A stretch of DNA of 47,484 nt from a virus. The position numbers and the translations under genes were made by a program. The notes beneath the pieces were generated by a model that worked only from the letters and a program-made list of their open reading frames with translations, was not told the origin of the DNA and made no database searches. The DNA lies in the IMG/VR virus record IMGVR_UViG_3300033998_000398, positions 1 to 47,484 of that record. One strand, written 5' to 3'. Below, piece after piece: positions 1 to 47,484 of this stretch. Within the stretch, counting starts at the first letter, position 1; each line of letters opens with the position of its first letter.

Positions 1-104
1 GTGTTGGTGCCTGGTGTTGGTGCCTGGTGTTGGTGCCTGGTGTTGGTGCCTGGTGTTGGTGCCTGGTGTTGGTGCCTGGTGTTGGTGCCTGGTGTTGGTT
101 CCAG
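1..104. repeat. 13-bp tandem repeat array, left end
   Basis: Seven perfect head-to-tail copies of GTGTTGGTGCCTG fill positions 1-91, followed by one decayed copy (92-104). The same unit fills the other end of the window (47352-47484). The array sits upstream of the promoter at 174. It is G/T-rich on the strand read as mRNA, like other tracts in front of early promoters here. Both ends stopping inside one short repeat suggests an assembler break in a circular or terminally redundant molecule. Confidence 0.95.
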
Positions 105-144
105 GGTGGGGTCCCTATATCGGTTACAGCGGTAGCGGTTCATG

Positions 145-170
145 TCAGATTCATTCCGTGTCCCCAGGTT
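145..170 (+). repeat. 26-bp upstream element, copy 1
   Basis: A 26-bp sequence starting TCAGATTCATTCCGTGT and ending CCAGGTT recurs at 46392-46417 with one mismatch. Both copies lie directly upstream of an ACCG-TATA promoter on the plus strand (promoters at 174 and 46425), so it may be an activator or upstream promoter element for the two plus-strand units flanking the end repeats. Confidence 0.7.
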
Positions 171-173
171 GGA

Positions 174-193
174 AACCGTAAAGTATATATATG
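174..193 (+). promoter_or_regulatory. Archaeal promoter for the zinc-ribbon gene
   Basis: AACCGTAAAGTATATATATG combines a BRE-like ACCGTAA with a TATA box. Initiation about 25 bp downstream would fall near 212, just before the hairpin at 214-242. The core matches the other early promoters of this window, but the GAACTTTTTC operator is absent. Confidence 0.7.
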
Positions 194-213
194 CGTCTCT
201 ATAAATCAAATAT

Positions 214-242
214 TGTCAGAAAGAATCTGAATTCTTCTGACA
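214..242 (+). promoter_or_regulatory. Inverted repeat in 5' leader of the zinc-ribbon gene
   Basis: TGTCAGAA at the left and TTCTGACA at the right pair perfectly; an inner AGAAT/ATTCT continues the stem with one bulged A and a CTGA loop. It lies between the expected start site and the ribosome site (GAGGTGAT, 250-257). It could be an operator or an RNA hairpin controlling translation. Confidence 0.6.
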
Positions 243-259
243 GTAAAGAGGTGATATAA

Positions 260-541
260 ATGACAGGTGAAATTGTGTGGATAAAAAATTGTAAGGAATG
301 CGGTAAAAGGTTTAAAGGGGCAAGAAACAGTGTTTATTGTCCCGATTGCGCCCTTAAAAGGGCTAAACAAAGTAAAAAAGAGTACCTACAGCGAAAAGCC
401 CCTGTAGGTACAGGCTCACTTGGAGCCAAACCCAGGAACAACTATCACGATGAGTACATCGTGATACAGAGAGAACTGAAAAGGGTGGGGTTAATCTCCA
501 CCCAAGAGCTTGCCAGGCGTTTAGCAAATAATCCGTTCTAA
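260..541 (+). CDS. Small zinc-ribbon protein
   Basis: A 93-residue basic protein with a Cys4 zinc ribbon at residues 11-30 (CKEC near the start, CPDC at the end). AAGAGGTGATATAA precedes the ATG, and the gene follows its own promoter and leader hairpin. The layout (N-terminal zinc ribbon, basic linker, Glu/Lys helical tail ending near a Gly-Leu pair) resembles the protein at 30108-30503, so the two may be distant paralogues. Such proteins are often viral DNA-binding regulators, but no specific function can be assigned. Confidence 0.8.
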   Translation: MTGEIVWIKNCKECGKRFKGARNSVYCPDCALKRAKQSKKEYLQRKAPVGTGSLGAKPRNNYHDEYIVIQRELKRVGLISTQELARRLANNPF

Positions 542-551
542 TCTCTATTCA

Positions 552-560
552 TTTTTTTTT
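552..560 (+). terminator. T-run terminator after the zinc-ribbon gene
   Basis: Nine consecutive T residues start 11 bp after the stop codon, the usual form of an archaeal intrinsic terminator. Confidence 0.5.
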
Positions 561-604
561 ATTCCAGTTCCCATATTCATTTTTTACCAATATCGATAAC
601 TGCA

Positions 605-756
605 GTGGGTGTTGAACTCACCCTGGGAACTCACCCTGGGAAAGTACGGGCGGGGTTGGGGTTCGGGGCAGGGAGGCTCGGCTCCGCCTCGCCTCGGAAA
701 ATGCACCAAAATTCCCTTATATTTAAGGGGGGGGTTGACCCTCCTCGTGGGGAAAA
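605..756 (+). other. G-rich structured non-coding element with quadruplex motif
   Basis: No credible gene. The stretch holds a 13-bp direct repeat (AACTCACCCTGGG at 615-627 and 628-640), a run of five G-tracts with short spacers at 648-673 that fits a G-quadruplex, a GAGGC/GCCTC stem at 673-690, a CCCTT/AAGGG repeat around a TATA-like centre at 714-729, and the motif TGACCCTCCT followed by GGGGAAA at 736-756. A similar TGACCCTCCT-GGGGAAA motif recurs at 5314-5332 in the other large non-coding region. Confidence 0.6.
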
Positions 757-760
757 AATT

Positions 761-1496
761 CGTACGGGTGTGGTGATGTGTTTTTTGTGTTTGGTGTTTG
801 TTTTTTTTATTGTTGTTTTTTATTTAGTATTGTTTGGTTGTTGTGTGGGGTTTGATTGTATGAGTTGATGTTGATGGGTTTTGTGGGTTGTGGTGTTTGG
901 GTTGATTGTGTGGATTATTTTGTGGATGTTTATTCTCAGTTTGATGGGTTTTGTGGTAGGTTTGGTGGTTGAGTTTCTTTGTGATTTTGGTAGGTTTGAG
1001 TTTGTGGTTTTGGGTTTTGTTGGTGGTTGGGTTCCTGGTGATGTGTTTTGGGGTTGGTTTGGTGATTGGGATGTGAGGGTTCAGGATTTTGTGTTGTGTT
1101 TGTTGTGTGTGGTGTTTGGGTGTTGGGATGATGTGCGGTTGAAGTCTGGTTTGTGTAGTCGTTTTCTGGGTGATTTGCGGGTTGGTGTGGTTCGTGGTTT
1201 GTTTGGTGATAGTTTGTTGAGTGAGTTTTATAGGGTGGATTAATCCTTTTTTTCTTTTTTTTATTTATTTCTTGGTTGTTGTATGTTTTGTTTTAGTGTT
1301 TTCTGAGTTTTTTGGTGGTTTTGTTTTGTTGTTTTGGTTTGTTGTTATTGTTTTGTTTTGTTTTATGTGGTTTGTGTGATTTGTGGGTGTTTTGGGGTAT
1401 ATGTATTGGTGTTTTCTTGATGGTTTCTTCATGGTTTTTTATTGTTTTCTTGGGATTTTTCTTGGGATTTTTTATCCTGTAATGGGGGTGGTGAGG
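761..1496 (+). other. Long G/T-rich tract, probably non-coding
   Basis: About 735 bp are almost entirely G and T on the plus strand. A TTG-initiated frame of 120 codons (881-1243) exists, ends just before a T-run (1247-1262), and is rich in Trp, Val, Phe and Gly. It has no ribosome site or ATG near its start, so I treat it as a by-product of composition. Similar G/T-sense tracts lie upstream of other early promoters (end arrays; minus strand of 45866-46040). It may be promoter-proximal unwinding DNA, a non-coding transcript, or a remnant. Confidence 0.5.
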
Positions 1497-1551
1497 GGGT
1501 GGTGGTAGGGTGGTGGTAGGGTGGTGGTAGGGTGGTGGTAGGGTGGTGGTC
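1497..1551 (+). repeat. 11-bp tandem repeat
   Basis: Five copies of GGGTGGTGGTA (the last one base short) end three bases before the Csx16 promoter. The G-tracts could form quadruplexes or a binding array. A degenerate relative (GGGTGGGGGTAGGGTGGAGG) occurs at about 2315-2335 before the next gene. Confidence 0.9.
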
Positions 1552-1553
1552 GT

Positions 1554-1605
1554 ACTGTAAAGTTTATATGATTTATCTGAACTTTTTCACCTTAAGGTGA
1601 AGGGG
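1554..1605 (+). promoter_or_regulatory. Early promoter with palindromic operator (Csx16 unit)
   Basis: The core ACTGTAAAGTTTATATG (1554-1570) is followed by GAACTTTTTC at 1579 and a perfect 16-bp palindrome TTCACCTTAAGGTGAA at 1586-1601, around the predicted start site. The same core-plus-operator arrangement with matching spacing occurs at 39700-39747, 44780-44827, 45816-45863 and 46425-46475. Overlap with the start site suggests repressor binding or a shared leader. Confidence 0.75.
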
Positions 1606-1650
1606 CATAACTTGGAGTCCCTCTAATAAGTGGAATGGAGTTGATACAAA

Positions 1651-1962
1651 GTGATTTATGTTGTAACCAGGCATGATGCCACTATAGAATGGATTAAGAG
1701 TATTGTTAAAGGGCGTGTTAGGGTTGTCCCACACCTTGATAATGATTGCATATTACAGATGAAACAGGGTGATATAGTATATGGGATTCTACCTATACAC
1801 CTGATTAAGAGGCTGCTGAGAAAAGGAATCACATATTATCATGTGGTTTTACCAAACATACCATTTGAGTGTAGGGGTAAAGAATTAACCCTTAGCCAGA
1901 TTAAAAAGTTCGGTGGACAGATATGGAAGATTAATAATATAGATTGTGAGATGGTGAGATGA
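1651..1962 (+). CDS. csx16: Csx16-family protein, putative viral ring nuclease (anti-type III CRISPR candidate)
   Basis: This 103-residue protein matches the Csx16 (Cas_VVA1548) family over its whole length: the N-terminal strand ending in Arg7-His8, IEW (12-14), His28-Leu29, Gly40-Asp41, the GILPIH stretch (45-50), and RGKELT (75-80) near the end. Csx16 normally accompanies type III CRISPR systems and is regarded as a ring nuclease that removes cyclic oligoadenylate. No cas gene is present here, so a virus-borne copy would most simply blunt host type III signalling, as AcrIII-1 does. The GTG start follows GGAGTTGAT. It heads a unit with three tiny ORFs under an early-type promoter. Family call is strong; the anti-CRISPR role is inference. 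Confidence 0.85.
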   Translation: MIYVVTRHDATIEWIKSIVKGRVRVVPHLDNDCILQMKQGDIVYGILPIHLIKRLLRKGITYYHVVLPNIPFECRGKELTLSQIKKFGGQIWKINNIDCEMVR

Positions 1963-2103
1963 ATGGTTAGATGTACCAGTATTCATGTGGATGAGTGTGT
2001 ATTTTTTACTTGCCAGATGTATGGTGAGTGTTTTATTTACTTAAGTGATGATGAACTCAGGGATTTAGGTTTTAGTGATGATGATATAAAGAGGTGTAGG
2101 TGA
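1963..2103 (+). CDS. Small cysteine-rich acidic protein
   Basis: A 46-residue frame whose ATG directly follows the Csx16 stop codon, implying translational coupling. It has five cysteines (residues 4, 12, 18, 23, 45) and an acidic C-terminal half with Asp runs. No family recognised. It could bind metal or act with Csx16. Confidence 0.5.
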   Translation: MVRCTSIHVDECVFFTCQMYGECFIYLSDDELRDLGFSDDDIKRCR

Positions 2104-2186
2104 ATGTTATTCTGCCTATTTTAGAGTTGGTAGGCATTTTAGTTGTATACATTTTAGTAGGAGGTGAGTATAGTGGAGACTGGTGA
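2100..2186 (+). CDS. Tiny membrane peptide
   Basis: A 28-residue frame whose GTG overlaps the previous TGA (GTGA). Residues 3-20 are almost wholly hydrophobic (Ile, Leu, Val), giving one membrane span. No clear ribosome site of its own; translation would rely on coupling. Function unknown. Confidence 0.35.
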   Translation: MNVILPILELVGILVVYILVGGEYSGDW

Positions 2187-2250
2187 TTTCTTGGCTGGTT
2201 GTTGCTTTGGTATCATCCTGTTGGTTATTCTTTTACTACTTGGTGCTTAA
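2173..2250 (+). CDS. Tiny membrane peptide with strong ribosome site
   Basis: A 25-residue peptide read from a GTG placed behind GGAGGTGAG. Residues 6-24 form one hydrophobic helix (Ile/Leu-rich, two adjacent Cys). It overlaps the previous mini-ORF in another frame. The strong ribosome site argues for real translation. No homologue is recognised; a small membrane toxin, holin-like or host-takeover peptide are possibilities. Confidence 0.45.
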   Translation: METGDFLAGCCFGIILLVILLLLGA

Positions 2251-2251
2251 A

Positions 2252-2278
2252 TTTTTTTAAATGTAAATTATATTTTTT
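2252..2278 (+). terminator. T-run terminator of the Csx16 unit
   Basis: Two T-tracts (2252-2258 and 2273-2278) follow the last mini-ORF immediately. Confidence 0.5.
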
Positions 2279-2342
2279 CCCTATTTTTCTCATCCTTGAA
2301 TATTCATATCAAGGGTGGGGGTAGGGTGGAGGTAGGTGTGAT

Positions 2343-2837
2343 ATGTTTTATGGTACTGTTGTTGGTGAAACTTATAGGGTTGAATTGGATTTGTATGATG
2401 GTGTGCCGGTGTTTATGGAAAAGGGTGGTCTTAGTGGTAGAGGTGAGCATGGTAATGTTCTTTTAATGACTGATAGTGCTGGTGGTAAAATTAAGGGTGT
2501 TTGGAGGGATACTAAGAGTAAGAGGAGTGTTGCTGAGAGGGTTAGGAGGATTCATGGTTTAGTTCATCCTGAGAGTGGTTATTATATTGTGGAGGTATCA
2601 AGGTCGTATTTTGATTTTGGTGATTGTGATGAGGAGGATGTGACACTGGTTACGATTGGTAGGGTGATGGGTGTGTATGAGTATAGTATGGAGGTTACTG
2701 TTTTGTATAGTTTTGTGTTTAATAGTGTGGATTTTGATGAGGAGGTATTGAAGATTCCTGAGTTCTTGAGGGAACCTGTTAGGGTGGCTTTTGAGAATTG
2801 TTGGAATAAGTATATTGAACCTTTGTATATTGTGTAG
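2343..2837 (+). CDS. Hypothetical protein
   Basis: A 164-residue protein with no family I recognise. It looks like a mixed alpha/beta protein with a basic patch in the middle (Lys/Arg at about 58-70) and an acidic middle-to-end. GGAGGTAGG lies about 10 bases before the ATG. Codons are strongly G/T-biased like the neighbouring non-coding tract, but composition and the ribosome site support a real gene. Confidence 0.65.
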   Translation: MFYGTVVGETYRVELDLYDGVPVFMEKGGLSGRGEHGNVLLMTDSAGGKIKGVWRDTKSKRSVAERVRRIHGLVHPESGYYIVEVSRSYFDFGDCDEEDVTLVTIGRVMGVYEYSMEVTVLYSFVFNSVDFDEEVLKIPEFLREPVRVAFENCWNKYIEPLYIV

Positions 2838-2901
2838 TTAATTTTATATACCTGGATGATTAAATAACATATTGTAAGAATTAGTAGGAGGTGGATGGAG
2901 T

Positions 2902-3072
2902 ATGCCAGAACTTGATTTCTATGCTGTAGTTAGAGGAAAATATCAGATAACAGTACCAGCAGCAGTCAGGTGGATTGAAGACATTGAAGTAGGCGATGTT
3001 GTTCATGTTACTATTGAGAAAGTGAATAAAAAAGGTGTGGATTCTGATGTGGCTGTGGCTGAAGGGAAATAA
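2902..3072 (+). CDS. AbrB/MazE-like swapped-hairpin DNA-binding protein
   Basis: A 56-residue protein behind AGGAGGTGGATGG. Residues 8-42 fit the AbrB/SpoVT family pattern: RGKYQITVPAAVR, then a Val/Ile-rich strand with GD (31-32). Family members dimerise and bind DNA as transition-state regulators or antitoxins; no toxin partner lies next to it. It precedes the DNA-modification pair and may regulate it or other early genes. A T-run at 3092-3098 ends the unit. Confidence 0.7.
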   Translation: MPELDFYAVVRGKYQITVPAAVRWIEDIEVGDVVHVTIEKVNKKGVDSDVAVAEGK

Positions 3073-3091
3073 ACCACCACACCTTTAACCC

Positions 3092-3098
3092 TTTTTTT
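3092..3098 (+). terminator. T-run terminator after the AbrB-like gene
   Basis: Seven T residues 20 bp after the stop codon, between this gene and the TATA box of the next unit. Confidence 0.45.
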
Positions 3099-3120
3099 AT
3101 AAACCATGATTTAGGCTTGT

Positions 3121-3134
3121 CTAAATTTATAAAA
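3121..3134 (+). promoter_or_regulatory. Promoter of the DNA-modification pair
   Basis: CTAAATTTATAAAA contains a TATA box about 30 bp before the ATG at 3162. The early ACCGTAA/operator signature is absent, so control differs. CCATGATT (3104-3111) and AATCATGG (3158-3165, covering the start codon) form an inverted repeat around the promoter. Confidence 0.55.
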
Positions 3135-3161
3135 CAATTCAAATATTGAGGTGAATAAATC

Positions 3162-3758
3162 ATGGTTCCCACATTTAAAGTAAAAGATTATATAGGAATT
3201 AATGGAGTTGGACTAAACCAACTAATACACCCACATTTTGAAAAATGGTTCGATTATATAATTAATGAATATGAAAAACCAGAAAAGAATAATGTAATTT
3301 TTTTACCATGTGCTGCCATTAAACCATACAATAATTCCCCATTACATAAAAAAATAAATGAAGTTCTCTCAAAATATGAAAATAATCTACACAAAGTTGT
3401 TATTTCTAATGCAGGTATTATACCTTATGAATTTATTGAATATTATCCATTTGAATCCTATGATTGGAATCCTGCATTTGAAGACAATATTAGCAAAGAA
3501 CTATATTATAATACGACATTAGTACGATTAAGATTATTTTTAAAAACTCATAAATATAGAGAATATTTTTCTTACCTTAACCCTGATTCATTATCATTTA
3601 AAGCACTAAAAAATGCATGTAAAACATTTAATTATAATTTACATCATCCTAAAACAATTAAATTAGATTACAAAAGAAAAGACCCTGATTTACTACTTAT
3701 TCATCCTAAAAATTTAGACAATTTAGACAATTTATTAAAACAGGTGATTAAACTATGA
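3162..3758 (+). CDS. Free-standing ArcS-like catalytic domain (7-deazaguanine modification)
   Basis: A 198-residue protein carrying the exact archaeosine synthase signature PC-X3-KPY-X2-S-X2-H at residues 49-62, followed by a segment resembling the ArcS core (DUF5591-type): a VISNAGIIPYEF strand and YPFESYDWNP. In cellular ArcS this domain follows a TGT-like domain and precedes a PUA domain and acts on preQ0 in tRNA; here it stands alone and overlaps (ATGA) a TGT-like gene. Together they look like ArcS split in two. The likely role is converting preQ0 placed in viral DNA to an archaeosine-like or lysine-linked base. Start is preceded by GAGGTGAATAA. DNA rather than tRNA as target is inference. 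Confidence 0.8.
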   Translation: MVPTFKVKDYIGINGVGLNQLIHPHFEKWFDYIINEYEKPEKNNVIFLPCAAIKPYNNSPLHKKINEVLSKYENNLHKVVISNAGIIPYEFIEYYPFESYDWNPAFEDNISKELYYNTTLVRLRLFLKTHKYREYFSYLNPDSLSFKALKNACKTFNYNLHHPKTIKLDYKRKDPDLLLIHPKNLDNLDNLLKQVIKL

Positions 3759-4681
3759 AATATTTTTTCGGTGAAACACCACAAAACCAACTAAACATAG
3801 ACCATGACATGGTAATGGATAGTGCACTATATTATTACACTAAAAAAGACCCTAAAATTAAATATAATTATAACACTCTTTTTATGGATTCAGGTGGGTA
3901 TGCTCTTATTAACAAAGATATTGACTTAGATAAGGACAGAATCCTGGATATTCAATCCTTAAATAATCCTGATTATGTAGCACCACTGGATTATCCTGCC
4001 AACCATTCATATCCTGATAGTGTTAACATTAAAAGATGGAATATTACTTTAAATAATACTGAATATTGGGTAGAAAACACTACCATGAATGTCGTGCCTG
4101 TAGTTCATGCTTGGAATTCCACAGTTCTAATTGATAATATTAAATCTTTAAGTAAATTTGATACGGAATTTATTGGAATCGGTAGAATATCCAGATCAGA
4201 TAGAATCCTCAACAAAGAATTGTTGAATAATTTGATGATAATTCTAAAGTTTTGTAAAGAAAATGGATTTAAAACTCATTTCTTTGGGTTTGGTTCATCG
4301 CCTATTACTTACCATTTAGGTGCATATATGGGTTTTACTACTACTGATTCAGTTGGATTTAAATTAAAAGCCATTAATAATAAAATTTTAATTCCTGATA
4401 TGGGGGAATGTGATGTTAATAGTCCAATAAAAAAATATAGATTGGAACAACTAAAAACTTGTGAGTGTCCTATTTGTGAAGATAAGAATATAGATGAAGT
4501 TATGATTTCTCTTAAGGAAAATTGGATTAATAGGGCTATACATAATAAATGGATTATTGATGATGCTGTCAGGAAATTTCATAGTTTTGATTGTAGAGAT
4601 GATTACAGGCTATATTTAGATGAAATTATGCAGTATTCTAATTATAAGCATATTTGGCAATATGTTTCTTATTTAATGTAA
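3755..4681 (+). CDS. dpdA: TGT-family transglycosylase, DpdA-like (DNA 7-deazaguanine insertion)
   Basis: A 308-residue TIM-barrel transglycosylase of the TGT family. Visible marks: FMDSGGY (43-49, first substrate-binding Asp at 45), PLDYP (77-81), VVPVVHAW (112-119), IGIGRISR (139-146), a TTTDS segment (194-198) that may hold the nucleophilic Asp, and the zinc site Cys235-X-Cys237-X2-Cys240...His262. It is shorter than cellular archaeal TGT and has no PUA domain, as in viral DpdA proteins that exchange guanine in DNA for 7-deazaguanine bases. AGGTGATT inside the upstream gene and an ATGA overlap indicate coupling. No preQ0-biosynthesis gene is present, so precursor would come from the archaeal host. 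Confidence 0.8.
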   Translation: MKYFFGETPQNQLNIDHDMVMDSALYYYTKKDPKIKYNYNTLFMDSGGYALINKDIDLDKDRILDIQSLNNPDYVAPLDYPANHSYPDSVNIKRWNITLNNTEYWVENTTMNVVPVVHAWNSTVLIDNIKSLSKFDTEFIGIGRISRSDRILNKELLNNLMIILKFCKENGFKTHFFGFGSSPITYHLGAYMGFTTTDSVGFKLKAINNKILIPDMGECDVNSPIKKYRLEQLKTCECPICEDKNIDEVMISLKENWINRAIHNKWIIDDAVRKFHSFDCRDDYRLYLDEIMQYSNYKHIWQYVSYLM

Positions 4682-4688
4682 TTTTTTT
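4682..4688 (+). terminator. T-run terminator of the modification pair
   Basis: Seven T residues begin one base after the transglycosylase stop; more T-rich DNA follows to about 4760. Confidence 0.5.
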
Positions 4689-4814
4689 AATGATTATTTT
4701 TCTGGTATTTATATTTGTACCCTACCCATTTTTACCCTTATTTTTTTATCCTATTTTATGAGTTTCTTTTCCTTTTTTATTGGTTGTATGGGTTTCTTTT
4801 CATGTTTAGGTATG

Positions 4815-5166
4815 GTCTCGCCGAACTACTTTTGGAAAAGGAGGGTTTTCCTTCAAGTTTATCTACAGGTATATGGTTCTGAGAGTTTTCCTGTCTCCTT
4901 TTCCCGATTTGAGGGTGTCCCGCCGAACTACTTTTGAAAAATAAGCCTTCTCCTGTCTTTTTATTTTCATGGTTTTGGATTGGAGTATTCTCCTGTCTCC
5001 TTTTCTTGATTTGAGGGTGTCCCGCCGAACTACTTTTGGAAAAGGAGAGTTCTCCTGCCTCCTTTACAGAGGGGTGTGTTCACTTTTGGTGAAAACCATG
5101 ACAAATAGCATAACTTTGAGTAATACTGTATGTAATTTAAAAGGAGCGTTCTCCTGCCTCCTTTTC
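4815..5166. repeat. Degenerate ~102-bp structured repeat array
   Basis: Non-coding DNA between convergent units. A 31-bp segment containing GTCCCGCCGAACTACTTTTG is identical at 4906-4936 and 5008-5038 (period 102 bp); a partial copy (CGCCGAACTACTTTTGGAAA) starts at 4819. Each junction has a polypyrimidine segment of the type TTCTCCTGTCTCCTTTTC (about 4884, 4988, 5050, 5149). AAAAGGAG and CTCCTTTT arms at 5040-5065 and 5139-5166 form 8-bp hairpins. A 71-codon frame (4969-5184) spanning this has no support. Candidate structured RNA, protein-binding array, or part of an origin. Confidence 0.75.
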
Positions 5167-5218
5167 AAAACACCCAATTTTTAGGTAAACCTAACTTTTT
5201 TCTAAGGGCTTAAAAAAA

Positions 5219-5279
5219 GAAAAGAAGACCTATGAATAGGAGAAAAATATGTCTCGTCGAGCGATTTTTTCTTCTTTTC
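5219..5279. repeat. Inverted repeat, 10-bp arms
   Basis: GAAAAGAAGA (5219-5228) and TCTTCTTTTC (5270-5279) are perfect inverse copies. Inside lie a CCTA-TGAA-TAGG mini-hairpin and a CTCG-T-CGAG palindrome. Non-coding; see the origin discussion in the findings. Confidence 0.7.
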
Positions 5280-5369
5280 AGGAATAAAGACCTCTCAGGA
5301 CTTTTAGGTTCAGTGACCCTCCTACGGGGAAATTCCCAGAAATGCAGCCATAAAACTTTGAAAGAGTTA

Positions 5370-5419
5370 ATCGTAATAACTATCATGATTTCCCGTCGGT
5401 AACCATGATAAATAACGAT
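5370..5419. repeat. Nested inverted repeats
   Basis: An inner pair TATCATG (5381-5387)/CATGATA (5404-5410) is enclosed by an outer pair ATCGT (5370-5374)/ACGAT (5415-5419). The whole forms an imperfect palindrome of about 20-bp arms around TTTCCCGTCGG. It lies directly beside the terminator hairpin at 5428. Confidence 0.65.
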
Positions 5420-5420
5420 A

Positions 5421-5473
5421 AAAAAAGAGGGACATGTACCAATAGGAGAGTGTCATCACAGGTACATGTCCCT
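5421..5473 (-). terminator. Strong hairpin plus T-run terminator
   Basis: Read on the minus strand, AGGGACATGTACC and GGTACATGTCCCT (13-bp perfect arms, 5428-5440 and 5461-5473) are followed by CTTTTTTT. This is the most classical hairpin terminator in the window and closes the small unit starting at the promoter at 5690. Confidence 0.7.
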
Positions 5474-5641
5474 ATAATATAATGTGTGTGCAATTACATG
5501 TATATTGGGGTGGGTATGTGTTCGTATACATGTCCAATTATACGGGTCGGTACATAAAGAACCATTCCATGAAAAGAAACCTGAAAAGAAACCGTAAATA
5601 GTATTATACATTATAGTATACAGATTAATATCCAAATACAT
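5456..5641 (-). CDS. Possible 61-residue protein in an orphan transcription unit
   Basis: The ATG lies about 15 bp after the predicted start site of the promoter at 5673-5690, behind a weak AGGT; the stop falls in the loop of the terminator hairpin. The sequence is Tyr/Thr/His-rich with a duplicated FFSG/FFSW segment encoded by a 12-bp tandem repeat (TGAAAAGAAACC on the plus strand, 5570-5593). No family. The unit could instead make a ~230-nt non-coding RNA; I cannot decide. Confidence 0.3.
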   Translation of the reverse strand: MYLDINLYTIMYNTIYGFFSGFFSWNGSLCTDPYNWTCIRTHTHPNIHVIAHTLYYRDMYL

Positions 5642-5672
5642 TATACCTGATATGTATGTATACTCTAATGTA

Positions 5673-5690
5673 CTATATATACTTTACAGT
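5673..5690 (-). promoter_or_regulatory. Promoter of the orphan unit
   Basis: On the minus strand ACTGTAAAGTATATATAG matches the core of the early promoters (ACYGTAAA plus TATA) but lacks the GAACTTTTTC operator. It points away from the late operon towards the hairpin terminator at 5421-5473. Confidence 0.65.
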
Positions 5691-5928
5691 CAGGGTGCCA
5701 GTCAATGACCAAGAATGTTAACTAAGTCAGGGTGCAGCACCCTAAACCAACCCATAAAAAACTAAAAAAAAACAATAATGGAGTGGAGATTACCACCTGT
5801 TGGTAATATTATAAAGGCTTACTACCTTGCATGGGTTTGGTGTATGTTTTAGTGGTTTGTCCTGTGAATGCATCTTTTATTCTTATTTCATGGGTTTTTT
5901 TTCTGTACATGTTTCTTTTAGCCTCCTT
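5691..5928 (-). other. Non-coding end of the late operon with palindromes
   Basis: The stretch after the endolysin stop holds no credible gene. AGGGTGC-A-GCACCCT (5729-5743) is a perfect palindrome, and GTCAGGGTGC occurs twice (5689-5698, 5726-5735). ATTACCA/TGGTAAT (5789-5807) forms a 7-bp stem. A-runs at about 5756-5772 read as T-runs on the minus strand and are the probable terminator of the late operon. Confidence 0.5.
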
Positions 5929-6597
5929 TTACCATGGTTTGATTGTGTAGTATCCTATGTTTCTGCCGTGGGTTGCTGTGTCCATCATGTGGTAGTGGCA
6001 GGTGTAGATTCCTTTTGTTGGGTCGTATATGGTGTATTTGTCTCCTTTTATGGATTGGATTAGTGCATAATGTCCGTAGTTGTTTAGGAATCCGCTGCAG
6101 TGTGCGGCTTTTGTTTCATAGTGGGTTATGACTGCTTCGTAATTGTATAGTGCTTTCTGGACTGCTTCTTTGTTTCTGGGTATCCTGTTTATTGTTATTT
6201 TTAGTTTGTAGGCATTTTTCATCATTTTTTCTGGGCTTGTACCGTTTTTTGTTGTGCCTATTAGTTTGGCGATTTCTTTTTCTTCTGTGTATTTGAAGAA
6301 TTTGGTTAGTGCCATGCTTATGCTGGTTGGGCAACAGGTGTAGGGTGTTGTCTGGTATTTTAGGATGGTGGGTTCGTTTCTTTTCAGATTAACTGTGGCA
6401 TAATTTGGGTATCTGCCTTTATGATATCGGAAATTGTAGATTGTGTGGAATAGTCCTGAGTATTCCAGTGGTGTTAGTCTGATTTTGTTTTTTCCTCTGT
6501 TGATGTCTGCATAGTTGGGTAGTCTTTTGTTGGTTTTGATGAATTTGTGGATGTTTTCTTCTATTTTTTGGATTTCTTCTTTTGTGATTCGTATCAT
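5929..6597 (-). CDS. Endolysin: pseudomurein-binding-like region plus C39-like cysteine peptidase
   Basis: A 222-residue lysin. The N-terminal part (about 10-75) has two segments of the pseudomurein-binding repeat type, each with a Leu/Tyr-Pro-Asn-Tyr-Ala signature. The C-terminal part is a papain-like (C39-type) peptidase with Cys88/Cys89 in TPYTCCPTS, His176 in GHYALI and Asp192 in YDPTKG. It resembles PeiW/PeiP-type endoisopeptidases in domain layout and would cut peptide cross-links of host pseudomurein at lysis. A longer GTG-initiated frame starts inside the ribosome site AAAGGTGA, so I take ATG 6597. It is the last gene of the late operon. Confidence 0.85.
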   Translation of the reverse strand: MIRITKEEIQKIEENIHKFIKTNKRLPNYADINRGKNKIRLTPLEYSGLFHTIYNFRYHKGRYPNYATVNLKRNEPTILKYQTTPYTCCPTSISMALTKFFKYTEEKEIAKLIGTTKNGTSPEKMMKNAYKLKITINRIPRNKEAVQKALYNYEAVITHYETKAAHCSGFLNNYGHYALIQSIKGDKYTIYDPTKGIYTCHYHMMDTATHGRNIGYYTIKPW

Positions 6598-6633
6598 ATT
6601 TTTCACCTTTTAGATGTGTATGTGGTGAGTGTT

Positions 6634-6777
6634 TTAGGGTAGTTTTGTACCGTACCTGCGGTATATTTTGATTTTCTTGAGTGTATTTCGGTACTTTCTG
6701 GCATAGTATTTGTTTTCCTTTCTCATTGCGTCGTATTCTTTGAGTTCATCGTATAATGATTCAAGGTATGTGTCCAT
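6634..6777 (-). CDS. Small charged helical protein
   Basis: A 47-residue frame behind TTAGGAGTG, between the fibre and endolysin genes. It is very rich in Lys, Arg and Tyr with a regular helical pattern (YLESLYDEL, then a Lys/Arg-rich tail). No family recognised; position suggests a late-gene accessory. Confidence 0.55.
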   Translation of the reverse strand: MDTYLESLYDELKEYDAMRKENKYYARKYRNTLKKIKIYRRYGTKLP

Positions 6778-6837
6778 AGAGTATACACTCCTAAAAATTA
6801 ATGATAAAATAATAACAGGGTCTAAAAAAATGGATGG

Positions 6838-7434
6838 TTAGTAAGGACCGATGGCTAACCAATAATAGGACATTGTGACGGCGTCTGTCCTATAAGAATA
6901 AACTGTGACACTGGTAGTGCTGGTTCTGTATCCAGCAAATCCTTTAAGTATAGTGTAAGGTACACTGGTGTTAGGTATGGCAAAGAATACTGGTTTAGTA
7001 GCAAATGGTATAGGGAATGTTAAAGTTTTACTGGTAACAGCATTAGCCTTATGAGTTATATTATCAATCCCGTACTGTACCAGTATTTTGTTCCCATTAC
7101 TATCTTCAAATTTTAAGGTTCCTGTTTCATCTGATGTGCTGCAGGATATTAATTTCAATAGAATATTGCCATTTATTCCATCTACCATATCAGCGTCCAG
7201 ACCAGACCCTGAACCATCCACAGTTTTAACCTTTTCAAGGATATCGTTTGCTGTATAAGTGGATGAATCAAGTTTATTGTTTTGTAGATTAGTAACCTGT
7301 CCATTCAAGTTACTAATTTGTTCTTCAAGGTTACTTATTGAACCCTGCAATGAATTGATGCTACTGTTTAAATCATTAAGTAATTTATCAAGTGATTCGA
7401 TTTTGTTACTTAATGATATTATATCCTCTATCAT
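6838..7434 (-). CDS. Tail fibre / receptor-binding protein
   Basis: A 198-residue protein: an N-terminal coiled coil (about 1-55, heptads of Leu, Ile and Asn), then the phage-fibre motif LDADMVDG (about 79-86), then a beta-rich C-terminal domain with KPVFFAIPNTS and a closing YYWLAIG strand, as in H-type lectin-like fibre tips. This is the expected make-up of a trimeric fibre that touches the cell. A longer frame starts at 7494 but overlaps the upstream gene; the ATG at 7434 sits behind GAGGATTAA four bases after that gene's stop. Confidence 0.75.
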   Translation of the reverse strand: MIEDIISLSNKIESLDKLLNDLNSSINSLQGSISNLEEQISNLNGQVTNLQNNKLDSSTYTANDILEKVKTVDGSGSGLDADMVDGINGNILLKLISCSTSDETGTLKFEDSNGNKILVQYGIDNITHKANAVTSKTLTFPIPFATKPVFFAIPNTSVPYTILKGFAGYRTSTTSVTVYSYRTDAVTMSYYWLAIGPY

Positions 7435-7438
7435 GGTT

Positions 7439-9781
7439 TTAATCCTCAAACATGTTGATTGAAGTGTCAGGTACTGCTTCGACTGCTCCACCACTAAAGA
7501 TGGTTTTTCTTGGTTCTATCATTTTTCTGAATTTGCTGAATTTCATTTTAGCCTGTATTTCTGGACTCAGTTCATCTAAACCGATTTCCATTGTACCCAT
7601 TGGTCTTTTATCTGTGTCATAATTGTAGGTGATTGATTTTACTTGTGTTACATCATTCAGTATGTTGTTAAAAAAGTTGGTTGTGACAAAATCACCTATG
7701 TCTATTTCATGGAATCCGTCAAGGGTGATGGTGTAGGTGTATTTGAGGGTGGTTTTCTGGTCTTTGTCGGTTTTGGCTTTGTAAGTGGCATAATAGATTC
7801 CTGTTTCATCGTTGAGTACTTCTACATCTTCGTGTGACCCATATCGGAATGTGGTGGCTGGGTCTCTTATTGTTACATATTTGTTGGTTTTGTCTGTGTC
7901 TTTGTAGACTTTGGTGATGGTGTTTTTATGTTTCTGGACTGGTGGGTAACTTATGTTGTTTATGTTCCAGATGTTGCCGTCTTGTCCTTCATAGGCTTCA
8001 AAGATTCTGTTTGGGTCTGGTTTTATTATTTTTAGTTTGTCTTTGCTTCTTTCTTTGTTGTATTCTATTGTTATGTCTGTTTCCAATTTTTCGTTGATGT
8101 TGTTGAGTAGTTCTGAGATTTTTCTTCCGCTGCTTTGTAGTAGTTCTGGTTGTATGGGTTCTCCTTGTCTGAATCCTGTACTTTTTAGTAGCATTTTGTA
8201 ACTGCTTTTGTCTACTTTGGATGTGCTTTTAGGGTCGTATAGGTCGTTGTCGTTAGGTGCTATGTATTTGAGGGCTATTCTTCTTATGTAGAAATTGTTT
8301 CCTGTGCCGTGGAGTGTTGTTAGGATGTCAAGGAGGTTGATTTCTCCTGTTTTGATTGTATTGTTTTCCCAGACTGGTTTGATTTCTCCTATCATTGTGG
8401 AGGGTTGTGAGGCGGTGAATTTTATTGTCCGTGTTTGTCTGGTTCCTGTAGGTGTTAGGCTGTATTGTATTTCTATCCATGCCTGGAATGGTTTGCTTTT
8501 ATCGTATCCTACTCTTCCTGGGACTGTTTTGTAGACTCCTGTTCCTTTCCTGACTTTTCCTGTTTTGGTTAGTTTTTTGGGTATGTAGACTTTGGTGGGT
8601 TTGTCGCTGGCTTCGTTTCCCAGTCCGTATTCTATGAAGAATATGGGTTTGTCGTTTAGGAGGTATCCTTTTTTTTCTTCTGTTTTGTTCCAGGTGCTGT
8701 CCCATAGGATTGCATATTGTGTTGAGCCTTTTTTATGGGTGTTTCTTAGTGTTATGGTGTCTGTGTTGATTGTTTTTATGATGTTGGTGCAGGTTAGGCG
8801 TTTCCGGTCTGTTTTGTTTTTGTAGTTGATTCTGTACCATTTTTGGCTGGGTATTTGGTTTTTTATTTCTTGGATGTTGCTTTGTGTTATGGGTAGTTCT
8901 ATTGCTTCCAGGCAGTATTGTAGTGCGTCGTATAGTGTGGGTGCTTTGTATATTGGTGCGTTTTCGCTGGTTTCTCCTCCTATGCTGATTTCTTTTAGTA
9001 TGTGTTTGTTTTCTGCGTCTATTAGTCTTCCTGCTGCATTTATGGTTATGGTTAGTAGGTCTTCATCGGTTATTGCACTGCTTATGTATCCTCCAAAGAT
9101 TTGTTTTTGTTTGCCTGTTCTGGTTGTTACATAGAGGTTTATGGGGTCTCTGTATTCATAGATTAGTCCTGATGGGTTTCCTGGTTCTATGAATCCTCCT
9201 TCTTGGTATGGTTTGTGTTCGTGTTTTATTTTCATTTCAAGGGTGTCTGGTTGTCCGTTTAAGCCTTTGGTTACTTTTGCGTCAAGTATTGTAATTTGTC
9301 CATTGTTTTCTGTATCTCCTGTGGTTTCCCTGATTTTTTTCATGTATAGGGTTATGAATCCTGTTTTTCCTGTGATTGTTATTGTGTGTGTTCCTTTTGG
9401 GATTAGGTGTGTTCCAAGGTCTGTTTTTCTTATGAATGTGTCTTTGCTTTGTGTTTGTATGTTTTTTAGTGTGTTGTTGTTTATTTTGATGTTTAGTGTG
9501 TCTGGGTTTGTTTGTGTTTTGTGGTAGGCTTCGATTCTGTAGATTCCTGTTTCTTGTATGTTGTAGGTTGCTGTGATGGTGTATGTGTTGTTTGTGTTGT
9601 TGGGTGTCCAGATGGTGAATCCATCCTGTGTTATTGTTTTGGCATTGGATGTATTGCGGTATTCTGTCCCGTATTTGTAGTAGATGTGGTTAGGGTCGTA
9701 TGATTCTACATCCACTTTGATGAAATCTTTAATCCTATGTATTTTCTGTCCTGAATAGGGTCTTTTGATATAGTCCACCAT
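7439..9781 (-). CDS. Tail hub / tail-associated protein with carbohydrate-binding-like N-terminus
   Basis: A 780-residue tail protein. Residues about 55-150 form a beta-sandwich-like region (TGIYRIEAYHK) resembling carbohydrate-binding modules; about 165-290 fits phage tail hub (gp27/Gp37-like) architecture, with an ILDAKVTKGLNGQPDTLEM opening and an IFGGYISSA strand. The C-terminal half is beta-rich with repeated Thr/Lys strands. It lies between a large adhesin-like tail protein and the fibre, the usual place of the Dit/Tal hub. No catalytic motif seen. Ribosome site GGTGAAACACT before ATG. Confidence 0.7.
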   Translation of the reverse strand: MVDYIKRPYSGQKIHRIKDFIKVDVESYDPNHIYYKYGTEYRNTSNAKTITQDGFTIWTPNNTNNTYTITATYNIQETGIYRIEAYHKTQTNPDTLNIKINNNTLKNIQTQSKDTFIRKTDLGTHLIPKGTHTITITGKTGFITLYMKKIRETTGDTENNGQITILDAKVTKGLNGQPDTLEMKIKHEHKPYQEGGFIEPGNPSGLIYEYRDPINLYVTTRTGKQKQIFGGYISSAITDEDLLTITINAAGRLIDAENKHILKEISIGGETSENAPIYKAPTLYDALQYCLEAIELPITQSNIQEIKNQIPSQKWYRINYKNKTDRKRLTCTNIIKTINTDTITLRNTHKKGSTQYAILWDSTWNKTEEKKGYLLNDKPIFFIEYGLGNEASDKPTKVYIPKKLTKTGKVRKGTGVYKTVPGRVGYDKSKPFQAWIEIQYSLTPTGTRQTRTIKFTASQPSTMIGEIKPVWENNTIKTGEINLLDILTTLHGTGNNFYIRRIALKYIAPNDNDLYDPKSTSKVDKSSYKMLLKSTGFRQGEPIQPELLQSSGRKISELLNNINEKLETDITIEYNKERSKDKLKIIKPDPNRIFEAYEGQDGNIWNINNISYPPVQKHKNTITKVYKDTDKTNKYVTIRDPATTFRYGSHEDVEVLNDETGIYYATYKAKTDKDQKTTLKYTYTITLDGFHEIDIGDFVTTNFFNNILNDVTQVKSITYNYDTDKRPMGTMEIGLDELSPEIQAKMKFSKFRKMIEPRKTIFSGGAVEAVPDTSINMFED

Positions 9782-9808
9782 AGTGTTTCACCATAAAAAA
9801 ATTAAATT

Positions 9809-12800
9809 TTATAATCTGTGAATTTCCAGTTTCTGCTCATAATGGTTTAACCATTCAAATGCCTGGTTTTCTGGTGTATCCTGTGGTTGTCCCTGCATTG
9901 TCCTGTAAGGTATTAGTATGGTTTCATTGCTTTTGGGTATCCTGTCTGGGTAAATACTGGTGTAATCAGGTTTAATCACCTGTAAACCATAAGGTTCAAG
10001 GTTATTGTAGAGTTGTAGGTAAAATAAATTGTTGAATTGTAATTTAGTTAAGTTACTGGTGTTTTTAGTTACCAGTTCACCCTGACCATTATCATGTAAT
10101 ACTTTTTCAAATGGTTCATAGAACCGTAAATCCATATTAGGGTGTTTAATTGAAATGAATGGTTTACCTCTCCATAATGTGAATAGGGTTGTATTCACTT
10201 TTATTGTGGCTTTATCCTGTGTTATCTGGTCTATCTCCACATTTTCTATCATGTCGGGTGTTAATCTGCAGATTTCATACCAGTCCTGTGCATTGTTGAG
10301 GCTGGGGTCGTACCTGTAAATTTTAATATAATTGTATTGTTTGGAGATTTCCAGTTTCGTTAAGCCATTGGTTAGGCAGATGGGGTCTGATTTGTATCTG
10401 TTGGAGAGTAAGGATACACCATCATGGGTTGTTATGTTGACTCCGCCTTTGTAGAAATTATATGGTTCAGTATAGTATAGGTTGGGTGTTCCATCATCTT
10501 TATAATAGTAGATTAAACCGTCTTCAGCTTCTCTGGTGTACTGTATGACTTTGTTTTTCAGTGGGAATGGTGAAGCGATGATTTTATCGTATTTACCTTG
10601 TATTGTGTTGGTGTATTTGTGTTCTGTGACTTCAAAGGTATGGGTTGTTGTTAATGGTTGAGTATAACTGGTGTTTTCTATGTTTATTTCTATGTGGTAG
10701 TGTTTGTGTTCTGGTAGTGGTATGTGGTTTTGTGCTAATTCTATCCCTGAGACTCCTGTTTCCAGTATATTGACTGTATTATCCTGTATTTCTATCTGTG
10801 TGGTTGTATTGTAGGTGTTATTGTTTACTGGTAATGTGATAGTGTCTTCGAAGGTTTCTATGCAGTTATCTTCATCGTAACTGAGTATTGTCCCATAAAA
10901 GTTTGTTCCATCACTTTGTAGGATGTATTTGAGGTATGTGGTGTCTTCTTCATCTTTTATACTGATTGTCCTGGTGTGTTTATCTGGTGCGATAGTGTTA
11001 AAAGTGTAATTGTGTATTAGGGTGTATGGTGTGTCCAGTGCTGGTGTTGTTAGTTTAGCCTGTTTGATTGCTGGTAATTCTATTGTATTAGTGTCGGCTG
11101 TGTATGTTCCATTAGTATCTACTGTGAAGTAAGTGTGTATTTGGTCGCTGGTTCCTATTCTCTGAATTGGGTACACTGGTTTAATTGTATAATTATTTAC
11201 TTTGTTTAATAGGTTTATTTTGAGTTCTGGGTTCAGGTTGCGGGTTAAATAGTATAATTCTATATCACACAGGTATTTGTCTGGGTTTAAGTATTCGAAT
11301 GTGGCTTTATGGATTTCAGCATATCCTTTATGGTTTAATAGGTCTGTAGTGTTACTGTTTACTGTGGTGTTGATGGGTACTGGTTCATCAAGTTCGATTA
11401 GTCCTTGTAGGGTGATTGCGTCTTTTCTGGGTAGTACTATTGATAATGGTATTTCTTCATTGAAGTCTCCTTTTTTACCAACATTCACTTTATTCTTGTA
11501 TCCTTCTTTTAAAAGTGTGTTGGTGGTTGTGTTGGAGGCGTCGTTTAATCTGTGTCCCTGTTCAAGTTTTATGCAGCCGATATATCCTTTAATTATATCA
11601 TATTTTCCTTTAATTTTACTGAGGGTTTTACTGTACTGTCCTTTGGCGATAACTGTGGCGTTTGACCCTGTAACAATGTAATTGTATATACTTTCTGATT
11701 TGGTTTTGAATTTCTGTCCAAGTGCATATAATTGTCCGTCAAAGTATAAGGTGATTGTTTTGGTTTTGCTGACTATTAAATCGGAGTCTTCTGCAATGAA
11801 TGTTAGTTCTGTTCCTGAGGTTGGTGTGGTGGTTACTGTGGCGGTTAGAGTATAGTCTCCTGTACCTGCTGGTTTGAAGATTATTTGTCCTCCTACATCG
11901 GGTATGGTTTTAGTGGTGCTGTCTGTTATTCCTGTTGACCCTGTTATTTGTGTGGTATTAGTGAATGGGTGTTTTATGGTTACTATTCGGTTGTTGGTGT
12001 CGTATGCTGCACCGTTGATGTTTATTGTTAGTGTATAGGGTTGTCCGATGGGTGTTGTGTCGTTTCCTGTGAGGGTTATGTCGATGGTGGCTTCTGGGTT
12101 GATGATTTCTATTGTGTCGTTTATTGTAATGTTGAAGTTGTCTACACTGCAGTTGATTAATTTAGTTCCTACTGTGGTTGATTTAAGGGTTAGTGTGATG
12201 GTTGCTGTTCCGTTGCTTAGTGTTGCATTCCATTTCCCTGTACTGGTACTGTAGGTTCCGTTATTTGTAGTGTACCCTGTACATGTAACACCGTCTGGTA
12301 AGGATATTGTGACTGGTATAGCATATCCCTGATGGACATTGTTAGTGTTGGTTAAAGTTAATGTATAGGTGAATTCTTCATTTACTGGTGCTTGGGTTGG
12401 TTTTTGACTGGTTAATGAGTATGTAGGTGGTGTATAGTCTACCAGGACATACATGTAGTCCATTCTCATTATACCGGTATTATAATTGGTGTTTCTTCTG
12501 GGTGAGATGACTACTGTAGCATTACTGCTATTCACATATACTGGTTTGAGGTTTGGGTATTCTGTAGATGTGAATTCTACATAGTGCTGTGTCCTGGTTG
12601 TGGCTACTGTGGTGGAGTTGAGTTTACTTGAGGTGTTGTTGCCACCATTCATGTATTCCAGCCATACATAAGAGCCTGGAATAGAGGGTACACCTGTGGT
12701 TCCACCATTCGGATTAGTTATTACATCTTCCCAGTAAACCCTGATATAATTGATTTTACTGTTTAATGGGATATTGAAACCATAATTGTATCCTTTTACT

Positions 12801-12979
12801 TTTCCTGGTTTGCTGACTGTTCCTGAGACTGAGGCGATGGTGGATGTGTAGGCGTCTACATTATCGTTTGCTTTGATTTTATCTATAGCGTTCCATGTGG
12901 TTTCAGTATATGTACCGTACCGGTCGGTTTCTGACCTGTAATAAGTGGTTGTCTGTGGGTATTTGATTACCTGTGTCAC
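9809..12979 (-). CDS. Large tail protein with adhesin-like (DUF11-type) module
   Basis: A 1056-residue Asn/Thr-rich protein. After an N-terminal beta region (1-170) comes an Ig-like/DUF11-type stretch (about 185-410), with NEEFTYTLTLTNTN followed by similar strands. Such modules are typical of the adhesin-like surface proteins of Methanobrevibacter and relatives. The C-terminal half looks like a tail tip protein (YKSDPICLTNGLTKLEI and later). It sits behind the tape measure and before the hub, so it is a distal tail or adsorption protein. Start is GTG with GAGGTGTATTAA in front. Confidence 0.7.
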   Translation of the reverse strand: MTQVIKYPQTTTYYRSETDRYGTYTETTWNAIDKIKANDNVDAYTSTIASVSGTVSKPGKVKGYNYGFNIPLNSKINYIRVYWEDVITNPNGGTTGVPSIPGSYVWLEYMNGGNNTSSKLNSTTVATTRTQHYVEFTSTEYPNLKPVYVNSSNATVVISPRRNTNYNTGIMRMDYMYVLVDYTPPTYSLTSQKPTQAPVNEEFTYTLTLTNTNNVHQGYAIPVTISLPDGVTCTGYTTNNGTYSTSTGKWNATLSNGTATITLTLKSTTVGTKLINCSVDNFNITINDTIEIINPEATIDITLTGNDTTPIGQPYTLTININGAAYDTNNRIVTIKHPFTNTTQITGSTGITDSTTKTIPDVGGQIIFKPAGTGDYTLTATVTTTPTSGTELTFIAEDSDLIVSKTKTITLYFDGQLYALGQKFKTKSESIYNYIVTGSNATVIAKGQYSKTLSKIKGKYDIIKGYIGCIKLEQGHRLNDASNTTTNTLLKEGYKNKVNVGKKGDFNEEIPLSIVLPRKDAITLQGLIELDEPVPINTTVNSNTTDLLNHKGYAEIHKATFEYLNPDKYLCDIELYYLTRNLNPELKINLLNKVNNYTIKPVYPIQRIGTSDQIHTYFTVDTNGTYTADTNTIELPAIKQAKLTTPALDTPYTLIHNYTFNTIAPDKHTRTISIKDEEDTTYLKYILQSDGTNFYGTILSYDEDNCIETFEDTITLPVNNNTYNTTTQIEIQDNTVNILETGVSGIELAQNHIPLPEHKHYHIEINIENTSYTQPLTTTHTFEVTEHKYTNTIQGKYDKIIASPFPLKNKVIQYTREAEDGLIYYYKDDGTPNLYYTEPYNFYKGGVNITTHDGVSLLSNRYKSDPICLTNGLTKLEISKQYNYIKIYRYDPSLNNAQDWYEICRLTPDMIENVEIDQITQDKATIKVNTTLFTLWRGKPFISIKHPNMDLRFYEPFEKVLHDNGQGELVTKNTSNLTKLQFNNLFYLQLYNNLEPYGLQVIKPDYTSIYPDRIPKSNETILIPYRTMQGQPQDTPENQAFEWLNHYEQKLEIHRL

Positions 12980-13020
12980 TTAATACACCTCAAAATTAAA
13001 AGGATAGAGTTTTTTAGGGT

Positions 13021-13464
13021 TTATCCTGTGCATACGGTTTCCCCTATTTTCCATAGTGCACCGCTGAATACGATTGTCAGGTAATTGTTGACATTACTGA
13101 TGGGTGCTGATTCTATATCAGCACATAGAATGTCATCTGTAGTGTCATTTACTATGAGTATCCCTGCGATGGTGGGTATTGTCTGTGTGATGTTGACTGT
13201 GACGGATGAACCTGCGACACTAATCTGGTATCCATCCACTAATTCACTGACTTCAAGGGATACTGTGGGTGCTGTGTAATAGTCTGGATTCACCTGTTTG
13301 TTGGAAATTGTTGAGAATTTATCAAGGTTGTTTACTGATAAGCCTGTTACATCGCTGAGTAATTTAACTTTATAAGTGTTTCCGTTGATGTTATCTAAAT
13401 CAAAGACTTTACCAAGTTTTTTAATATTCTTTTTAGGTATTTTGAAGATTCTTTCATCTGTCAT
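13021..13464 (-). CDS. Putative tail structural protein
   Basis: A 147-residue protein with a basic N-terminus and a beta-rich body (alternating Val/Ile/Thr strands, two Cys near residues 114 and 145). No family recognised. It lies directly downstream of the tape measure, where small distal-tail proteins are encoded. ATG follows GAGGTGATTATAA. The heptamer array at 13494-13517 is 30 bp upstream of its start. Confidence 0.6.
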   Translation of the reverse strand: MTDERIFKIPKKNIKKLGKVFDLDNINGNTYKVKLLSDVTGLSVNNLDKFSTISNKQVNPDYYTAPTVSLEVSELVDGYQISVAGSSVTVNITQTIPTIAGILIVNDTTDDILCADIESAPISNVNNYLTIVFSGALWKIGETVCTG

Positions 13465-13493
13465 TTATAATCACCTCAAGTAAGAAAAGAATA

Positions 13494-13517
13494 AAGTTAT
13501 AAGTTATAAGTTATAAG
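13494..13517 (-). repeat. Heptamer array 1 (ATAACTT on minus strand)
   Basis: Three AAGTTAT units plus AAG, overlapping the tape-measure stop codon and 30 bp upstream of the next gene. Related arrays are at 23747, 26163 and 30062. On the minus strand it reads as repeated TATAAC, which could serve as staggered TATA boxes for a late promoter. Confidence 0.8.
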
Positions 13518-16500
13518 CCATGTGCGGCACTATTATTGATAATTCTGGTTATAGTCCTGTCAGCCACCTGTTTCATGGCTGATTCAAGGTCTTCAATACC
13601 ATTGACTGTCCCTGAAATCTCAATATTTATGTTGTTGATTACTGATTTGTTTTCTGTACTACTGGATGTGCCTGCTGCTCTAACTTTAGGACTTGTCCAG
13701 CCGTATCCATGCTGAAATGCGGTCGTGTCAAAAGCTTTACCTTCAACAACTGCCCATACATGTCTATTGCTACCCCAATAACCATGTGCCATTCCAGCAT
13801 TCAATCCTAAACCCCTGGCAAGGTCTATCAGAATCTGTGCACCATCATAACAGTTAAAGGCACCCCTCTGCAATGCCTCCTTATTACTGTACCTGTCACC
13901 GTAATAAAATTCATACCTTGTACCCTGTATGAGACTCCTTGCCACTACTTCAAAGAGTTTAGTATTGAATTTACGCTGCCAGATATCCTGAACCTTAATT
14001 TGTTGTCCCTTAATATTCACTGGCAATTCATTAATTTTACCCTTGATAATATCTGTCCAGTTGGCGAATGGTTGTCCACCATAACACCTTTTAGGGTCTG
14101 AACAATAGAATGGATTGGATGACCTTGAATCCTGTGCTGGTCGATTATCAGCTTTAAGTGCCCCTGCGTATCCTTCAGGTGGCATAAGTGGGTCGTAACC
14201 AATAGTAATAGATTCAATACTCCTTTTAATCGCATTACCTATACCAGCAAAGACCCTGTTACTACCACCTGAGAGTGAACTGCTTGGCGACCGTGTAGCA
14301 CCCCTATAGATACCTGGACCAGCATAGCCTCCAGCACTACCCTTCTTCTTAGAACCACCCGCACTACCTGGTTTCTTACCACCAAATGGATTTTTAATAA
14401 AATCAATGAATCCCAGGATATCATTCCATAACTTATTCACCCATTTCATCACTGAATCCCACAGGTTTTTGGCTCCAGTGGTGAATGAACTAACCAGGTT
14501 ATCCCATGTCCCTGTGGCTTTATTCCAGATATTCTTGACTATTCCTGTTATGGTACTGTATATACTCATAAATATGCTTTTGAGGGAATTCCATAATTGT
14601 CTACCAAACCCTGATAGTACAGCGATACCATTCATGAATATACCGCTTACACTGGTAAATATCCCTGAAATAGTATTCCAGATTGTGGTGGCTACATTAG
14701 TGAAGATATTATAGATTGTCATTGGTATATTGGTAATACTGTTTATGAGTCCTCCGAAATAAGTGTTGAAGGTTGTGGTTAGCCATGTCCAGATATTGGT
14801 GAATCCTGTGGTTATCCATGTCCATGCGCCGTTGAGTGCACTGCTAACTTGTGTACCAAGGTTGGTGAACCAACCAATGATACTATTCACAGTATTCATT
14901 ATCCCAGTATCAACCCATTTGAAGAAACTACTGATTTGTCCACCAAGCCGACCGAACCAACTGGTTATCGGTTGCAGTATTTCCCCTATAACTTTGCCTG
15001 GTCTTCTCCAGAAATTATCCCAAGCCATCTGTAAATCCATAATAAATATTTTAATTCTGAGGAATCCAACTTGTAACCAGGCTATGAATCGTTTCATTGG
15101 ACTATCGGACTCAGTCATGGTTTTAACACCCTGACTGATTTCATCCATTGCAGCCATTCTATCAGTAATGTACTGTTTGTTCTGTTTAGCGTTCTGTGCA
15201 AATGTGTCATTCCTGTCCAGGATGTCTGCTTGCCATCGTTCAGCGATTCCCCTGATACGGTTCTGCCTATCCAGTGCGTCTTTCCTAATTCTTTCCTGGT
15301 AAGTGAATTTTCCACCGAATTTGCTTTGTGTATAGGCGTCTGAAGTGTCAAGTCCGTGTTCTTTCATTTTCTGCATGAATTTTTCTCTGTATCTTGTGTC
15401 GCTGGCTCTTTCTTCAGCGGTTAGTTGCTGGTCTACTTCCCTGACTCTTTTAAGTTCTTCTTCAGCGGCAGCTGCCTGTCTTGCAGCGGCTGCGGCGTTT
15501 TCATGTGCCCTTGCTATTGCTTTTTCAGTGTCAAGGTATGCCTGTGTACCGGGTGTTAAAGTTTTAAGTCTCTGTCTAAGTTCTGATTCTTTTTTACTCC
15601 AGTAATCGGAGGAATCTTTTAATTTTTTGACTTGCTGGTCTCCATTTTGCAGGAAATCATAGTATTGTTTCATTGCACCTGCTGCTTTCTGGGTTTCTAC
15701 TCCTACTGTGGCATAGGCTGCTGCCAGTGCTGTTAGTGCTGCTATTGCTAATCCTGCAGCGACTGGGTTAGCAAGTAGTATTGCGTTGAATGCGGCTCCT
15801 GCAGCGGCAGCGGCATTGGTGGCTACAGCGTTGGCTATCTTTGCTACTGTGTTTGCTACGGTAGTGGCAGTGTTCCTGATGGTGGCTAATATTCCCCCAT
15901 TACTGGCGGTTGCTTCACTCCTTTTAGCCCATACGGCTTTAATTGTTGCAGCGGTGCTTAATTTTGTGACATCAATATTTGTTCCTTTAGCAATCGCTTC
16001 TTTGAAGGTTAATGCTATGCTTCTTTCTCTTATGACATTGTTGGCTTCCAGTGCAACTCTATTAGCGATTATTGCGTCTCTACCAAAGAGTTCTTCAAGT
16101 GCCTGTAGTCTGGTTATTCCCCTGGCTCTTGCCACTGCATTTATGTGCATTTTCTGGGTTCTGGTTAATTGTTCATAGGCGATTTTCTGCATTTGGTTGT
16201 ATACGACCAGTTGTCGCTGTGCTGGTGGTAGTGACCTGAGGCTTGTTCCTAACTGGTTATTAATAACATGATTGTTTGCCATTGCAGTGGCAAGCATGTT
16301 AAATTTTTCAGTATTATTTTTAAGGACTTTACCTGCAGCGTTGGTTGTCGGAATAACATCCTTTGCCAGCGCTTTGCTGAATTCACCCATTCCTTTATTT
16401 AGTCCTGATAGGTTAGCCATGAAATCTGAACCAAATAGGCGTGCTGCCAGAATCTGACCCTTCATATAGGCAAAGGAGGCACCCACCATACCTAAAGCCA

Positions 16501-18175
16501 CAGCAAATGCCTTTAATGCAGTGTTACCCTGACTAATCCAGGTGACAAATTCATGAACACCAACACTTAATTTAACCAGGTAAGGACTGATAATCCTGAA
16601 TATTGGGACTATCATCCTATCAATACAGTTACCAAGGATTGTGAGTGCGTCACTGGTTGTGGATATTTCAGCGGTTAAATCACTCCAACCCATATCCTTA
16701 TCAGCGACCTGTAAGGCTTTAATCAGTGAATCAACAGTTTTACCATCCCAACCATATTTTTTAATTAATTCTTCTTTACCATTAATTCCTATTTCCTGTA
16801 ATCTCTTGAATTGTCCATCAAATGCATCGTTGAGTGCAAGGACAGCGTCTTCTATTGTTCTGCCGTTGATTGTCATCATGTTGATGATGTCAGCGGTGAC
16901 TGGAATCAGGTTCTTCATCTGGTTTAGGGATAGTTTGTTAAGTTTTCCAACCTGTGCCACTGCTGAACCGACTGCTGCTTTGTTCACTTTTGGGAATTTA
17001 TTTACAAATTTATCTAATTCTTTGTTAAATTCCTGGAATGCTTTTTTACCATTTTTACCCAGGTGTTTCATTGCTTTAAACATTTGTTCGGTTTGTTCGG
17101 CAAGTTGGTATGCTTGTTGTCTGGCATAGATGAAACTGTTAGCAAATGTACCCATTACCATACCTGAGGCGAATCCTATGCTGGTTCTTAGCATATTGAA
17201 TTTGAGTGCTGCAGCCTGCATGGCATAGTTCTGCATACGCTGGCTACGGGTAAAGTAATTGGTGTTACGGTTGAGGTTTACATAGTCCTGTGATAGTCCG
17301 TTGACATGGTTTTTTAGTTTAGCCAGTTGCTGGTTGGATTGGAAATGTAGTTGGTTCTGTTTTGCCTGGGTGACTATTCCCCAGTCACTCCATTGTTTGA
17401 GTTGTTTCTGTCCTATTACGGCTCCTGCTAAGGCTTTTTCCATCTGTTTAGTGATGGGTATACCCAGTGCCTGTGCTTGCTGGAATTTTTTAAAAGCGGT
17501 GGTTGATTTATTTATGGCGTTAGTAACATCATTGTATCTTGACCGATGAACTATGTGTCCTGTGTCTGAAATTCTGAAGTTGTTGGCTTTTGCTGATTGT
17601 TTGAGTCTTCTGAAGTATTCTTGTTCGTTTATTATGCCCTGTTTTCTTAGTTTGTCAAGTTCTTTGACATCATTAATCATGTTGCGGGTTTGTTCTTTGT
17701 ATATTTTGTAGTACCCGCTGTCTTTGTAGTTTAAATGGTTGAAACTGATGATGTTTTTTCTGGCGTTTAGTAGTTTTTTGTCAAAATCGGAGAGTGTTTT
17801 CTGGCTTTTCTGTGCACTTTTTTGTATGTTTTTGTGTGCTTTTTCTGTAGCGTTTGCTAATTGGTTGGCAGATTTTGTGGCTTTGTTGTTGGATTTTGTT
17901 ATGTTATCTGTGGATTTTGCGACTGAGTCCAGTTTTTTTGTTGATTTATTTACATCGTTTACTGCTTTAGCGGTTTTTTCTATGTCTTTTTCTGTTTTAC
18001 CTATTTTTTCAAGGGATTTTGCTGTTTTCTCCATGGATTTACTGGATTTATCAAGTTTTTTGGCTGTTTTTTCCAGTTCATCCATTTTTGCCTTGAGTTT
18101 TTCCAGTGTTTTTATTGCATTAGTGGCATTAATGTCAAATTTGATTGAGACATACGCTACATCTAAACCTGCCAT
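13511..18175 (-). CDS. Tape-measure protein with C-terminal transglutaminase-like cell-wall hydrolase domain
   Basis: A 1554-residue tail-length protein. The N-terminus (20-130) is a Lys/Asp-rich coiled coil; Ala-rich hydrophobic segments lie near 330-350 and 770-815; the middle is helical and Trp/Ile-rich. The C-terminal domain has Cys1442 (FNCYDGA), His1472 (SNRHVW) and Asp1483 (AFDTT) in the order of transglutaminase-like peptidases, including the C71 pseudomurein endoisopeptidases. It could open the pseudomurein wall during DNA entry. I take ATG 18175 behind GGAGGGTGAAA; a GTG six bases upstream is part of the ribosome site. Function as tape measure is firm from size and position after the chaperones; the hydrolase target is inference. 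Confidence 0.88.
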   Translation of the reverse strand: MAGLDVAYVSIKFDINATNAIKTLEKLKAKMDELEKTAKKLDKSSKSMEKTAKSLEKIGKTEKDIEKTAKAVNDVNKSTKKLDSVAKSTDNITKSNNKATKSANQLANATEKAHKNIQKSAQKSQKTLSDFDKKLLNARKNIISFNHLNYKDSGYYKIYKEQTRNMINDVKELDKLRKQGIINEQEYFRRLKQSAKANNFRISDTGHIVHRSRYNDVTNAINKSTTAFKKFQQAQALGIPITKQMEKALAGAVIGQKQLKQWSDWGIVTQAKQNQLHFQSNQQLAKLKNHVNGLSQDYVNLNRNTNYFTRSQRMQNYAMQAAALKFNMLRTSIGFASGMVMGTFANSFIYARQQAYQLAEQTEQMFKAMKHLGKNGKKAFQEFNKELDKFVNKFPKVNKAAVGSAVAQVGKLNKLSLNQMKNLIPVTADIINMMTINGRTIEDAVLALNDAFDGQFKRLQEIGINGKEELIKKYGWDGKTVDSLIKALQVADKDMGWSDLTAEISTTSDALTILGNCIDRMIVPIFRIISPYLVKLSVGVHEFVTWISQGNTALKAFAVALGMVGASFAYMKGQILAARLFGSDFMANLSGLNKGMGEFSKALAKDVIPTTNAAGKVLKNNTEKFNMLATAMANNHVINNQLGTSLRSLPPAQRQLVVYNQMQKIAYEQLTRTQKMHINAVARARGITRLQALEELFGRDAIIANRVALEANNVIRERSIALTFKEAIAKGTNIDVTKLSTAATIKAVWAKRSEATASNGGILATIRNTATTVANTVAKIANAVATNAAAAAGAAFNAILLANPVAAGLAIAALTALAAAYATVGVETQKAAGAMKQYYDFLQNGDQQVKKLKDSSDYWSKKESELRQRLKTLTPGTQAYLDTEKAIARAHENAAAAARQAAAAEEELKRVREVDQQLTAEERASDTRYREKFMQKMKEHGLDTSDAYTQSKFGGKFTYQERIRKDALDRQNRIRGIAERWQADILDRNDTFAQNAKQNKQYITDRMAAMDEISQGVKTMTESDSPMKRFIAWLQVGFLRIKIFIMDLQMAWDNFWRRPGKVIGEILQPITSWFGRLGGQISSFFKWVDTGIMNTVNSIIGWFTNLGTQVSSALNGAWTWITTGFTNIWTWLTTTFNTYFGGLINSITNIPMTIYNIFTNVATTIWNTISGIFTSVSGIFMNGIAVLSGFGRQLWNSLKSIFMSIYSTITGIVKNIWNKATGTWDNLVSSFTTGAKNLWDSVMKWVNKLWNDILGFIDFIKNPFGGKKPGSAGGSKKKGSAGGYAGPGIYRGATRSPSSSLSGGSNRVFAGIGNAIKRSIESITIGYDPLMPPEGYAGALKADNRPAQDSRSSNPFYCSDPKRCYGGQPFANWTDIIKGKINELPVNIKGQQIKVQDIWQRKFNTKLFEVVARSLIQGTRYEFYYGDRYSNKEALQRGAFNCYDGAQILIDLARGLGLNAGMAHGYWGSNRHVWAVVEGKAFDTTAFQHGYGWTSPKVRAAGTSSSTENKSVINNINIEISGTVNGIEDLESAMKQVADRTITRIINNSAAHGL

Positions 18176-18196
18176 TTTCACCCTCCGAAATCAGTT

Positions 18197-18634
18197 TTAT
18201 TTGAGTTTGTCGGCTGAGGAATACATTAATCGTCTTATCCTACTCCATGAGGCTTTTAAACCATATTTAAGGTAATATGGTTTTGGTTTATGTCCAGGGT
18301 ACCTTGCACCGTGGCTATACCAGTAACTCTCATGCTGGTCTACTGCATAGAATTCATCCTTAATTGGGTTATAGGCAAAATAACCATACTCTTTAACTAT
18401 CCTATCATTGCTTCTGTATTCTGTATTAGTGAAGAAACCAGCCTGTAGGGTACCTGAAGCCGTTTTACCATCTTTTGGCGGGTCTTCGTTCCTGGGTACA
18501 TAGTCATGGGTTTCCTCTTCAATTATAATACCAAGCTGTTTACCAAAAGTTTGAAGGATGCCAGGATAAGTTTTTAATTGTCTATCCACATAATTATCAA
18601 ATTGTTTTCTATTAAAATCGACTTTAAATTTCAT
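18197..18634 (-). CDS. HK97 gp10-like / minor virion protein
   Basis: A 145-residue protein with an N-terminal helix (FDNYVDRQLK), a YVPRNEDPPKDG segment, and a later YAVDQHESYWY...GHKPKPYYLKYGL stretch. This is the order seen in HK97 gp10-like tail-completion proteins (loop with Pro-X-Asp-X-Gly, then a tail with a His-Glu core). Its place between chaperones and tape measure is unusual, so the call is tentative. ATG 18634 sits behind AGGATGG; the first ATG (18646) overlaps that site. Confidence 0.5.
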   Translation of the reverse strand: MKFKVDFNRKQFDNYVDRQLKTYPGILQTFGKQLGIIIEEETHDYVPRNEDPPKDGKTASGTLQAGFFTNTEYRSNDRIVKEYGYFAYNPIKDEFYAVDQHESYWYSHGARYPGHKPKPYYLKYGLKASWSRIRRLMYSSADKLK

Positions 18635-18707
18635 AAGTAAAACCATCCTACTTTAGTGGATGTATATAAAAAAAGCGGGATATGAAACCAGAAGAAAAAA
18701 TATGGCT

Positions 18708-18959
18708 TCATATCCCAAGTATATCATTAACCAATTCAACTGCTTTAGGGTCTTCTTTTATTTCAGGGTCTGGGACTTTCTGTATCTTTTTATTCCCATC
18801 ATACTTAACAGAATTATTATTATCCTGTTTAAGTGCCTTGCTTTCTTCCTCAGCAAGTTCTAATTCCCTATTATATAATTCAAAGAGGTGCATGAGTGGT
18901 AATTCCATGAAATCTGAGTAGGTAATCCCACCTTTGAGTCTTTTAAGGAGGAAATACAT
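18708..18959 (-). CDS. Tail assembly chaperone, downstream (T-like) part
   Basis: 83 residues from the ATG at 18959: YFLLKRLKGG, then a helical segment and an acidic Lys-rich tail. The ATG has no ribosome site. The reading frame stays open upstream to the stop of the preceding chaperone gene at 19015, encoding a plausible DTYFCKVRPTWVEDVM segment, so translation most likely arrives by frameshift (see 18708-19356). As in lambda G/GT, the fusion would prepare the tape measure for tube assembly. Confidence 0.7.
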   Translation of the reverse strand: MYFLLKRLKGGITYSDFMELPLMHLFELYNRELELAEEESKALKQDNNNSVKYDGNKKIQKVPDPEIKEDPKAVELVNDILGI

Positions 18960-19014
18960 TACATCTTCAACCCAGGTGGGTCTAACTTTACAGAAATAGG
19001 TGTCTGGTTCATCC

Positions 19015-19356
19015 TCAGAGTGCTCCGAGAAACTGCAGACCTTTCTCTATCGATACATCAATTATCTTATTAGTTATTTCCTCTATCTCCTTTTTACTCC
19101 TATTGGTGGCATAATAGGGTATTAGCATGTGTATTGACTGTAATATGGTTAATTCATGTGGTTGAACTTCAAAGATGTCCTCTGGTTCAAAACCATCAAG
19201 TACATGTGAAACCATTTCACCAATCGCAAGTATAATGTCATCTTCATTCTTGGCTGATTCTATACTCTCCTGGACTTTTCTCTGAAGTTCATTGAGTTCT
19301 CTGACTTTAATATTCTTGAAACTATATTCTTTACCGCTAATTTTCATTTTAGCCAT
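19015..19356 (-). CDS. Tail assembly chaperone, upstream (G-like) part
   Basis: A 113-residue protein between the tail tube and tape-measure genes: basic start (AKMKISGKEYSF), then helices with acidic patches (ILAIGEMVSHVLDGFEPEDI) and a C-terminal helical bundle. Size, place and composition fit the first tail chaperone of siphoviruses. Start ATG behind TTGGTGATAAATA. Its stop codon TGA follows CTC and opens a +1 frame into the next gene. Confidence 0.75.
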   Translation of the reverse strand: MAKMKISGKEYSFKNIKVRELNELQRKVQESIESAKNEDDIILAIGEMVSHVLDGFEPEDIFEVQPHELTILQSIHMLIPYYATNRSKKEIEEITNKIIDVSIEKGLQFLGAL

Positions 19357-19431
19357 TATTTATCACCAATAATAGTGTTTATAAAAAAGGAGATGGTTGG
19401 AAATAGTATATAAAAAAGTAGGTGTGGGTAT

Positions 19432-20493
19432 TTAGATTGACATGTGCATATCATCAAGTTGTGATATGATTGTAGCCTTAATCACATCGCTTCCAACCAG
19501 TGAGGCTGAGGCTTTAAATTCTATTTCATATTCTTTGGTACCATCACCAGATTCTGAAGGTTTCACTGATGTTATATCAGCCTTTGGGATATCTATCTGC
19601 ATGGTGTATTTGTAGTCTGTTTCTGAAACTGATTCTATGAGTGCTCCTTCATATTTGAATCTTAGTGCCCTGAATAGTGAAGCGTCAGTGACACCTGTAC
19701 CGCTGGTTGAACCTGTAGCCCATATTTTCTCCAGTTCTGAAGCCTTATCGCTGTATTTCATTTTCATTGAACCTTCAATTTCAAGTTCACCTATTTCTTT
19801 ACTGATTTTACCAAATGTATCACCACTGCAGACTGATTCTTCTATGTTGTTATTGATTTTGACTGAGGCTTCAGTTACACAGCCTGCATTATCTGTGGTT
19901 TCATTTATTGTTGTTGCACCGATGAATGTTTTGAACTGTCCTGCTTTGAATGGTTGTGGTGCTATTGTTGGGTCAAGAAACTGGATTGTAGGTTCTGTTA
20001 TATTGTATTCTGGGAAATCGGAAACATAACTAATGTCGATTTTAGGTGCCTCTGTTGAGGACATTGAGATTTCCATTTCATTGGCTAATGCGTTTTTATA
20101 GCCATAGGCGTTTTCTGTTCCATAGTTGAATCCGTGTAGTATGGCTACATTAGGTAGTATGCTGTTTGGGTTGGGTGTTATTTCATATTTTTTTACTTTT
20201 GTTCCATAGGTTGTTTTGGTATATGAACCCAGGATGTGGTAGAAATAGTCTTCAAGTCCCTGTTCGGGTCTGCATAGGTCTGTTATTTTGGGTGCGGCTT
20301 TTGCTTTCACCCTGTTTTCTCCAAGGAGTAGGCTCCTGGTTCCTGTGTGTCCTTTATCTTCTTCTGTTTCTATTTCTTTGTTGGATTCGAATTCGCTGAA
20401 TTTGATGAAGACTGATGGTGTTGGGAATGGGTCGTGTGATTCTTTTACTGTGAATCCTGCATAGTGAAGTGCGTTTGGTGGTGAAACTGCCAT
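19432..20493 (-). CDS. Major tail (tube) protein
   Basis: A 353-residue beta-rich protein without signal or membrane segments, placed between the head-tail connectors and the tail chaperones, which is the universal position of the tail tube protein. Features include HTGTRSLLLGENR near 48-60, VTEASVKINNNIEES (about 208-222) and a ligand-like segment FEYEIEFKASASL-type strand near the end. ATG follows GAGGTGAATAAAAA. Two Cys pairs are dispersed. Identity rests on position, size and beta content rather than a specific motif. Confidence 0.75.
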   Translation of the reverse strand: MAVSPPNALHYAGFTVKESHDPFPTPSVFIKFSEFESNKEIETEEDKGHTGTRSLLLGENRVKAKAAPKITDLCRPEQGLEDYFYHILGSYTKTTYGTKVKKYEITPNPNSILPNVAILHGFNYGTENAYGYKNALANEMEISMSSTEAPKIDISYVSDFPEYNITEPTIQFLDPTIAPQPFKAGQFKTFIGATTINETTDNAGCVTEASVKINNNIEESVCSGDTFGKISKEIGELEIEGSMKMKYSDKASELEKIWATGSTSGTGVTDASLFRALRFKYEGALIESVSETDYKYTMQIDIPKADITSVKPSESGDGTKEYEIEFKASASLVGSDVIKATIISQLDDMHMSI

Positions 20494-20506
20494 TTTTTAT
20501 TCACCT

Positions 20507-20704
20507 CTATTTCTTTTTGGATGATGTTTTAGTTTCTATGATTGTGTAGTCTTTGGAGGCTTTCATTCTTTTTATGATGTCTGTTCTTTTATCATCGATT
20601 TCTATTTCATCGTTTGTTTTGATGACTGTACCTGTAGGGATTATTCCTGCAAGTTCCAGGGTTACATTCCTTATTGGTACGAATCCTGTGTATTTGAATT
20701 TCAT
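20507..20704 (-). CDS. Small virion-cluster protein
   Basis: 65 residues: an N-terminal beta strand pair (FVPIRNVTLELAGIIPTGTVI), an acidic loop (DEIEIDDKR) and a Lys-rich tail ending SSKKK. Behind GGGGGGAATGAACCAAA. No family recognised. Conserved position between the tail completion and tail tube genes suggests a head-tail or tail tube accessory. Confidence 0.6.
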   Translation of the reverse strand: MKFKYTGFVPIRNVTLELAGIIPTGTVIKTNDEIEIDDKRTDIIKRMKASKDYTIIETKTSSKKK

Positions 20705-20722
20705 TTTGGTTCATTCCCCCCT

Positions 20723-21154
20723 TTATATTTCATATTCTATTTGGAATGTGATTTTAGTGGTGTGTGCTATGAGGGTGTCATCTATTCTTTTGTAGTAACT
20801 TGTGATTTCACTGTTTTTGAATGTGAGTTGTGTGATTGGGTATGGTGCGTTTCCTTTATCGTATTCTGTTTCTATAGTTTTTCTTATATCTTCTTCGAAG
20901 TCATAGAGGATTGTGTTTACTTCTTTTTTGTTTTGTGGTGGTATCCATAGGGTTATGATGATGTCTGTCTGGTTGGTTATGGTGTCCTGGCATTTTTCCC
21001 CATTTCTGGCGGTTAGGCGTTGTATTGTGATGGCTGGTAAGTCCATTTCTGGGTGTATGTGGATTTCACTCTCATAGATTTCAATTCCCTGGAGATAGGG
21101 TTTGGTTTCTATGAGTTCTTTTAGCCATTGATAAATTTTAATGTAGTTACTCAT
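20723..21154 (-). CDS. Tail terminator / completion protein
   Basis: 143 residues with helix-strand alternation: an N-terminal helix (IKIYQWLKELIETK), strand segments (AITIQRL, DIIITLW), then a helix (EEDIRKTIETEYDKG) and C-terminal strands (HTTKITFQIEYEI). This pattern fits phage tail terminator (gpU-like) proteins that cap the tube and join it to the head. Its start overlaps the connector stop (ATGA, 21151-21154). RBS GGGATGAT. Confidence 0.65.
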   Translation of the reverse strand: MSNYIKIYQWLKELIETKPYLQGIEIYESEIHIHPEMDLPAITIQRLTARNGEKCQDTITNQTDIIITLWIPPQNKKEVNTILYDFEEDIRKTIETEYDKGNAPYPITQLTFKNSEITSYYKRIDDTLIAHTTKITFQIEYEI

Positions 21155-21948
21155 TCATTATCATCCCAGAATTTTTTTATGTTAATGTTAGTGTATCCAC
21201 CTGTTTTTTTCATGGGTAATAATCCTTTTTCACTGTTTAATTGTGTTCTGCCAAATAGGTAATTGTTTATTAAGTTGTTGGCGGTTTTTAGGAGGGTTTT
21301 GTAGTAACTGTTCTTGGTGTCTGTCTGGTTACCATTGGATTTACTCCAGATGAATGCTGCTGCAATGTATTCTACAGCGTTTTTAAGGGTTTCTGGGATT
21401 TCTGGTGAACCTATACTTGAAATGACATATCTTTCTGCTTTATTAATTTGTTCCAGGATTTCTTCATTAGTTACATTATAATTGTTAGTGTATGCGGCGA
21501 TTTTTAGTATTTTGATGTTGGTGGGTTCTGGGAATTGTATTCTGATTGCACCTATACTGGATAATTCCTTTTCCCCTAAAATCTCCACTAATTTAAATTT
21601 GAGTGTGCTTAAAGTACCAGATGACACACTATTCACATTTTTAATGGACTCTTTAACTGAGGATAAACTACCGCTCTCCACCAAATCCAGTACAACCGAT
21701 TCTTCAGGTATATCAACTGAGGATAAAATATCCAATTCAATAGTTTTCCTGGAATTAAAATTCAGAGTCTGAGGTAACACATAAGTAAACCCTGAAACAC
21801 CACTCATATCAAGAGATTTAAACCCATCCACCTCACCAATAGTATAAGCGGCACCCTTAACAATCGGGTTAGAAAAATCAAGCAACATAAACTTATCCAA
21901 TTCAAAATCATCCAGTAAACTGATGATTCTAAACACATTATAAGTCAT
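21151..21948 (-). CDS. Head-tail connector/adaptor
   Basis: A 265-residue protein directly after the major capsid gene. Its C-terminal 110 residues are helical, starting NVTNEEILEQINKAERYVISSIG with a Trp/Ala-rich bundle (NAVEYIAAAFIWSKSN), as in gp6-like head-tail adaptors. The N-terminal 150 residues are a beta-rich extra domain, larger than usual. AGGAGGATTAAT precedes ATG. Confidence 0.65.
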   Translation of the reverse strand: MTYNVFRIISLLDDFELDKFMLLDFSNPIVKGAAYTIGEVDGFKSLDMSGVSGFTYVLPQTLNFNSRKTIELDILSSVDIPEESVVLDLVESGSLSSVKESIKNVNSVSSGTLSTLKFKLVEILGEKELSSIGAIRIQFPEPTNIKILKIAAYTNNYNVTNEEILEQINKAERYVISSIGSPEIPETLKNAVEYIAAAFIWSKSNGNQTDTKNSYYKTLLKTANNLINNYLFGRTQLNSEKGLLPMKKTGGYTNINIKKFWDDNE

Positions 21949-22007
21949 ATTAATCCTCCTATCAGTGAATTAAAAGTGGATGGAAAAATAAAAGAAAATT
22001 GCATGGA

Positions 22008-22967
22008 TTATACCATACAATCATCATCAACCAGTATACCTGAAGGTTTCTCCACAGCAACCCCTATACTCATCATCATCCTGATGACATAGTCTTTAGG
22101 CATTTCATAATCTTCAGGTTCCTGTACTGTTACATTTATGAGTGGTGCAAAGTGTTCCATACCAGTCATGACATCTGGTGAATATGCACCCCTTTCTTTA
22201 CCATAGTAAACTACAGCGGGAGCATTGTTGTTATCGAACCCTATGAGTGTGTTCTGTGGATGGAATTTGTTACCTGGGATGTGTTTAACGCCCATGAATT
22301 CGAAGGCTGTATCAGGTAGTGACCAGTTTTTAATATCGGTTATTGTACCCCTGTTTATCATATTAGCGTCTGTTGATGCCAGCATTTTCTTTATTCTGGC
22401 ATGGTCGGCATTGTTGTAGAGGATTGTGTTCATTGTCTGGTTGTCTTCAACTTCATAGAACTGTGTCTGGTAGTCTATGAGTGTGCTGATGTAATCCTCT
22501 GTGGATGTGCCGATTTTGTCTGCAACTGGGTTGTAGATTCCTTCTGCTTTTGCTGTGGCAAGGATTTCATTGAATGTCATCTGTTCTGCCCAGATACCAA
22601 GTCCATAGGCAAGTGCTTTTATGTGTTTGAGGATTGACCTTGCAGCGGTAGGTTCTGATTTTATGAAGTTTTCTGATAGCCTGATACTGTAACCTTTTTT
22701 GATTACTGTACCTGTTTTGGCGTGCTGTCCTTCGACTGTGACTTCTTCCAGTTTTGCACCTTCTGCCAGTATCCTGGGTTCATGTGTTTTACCTTGTGCA
22801 AACTGTTCAGCCACTGACATGTCATCTTTTATCCATGTGAATGTGTCGGCGTTAAGTTCCTCTTTCTCGAGGAATGGTAGGAATGATAAACCTTTAACTA
22901 CTTCCCTGTTGACATATCCTTGTAGTAGGTCTCTGTTGAATAGCATATCTCTTATTTTGAATTCCAT
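22008..22967 (-). CDS. Major capsid protein (HK97-fold candidate)
   Basis: A 319-residue protein between decoration and connector genes. Features expected of the HK97 fold: an early KGLSFLPFLEKEELN region, EGAKLEEVTVEGQHAKTG-like E-loop segment, a helical spine (ILKHIKALAYGLGIWAEQM), and a late P-domain strand with AFEFMGVKHIPGNKF and APAVVYYGKERGAY. Start ATG 22967 follows AGGTGATTATA; the GTG at 22976 belongs to the ribosome site. No long N-terminal delta domain is visible, so scaffolding is likely supplied by the 23790-24662 product. Confidence 0.82.
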   Translation of the reverse strand: MEFKIRDMLFNRDLLQGYVNREVVKGLSFLPFLEKEELNADTFTWIKDDMSVAEQFAQGKTHEPRILAEGAKLEEVTVEGQHAKTGTVIKKGYSIRLSENFIKSEPTAARSILKHIKALAYGLGIWAEQMTFNEILATAKAEGIYNPVADKIGTSTEDYISTLIDYQTQFYEVEDNQTMNTILYNNADHARIKKMLASTDANMINRGTITDIKNWSLPDTAFEFMGVKHIPGNKFHPQNTLIGFDNNNAPAVVYYGKERGAYSPDVMTGMEHFAPLINVTVQEPEDYEMPKDYVIRMMMSIGVAVEKPSGILVDDDCMV

Positions 22968-22991
22968 TATAATCACCTATGAATGTTTATT

Positions 22992-23492
22992 TTAGAGTAC
23001 TGCTTTACAGTAACAATCTATTCTCTTTCCAGTGTTTGCTGCGGCTGAGTCTATGGGTATTAGGACTGCTCCTTTGGTTGGTGCGGTGTTTGTAACATCG
23101 AAGCCTGCACCATCCCATACTATGTATCCTGTGCCTGCTGTTACTGCAGTGTTGTTGGGTTTGAGTTCGACATGGTAGAATTCACCTGGCTGGACTATTG
23201 TTATGGTTGCTCTCCTTTTTACATCGGTTGCTGAGAGTGGTGGGACTCCTTCTGGGTCTGCCAGGACTACTCCAAGGTATTCATTGTCTGTTGCTTTAAC
23301 AACTGTTCTTGGTGTGTTTGTTAGTTTGACAGCGTCACCTTTCATTATTTTTTTACCGGCGTCGGCTGTTACATTGTCATAAAAATAGTCTGAACCACCC
23401 TCTTTGATTCCTTCTTTTCTTTCAAAGAGTCCTTCTTCAAGGAAAAATGCTATTCTTTTGCTTCGGTCTTCAGTATCTGAAAAGTATGCCAT
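22992..23492 (-). CDS. Capsid decoration-like protein
   Basis: 166 residues, adjacent to and upstream of the major capsid gene. The Lys/Asp-rich N-terminus leads into a beta-rich domain containing AGKKIMKGDAVKLTN, NEYLGVVLADPEG and TAGTGYIVWDGAGF, typical of head-stabilising or DUF2190-like decoration proteins. ATG follows GAGGTGAACGATT. Confidence 0.65.
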   Translation of the reverse strand: MAYFSDTEDRSKRIAFFLEEGLFERKEGIKEGGSDYFYDNVTADAGKKIMKGDAVKLTNTPRTVVKATDNEYLGVVLADPEGVPPLSATDVKRRATITIVQPGEFYHVELKPNNTAVTAGTGYIVWDGAGFDVTNTAPTKGAVLIPIDSAAANTGKRIDCYCKAVL

Positions 23493-23510
23493 AATCGTTC
23501 ACCTCAATGT

Positions 23511-23654
23511 TTATTTTTTCTTTTTAGGTTTTGCTTTAGGTTTTTTTCTTTCTATTTTGACTGATATGTCTTCTATTACAAATTTAACATCTTCTGTGAT
23601 GAAGTGCTTGTTTCTCTCTATTACTGACTGTATGAATTTTTCAAAACTGGCTAT
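23511..23654 (-). CDS. Small Lys-rich protein with probable AUA start
   Basis: A strong ribosome site, CAGGAGGTGCTACC, is followed at the right distance by ATA and an open 47-codon frame ending in a run of Lys codons. No ATG, GTG or TTG exists in frame between the upstream stop (TAA) and the end. The protein would be helical and very basic at the C-terminus. Either AUA initiates or the start has decayed. Heads the capsid operon behind its own TATA box (23716-23731). Confidence 0.5.
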   Translation of the reverse strand: MASFEKFIQSVIERNKHFITEDVKFVIEDISVKIERKKPKAKPKKKK

Positions 23655-23715
23655 GGTAGCACCTCCTGTGAAATTAAGGCTTGATTAGGAGAGAAAAATG
23701 GTAATAATTCTATTA

Positions 23716-23731
23716 CAATATATATGTCTTG
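23716..23731 (-). promoter_or_regulatory. Late promoter of the capsid operon
   Basis: CAAGACATATATATTG on the minus strand contains a good TATA box about 65 bp before the small gene at 23654. A heptamer array lies just upstream (23747-23770). Confidence 0.6.
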
Positions 23732-23746
23732 AAAAATAGACCAAGT

Positions 23747-23770
23747 ACTTATAAGTTATAAGTTATAAGT
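23747..23770 (-). repeat. Heptamer array 2
   Basis: Two AAGTTAT units flanked by partial ones, after the protease-scaffold gene and upstream of the capsid-operon TATA box. Confidence 0.8.
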
Positions 23771-23789
23771 CCATAAAAAAAGGAATAAA

Positions 23790-24662
23790 TTAAAGGTTAT
23801 GGTCTTCAGCAAACTTACTAAAATTTAAAACACCATTATCATCTTTATATGCAGCCAATGGGTCATTAACTTCAGGTGCAGGCTCTTCAACCGCAACCTT
23901 ATCACCAGTACCCTTAGGTGGAGTGGCGATATTTGACTCTTTAATCAGTAATTCAAGTTCATCAAAACTGAGTTTCTCATAAATATTCCTTTTAGGGTCT
24001 TCAGGGCTAACAACAAGTTTATTTATAAGTTCCTGTTTCTTCATATTCTCCATTTCAATGTATTTTTTAAGTTCAGATTCTTTAGCCTCAGCCTCTTTCC
24101 TGAGGGATTCAAGGAGGGATTCAGTTTCACTATATTTGTTATTAACTGTTTCAAGTTCCTTTTTAAGATTCTCAAGTTCTTTAAGGAGATTCTCATTCTC
24201 CTTTTCAAGTAAAGCAGTCTTTCTAATCATCTCTTCATTCACACTATCACCTTTATTAGTGTCTTCAGTATTCATAATGTTAGTCAAGGTTTTTAAATCT
24301 CTGGGTCTGGTATCATCATTAATATAAACAATACTCTTTAATTGTGCGTCTTCAAGGACAAAATACTCATCTTCAGCCTTAATACTGGATGGGACAAAGT
24401 GGGTGCTAAAACCCACTTCACCATCCTTAACATATTCACTTGGTATTTTCATCTTAGCAAGGAGTTTACCATCATCGTACCGTAAATTAGTAACTTCACC
24501 TATAGGGTCTGAACCATGTTTATTCAATTCAAGATTAATCAGTTTAGGGTTACTTTTCTCTGCAATTTTCTGCAAGAATTTCCTTGTATATTTAATATCC
24601 CCTATGTCAGATGACAGGACACCTTCATGGAGTACTGGTTTCTCTATTTCAATATAATCCAT
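23790..24662 (-). CDS. Capsid maturation protease fused to scaffold
   Basis: 290 residues. The N-terminal ~130 residues resemble phage prohead proteases: LNKHGSDPIGEV (candidate catalytic His near 49), a gap, then GFSTHF (Ser near 86) and AQLKSIVYIND. From about 140 to 215 follows a long coiled coil (ENENLLKELENLKKELE), then a Pro/Glu-rich linker and a short C-terminal helix, as in scaffolds that are cut from the assembled head. Located between portal and capsid genes, in the usual place. RBS TAGGGTGATACA. Confidence 0.72.
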   Translation of the reverse strand: MDYIEIEKPVLHEGVLSSDIGDIKYTRKFLQKIAEKSNPKLINLELNKHGSDPIGEVTNLRYDDGKLLAKMKIPSEYVKDGEVGFSTHFVPSSIKAEDEYFVLEDAQLKSIVYINDDTRPRDLKTLTNIMNTEDTNKGDSVNEEMIRKTALLEKENENLLKELENLKKELETVNNKYSETESLLESLRKEAEAKESELKKYIEMENMKKQELINKLVVSPEDPKRNIYEKLSFDELELLIKESNIATPPKGTGDKVAVEEPAPEVNDPLAAYKDDNGVLNFSKFAEDHNL

Positions 24663-24671
24663 TGTATCACC

Positions 24672-26132
24672 CTATACATCTTCATAGATGTCTTCTCCAA
24701 GCCTTTCTTCCTGTTTCTTGCGTTTCTGCCTGTCACTTATAATCTTCTGGTTCATATTGTAGGTATTCATCCCTACAGTGTTCCAGGTGTTATCTCCAGT
24801 GACATTCAATTTACCCATTTCTTTATCAAAGTATTTGTCCACATCATCCCCAAATAGCCGTTTATACTTGTAATAATTGTTGGCATAGTCTGGGAAATAT
24901 GATTTGATGATTAATTCAGAATTCAGGTTGGGTAGGATGTTCATTAGTTTAACACCGATATCACTGAGGTTTTTAATGTTTTCATCTGAATTGTTAATGT
25001 ACTCTATTTTCACTTTACCTACAGCGTCAGGGTAGTGTAATTCCAGTTCTTTATCAATAATTTCCCTGTTAATGTAATTGCAGACAAATTCCTGTATGTA
25101 TTCAATGACTTTAGCATATCCAGTGTCACTATTTAACTGTTCTTTTGCAGTAGACCTGTTAGTGGTGGTGCTACTGAATTTAGAGTCAGGTGTAAGTAGA
25201 GCATTCCTTATCTCACTTTTAATGTATTTCAGGTAATTGATGTAGTCGGGTAAGGTGCTGTTACCTATTACTTGTGGCTCCAGTCCATACGGGTAGGCTA
25301 CAACATCCTTTTTATTGGATTTACTGAACCACTTCATCACCTGTTTAATGAAAACATCATCTACTGCCTCTGCACTGACATCTCTGTTACCAAGTTGCAC
25401 ACCCAGTAGGACACCTGCCTTATGTGCAGATAATAGTAGGAAATGTTCAAGATTAGCCTTAACCTCTACCAGTTCCAGTACAGGGTAAAGTATACTGGTA
25501 CCTACCCCTCCATCCTCCATCCAGGTACTGTAGATTATTTCCTCTGGCATGAAGGTGATAGTTACTTCTTCTGGTTCCTCTACTATTTCATCAAAATCAG
25601 CGGTTTTCCAATTTTTGACTGGTTTGCTCCTAATGATTAACTGTTTGTAACCTATGATTTCATCGGTTGCTGGGTCTCTTATGATTTTCCATTTGTATCG
25701 TTCACCATCATTGGCAAGGATTTTTAGTTTAATACTACCGTTTTCAATGTACCTGTTGATGAACATGCAGCCATCAATCAGATTTCTTTTAATGAATTCA
25801 TCTATGAAATTGGATAAATCCCATTCCTCTATTTTCTTTTCTATGTGTTCTACGGCGTCATTGTATTCAGGATTGTCTGCTACTACATTGAATTTGATAT
25901 TGGATAGTATTATAAGGTTATTTATGGTGGAGTTTACTGTGCTGTCATATTTGTAGGCATATCTGAAGTTTTTTATGCTCCTGTTTATCCTAAATGGTAT
26001 TGAGTCGATGAAGTCTTTACTGTTTTCTGTGGTTATTGTGCCACCAACCAGTGTCATCCCTTTATTTTCTGGTTCGATGATTCCTCTACCTTGAGTATTG
26101 AAAATGTTAGTTAATCTATCCCAGAATCCCAT
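24672..26132 (-). CDS. Portal protein
   Basis: 486 residues. Starts GFWDRLTNIF, a wing with segment GYKQLIIRS, an IIYSTWMEDGGVGTSILYPVLELVE stem helix region, an ATP-grasp-like YINYLKYIKSEIRNALL crown start, and a Lys-rich end (DRQKRKKQEERLGED). Size, place next to the large terminase and helix pattern fit SPP1/HK97-type portals. RBS GGAGGGACTTTTTA. The heptamer array at 26163-26190 lies 31 bp upstream. Confidence 0.8.
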   Translation of the reverse strand: MGFWDRLTNIFNTQGRGIIEPENKGMTLVGGTITTENSKDFIDSIPFRINRSIKNFRYAYKYDSTVNSTINNLIILSNIKFNVVADNPEYNDAVEHIEKKIEEWDLSNFIDEFIKRNLIDGCMFINRYIENGSIKLKILANDGERYKWKIIRDPATDEIIGYKQLIIRSKPVKNWKTADFDEIVEEPEEVTITFMPEEIIYSTWMEDGGVGTSILYPVLELVEVKANLEHFLLLSAHKAGVLLGVQLGNRDVSAEAVDDVFIKQVMKWFSKSNKKDVVAYPYGLEPQVIGNSTLPDYINYLKYIKSEIRNALLTPDSKFSSTTTNRSTAKEQLNSDTGYAKVIEYIQEFVCNYINREIIDKELELHYPDAVGKVKIEYINNSDENIKNLSDIGVKLMNILPNLNSELIIKSYFPDYANNYYKYKRLFGDDVDKYFDKEMGKLNVTGDNTWNTVGMNTYNMNQKIISDRQKRKKQEERLGEDIYEDV

Positions 26133-26162
26133 TAAAAAGTCCCTCCATGAGAATTTATAAAA

Positions 26163-26190
26163 GAGTTATAAGTTATAAGTTATAAGTTAG
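26163..26190 (-). repeat. Heptamer array 3
   Basis: GAGTTAT, two AAGTTAT, and AAGTTAG units; the last provides the terminase stop codon. Located 31 bp upstream of the portal ATG. Confidence 0.8.
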
Positions 26191-27566
26191 AAATTGTGAC
26201 TATTAAGATAGGCATATCTGTCAAAATTAGTTATATTCTGTTTCTCCATCCCAGTAAGGTAATTGTAACCCATTGCTGTAGCGTCCACCTGGTCATCATG
26301 ACTACACTGGTCTGGAATAAAATTATCAAATTCCTCCAAGAAATCCCTTGTCCACTTACCAGGGAATATCTTCACTTTACCAGTCTCCACAGCACTGGAC
26401 AATGGAAAAGCTCTTTTCTCCTTAGATTGTGAAGGAAACATCCAAGCTACAGCATGATTAGATAGTAATGAAGTAAAATTAGATTTCATAATAGTACCAG
26501 CAACACCTGGCTGCTGTTCAAATAATTGTATAGTACCGTAAGGGTCGGAATCCGCTACTTCCTTGATTTTCTTCTCCATCTTAGCGGGTGTAGTTCTGAA
26601 CCGTACAACATCTCTGATGTATATACTGCCGTGTTCATCCATCTCCATAAGGACACCTACGGTATAGTCAGGGTCTTCAGATGTGTCACCTACTACACCA
26701 AAATCCCAAGCCCTTACCCTTTTAATGATTTTACCTTCAACATTATTTGTCTCTATAAAATTGCCACTATAGAACATCCCACCCTCTTTGAGTCGTGGGT
26801 CTTGCATATAGAGGCAATTAAACCAGAAATCACCTATTGTTTTCTTGATTTCATGCATACGCTTAGTACTGAATCGCTCTTCCCACACTGAATTACCATT
26901 TTCATCAAGTGCGGGGTATATGAGAGTGTGCCAGTCCTCAATATCCTCCTGTAACAGTTGTCCTGTTAAATCATCCACACTCCACCTGGTCTGTATAAGT
27001 ATGAGTACTCCATCTGGTTCCAGTCGGGTGTAAGCGGTGGAGTCGAACCAGTCTCTTATTGCCTGTTTCCTTGCAGGGCTAAGTGCCTCCTCAGCGTTCT
27101 TAATAGGGTCGTCGATTATCAGGACATCGGCACCTCTACCAGTAATTGAACCACCAACACCTGCAGTGTTCATGCCACCCAGATGATTTTTAATATCCCA
27201 TGAGTTTTTTGCTTTACTTTTCTTATTTACATGTATATCCCAGTATTTTCCATATTCATCCACTATATCCCTGGCTTTCATACCAAAACTGGCAGCAAAA
27301 TTGGCTTCATAAGATGTGAATAGTACCCTATGGTCTGGTTTGTTAATCAGGTACCAGGCTGGGAATATTGTGGATGTGGTTAGGCTTTTACCGAACCTTG
27401 GAGGCATATTAATAACTAACCTTTTGATTTCACCATTCAATATACCTCTAAAAGCCTCTGCAATCTCTAATAGGTGGGGTGCAAATTTGTATTTGGGGTA
27501 TACGAATTTGGCAAATGATGGGAAATGTGCTTTAATAATGGCAAGTTCTTTCTGTGTCAGTGGCAT
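26187..27566 (-). CDS. terL: Terminase large subunit
   Basis: 459 residues. ATPase domain: Walker A MPPRFGKS (54-61), Walker B DVLIIDD (147-153). Nuclease domain: Asp288 in RAWDFGVVGD and HDDQVDA (423-429), which coordinate metal in the RNase H-like fold. It cuts and pumps DNA into the procapsid through the portal encoded next. RBS AAAGAGTGACTGAAT. A nearly full-length, canonical enzyme. Confidence 0.95.
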   Translation of the reverse strand: MPLTQKELAIIKAHFPSFAKFVYPKYKFAPHLLEIAEAFRGILNGEIKRLVINMPPRFGKSLTTSTIFPAWYLINKPDHRVLFTSYEANFAASFGMKARDIVDEYGKYWDIHVNKKSKAKNSWDIKNHLGGMNTAGVGGSITGRGADVLIIDDPIKNAEEALSPARKQAIRDWFDSTAYTRLEPDGVLILIQTRWSVDDLTGQLLQEDIEDWHTLIYPALDENGNSVWEERFSTKRMHEIKKTIGDFWFNCLYMQDPRLKEGGMFYSGNFIETNNVEGKIIKRVRAWDFGVVGDTSEDPDYTVGVLMEMDEHGSIYIRDVVRFRTTPAKMEKKIKEVADSDPYGTIQLFEQQPGVAGTIMKSNFTSLLSNHAVAWMFPSQSKEKRAFPLSSAVETGKVKIFPGKWTRDFLEEFDNFIPDQCSHDDQVDATAMGYNYLTGMEKQNITNFDRYAYLNSHNF

Positions 27567-27572
27567 ATTCAG

Positions 27573-28061
27573 TCACTCTTTATCGTTTTTTGCTACTTTT
27601 TCATTAAGTGCCTTCCAAATTTCATCATCCTCTTGTATCATACTAATGACATTTTCATCGTATTCCCTGTTGATTTCATCCATGAGTTTCTTATCCAGTC
27701 CTCCATTTAATTCAAGGTAGAGGTTGACAAATTCTTTGAATTCTTTTACATTTCGTATTTTGAATGGTGTTTCACCGTATTGGAGTGGTTGGAATACTTC
27801 TTTGGTGAGTATGGCAAGGATTGCTTTTTTTAGGGTTTCTATGACTTGTGGTGCTGTGGCAAGGTTGGCTTCCCTTATCTTATGGGTTACTGCCTGGTTT
27901 CTTTTCTCTATTCTTTCATTCCATTTGAGTTCTTTCTGCCATTTCATTAATGTGCCGACTGGTATCCCTGTTTCCTGTGCAAGGTCTTTTATAGACCTTT
28001 TTTCACCCATTTCATAGTATAATTCAAAGGCTTTTTCTTGCTGGGGTGTCTCACTTTTCAT
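27573..28061 (-). CDS. terS: Terminase small subunit
   Basis: 162 residues with an N-terminal helix-turn-helix (about 22-45, RSIKDLAQETGIPVGTLMKWQKE) typical of small terminases that recognise packaging sites, then a helical core. Located directly before terL, as usual. It starts within the last codons of the ParB-like gene (11-bp overlap). RBS GGTGAGGTT. Confidence 0.82.
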   Translation of the reverse strand: MKSETPQQEKAFELYYEMGEKRSIKDLAQETGIPVGTLMKWQKELKWNERIEKRNQAVTHKIREANLATAPQVIETLKKAILAILTKEVFQPLQYGETPFKIRNVKEFKEFVNLYLELNGGLDKKLMDEINREYDENVISMIQEDDEIWKALNEKVAKNDKE

Positions 28062-28665
28062 GCTTTATAACCTCACCACAATTGGGGCAGATTATCTCTA
28101 TATAGTCGCTATGACTGTACTGTTCATGGTCTTCATCATAGTCTTCTTTCTCTATTATCCCTGCCTCTTTTTTTATTGCTTTTTCCACTGCTTTGCTTAT
28201 GGTGTCTTCTGTTATTTCATCTTTGAAGAGGTCTGGGTCGATTTCTGGGATGTCGGAATTTTCTATTTCTATGTCGCTTAACATGACATCTAATTCAAAG
28301 TCTGCCAGACCTGTAAGTTCTAAATCAAAATTAGTTTCATTTAATTGTTTAATGATGGTTTCCAGTTTATCTTCATCAAAGAAACCACCTATGCGGTTCA
28401 TTGCAATGTTTAAGGCTTTTTCTCTGTCCTCATCGATGTCTATTACTATGCAGTCGATTTCTTTGTATCCCAGGAATTGTAGTGCTTTGTATCTATGTGA
28501 ACCTGATACTATGTGATTGTTTCTTTTGTTGACTACTATGAGTTCCAGGTAACCATTGGTTTCAATGTTCTTGATTAGTTTCTGCATTTCTTCTTCTGGA
28601 AATATTCTGGGGTTATATTCTGGGATTTTAAGTGTGCTGAGTTTTAGTTTCTGTATTTCCACCAT
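28051..28665 (-). CDS. ParB/Srx-fold protein with C-terminal zinc motif
   Basis: 204 residues. Residues 1-100 match the ParB/sulfiredoxin nucleotide-binding fold: NPR (about 17-19), NGYLELIVVNKRN, GSHRYKAL (about 55-62). The C-terminus has CPNC and a late His, suggesting one zinc site. Related proteins next to terminases act in DNA segregation or packaging; CTPase activity is typical of the fold. Start ATG 28665 (a GTG nine bases upstream lies in the possible ribosome site). Confidence 0.7.
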   Translation of the reverse strand: MVEIQKLKLSTLKIPEYNPRIFPEEEMQKLIKNIETNGYLELIVVNKRNNHIVSGSHRYKALQFLGYKEIDCIVIDIDEDREKALNIAMNRIGGFFDEDKLETIIKQLNETNFDLELTGLADFELDVMLSDIEIENSDIPEIDPDLFKDEITEDTISKAVEKAIKKEAGIIEKEDYDEDHEQYSHSDYIEIICPNCGEVIKHEK

Positions 28666-28692
28666 TTTAATCACATTAAAAAGAATGAATTA

Positions 28693-29058
28693 TTAGGAGA
28701 ATTTGGCTATTAAGCCTATGATGATTGTTGCGATGGCTATTATCCAGCCTACATAGGATTTGAAGCGTTGCATGTTGTCATCTGATAGTTCATCGATTTC
28801 TGTTTCCAGGTCTTTTATGCGGTCTTTGAGTTCTTTTATCTGTATTTCTTTGACTGTGTTGAGTTCTGACTGTACGGCTATGAGTTTTTCCTCTATTCTT
28901 GCCCTGTCCTCTCTACTTAATGTTATTTGTTCATTGAGTAGGTCAATGTATTTTTCAAATTTATCTATTTTTTTATCTATATTTTCAAGGTCGCGTTTTA
29001 TGAGTTTGTAGAGTCCTGCGATGTCTGTTTTTTCACATAACCCGCATTCACTGCTCAT
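28693..29058 (-). CDS. Holin-like coiled-coil protein with C-terminal membrane anchor (XhlA-like)
   Basis: 121 residues: a Cys-pair near the N-terminus (CGLC), a long coiled coil (about 20-95), and one C-terminal membrane span (WIIAIATIIIGLIA). This is the layout of XhlA-type lysis proteins, which pair with a small holin. It overlaps the membrane-protein gene upstream (29048-29058). RBS AGGAGAGATACTGG. Confidence 0.6.
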   Translation of the reverse strand: MSSECGLCEKTDIAGLYKLIKRDLENIDKKIDKFEKYIDLLNEQITLSREDRARIEEKLIAVQSELNTVKEIQIKELKDRIKDLETEIDELSDDNMQRFKSYVGWIIAIATIIIGLIAKFS

Positions 29059-29248
29059 CCAGTATCTCTCCTTCTGAATCGCTGACTATCACTTCTGGGT
29101 ATAGCATGTCCAGTATTGCTACGATGATTGTTGCTGCGGTGAGTGCTATCTGCTGTGTCTGGTCTGCAGGGATAGTGATTATTAGGGGTAGTAGTATAAG
29201 GAGGATGTCTGAGATTACTGTGGTTATTGTACCTTTGTTTATTTCCAT
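29048..29248 (-). CDS. Two-span membrane protein, holin candidate
   Basis: 66 residues with two hydrophobic spans (TVISDILLILLPLIITIPA and IALTAATIIVAILDML) joined by a short polar loop, and an acidic tail. The pairing with the XhlA-like gene suggests a lysis cassette, although the endolysin lies 23 kb away. RBS GAGGTGATAAT. Confidence 0.6.
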   Translation of the reverse strand: MEINKGTITTVISDILLILLPLIITIPADQTQQIALTAATIIVAILDMLYPEVIVSDSEGEILDEQ

Positions 29249-29268
29249 ATTATCACCTCAATCTTTTT

Positions 29269-30024
29269 TTATTGGTATTCATGCAGTACTTGGTCTGCAT
29301 GGTAAAATTTAGGGTTAATGTGAAGGTTTTTATTGATATCAAGTCTTAGGAATGATTCTGGGATTATCGGTAAAGTCATCTGGTGTGCATAACTGTTATC
29401 GTATTTCAGGAAATGTCCTGTTAGTCCATAGTATTTTCTTTTTAATCCATTGTGGGTTCTTATGGGTACGCTGTTGAATCTGCAGCGGTGTAAGTGTCCT
29501 GATAGGATTATGTCGGCTTCTATGTGCATGTTTTCTCTTATCATTTTTCCTTCGGCAAGGTCATCCCTTTGTGCTGAACCTTTGCCATGTTTACCGTAAA
29601 CTACCAGTTCCTGGTCGTTTATGAGTATCCTGTCAAAGAAATCAAAACAAACATCTGTTTTTAGTGCTCTGCCGACATGGCTTAAAACATTGTAGTCATA
29701 GTCTTTGAGTAGTCTGGCTTCATGATTTCCTATGACTATTTTTCTTATGTATTTCTTGTAGGGTTTTAGGTAGGATATTATTTCATCTAATTGTTCATCT
29801 GTGGTTTTTACAGTTTTGTAGGCACTGTTCCCTACTCTGAGGGATGCACATTCGATTATGTCACCCAGTAGGTACATTATTTTGTGGCTTTCTATTTCAT
29901 CAAACCTGTCAAGGAAATAGTTGAAGTATGCTTCATTAAAGTGGCTGCTGCCTATGTGAATGTCGCTTACTGGGAATATGTAGAGTCTTTTACTGCCTGT
30001 TAATCTGATACTGTAGTCTTTCAT
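29269..30024 (-). CDS. Calcineurin-like metallophosphoesterase
   Basis: 251 residues with the five metal motifs in order: Asp21-X-His23 (DIHIG), Gly54-Asp55 (GDIIE), Gly99-Asn-His-Glu (GNHE), His146 (YGKHG) and GHLH (176-179). Such enzymes cleave phosphomono- or phosphodiesters; some phages use them in nucleic-acid repair (Mre11-like) or to remove host signals. No nuclease partner (Rad50/SbcC) is next to it. ATG 30024 follows GGATGGT; an upstream ATG (30039) lies in that site. The heptamer array at 30062 is just upstream. Confidence 0.8.
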   Translation of the reverse strand: MKDYSIRLTGSKRLYIFPVSDIHIGSSHFNEAYFNYFLDRFDEIESHKIMYLLGDIIECASLRVGNSAYKTVKTTDEQLDEIISYLKPYKKYIRKIVIGNHEARLLKDYDYNVLSHVGRALKTDVCFDFFDRILINDQELVVYGKHGKGSAQRDDLAEGKMIRENMHIEADIILSGHLHRCRFNSVPIRTHNGLKRKYYGLTGHFLKYDNSYAHQMTLPIIPESFLRLDINKNLHINPKFYHADQVLHEYQ

Positions 30025-30061
30025 GGGTATACCATCCAATAGGGAAAATGAGAGAAAAATG

Positions 30062-30093
30062 AAGTTATAAGTTATAAGTTATAAGTTATAAGT
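30062..30093 (-). repeat. Heptamer array 4
   Basis: Four perfect AAGTTAT units plus AAGT between the zinc-protein gene and the phosphoesterase gene. The longest of the four arrays. Confidence 0.85.
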
Positions 30094-30107
30094 CGATTTT
30101 TATTAAA

Positions 30108-30503
30108 TTATTTGAGTCCTAATAATTGTTTCTGTCGCTTAATAGCCTTATATTCCTTTTCGAAGTCTATTTCACCATTCTTATCTTTTATTGGTTCTTC
30201 TTTGAGGTTTGTTTTTAGGCTGCCAAGTTGTTTAGCGTCGTAAAAGTCTTTGTTTTCCATTCTTCGTTTCCTTATACTGGTGGCGTTGATTATGTACTGT
30301 TTTAGCCTGTAACATTCTTTGTCACAGTACTTTTGATGTCCGTGTCTGGGAATGAATTCTTTACCGCACCACTGACAGATACGGGGTTCTTTGTTCATGT
30401 ACCTTTTCTTATTCTTACAATGAGAACTACAATAAATGGCGTCTCTACGCTTCGCTTTAAATCTTCTACCGCATATAGGACATTCTTTAAGGTATATAGT
30501 CAT
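30108..30503 (-). CDS. Double zinc-ribbon protein
   Basis: 131 residues with two Cys4 ribbons: CPIC...CSSHC (9-30) and CQWC...CDKEC (43-63), then a basic helical tail. Possible DNA-binding regulator at the head of the late operon. Its tail pattern resembles the single-ribbon protein at 260-541. Start overlaps the preceding stop by four bases. Function unknown. Confidence 0.75.
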   Translation of the reverse strand: MTIYLKECPICGRRFKAKRRDAIYCSSHCKNKKRYMNKEPRICQWCGKEFIPRHGHQKYCDKECYRLKQYIINATSIRKRRMENKDFYDAKQLGSLKTNLKEEPIKDKNGEIDFEKEYKAIKRQKQLLGLK

Positions 30504-30826
30504 TCATCATCACCATTTAGAAAATCCTGTAGTGTAGAATTCTTTTCAGTGTAACTTGGTATGTGCCTGTACAGTGTCCCATTATTAGATAAACCAATAG
30601 GTACCTTGGTAAGATTAATGCTGAACTCAGAATTGCATGGAATTAGGGTTTTAACTTCTCTAATATCAGCATTTACATATAATAATAAGTCTTTGAAGAA
30701 ACTGCAGTGATTACAATACTTGATATCCTTTTTAAGTTCTCTCTCAACTTTTTCTTTACCATATAACTTTTTACTGTTATATGAGTCTTCTCTGCAGCAT
30801 ATATGAAGCGTTTTAGTTGATTGCAT
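30500..30826 (-). CDS. Hypothetical Cys-rich protein
   Basis: 108 residues with Cys pairs ICC (9-11) and CNHC (38-41), suggesting one metal site, then a beta-type region and an acidic end. No family recognised. RBS AAGAGGTAAATAATT; overlaps the next gene (ATGA). Confidence 0.6.
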   Translation of the reverse strand: MQSTKTLHICCREDSYNSKKLYGKEKVERELKKDIKYCNHCSFFKDLLLYVNADIREVKTLIPCNSEFSINLTKVPIGLSNNGTLYRHIPSYTEKNSTLQDFLNGDDE

Positions 30827-30832
30827 AATTAT

Positions 30833-31012
30833 TTACCTCTTTACCTGGTAATAGAATGGCATGAGATAATTTTTATTCCCTGGTTTTGTGTGGTACCTGA
30901 TTATCCCAGTATCGGTTTCTGCCTCCACTACAAATGTCCTTGGATAGTACCGTATTTTCCTGACATCACCGTGTCGTATGCTTATCTGTTCATACCAGTA
31001 CACATCGTACAT
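30833..31012 (-). CDS. Small hypothetical protein
   Basis: 59 residues, Tyr- and Arg-rich with beta-type alternation (VRKIRYYPRTFVVEAETDTG). Its start overlaps the last base of the HNH gene. Compact gene packing supports it; family unknown. Confidence 0.6.
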   Translation of the reverse strand: MYDVYWYEQISIRHGDVRKIRYYPRTFVVEAETDTGIIRYHTKPGNKNYLMPFYYQVKR

Positions 31013-31497
31013 TATATCATCCTATAGAGTTTGTTAAGTGCCCATTTCTTTGTAATAATGGCTTCCTCTTTTGTTTTGCAGGTTTTGATGACTTTTTGTT
31101 TCCCTTTGATTGTTAATCGTACATACCAGCGGTTTCCTTTTTTATATATGCATGGTTCTGGTGCATTGTCAGGTCTGTTATGTGAGTTTTTCCGTTTAGG
31201 GATTAACCTGAGGTTTTTCAGGGTGTTATTCAAGCCATTCTGGTCTTTATGGTCTATGACAAAACCGTCCCTTGCATAATATGTGTGTAATCTGAGGTAT
31301 CCGAACTTTTTAGGCTGACTGCACATCACATATAAAGACTTACCTTTTTTAGGGACTTCTATGTACCAGTCATAGGATTCTACCAGTTCCTTATTCCCTT
31401 TACAGTACAGGAACTTGTAGTGCTTCTTCCTTGTTTGTCTATTGTATATAAAAGTTTGACAGACCTCGCAATGCTTACATAAATTAATCTCATGCAA
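31012..31497 (-). CDS. HNH endonuclease with AP2-like domain
   Basis: 161 residues. The central HNH motif reads VIDHKDQNGLNNTLKNLRLI (about 80-99) followed by KNSHNR; a C-terminal AP2-like beta sheet (RWYVRLTIKGKQK) binds DNA. The N-terminus has CKHCEVC, perhaps a zinc knuckle. This domain order is typical of free-standing homing-type endonucleases carried between phage genes. No intron is visible nearby. RBS GGGGGGGAC. Confidence 0.8.
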   Translation of the reverse strand: MHEINLCKHCEVCQTFIYNRQTRKKHYKFLYCKGNKELVESYDWYIEVPKKGKSLYVMCSQPKKFGYLRLHTYYARDGFVIDHKDQNGLNNTLKNLRLIPKRKNSHNRPDNAPEPCIYKKGNRWYVRLTIKGKQKVIKTCKTKEEAIITKKWALNKLYRMI

Positions 31498-31537
31498 AAT
31501 AAAGTCCCCCCCCTGCAGGTAGATAAAAAAATATGAA

Positions 31538-32065
31538 TTAGTAACAGGGTTTGAAGTGTAATGCGATGAAGATGATGTTAAAAGACTGAACTAAAAAAGA
31601 ATGAAGGTCTGTATTATTCTCCAGGATTAAATCAAAATAAGAATCAGGTAAATAGAATTTCCCTTTATCCCTTGAAATGCGGGATTCTGGGACATTCCTT
31701 AACTTTTTATCCCTTTTAATCCTGACTTTAAGGAGGCTGAAATCGTGCTTTTCCAGCATTTTCAGTCCATTATCATCTATCACATATACATTAATAGTGT
31801 CTTTACAAATATCATCACTAAAAACACAGTACCTTATTGGTCGATTCAAGGCTTCATCAAACCATTCAGTGTAAGCCAATGGTTCATATTTCTTTAATAG
31901 TTCATCCATTTTTTCAGGTGAATGGAATATGTGTTCATCATCATTTTCATCCCTTACTGGTCTATCAGTATGGGATTTCACCCTGTACCATCCTAATTCA
32001 TTAAGGTATCTGGCAAGGGTGGATTTCCCTGTGCCAGATTCACCTGTAAGGCAAATAATCTTCAT
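31538..32065 (-). CDS. P-loop deoxynucleotide kinase
   Basis: 175 residues, Walker A GESGTGKS (8-15), an HTDRPVRD substrate loop (36-43), a LID-like Lys/Arg stretch (RIKRDKKLRN) and helical end. Resembles guanylate/dNMP kinases. Together with thymidylate synthase and dCTP deaminase it would refill the dNTP pool during replication. RBS AAGGTGAGGTTGT. Confidence 0.8.
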   Translation of the reverse strand: MKIICLTGESGTGKSTLARYLNELGWYRVKSHTDRPVRDENDDEHIFHSPEKMDELLKKYEPLAYTEWFDEALNRPIRYCVFSDDICKDTINVYVIDDNGLKMLEKHDFSLLKVRIKRDKKLRNVPESRISRDKGKFYLPDSYFDLILENNTDLHSFLVQSFNIIFIALHFKPCY

Positions 32066-32071
32066 ACAACC

Positions 32072-32665
32072 TCACCTTAAGTATGAATGTAAATTGTTAC
32101 TGTAGACTCTGAATTCACCTATCTTTGTACTGGTTTTCCCTGCAATGTATTTAGCGACCTCTGAGAGTGCACACATGTTCGGGTAATAGGCTTCAATGTC
32201 ATGACTTCTAAACAATACTGTAGTAAAGAGCATGTTATTCCGTATCTGGAATTGCACATGGTTCATGCAGGGTATATCATCCAGTTTAGTATCGATTTCT
32301 GGTCTATACAGTACCATTACTGCCCTACGGGTGTTAGGATTCTCTTTAAGTTTATTCACCACATAATCGTACTGGTTATCCATTAATAGGCGTTCACCGT
32401 AAGTGTAGATGAATCCCTGGGTATTGTCCTTGAAGAACTGGTCTATATACTTATCCAGTTTATCTCCTTTCCAGTATGGGTGATTGGTTGGGAATGGGTT
32501 TTTAATTATTGACACTACATTCAGTAGTTCTTTTACCTGTCCCCTTTCAGAATCTTCTATAATTCCTTCTTCATTGATGAGTTTCTTTAATCCTATTTCT
32601 ACACACCTGATGTTTGTGCCTACCACACAGTAGGGTTTATTTCTTGATTGATAGTAGTATAGCAT
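32072..32665 (-). CDS. thyA: Thymidylate synthase, archaeal ThyA type
   Basis: 197 residues, shorter than bacterial ThyA but matching archaeal (MJ0511-like) enzymes: catalytic Cys133 in IPCMNHVQFQ, RSHD (153-156), Asn163 in YYPNMCAL (the Asn that favours dUMP over dCMP), and a closing SNNLHSY. It converts dUMP to dTMP. Operon neighbours (kinase, dCTP deaminase) supply and use the same pool. RBS TAGGTGAAAAATA. Confidence 0.85.
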   Translation of the reverse strand: MLYYYQSRNKPYCVVGTNIRCVEIGLKKLINEEGIIEDSERGQVKELLNVVSIIKNPFPTNHPYWKGDKLDKYIDQFFKDNTQGFIYTYGERLLMDNQYDYVVNKLKENPNTRRAVMVLYRPEIDTKLDDIPCMNHVQFQIRNNMLFTTVLFRSHDIEAYYPNMCALSEVAKYIAGKTSTKIGEFRVYSNNLHSYLR

Positions 32666-32671
32666 TATTTT

Positions 32672-33190
32672 TCACCTACAGATTGAGCATGTTCCTTTAT
32701 GGTATTTGAGTAGTTTGGAGGGTGTTGCAAGGGTTTGTCCATTGTAGACTCCATTGTATGGGTCTGCATTTTTTACTGGGTGGAAACTCACCTGTGCAAT
32801 TGGTTCGTTCGGGTCTAACACTACTACATTATCTGAGGCGTTGAACAGTTCATAGGTTATCTGTCCTTCCCATCCAGCGTCTATTAGCCCTGCATTGTTA
32901 CTGAATAGTCCCATTCTACCTATGCTTGACCTTGTATGTAGTATTCCTGCTACTTCTTTGGAGAATTTGAAGTATTCGGGTGTATAGCCAAGCAGAAACT
33001 CTTTGGGTTTGATGATTATCGGTTTGGTATCCCTTACCAGATTACCCTGTTCGTCATAAAGTTTAGTTGATAATCCTACATCGTAAGTATTAGGCTGTAC
33101 TCTATCAGGATTGTATGGATTAATGCTTATCAATCCTTTTCTGATGTATTCTTTGATTTGATTCCCAGATAACACGGTGCACACTTCCAC
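32672..33190 (-). CDS. dcd: dCTP deaminase (possibly bifunctional with dUTPase)
   Basis: 172 residues with the DCD/dUTPase family marks: QPNTYDV (32-38), HTRSSIGRMG (85-94), IDAGWEGQITYEL (103-115) and AQVSFHP (132-138). It deaminates dCTP to dUTP and, in archaeal versions, may hydrolyse it to dUMP for ThyA. A C-terminal GTCSICR adds a Cys pair. The first 61 bases overlap the upstream gene; a GTG at 33175 just before LSGN is an equally possible start. Confidence 0.85.
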   Translation of the reverse strand: MEVCTVLSGNQIKEYIRKGLISINPYNPDRVQPNTYDVGLSTKLYDEQGNLVRDTKPIIIKPKEFLLGYTPEYFKFSKEVAGILHTRSSIGRMGLFSNNAGLIDAGWEGQITYELFNASDNVVVLDPNEPIAQVSFHPVKNADPYNGVYNGQTLATPSKLLKYHKGTCSICR

Positions 33191-33627
33191 ATTGTCCTGT
33201 TATATACATAGGTTTTGAACATCCTGTGAATGAGGATGACTTCTTCTTCAGTTAAAAAAAGGTTAAGTAAAGGGTAATGGTATCCTATGTGTCCATCGAT
33301 AATCTGGACTGGTAACTCAACCTTTTTGTTCTCTTTATTATCAAATAATTGTATGAATACGCTGGAATCCCTGAATAATTCCCTGAGGTACTCAAATTCC
33401 TCTTTATTCATCACTTGGTGGTTGTCCATGGAGTTTACGGTATAATTGATTTGTCTATATATGTTGTCAAGGGTGTTATAAATGTATTTGATGTAATCGA
33501 CCATGTCCTGTTCTGTGTGTTCATAGTACTCTGCATAATTGGCAAATATTATAGCCCTCACATTGTATGCGGCGGCTAATCTCTCAACTAAATCAGTGTT
33601 CTCCTCATATTTAATCACATTCTCCAT
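33130..33627 (-). CDS. Hypothetical protein in the nucleotide operon
   Basis: 165 residues, helical at the N-terminus (LVERLAAAYNVRAIIFANYAEYYEH) and with a Tyr-rich middle. It ends in a basic, Cys-containing tail overlapping the dCTP deaminase start. No family recognised. RBS AAGGGATTAGT. Confidence 0.6.
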   Translation of the reverse strand: MENVIKYEENTDLVERLAAAYNVRAIIFANYAEYYEHTEQDMVDYIKYIYNTLDNIYRQINYTVNSMDNHQVMNKEEFEYLRELFRDSSVFIQLFDNKENKKVELPVQIIDGHIGYHYPLLNLFLTEEEVILIHRMFKTYVYNRTMWKCAPCYLGIKSKNTSEKD

Positions 33628-33628
33628 A

Positions 33629-33913
33629 CTAATCCCTTAATTTGAATGGGTACTCAATTATGTACTTAATTCCTGATTTTGATAATGGCGTCATATCGGC
33701 TCTTCGTATAATCATATTGTAAACCTGATAATCCACAAATTTGTCTATGGCTTTTTTAAATTTCTCTTTATCAGTATAGGTGAGGAATACTTTGCAGTAG
33801 AGGGAATCAAGGCTGAAATTCACATTTATTTCTTCAAATTCCAGTTCTGGGTACATTTCCTTGAATTCTTTAATCACCATCTTTTTTAAATCCAGCACCT
33901 GCATATTATTCAT
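33629..33913 (-). CDS. Hypothetical protein
   Basis: 94 residues: an amphipathic helix (QVLDLKKMVIKEFKEMYPEL), beta strands, a Lys-rich helix, and a beta end. ATG 33913 behind AGGTGGTAAAG; a GTG upstream belongs to the ribosome site. Likely a small replication-associated accessory, judged only by position. Confidence 0.6.
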   Translation of the reverse strand: MNNMQVLDLKKMVIKEFKEMYPELEFEEINVNFSLDSLYCKVFLTYTDKEKFKKAIDKFVDYQVYNMIIRRADMTPLSKSGIKYIIEYPFKLRD

Positions 33914-33915
33914 CT

Positions 33916-34041
33916 TTACCACCTATCCTGTTCTATGATTACATATTTAGCCTTTGAAGTCATTATCATCCACATTGCAAAGAGTTTACTCTTCAGACTC
34001 TTACACTCCACACTAAACTGCACTGGTCTACCTAAATTCAT
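33916..34041 (-). CDS. Small hypothetical protein
   Basis: 41 residues, with a Cys, a Lys-rich helix and a Met/Trp cluster (FAMWMIM). It overlaps the leader of the next gene and follows PolB. Supported by position and tight packing only. Confidence 0.45.
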   Translation of the reverse strand: MNLGRPVQFSVECKSLKSKLFAMWMIMTSKAKYVIIEQDRW

Positions 34042-34084
34042 ATATACCAACTCCACAATTTACAACTAAAAAAATAGGTTTTTA

Positions 34085-36133
34085 TTAAAAGAAATCAGTG
34101 AGAGATTTCTGGATATGTTTCTCAGGTAAAGCAAGTTTCTTCAGAATCCTCTCCACCTGAACATTAATCCATTTACGGTCTATCACATACCCATTATCCA
34201 GACTGAAATCAGCACAAGGTTCATGAGTCATCGGGTACAGGATAACCCTCCTTTTACCCTTAACCTTATTAATAATCTGGTAAACCTTACAGGCATAATG
34301 ATAGAAACCCCAATCAGGTTCACCCAGTCCATTCTCCAGCATATAACTACTATCATCCCAGATATTAATGGGTTCTCTTCTGGGTTTATGCTTAATACTG
34401 AAATAACTGAGTGGTTCAGTACTAATCTTTTCAGCAATAAAACCCTCTAATTCCTCTCTAATCTCAGATTTATATTTACATCCATCAAAGAGTACCAGTT
34501 CCAGTATCTTATTGGTTACATCTGCCTGAAACTGACTATTCTTTTTATTATGGAATGAGGCACCTTTAAGGTACATCTTACCATTTTTCAGGTAAGCATA
34601 ATTGTTCTTATTAACAATCCATAGTTTCTCATAGAGTCCTTCAAATTCCAGTTGTATATACTTGTTTTCTGTCCCTGTAATGTCCTGCCATGCCTGATTC
34701 ACAATTTCCTGTATAGCCTTATCTGTTATGCAATTATCCTCTGGGAACTGCAAGAATAATGAATCAGTCTTACCATACACTGTTTCAATATCCAGTATCT
34801 CCTTCAATAGTCTGCTGGTTCTCCTAAGGAGGTTTCTACCCACATAAGTGACTGTACCTGCCAGATGGGTGCCTCCAAGGATGAATTTAGCGGTTTTCTG
34901 TGATAATATCCCATAAATACTGTTGGCAAGGATTTTCACCGCTAACTGTTCATTATCCTTACCCTCAGCCTTATACTGTTTCCTCAGATTAAGCAACTCA
35001 GAAATATAAGTGTCAAGGACTCCAGGCTTATCATTCATCAAAGCCTCAGGATTTATAGTCATATTTATGTCTTTATCATGGGATTCCCGTATAACATCCT
35101 CAGAATAGTTCTCTGGTGATAAGCAAAGATTCCTGATAATATTTGGGTATAGGGAATTGAAGTCATAGACTCTAACATCATAGTATATACCATCATTGTT
35201 GAAATTGTATCCTCCACCAAAATCACCACCATAATCCCTAAAGACATGTGTAACTACTTTTTTATCCTCAAATAGTCTCTTATTATAGAAACAGTTACCT
35301 ATATGACTGTTTGAGTGGATTTTATCCCAGTCACACCATGTTAATTCCCATAAGACTTTGAGGAAATTCTCCATGTCCAGTTTCTCATATATTTCCCTGG
35401 TAACCCTCACATCCTGAATGTTATACTCCACCAATTCCTTGAACCTACCCTCCTTCCAAAGTTTAACTGGGTTATCAACCTCTAATTTCCTGGATACACC
35501 CAGTTGTTTAGCGATACTATCCAATGAACCACTATAAAAGAGTTTATTAGCGATTCTCATTACATCCTGTTGAATATAGTTTCTGGAGTTGAAATTAATT
35601 CCCAGTAGATTGCAGCGGGTTTCAAGGAAATCAGTGTCGAACCCTATACTATTGAACCCTATTAGACTCAGGATATTATTGTCAGACAGGTACTTGATGA
35701 AACCCAATATACAGTCTTCTTCATCCCCATCCTCACCTTTATTGAGAGTATAATATTCTTTACCAGTATAAGAGTCAATCCAGCAAATACTGGTTATTTC
35801 ACCCTCCAATGGATTCAGGGATGTTGTTTCAATATCATAAAATACTGCCCTTGGAGGTTCAGGATGTATTTTATGGAAATACTGTAATTTAGCCGCTGTG
35901 ACATAATCATACCCATATTTATCCTCTAATATGCAAGGGACTGGTTTATCAGGTATGAATTCTTTTCTACCCTTACATAATTTCATTTTTTTACCTGTAA
36001 AGATGTCAGTGAAATCTCCATTCTCAGATTCCACTACCCACATCATCTTTTTAGGTACAACTCTCCTTTTCAGTTCTCCATCCTGATACCACTTTAAAAC
36101 TATCTTATTTGGGAAAATTCTTACATTTATCAT
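34085..36133 (-). CDS. polB: Family B DNA polymerase
   Basis: A compact 682-residue polymerase with proofreading. Exo I Asp100-X-Glu102 (FYDIETTSL), Exo II Asn161...Asp166, Exo III Tyr237...Asp241. Polymerase motif A DFNSLYPN (Asp324), motif B K400...NSIYG (to 408), motif C YGKTDS (453-458). The usual YGDTDS first Asp is Lys455; Asp457 remains. Whether the enzyme is active must be asked. No terminal-protein gene is recognised. RBS GTGGTGTTTGGTGT. Confidence 0.9.
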   Translation of the reverse strand: MINVRIFPNKIVLKWYQDGELKRRVVPKKMMWVVESENGDFTDIFTGKKMKLCKGRKEFIPDKPVPCILEDKYGYDYVTAAKLQYFHKIHPEPPRAVFYDIETTSLNPLEGEITSICWIDSYTGKEYYTLNKGEDGDEEDCILGFIKYLSDNNILSLIGFNSIGFDTDFLETRCNLLGINFNSRNYIQQDVMRIANKLFYSGSLDSIAKQLGVSRKLEVDNPVKLWKEGRFKELVEYNIQDVRVTREIYEKLDMENFLKVLWELTWCDWDKIHSNSHIGNCFYNKRLFEDKKVVTHVFRDYGGDFGGGYNFNNDGIYYDVRVYDFNSLYPNIIRNLCLSPENYSEDVIRESHDKDINMTINPEALMNDKPGVLDTYISELLNLRKQYKAEGKDNEQLAVKILANSIYGILSQKTAKFILGGTHLAGTVTYVGRNLLRRTSRLLKEILDIETVYGKTDSLFLQFPEDNCITDKAIQEIVNQAWQDITGTENKYIQLEFEGLYEKLWIVNKNNYAYLKNGKMYLKGASFHNKKNSQFQADVTNKILELVLFDGCKYKSEIREELEGFIAEKISTEPLSYFSIKHKPRREPINIWDDSSYMLENGLGEPDWGFYHYACKVYQIINKVKGKRRVILYPMTHEPCADFSLDNGYVIDRKWINVQVERILKKLALPEKHIQKSLTDFF

Positions 36134-36170
36134 ACACCAAACACCACCATTTAAAAAAAGGAATGATTAA

Positions 36171-38117
36171 TTAGAATTCATAAAACTCAGAATCTTCAAA
36201 ACTATTATATCCATCAAGGATTGACAGTTCTGGGATTAATGGTTCACTGTAGTCAAGGCTTGGTAATGTCATAACCTCATAATCCTGTTCAATTTCCAGT
36301 TCAAAGTCGGAAATATCCCCTACATAAACCAGTTTTTTACGGGATTTCTTGGCTTTAATCTTTTTTAACCCAATACTTACCTTGAAATCCTCTATAACAT
36401 CATCTATCATTGTCCCGTATCGTTGCTTGGCAAGGTTAATGTATCCGGCATCTAATTCGAGCTTGTTAATGTAACTAATATTGTTTTTAATGTAGAATAG
36501 GACTGGTGTGAACCTGTCGGGTGCGTATTTGTCTGGTATCCTCCAGTACCCAATGTATTCCCTCATCTTTTTTAATGTGTCCCTGAGTTTATCCTCCTTC
36601 CTTTTCACCTCTGAAACTATATTGTTGAGTTCAGTGGTAGCATAGTACTTATCAAGGAGGATTTTAACTGTGAAGAACTTATTAGATTCCTCTATAATTT
36701 TATCTTCATACATATCCGTCCCATGACTCTCCAGTAATTCAAAGAAATGGTCTTTAATTTCATGCTCCTGTATAACCTCATATTCATCAAGTAATAGTTC
36801 AAGGAGGTTCAGGCTATGTATGTCCATGTCGAAGGATGCCAGTGTAAGGTTATCCTCATACATTAAGGAGAAATAGTTTATCATGTCTTCGACTGTGACA
36901 AATATCCATTTCTCACCATTAATCTCGTAAATATCCTTATTGGGTAGGTTTAGGAGTGCAAGGTTTCTAACCAGGTAATCCTGTTTTTTTCCTATTCTAC
37001 GGTAGAGTTTATTGTTTTCAAAGAGTTTCTGTAGGAATGGTAGGTATGGGTTGAATACATTAATGTCGTCATAGTTGATTATAAATTCAACATATCCCCT
37101 TATCTGTCGCTTATGGTACTCTATTTCCTTTAATTCTTCATCTGTGAGTACGCTGGTGGCTAATTCAAATTCTTTAAAATCTTCATGGTTCCTAATGTTA
37201 GGTGTGTAGGTTATTCCCCTACTGGTGTCTTGGTCTGATACTTCTTTATTGTTAGCTACTTTGGAGTAGCATAGTGCTGTGCCTCCGTATAGTTCGATTG
37301 GCATTACTGATAATCCATCGGGTGCTGTTTTCTGTGATTTGTAGTAGCCTTCACTGTTCAGGATTTTCACTATGCTGAGGACTTCTGCCATGACTTCCTG
37401 TGCTACTTCTTCCCCTAAATCTCCAAACCTGACCGTTTTGTTCTGGAATATGTATGGGTCTTCAAGTGCCAGGTTTTTAAATCCTGCAGCAGTTGAACCA
37501 TTGAGTATCATCCAGTGTTTGTCGCTTATGAGTTCACAGGCACATTTTTCTACATGTGATTTTCCTGTTCCGCTGGCACTCTCAGAGATGATGTTCATGG
37601 GTTCTCCTTTAGCGGTGGAAATCATTGCAAGGAGGACTTTAATGATGTTTCCTTCTTCTTTGGCACTGATTAGTCTGCAGACACTGGCTATATAGGAGAT
37701 TACATTCCTGTTTTCCTGTTTAAATTTATTGTAGAATTGTTCCCCTATTATCTGGAGTTCTCTGTATTCATTTTCTTTTTTATTGACTATTGCCTGTTTA
37801 GTGTTCTCTATCTTTTCCAGTACGATATTTTCCAGTTTTATGAATGTGCTGCTGACCAGGCTGGTGTTTTCATCCTTGGTTTCTGGTGTCCCATAAATGA
37901 TTTTATGTGGTTTTGTGAACATATTAGCATTTTGGGACTGTTCTGTGGGTGGTTTGGGACTTATACGGCTGAATACTTCTATGAATTTGTCATCCTCTTT
38001 CTCATATATTTTGTATTCCCATTTTTTATCTTTGAGTGTAAGGGATAGTTTTACTTCCATTGTGATTTTAGGGTTAACTTTTAATTCTACAATTTCTTCA
38101 GCCGTATAATTCCTCAT
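36171..38117 (-). CDS. AAA+ ATPase, probable replicative helicase
   Basis: 648 residues. Walker A ASGTGKS (181-187), a Walker B-like stretch at FGDLGEE (231-237) and a TSRGITYTPN segment with a possible Arg finger. The C-terminal half is helical, with a basic KAKKSRKK patch late. It is next to PolB, so replication is likely; the exact family (MCM-like or other helicase) cannot be fixed by eye. RBS AGGAGGGCTTCAG. Confidence 0.7.
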   Translation of the reverse strand: MRNYTAEEIVELKVNPKITMEVKLSLTLKDKKWEYKIYEKEDDKFIEVFSRISPKPPTEQSQNANMFTKPHKIIYGTPETKDENTSLVSSTFIKLENIVLEKIENTKQAIVNKKENEYRELQIIGEQFYNKFKQENRNVISYIASVCRLISAKEEGNIIKVLLAMISTAKGEPMNIISESASGTGKSHVEKCACELISDKHWMILNGSTAAGFKNLALEDPYIFQNKTVRFGDLGEEVAQEVMAEVLSIVKILNSEGYYKSQKTAPDGLSVMPIELYGGTALCYSKVANNKEVSDQDTSRGITYTPNIRNHEDFKEFELATSVLTDEELKEIEYHKRQIRGYVEFIINYDDINVFNPYLPFLQKLFENNKLYRRIGKKQDYLVRNLALLNLPNKDIYEINGEKWIFVTVEDMINYFSLMYEDNLTLASFDMDIHSLNLLELLLDEYEVIQEHEIKDHFFELLESHGTDMYEDKIIEESNKFFTVKILLDKYYATTELNNIVSEVKRKEDKLRDTLKKMREYIGYWRIPDKYAPDRFTPVLFYIKNNISYINKLELDAGYINLAKQRYGTMIDDVIEDFKVSIGLKKIKAKKSRKKLVYVGDISDFELEIEQDYEVMTLPSLDYSEPLIPELSILDGYNSFEDSEFYEF

Positions 38118-38284
38118 CTGAAGCCCTCCTGTCTTAATAATTCTTTATAATGGCTTATACATTCCTTATAATACTCTATAAGCCAGTAATCATCATCGGT
38201 TAATACTCCTGATTTCAGGATATTCTTTATTTCAGCTGTATCCTTATCAATACGCTTAAGGTAAAAAAAGACATCCTCTAACAT
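38114..38284 (-). CDS. Small acidic helical protein
   Basis: 56 residues, acidic helices with Asp/Glu clusters and Tyr/Leu. Overlaps the helicase start (ATGA). Possible helicase partner by position only. Confidence 0.5.
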   Translation of the reverse strand: MLEDVFFYLKRIDKDTAEIKNILKSGVLTDDDYWLIEYYKECISHYKELLRQEGFR

Positions 38285-38393
38285 GGTAGACAACCACCCA
38301 ACGCTGAAAAATAGAAAAGTAAATAAAGGATAAACTAATAATTAGAATATTGTAGAACACCGGAAAATAATAAGGAATAAGGGATAATTTCCC

Positions 38394-38879
38394 TTATTCT
38401 CCTATTTCTATGTCGCTGAAGATGAACCTGTAGTAGTTGAAGTTTCCATCATCGACTTCTTCTGCTCCAACTTTGCCGTATTTGACTTTATCAAGTGTCT
38501 CCTGAAGTTTACCCCAATCGATGTCAAAGTAATCGGTTTCCCCATCTCCTGTAAGTGCATATATGAGTGGGTAGAGTTTGTTGCGTCGGCCGATAGTTAC
38601 AACATCTTTTTTAAATGGGAATCTGAACTGTATTGTTAGGCGTTCTTCAAGTTCATCATTATAGATGTTCAGGAATGCTTTTGTTACTTTGTCATTATCG
38701 TATTCAAATTCCATGATGTCTGAGAGTCTCATCCCTGAGAACTCATACATTTCACCATCCTCATAGATGTCAGCAATGTCTATTGGTTCAAGTTCCTCAT
38801 AGTCCATCCTTGCCCTGTCCAGTTCAGATACTTCTTTCCTTTCCAGTTCACCAACAGTCTTTTTAACTACAAAATCCAT
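38394..38879 (-). CDS. Hypothetical acidic protein
   Basis: 161 residues, strongly acidic, with an N-terminal helical part (KKTVGELERKEVSEL) and beta-type ending (FNYYRFIFSDIEIGE). ATG 38879 is behind GGAGGTAAAACT; the upstream ATG (38900) precedes it by 21 bases and is not needed. No family recognised. Confidence 0.6.
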   Translation of the reverse strand: MDFVVKKTVGELERKEVSELDRARMDYEELEPIDIADIYEDGEMYEFSGMRLSDIMEFEYDNDKVTKAFLNIYNDELEERLTIQFRFPFKKDVVTIGRRNKLYPLIYALTGDGETDYFDIDWGKLQETLDKVKYGKVGAEEVDDGNFNYYRFIFSDIEIGE

Positions 38880-38922
38880 AGTTTTACCTCCAAAATACAT
38901 GTTTTTTTATGAAATTGTGGTT

Positions 38923-39201
38923 TTAGTTTAGGTTGTTTAGTTCAAATATGCGGTTTCTTGCCTGTGTTATATGGTAGTGTGCTTCTTCATCTGTTACAAC
39001 ATTGTATAAAAAGTTGAATGCTAACTTAAGAATGTCAAGTTCGATGTCAAGTTTTGAGCACTCATACTGGTATACCAGTTTCAGTGCCTCATCCTTTATC
39101 TTATCTGTCCTGTAACCTCTTCTAATCTTACGATTCATGTCTAATGGGTTTCTTATCTTTTTTAGTCTTTCTCTTAGTTGTTCTCTTGATAGTTTGAACA
39201 T
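38923..39201 (-). CDS. Small basic helical protein
   Basis: 92 residues, basic N-terminus (LREQLRERLKKIRN-like Lys/Arg helix) then acidic helices. It starts inside the coding end of the annealing-type gene (74-bp overlap). RBS AGGAGGTAACACAGG. No family recognised. Confidence 0.55.
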   Translation of the reverse strand: MFKLSREQLRERLKKIRNPLDMNRKIRRGYRTDKIKDEALKLVYQYECSKLDIELDILKLAFNFLYNVVTDEEAHYHITQARNRIFELNNLN

Positions 39202-39685
39202 CCTGTGTTACCTCCTTATTTATATTAGATATTTCATCAAATGATACACTGCCAAAGTCAACCAGTTGACTTATTGCCCGTAAACAGGCTCTGGTGTGTG
39301 CCGTTCCTATAATGTCTCCAGCACCTTTTTTACCCTTTTCATTGCTTGAAGCGCCACTATAACCATCTGATATTTCACCATTGGGTAGTTTTGCCCGTAC
39401 ATGGAACCAGGCAAATTTAATTGAACCCTTTTCATTGTAGACTATGTCATGTTCTACGGTTTCAAGGGTTATCCCAAAGGCTTTTTTTAATTTATAGTAC
39501 CCTGATTTCACCATGAATGTTTGTGTCCCATTTTTACCCTGTAGTACATGGTAATCGGTTTCATCCATGATTTCCTGTTTGAGTGCCTCCAGGTATTCCT
39601 GGTATTTTTTTATTTCATCGACAGTTAGGTACTGGTTGTGCTTATTGAGTATTTCCTGCATTTCTTCATAATTGATTTGAGGCAT
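39128..39685 (-). CDS. Single-strand-annealing / recombination-type protein
   Basis: 185 residues. The pattern KSGYYKLKKAF, then HVRAKLPNGEISDGYSG, then GTAHTRACLRAISQLVDFG is the signature of a family common in archaea and their viruses that is thought to bind single-stranded DNA and assist recombination; its exact biochemical role is unproven. A basic tail follows. ATG 39685 is preceded by GGAGGTGCTACAT (a GTG upstream is part of that site). It has its own early-type promoter (39700-39747). Confidence 0.7.
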   Translation of the reverse strand: MPQINYEEMQEILNKHNQYLTVDEIKKYQEYLEALKQEIMDETDYHVLQGKNGTQTFMVKSGYYKLKKAFGITLETVEHDIVYNEKGSIKFAWFHVRAKLPNGEISDGYSGASSNEKGKKGAGDIIGTAHTRACLRAISQLVDFGSVSFDEISNINKEVTQDVQTIKRTTKRKTKKDKKPIRHES

Positions 39686-39699
39686 ATGTAGCACCTCCT

Positions 39700-39747
39700 C
39701 AATTAAAGGCGAAAAAGTTAAAGGTAATGGTATTTAAATGTTACGGT
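39700..39747 (-). promoter_or_regulatory. Early-type promoter with operator
   Basis: On the minus strand ACCGTAACATTTAAATA is followed after the usual gap by TAACTTTTTCGCC. The TTCAC-N6-GTGAA symmetry is mostly lost here (TTCGCC...TTGAG). It overlaps the end of the upstream signal-peptide gene. Confidence 0.55.
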
Positions 39748-40118
39748 TGTGTACCATTACCTATTTTTTTAAGGGTAGCTCTAACCCTCCAATTCTTATC
39801 TTTACCTGTGACACCGCAGTAATCAGCACCACAGTATTTACATGTCCATTCACCTTCAGGCACTCTTTTAGGGTTAAACCTGAGTCCACCATGCTTTTTA
39901 CATAATGGACAGTAGTTTTCAAATTCAACATAGGTTAGTTTGTATTTAACTCCTCTTTTGGAGGGATATGCATAGGCTGCCACTATATCTGAATCGTTAG
40001 TTTTGACTTCATGAACACCATTTTTTATTTTCTTTGCATAGTATGCTGAGTCTCCTGTGTTCATTGCTGTCACTACCATTAATCCTATGGTTAAAAGTGC
40101 TAAGTATTGTCGCTTAAT
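39741..40118 (-). CDS. Zinc-ribbon protein with signal peptide and probable AUU start
   Basis: The frame opens at ATT 40118, immediately after a TAG, behind a perfect ribosome site (TGAGGTGATTAG) that ends the NrdD gene. No ATG, GTG or TTG follows this site within range, so AUU is the likely initiator, giving 125 residues. The first 20 form a signal-peptide-like stretch (KRQ, then LALLTIGLMVV). The C-terminal part has CPLC (70-73) and CKYC (92-95), with PEGEW and a GADYCGV segment. An ATG at 40079 would lose the positive start of the signal. Function unknown; likely exported or membrane-facing. Confidence 0.65.
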   Translation of the reverse strand: MKRQYLALLTIGLMVVTAMNTGDSAYYAKKIKNGVHEVKTNDSDIVAAYAYPSKRGVKYKLTYVEFENYCPLCKKHGGLRFNPKRVPEGEWTCKYCGADYCGVTGKDKNWRVRATLKKIGNGTQP

Positions 40119-40127
40119 CTAATCACC

Positions 40128-41828
40128 TCAAATGTTGAACCGTTTTCTATCTACAAATTCTGCTTTTTTACTATCATTCCATCCAGAAACCTTTTGCACG
40201 TATCCTGTTATCCTATCATAGATTTCAATGTCATAGGAGTTACAATTTGGACATTCCATGCCTCTGAATTGTGTGTGGCATGATTTGCATATACAGAATA
40301 CTGTGGTGAATGCCCAAAATCCAGTATCGGTTTTATCTATGATTTTACGGGTTAGGCTTTTTAATCCCATTGGGTGACTGATTTCACCCATGAACAGATT
40401 CAGGATGTTTCCACCTTGGGTTTTACGGTGGAATGGTGCTTCAATTACAATCTTATCGATTATATTTGTTTCAGAATTTACAGGGATATGTGTGCCATTA
40501 GTGTAATAATAGGCACCTTTAATCCCTTTGACATTAGAAACACCTCCATACATCTTTTCATTAAGGTTTGCAAATTTACCAGCGGTTGATTCAGCGGGTG
40601 AGGCGATTACAGTCCACCTGTACCCTGTTTCATCCTTTAATTCCTGTGCTTTGCGATTAATAAAGTCAAGTATTTGGTGTGCTTTGTATTCATTGAAATA
40701 TCCATCAAGTAGTTCAACTGCTTCATATAGTCCCACTATACCAAATGATAATGTACCATTCTCTAATCGGTAGTAGGGTTCACCATTCACATCCTTCTGG
40801 GATAAAAACTTTAAATGGTAGTGTTTATCCAGGTATTTCTTTGCTAATTCCCTCCTTTTTAGGAGTATACCTGCAGCAATATCCATATAATACTCAAGTT
40901 CAGAATAGAAATTCTCATAATCAATAGCATATCTTGGTAGATTCAGTGAAATGTAATTAATGTTTCCTGTTCTGATAACATCCTGTTCCCAGTCTCCAGT
41001 CCAGTTAGTTGCTAATCTGGTTCTGCAACCCATCATAGTCGCATAATTATCATCAATAGGCTGTGCAAAGTAGGGTAATCCAAATTTAGCAATCAGGTGA
41101 AATAAATCATCCCAGTCATCCAGATTTGTCCCTCTATTCACCTGGAATACACTGTTAGGAAATAGGTGTGGTTTTCCATTCCCATCACCCTCCATCATCA
41201 CATCTATGTAGGAGTGTGCTATCCTCTCCATTTCATCAATGTAATCACCATACACTCCTACCTGTTTGCCTGCAAACCATGCTGGTTCATCCATTAAGAA
41301 ATCAGGCATGGATAGGTCAATATTTATACTACTGAATATTGCCTGTCCACCCCTACTAACATAACTCATGTTCAGGTTAAAAATAAACATCTGCATTGCC
41401 TGTTTAAGGGTTTCATCATCCACACCCTTCACATAGGGTGCCAGGAATACATTGAAGAATGGTATGGATTGTCCACCGCTCATATTGGTCTGTCCCGCAC
41501 CCATTATTTGCCCTGCATGGTTTATGAGGGTATAAAGGTTCTTGGCAGGTTTAGCCATGCTGGTGTGTAGTCCATCTCCATCAACTTTTACCCCATTCCT
41601 GATAAAGAACCTCAAGTCGTGCTGCAGACAGTTTAATGGTCTGTAAAGGAAATATTCCATGTCATGGATGTGTATCCATCCCTCTTTATGGTATTTAACT
41701 TCATAGGGTGTTAATAGTTTCTGGTAAGCAATTCTCTTAGTTACTTTATCTGCAGCATACTTATGAAACATTTCAGGGTTGGGTGACATGTTAGCATTAT
41801 CTCTTATATCTTCAAGGATATCCATCAT
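40128..41828 (-). CDS. nrdD: Anaerobic ribonucleoside-triphosphate reductase (class III)
   Basis: 566 residues. Visible marks: HIHDMEYF near the start, MMGCRTRL (candidate active-site Cys), zinc site Cys514-X2-Cys517...Cys526-X2-Cys529, and glycyl-radical motif RITGY with Gly542. It reduces ribonucleoside triphosphates for DNA synthesis in anaerobes. It lacks an N-terminal ATP-cone, and no NrdG activase is found in the window, so a host activase is presumably used. RBS GGAGGCATTAAACC. Confidence 0.93.
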   Translation of the reverse strand: MMDILEDIRDNANMSPNPEMFHKYAADKVTKRIAYQKLLTPYEVKYHKEGWIHIHDMEYFLYRPLNCLQHDLRFFIRNGVKVDGDGLHTSMAKPAKNLYTLINHAGQIMGAGQTNMSGGQSIPFFNVFLAPYVKGVDDETLKQAMQMFIFNLNMSYVSRGGQAIFSSINIDLSMPDFLMDEPAWFAGKQVGVYGDYIDEMERIAHSYIDVMMEGDGNGKPHLFPNSVFQVNRGTNLDDWDDLFHLIAKFGLPYFAQPIDDNYATMMGCRTRLATNWTGDWEQDVIRTGNINYISLNLPRYAIDYENFYSELEYYMDIAAGILLKRRELAKKYLDKHYHLKFLSQKDVNGEPYYRLENGTLSFGIVGLYEAVELLDGYFNEYKAHQILDFINRKAQELKDETGYRWTVIASPAESTAGKFANLNEKMYGGVSNVKGIKGAYYYTNGTHIPVNSETNIIDKIVIEAPFHRKTQGGNILNLFMGEISHPMGLKSLTRKIIDKTDTGFWAFTTVFCICKSCHTQFRGMECPNCNSYDIEIYDRITGYVQKVSGWNDSKKAEFVDRKRFNI

Positions 41829-41898
41829 GGTTTAATGCCTCCAATCAAGTTTTCTATATAAAAAAGTAAGGGAATGGGATGGTTTGACACCTCTTTTT

Positions 41899-42219
41899 TT
41901 AGGCTAAAGTTACCGCTTCAACTTGTTTTGCCATTGTGGATGATAGTGTTTCTATTAGGAAATTTAGGGATGATTCTTTACTTATGATTACTGTGTAGCC
42001 ATTATTGTATTCATAGTGCTGTGTCACCATGTCATAGTGCTTGGTGCAGTATTTGAAGAAATTATTAGCTGATTCATCATCCATTCCAAAGGTGAATTCA
42101 AGTGCTTCAGTGTCTGTCAGGTTCACATCTTTTATCCTGAATTCATTGTTTTCTATCATGTAGACTTTATTTTGGATAGTAACCCTTAATTTGTCCCTGA
42201 TTTTAACTATGTCCATCAT
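41899..42219 (-). CDS. Hypothetical protein
   Basis: 106 residues, beta-alpha mixed with an acidic middle (FGMDDESANNFF). Between the ATP-cone-like and NrdD genes. RBS GAGGGACTGAAA. Function unknown. Confidence 0.6.
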   Translation of the reverse strand: MMDIVKIRDKLRVTIQNKVYMIENNEFRIKDVNLTDTEALEFTFGMDDESANNFFKYCTKHYDMVTQHYEYNNGYTVIISKESSLNFLIETLSSTMAKQVEAVTLA

Positions 42220-42221
42220 TT

Positions 42222-42491
42222 TCAGTCCCTCTTACTCATTTCTGATAGGTAGGCTTCCATTGCAGTGATTTTATCCAGGATTTCCCCTACATCGTACTCA
42301 GCGATTCCTGCCACTACATGGTCTAACTTGAGGCACTCTTTATCCAGTTCATCGATGATTTCAGGGACAACATATTTACCTGCCCTTAAACCATCTATAA
42401 TATGTGCACCAACACCACATTGGGATAGGGTAGAACACCAGTAATCATTGTCAAATTCTACCCTACCATCTCTTTTAACTACAAACTCCAT
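42222..42491 (-). CDS. Small protein with ATP-cone-like N-terminus
   Basis: 89 residues. Residues 4-14 read VVKRDGRVEFD, the signature opening of the ATP-cone regulatory domain (VVKRDGR-V-FD). The rest diverges and is acidic. As the nearby NrdD has no ATP-cone, this could be a split regulatory piece or an NrdR-like fragment. RBS GGAGGTAGATTAGT. Confidence 0.45.
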   Translation of the reverse strand: MEFVVKRDGRVEFDNDYWCSTLSQCGVGAHIIDGLRAGKYVVPEIIDELDKECLKLDHVVAGIAEYDVGEILDKITAMEAYLSEMSKRD

Positions 42492-42603
42492 ACTAATCTA
42501 CCTCCACTAATTTCTTTTTAAAAAAATAGAGAGTGAGAGTCCCCTCTTACATGTAAAAAAGGATTCTAATGATTATCAGCAATCTTGAATGTTAAAAAAA
42601 TGA
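42492..42603. other. Short spacer
   Basis: Between the ATP-cone-like gene and the next gene. I see an A/T-rich spacer with T/A-runs (about 42515-42527) that could end a transcript; no gene. Confidence 0.35.
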
Positions 42604-42894
42604 TTACATGTTAATGGGTTCTAAAGAGTAGAACCCCCGGTCACAGAGTAGCACCCTGCACGCCATCTTTATATACCCCCGCAAAAATTTGACAGCACGA
42701 TTATAATCTTCTATGCCCGTAATCACATCATCTGCAAGATGTTCTATGTATTGTAGAACATTTTGCAGATTAGGTAGTCTCTGTAGTACTTCATGTACTT
42801 CATCTTTGGACATGAGATATGCGATTATATGCATATCTGATGTCTTTATGTCGACTGTATAACCCTTTCCTGACTTAAATACCTGCATTTCCAA
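42604..42894 (-). CDS. Paralogue pair member A (unknown function)
   Basis: 96 residues from TTG 42894, behind GAGGTGATTAGA. It aligns along its full length with the protein at 46507-46803 on the other strand: HIIAYL/HIIVYL, the LQRLP core, NVLQYIEHLADD/SVLRFLENLADD, ACRVLL/ACRVLI, and the endings FYSLEPINM/FYALEPINL. The shared leader and alignment of TTG GAA ATG with ATG GAG ATA support TTG as start. Function unknown; duplicated small acidic protein of the early region. Confidence 0.7.
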   Translation of the reverse strand: MEMQVFKSGKGYTVDIKTSDMHIIAYLMSKDEVHEVLQRLPNLQNVLQYIEHLADDVITGIEDYNRAVKFLRGYIKMACRVLLCDRGFYSLEPINM

Positions 42895-42925
42895 TCTAAT
42901 CACCTCTTGGATGATATTATTTGTG

Positions 42926-43354
42926 TTATATGTCCATGAGTGTGTAGATGTTTCTACCATGGACTTTTCTCACTGTGAACCTGCCATCATGTTTAAGGAG
43001 GTAAGGCATTTTGGCAGGTGTTAGTGTACGGTGCATACCAGGTGATAATCTGGATTTAACAATATCATAGCATTCATTAGCGGTGTATATACCACCATTT
43101 TCTGTCATATACAGGTAAAGGTAGTCTTTAACCTTTTCCTTGGATGACAGTTTAATGTATCTGATTTTATCCTGTTTCCTTACCCAGTATTCCCTTTTAT
43201 TACAGGGTTCAAGTTGCATTTTGCAGAACCCAGCCTCCTTAATCGCTGCACTAATATCTTTAACAGTGCATTTGTATCCATCTTTGTGTAACTCATTTTT
43301 TAGGTCATATATGGATGTGAATGGTTGCATTTCTATTGCTTTAGTTACTATCAA
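42926..43354 (-). CDS. Winged-helix-like hypothetical protein
   Basis: 142 residues: two helix-turn-helix-like stretches (IYDLKNELHKDGYKCTVKDISAAIKEAGF near 14-44 shortened here) and a C-terminal beta wing (RFTVRKVHGRNIYTL). Possibly DNA-binding. TTG start behind CTGGAGGAAAAGACT; overlaps the previous stop (TTGA). Confidence 0.55.
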   Translation of the reverse strand: MIVTKAIEMQPFTSIYDLKNELHKDGYKCTVKDISAAIKEAGFCKMQLEPCNKREYWVRKQDKIRYIKLSSKEKVKDYLYLYMTENGGIYTANECYDIVKSRLSPGMHRTLTPAKMPYLLKHDGRFTVRKVHGRNIYTLMDI

Positions 43355-43716
43355 AGTCTTTTCCTCCAGAAATTCAGGATAATATCAGTTGGTTTGATGT
43401 CCTTAGCCCCACCAAAGCCATGTAAGTACCTACTTATACAATCTATATGAACTTTAACCCCAAAATCTGTTGGTTCACCTCCAAGATAGGTTATTATTGG
43501 AATACGACATAATATGCACCCAGAATAAGTACAATCGTATTCACCTGTAATAAAACAATACCAGTCATTCACTGCTTGATTATGAGAAATTTCAAACCAT
43601 CCATCATCAAGTGTTCTGATAGTAACAGGATGTCCAAACCCCTCATTAATCGTAAGGGTGTATTTATCCTCCATTACAGTCACATCATCATATTCACTGG
43701 TTATGATTTCAACCAA
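43351..43716 (-). CDS. Hypothetical protein with Cys/His metal site
   Basis: About 121 residues. Cys-X4-Cys-X2-Cys (CTYSGCILC) and a later VHIDC give a treble-clef-like zinc site. The start is unsure: TTG 43716 has no good ribosome site and the frame extends upstream. No family recognised. Confidence 0.55.
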   Translation of the reverse strand: MVEIITSEYDDVTVMEDKYTLTINEGFGHPVTIRTLDDGWFEISHNQAVNDWYCFITGEYDCTYSGCILCRIPIITYLGGEPTDFGVKVHIDCISRYLHGFGGAKDIKPTDIILNFWRKRL

Positions 43717-43745
43717 TCTATTAAAGTAGTACCTATCATCTTTAA

Positions 43746-44330
43746 TTACATAATTGCTTTTGAATCGTATCCCCCCTTAAAATAGTTCTTATTTAAGTAA
43801 ACCCCTACTATTTTACCATCTTTTACTTCAAAGACATAAATCTTGAAACTCTTATCCAAATCCAAACTTATACTATGCACTAATTTTGTAATGTAGTAAC
43901 TTGCCGGGAATAGGATAAAATTATAGAAACACCACTTGAAATTATCCCTATCAATAGTATCAAGTAAAGGGAAATCTATCTTGAAATTGTCCGGTTCAAC
44001 CTCAAAAGTAACTGTTAGGTATTCATCAAAAGTATAACCGGATATGATATAATTACGGTTAGCCTTATACAATTCGATGAACAATGCCTTATATGGTTCT
44101 GGGACACTATCAATAAGGTAATTTATGGTTTCACCTATAAGTAACTCCTTATCATGGGTTAGTAAATCCTCTCCAAGTTTGAACCAAGCATCAAGGATTT
44201 CTGTATTATCAAATATGTCAGTGTCAACATTTTCAGCGGTTTTCTTCAGTGTTTTGAATGTCTTTTTATCTACACTATCCATTCTGTAGAAACCATCTTG
44301 CACTTTATTCTGTCTTTTCAAAAGATTCAT
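43746..44330 (-). CDS. Hypothetical protein
   Basis: 194 residues, helical N-terminus and Tyr/Phe-rich hydrophobic C-terminal part (FYNFILFPASYYITKLV). RBS AAAGGTGATTTAA. No family recognised; early-region accessory. Confidence 0.6.
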   Translation of the reverse strand: MNLLKRQNKVQDGFYRMDSVDKKTFKTLKKTAENVDTDIFDNTEILDAWFKLGEDLLTHDKELLIGETINYLIDSVPEPYKALFIELYKANRNYIISGYTFDEYLTVTFEVEPDNFKIDFPLLDTIDRDNFKWCFYNFILFPASYYITKLVHSISLDLDKSFKIYVFEVKDGKIVGVYLNKNYFKGGYDSKAIM

Positions 44331-44341
44331 TTAAATCACCT

Positions 44342-44437
44342 TTATTTTAGTAGAACAGCAATTATCATTAGGATTATTACTGTAGAGGACACTATAATGT
44401 TATTCCAGTTAACCCCCAGATTATCCCATCTCATCAT
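44342..44437 (-). CDS. Tiny membrane peptide
   Basis: 31 residues with one membrane span (IIVSSTVIILMIIAVLL). The ATG lies behind AAGGTGTTGG and the gene overlaps the end of the upstream gene in another frame. Its size and design resemble the two peptides at 2100-2250. Confidence 0.5.
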   Translation of the reverse strand: MMRWDNLGVNWNNIIVSSTVIILMIIAVLLK

Positions 44438-44765
44438 CCAACACCTTTATGAATTTTGGGTCTACCATGAAATAAATACCGTAACTCATGGTGTAATAGG
44501 CTAAACCAATAATTTTACCATCATTCACCAATTCACCCCATAGGAAATCTTTTATCCTGTCAAGGTGGTCTGGTGAGAATTCATCATCGCTTATCACTCT
44601 ATCACATTCAGGTGAAATCATGTAAAAGAATTCACTGAGTGTAAAAGATTCCTTTAAGACATCCTCTATCCTCTTAAGTTTATCCTGTGTTAAATAAAAG
44701 TTGATGTCAGGGTAATCATAGAATCTGATTAGCCCTGATGGTAAAACCTCAGTTTTCCATTTCAT
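44421..44765 (-). CDS. Hypothetical acidic protein
   Basis: 114 residues with alternating beta/alpha segments and an acidic core (DDEFSPDHLDRI). It has its own early-type promoter with operator. RBS AAGGAGGTATATTAGT. No family recognised. Confidence 0.6.
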   Translation of the reverse strand: MKWKTEVLPSGLIRFYDYPDINFYLTQDKLKRIEDVLKESFTLSEFFYMISPECDRVISDDEFSPDHLDRIKDFLWGELVNDGKIIGLAYYTMSYGIYFMVDPKFIKVLDDEMG

Positions 44766-44779
44766 ACTAATATACCTCC

Positions 44780-44827
44780 TTCACTATAAGGTGAAAAAAT
44801 TCAAAACACTCATATATACCTTACGGT
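44780..44827 (-). promoter_or_regulatory. Early-type promoter with TTCAC-N6-GTGAA operator
   Basis: Minus-strand ACCGTAAGGTATATATG core (44811-44827), then GAATTTTTTC and the inverted repeat TTCACCTTATAGTGAA (44780-44795). The core lies over the last bases of the upstream gene. Confidence 0.7.
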
Positions 44828-45291
44828 TCCTCACTATTAACATCGTAATCCAGGTAATAACCCATCAATTCAATGGCTTCAGCACCCAGATTCACATAAT
44901 ACTCATCACCATCCTTATCCAGTTTAAGATGATACTCCACCATCTGGATACCATACCTAAACAGTAACCCATCCTCAACTACATTATAACCAAACTCACC
45001 CTTCAAACCAAAATCATCCTTATAATAATCTAATAGGAAAAGGAGTTCATCCCCTATCTCATTACGACTACTAAAGGATTGAATATAACACAAACTCATG
45101 AAATCAAGATATGTATCAAAATCCTTTTCATATTCCCCAGAAATATCCACATTATGGAGGAATGTGATTTCCTCAGTATTCAGGTCTGGGAAATCCTCTA
45201 TAATATCCAGCATATACTCCTTATCCTCAAGATTATTTATCCCCTTACTGGCTTTACACAGTAGCACTTTAAAAAAAGTGTATGGATTCAT
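44821..45291 (-). CDS. Hypothetical acidic protein
   Basis: 156 residues, acidic, helical with a Leu-rich core (LLFLLDYYKDDFGLKG). ATG 45291 sits behind AAAAGGGGTGAGTAT; a longer frame from 45363 overlaps the neighbour and is unlikely. No family recognised. Confidence 0.6.
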   Translation of the reverse strand: MNPYTFFKVLLCKASKGINNLEDKEYMLDIIEDFPDLNTEEITFLHNVDISGEYEKDFDTYLDFMSLCYIQSFSSRNEIGDELLFLLDYYKDDFGLKGEFGYNVVEDGLLFRYGIQMVEYHLKLDKDGDEYYVNLGAEAIELMGYYLDYDVNSEEP

Positions 45292-45295
45292 ATAC

Positions 45296-45799
45296 TCACC
45301 CCTTTTCAAGTTTGAACCATTCAGTTTCATTGAATGGTACAGCAACACAATCAACGATTTCATTATTTATATCTGTGAAGAAAACCACTCCAGCATATTC
45401 AGCCGTATCCAAATTCACTTCAAGGAGACCTAAATCATCTAAATCATCTCCAGCATACCATTCACAATCACAAACCTTATTCTCTCTCACAAACTCTATT
45501 ATACTTTTAAAGAGGCTTGCTGGTGCCCCAACACTCCATTTTTTATTGTCATATACAGTGAGAGTGTTCATGAATAACATTCCAAGTCTCTCTTTATCCT
45601 CATCCTTAACAAAGAATGAGGTTTCAGCGTAATCCTCATTATCTATATCGCTCCACCCTTCAAACTTATAATTATACCTCCTTATCCTAACTACCCAGTC
45701 AAAATTCTTCATCCTGGGTGCAGGTATAAATTCCATTTCAAGTCCGTACTGCAGGTACCCATCTATACTATAAATCATATCCAGTTTTTCTTCAACCAT
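45296..45799 (-). CDS. Hypothetical acidic protein, first gene of the minus-strand early unit
   Basis: 167 residues with beta-type segments (FDWVVRIRRYNYKF), an acidic CDCEWYAGDDLDDLG patch and a Val-rich strand. First gene after the early promoter at 45816-45863. RBS GGGAGGTATATGTT. No family recognised. Confidence 0.65.
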   Translation of the reverse strand: MVEEKLDMIYSIDGYLQYGLEMEFIPAPRMKNFDWVVRIRRYNYKFEGWSDIDNEDYAETSFFVKDEDKERLGMLFMNTLTVYDNKKWSVGAPASLFKSIIEFVRENKVCDCEWYAGDDLDDLGLLEVNLDTAEYAGVVFFTDINNEIVDCVAVPFNETEWFKLEKG

Positions 45800-45815
45800 A
45801 ACATATACCTCCCTA

Positions 45816-45863
45816 CACTAAAAGATGAAAAAGTTCAAAACACCCATATATAAACCTTACGGT
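45816..45863 (-). promoter_or_regulatory. Early-type promoter of the minus-strand small-gene unit
   Basis: Minus-strand ACCGTAAGGTTTATATATG core and GAACTTTTTCATC leader with the expected spacing; the inverted repeat is imperfect (TTCATCTTTTAGTGTA). This promoter faces away from the plus-strand promoter at 46425, making 45864-46424 a divergent control region. Confidence 0.7.
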
Positions 45864-45865
45864 AC

Positions 45866-46390
45866 ACCAGACACAACACCAAAACACCACAAAACCCACC
45901 CAGAAACACCACCACATATACACCAAACCAACACCAAAACACACACAAAACAACAAAACAAAACCAACAAATAAAAAAAACAAGAAAAACCATAAAAACA
46001 GGAGAAAAAAGAGGAAAAAAGAGGAAAAAGGGAAAAAAGGAATAATGTGTACAGACTTGGTTGGGTCTGGACGCAAGGGGTCCCACTTGGGATTTTTTTA
46101 GTGGTGGTGGGGTATATTGGCGTTCTGAGGAATATGAGGCGGTTAGACGACTAAATAATCGGTATCGTGTGGTTTTGATATCTTCGTAATGTTCGGTATA
46201 GATATATATAGCGAAGTTAATACTCAAATCTCAAGGCTTATTATCCTTAAAAAAAGCCTCTCCGTGCTTCTTTTTGGCTGAGGAACTCTATCCTTCCTTC
46301 TTCCATTATATCCCTCTTTCCTTATTCTTTTTTCCTTGTATCTTTCTTTTTGTGTTTTTTATTGTGGTGTTTGTTTGGGTGTTGGAACTT
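45866..46390. other. Divergent control region with strand-biased tracts
   Basis: No credible gene. 45866-46040 is nearly free of T on the plus strand (A/C then A/G-rich), reading as G/T- then pyrimidine-rich towards the minus-strand promoter; 46300-46385 is pyrimidine-rich then G/T-rich towards the plus-strand promoter. The order is mirror-like around about 46050-46290. A TATA-like GGTATAGATATATATAG (46193-46209) and an AAGGCTT/AAGCCT hairpin with A/T-run (46233-46259) lie between. Frames of 87 and 130 codons on the minus strand are composition artefacts. Confidence 0.5.
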
Positions 46391-46391
46391 A

Positions 46392-46417
46392 TCAGATTCA
46401 TTCCGTGTACCCAGGTT
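46392..46417 (+). repeat. 26-bp upstream element, copy 2
   Basis: Matches 145-170 with one mismatch (A for C at position 18 of the element). It ends eight bases before the promoter core. Confidence 0.7.
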
Positions 46418-46424
46418 CACTTGA

Positions 46425-46475
46425 ACCGGTACTTTTATATGGGGGTCTTGAACTTTTTCACATTAGAGTGAGGGG
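46425..46475 (+). promoter_or_regulatory. Early-type promoter with operator (plus-strand unit)
   Basis: ACCGGTACTTTTATATG core, then GAACTTTTTC (46450) and TTCAC-ATTAGA-GTGAG. A GGGAC-ACAA-GTCCC hairpin (46473-46486) follows in the leader before the ribosome site GAGGTGATTAG. Confidence 0.72.
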
Positions 46476-46506
46476 ACACAAGTCCCAACAAGTGAGGTGA
46501 TTAGAA

Positions 46507-46803
46507 ATGGAGATACAAGTATATGAGACTGAGACAGGAAAAGGATGCCACATAGTGGAAATACAGGCAGAGGATAAACATATAATCGTATATCTTGCCT
46601 GCGAAGATGAACTATACGACTTACTACAGAGACTGCCTGATATCTACAGTGTTCTACGTTTCTTAGAGAATCTGGCAGATGACATAATGACTGACATAAA
46701 CTATCATCGTGTTGTTGAATTCATGCGCGAACATAAAAAGACAGCCTGCAGAGTTTTAATTAGAAATCAGGGGTTCTATGCATTAGAACCAATAAACCTA
46801 TAA
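46507..46803 (+). CDS. Paralogue pair member B (unknown function)
   Basis: 98 residues, similar along its length to the product of 42604-42894 on the opposite strand; both have the leader GAGGTGATTAGA. A DLLQRLP core and ACRVLI near the end are shared. Acidic, with an alpha/beta pattern. First gene of the plus-strand early unit. Function unknown. Confidence 0.75.
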   Translation: MEIQVYETETGKGCHIVEIQAEDKHIIVYLACEDELYDLLQRLPDIYSVLRFLENLADDIMTDINYHRVVEFMREHKKTACRVLIRNQGFYALEPINL

Positions 46804-46818
46804 TTTTGAGGTGGAATA

Positions 46819-47289
46819 ATGGTTAAAGTATACAACAAAACCCTCAATATAAATGAAGAGAATATAGAGGACTTCATCGACCTTGCTAATGAAATCATAG
46901 ACATAGTAAGCAGCGATGAAGATTACGAAGATGAACAAGTATTCAGTGAGATACCACGTAGTTGTTATCCTATTCCATGTTTAAACAATTATCTGGGTTC
47001 AGATGTGGATATAGGTGGCTTAGAACTGTCATTTTATCTTGAATCCTTGTACGAATACGTTGCAATGGTAGCTGATGAATATATCATGTTTAGTATGGAG
47101 AATCCCTATAAGACCGATTATGAGCTGCTTGATAGCTATAATCGGTTTTTAGCGATAACTGAAGGGGATTATGCCTATGACGCTAATCCCAGGGTGGTGG
47201 AGTATTTTGAGTATATCGGTGTCGGTAGACTTGAGGACAGTGGTGGACTTGAGTTTATTGATATCGATGATTCTCACTTACAAGATTAA
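46819..47289 (+). CDS. Hypothetical acidic protein
   Basis: 156 residues, strongly acidic (Asp/Glu clusters near 27-42 and at the end), Tyr-rich, with one Cys-rich loop (RSCYPIPCLN). RBS GAGGTGGAATA, 15 bp after the previous stop. Acidic proteins of this type often mimic DNA in phages, but no such family is recognised here. Confidence 0.65.
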   Translation: MVKVYNKTLNINEENIEDFIDLANEIIDIVSSDEDYEDEQVFSEIPRSCYPIPCLNNYLGSDVDIGGLELSFYLESLYEYVAMVADEYIMFSMENPYKTDYELLDSYNRFLAITEGDYAYDANPRVVEYFEYIGVGRLEDSGGLEFIDIDDSHLQD

Positions 47290-47297
47290 CCTTATTC

Positions 47298-47304
47298 TTT
47301 TTTT
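47298..47304 (+). terminator. T-run terminator before the end repeats
   Basis: Seven T residues shortly after the last stop codon. Confidence 0.45.
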
Positions 47305-47351
47305 ATAAATGTCAGTATTACTTAATCTCATTTTTTTATTACGTGTTATGG

Positions 47352-47484
47352 GTGTTGGTGCCTGGTGTTGGTGCCTGGTGTTGGTGCCTGGTGTTGGTGC
47401 CTGGTGTTGGTGCCTGGTGTTGGTGCCTGGTGTTGGTGCCTGGTGTTGGTGCCTGGTGTTGGTGCCTGGTTTTGGTGCCTGGTG
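47352..47484. repeat. 13-bp tandem repeat array, right end
   Basis: Ten copies of GTGTTGGTGCCTG (the tenth with T for G at position 3) and three bases of an eleventh reach the end of the window. The unit and orientation are the same as at 1-104, so the ends would join into one array of at least 17 units; the true number is unknown. Confidence 0.95.

Follow-up and report, generated by a model that had tools for sequence, protein, structure and literature searches.

A 47.5-kb virus contig, which by its gene content is a tailed virus of Methanobacteriales, encodes a small protein that, judging from its sequence, is a full-length Csx16, with profile scores far above chance. Throughout the text, the window means the whole stretch of DNA analysed, 47,484 nucleotides in length. 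We consider it quite probable that this viral Csx16 is a ring nuclease which degrades cyclic tetra-adenylate (cA4) of the host and thus acts against type III CRISPR immunity. The proposed role is backed by profile matches, by residues invariant in 29 sequences, by location of the gene in a virus without Cas10, by a promoter common to other viral genes and by recurrence in several methanobacterial viruses. Most of what is known about viral ring nucleases concerns AcrIII-1. The original prediction, according to which this virus employs a Csx16-type enzyme in its place, fits all the evidence as to family, viral setting and proposed role; the novelty it implied does not hold, viral Csx16 being already on record in the viruses PhiF3 and Drs3 and in a survey from 2025.

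The profile search suggested with the original prediction, which had assigned exactly this open reading frame to Csx16, matched PF09652 (Pfam) at E=1e-24; the match covers 89 of the 91 positions of the model and scores 86.9 bits, with the cut-off at 25. TIGR02620 of NCBIfam ('CRISPR-associated protein Csx16') gave 56.3 bits at a cut-off of 46.35, and four PADLOC Csx16 models match as well, including that of the Csx16 part of CARF-HEPN-Csx16 fusions. Membership of the protein in AcrIII-1 / Crn2 (DUF1874) was considered and rejected, PF09652 being the sole Pfam match at E <= 1. AcrIII-1 shares the job proposed here for the window Csx16, blocking of type III immunity by cA4 degradation, but represents a different sequence family. 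Features of the window are listed in Table 1.

Table 1. Location of csx16, its presumed control elements and related features in the window
Feature	Position	Strand	Basis or remark
csx16, 103 aa, GTG start	1651-1962	+	PF09652, TIGR02620, PADLOC, conserved residues, AF2 model
Candidate ribosome-binding site GGAGTTGAT, 5 nt before csx16 GTG	1637-1645	+	sequence
Archaeal TATA-box-like element AAAGTTTATATGA	1559-1571	+	sequence; inside repeated module
GAACTTTTTCAC and perfect 16-bp palindrome	1579-1601	+	candidate operator
Promoter module variant, weak	39710-39738	-	
Promoter module variant	44792-44820	-	upstream of ORF 44421-44765 (-)
Promoter module variant	45826-45854	-	upstream of ORF 45296-45799 (-)
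Promoter module variant	46432-46460	+	upstream of ORFs 46507-46803, 46819-47289 (+)
Pseudomurein-binding repeat and C39 peptidase	5929-6606	-	PF03412 5e-12, PF09373 1.9e-6

Residue conservation was assessed in an alignment of 29 viral and cellular Csx16 homologues. R7, H8, H28, G45, L47, P48, R75 and G76 are invariant in all 29 sequences and the window protein retains every one of them; E78 and L79, shared by 28 of 29, are kept as well, and G40 is found in 27 of 29. The family signature (R-H near the N-terminus, central H, G-x-LP, RGxEL) is present in the window protein. All residues previously named as family marks occur in it, but IEW and H50 are not conserved among the 29 homologues. With cellular Csx16 (Cas_VVA1548; PF09652, TIGR02620) the window copy shares the full-length profile match and all invariant residues. 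It differs in being encoded by a virus without Cas10 and in small insertions around residues 33-35 and at residue 68, which set the methanobacterial viral group apart from most cellular copies.

Compared with its closest relative, locus L005 of IMG/VR, the window csx16 has 31, 22 and 63 changes at codon positions 1, 2 and 3, respectively, over 102 codons; such third-position excess is expected of a constrained protein. It is very improbable that, in the virus, the window Csx16 has taken on some unrelated function by drift. The activity of viral copies does rest on analogy with cellular Csx16, but the invariant residues are kept across divergent viral lineages, and changes accumulate mainly at third codon positions.

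The AlphaFold2 model of the window Csx16 (pLDDT 92.6, pTM 0.82) is of alpha/beta type, with strands alternating with helices. A Foldseek search with this model against PDB and viral models gave no hit at E <= 0.001, and ring nucleases of Crn1 type, like the CARF protein Cad1, were seen only among weak structural hits. A cellular Vibrio Csx16 used as control behaved alike, with weak hits of Crn1 type only, so that the search speaks neither for nor against a CARF-like (derived Rossmann) fold. As a point in common with AcrIII-1, a published Csx16 model matches 2J6B in DALI with Z 4.8 (PMC12409355). Crn1 (Sso2081, Sis0455), Csx20 and Csx15 have CARF-like folds, and Crn1 structures recur among the weak hits of the window protein. 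They differ from it insofar as these hits are not significant and a sequence search of PDB chains with the window Csx16 found no relative.

In cellular genomes, co-occurrence with Cas10 and proximity to it link the Csx16 family to type III signalling, as in the literature. Csx16 was detected in 23 of 369 gammaproteobacterial genomes. A strong Cas10 match was present in 19 of these 23 compared with 2 of 18 genomes lacking Csx16 (Fisher p = 5.8e-6; the 18 are the first listed, and the test ignores phylogeny), and csx16 and cas10 are 4.4-7.3 kb apart on 13 of the 14 contigs they share. A representative Csx16 is in vitro a ring nuclease specific for cA4, not cA3 or cA6, which turned over cA4 supplied in 100-fold excess (PMC12409355); from this published activity, cA4 degradation by the window Csx16 is predicted. 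A rather unlikely alternative is that the protein, while having the Csx16 fold, sequesters cyclic oligoadenylate or another cyclic nucleotide like a sponge or degrades it slowly, and acts in this manner against type III or other nucleotide-signalling defence. Precedent is provided by Csx15, a ring-nuclease candidate that binds cA4 well and degrades it very slowly (PMC13148439), and the insertions typical of the methanobacterial viral group could be read in the same direction. Against this speak the turnover by the tested Csx16, the retention in the window protein of every residue invariant in cellular Csx16, and the fact that Csx15 was not found in phages (PMC13148439).

Degradation of cA4 by the viral Csx16 would proceed as follows. 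When a methanobacterial host with a type III system is infected, its Cas10 would meet viral RNA and synthesize cA4. Csx16, presumably dimeric, would bind this cA4 in the surroundings of the conserved cluster R7-H8/H28/R75, to which we tentatively assign these roles, and would cut it to linear products. With cA4 removed, Csx1-type RNases and other cA4-activated effectors would stay off and immunity would be suppressed. PhiF3 has M. thermautotrophicus as its recorded host species; this archaeon possesses types III-A and III-C (PMC7694759), and the ancillary RNase of its III-A system is activated by cA4 (PMC6755085).

Cas10 was not detected in the window, and a PADLOC scan of 15 window proteins yielded no credible cas gene match besides csx16, in agreement with the earlier statement that the window is devoid of cas genes. 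Cas10 is also absent from four related virus records. The missing type III locus is what is expected of a viral copy, as association with such loci belongs to cellular members and is not a requirement of the family. A virus with Csx16 and without Cas10 would most simply use the protein to remove cA4 of its host, and a housekeeping role beside an own Cas10 is unlikely because the virus records lack it.

As expected of an anti-CRISPR, csx16 is carried by a virus: the same record encodes terminase large subunit, tape measure, minor tail protein and DNA polymerase, in addition to anaerobic ribonucleotide reductase, thymidylate synthase and a ParB-like protein. Since cell walls of Methanobacteriales are built of pseudomurein, the pseudomurein-binding repeat accompanied by a C39-type peptidase points to a host from this group, and the assignment is made to the level of order. 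The phage collection contains no near-identical virus.

The promoter anticipated before csx16, and conjectured to be early, corresponds to an archaeal TATA element lying within a module that is repeated in the virus. The module consists of the TATA element, followed by GAACTTTTTCA and a TTCAC-N6-GTGAA dyad, its repeated part spanning 1561-1589. The TATA motif has an exact match at 1559-1570 only and is by itself not above chance. The whole module, on the contrary, has five matches in the window at <=3 mismatches against 0.35 expected, a number reached in none of 100 shuffles, and recurs ahead of no fewer than three further gene groups in the virus. The dyad is represented by the palindrome TTCACCTTAAGGTGAA (1586-1601), located at the expected transcript start. 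A common viral regulator acting at the start sites is likely, and the sites seem to belong to a single regulon served by the same operator. As the RNA fold of the csx16 5' leader is not unusual (z 0.08), a DNA operator explains the palindrome better than an RNA element does; Rfam gave no match. The csx16 genes of PhiF3 and Drs3 have TATA-type promoters of their own, without the module of the window.

Relatives of the window protein occur in further viruses. In the phage collection, Csx16 is encoded by the Methanobacterium viruses PhiF3 (ORF30, 45% identity) and Drs3 (ORF3, 36%), in both cases annotated as Csx16 already by the depositors. A scan of IMG/VR with the window Csx16 as single sequence found no relative, whereas a scan with an alignment from three viruses led to four loci, and one with the divergent subset to three more. 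Among them, L005 comes from a virus of archaeal type (PCNA, weak pseudomurein-binding repeats) and its Csx16 is 58-59% identical to that of the window. L006, L007, L008, L015, L016 and L017 form a divergent viral group of the same profile family; the central part of these proteins is shortened, and GC content is 0.27-0.57 in those contigs measured. In the tree, the divergent group is separate with support 98/96 and the four methanobacterial virus copies are together with support 90/92, which is below threshold. A scan of genome contigs recovered only a Vibrio locus. Directly after csx16 of Vibrio genome G001, a 420-aa open frame, possibly a Csx16-containing fusion protein, includes a weak second Csx16-like stretch (C53:16563-17130; L010 / L014).

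The PhiF3 and Drs3 genes resemble the window csx16 in family, in location near the genome end, in having a promoter of TATA type and in belonging to a methanobacterial tailed virus; the viruses themselves are different and have few detectably similar genes. Besides csx16, the window shares with them only terminase, two tail proteins and one small open reading frame, at 23-45% identity, and with the L005 locus only a peptidase (28%) and an exonuclease (33%), as compared to 58% for Csx16. As the other genes are mostly unrelated, csx16 appears to have been exchanged between these viruses or to be unusually conserved among them.

These observations also bear on a quite improbable explanation, namely that csx16 is a cargo gene taken from a host type III locus and benefits the host or else a provirus, for instance if toxic signalling is kept low in the carrier state, instead of serving lytic counter-defence. 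In its favour, csx16 usually accompanies type III loci of cells as an accessory gene, and proviruses exist among related Anaerodiviridae (PMC8651126). The tree is moreover unrooted with respect to the origin of the viral gene and comprises no methanogen cellular copies, so that capture of csx16 from a host cannot be dated. The four methanobacterial virus copies are nevertheless placed together, albeit below threshold; csx16 is under promoter control of viral type, and no integrase was seen among the window proteins scanned.

The 2025 survey counts Csx16 in 2 of 28,114 phage genomes, presumably those of Drs3 and PhiF3. Since viral Csx16 has been annotated and counted before, the window copy is a further member, in a distantly related virus. 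New are the IMG/VR relatives (L005 and the divergent group), the occurrence of csx16 in viruses otherwise mostly unrelated, and the promoter module; in the literature searched we found no description of the additional viral lineages or of the shared module, nor any assay of a viral Csx16. In a survey of tailed archaeal viruses from 2021, Drs3 included, no clear anti-CRISPR homologues were reported, which indicates that this class was overlooked in viruses of methanogens. More tentatively, and with some doubt on our part, Csx16 could be a standard anti-type III gene of methanobacterial tailed viruses, which is passed between lineages with otherwise different genes, is controlled in the window virus by a regulon with dyad operator and fills the place of AcrIII-1 in methanogen viruses, a second and divergent viral group existing elsewhere. 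The window copy, its L005 relative and the isolates PhiF3 and Drs3, whose hosts are recorded, make a small set in which the anti-CRISPR nature of viral Csx16 can be tested.

Several minor features were noted in the surroundings of csx16. A 46-aa cysteine-containing open reading frame (1963-2103, +) begins with ATG directly after the csx16 stop and is a possible operon partner. Further along the left arm (3162-4681, +), an ArcS-like (DUF5591) gene adjoins a TGT/DpdA-like gene, whose product had no tblastn match in the phage collection. The pair suggests 7-deazaguanine modification of viral DNA, and csx16 may therefore be situated in a counter-defence region. Both ends of the window (1-99 and 47351-47484) carry the 13-bp tandem repeat GTGTTGGTGCCTG; possibly, therefore, the contig represents a complete genome that was closed or cut within a repeat, in which case csx16 would be located downstream of the (+) genes of the right end.
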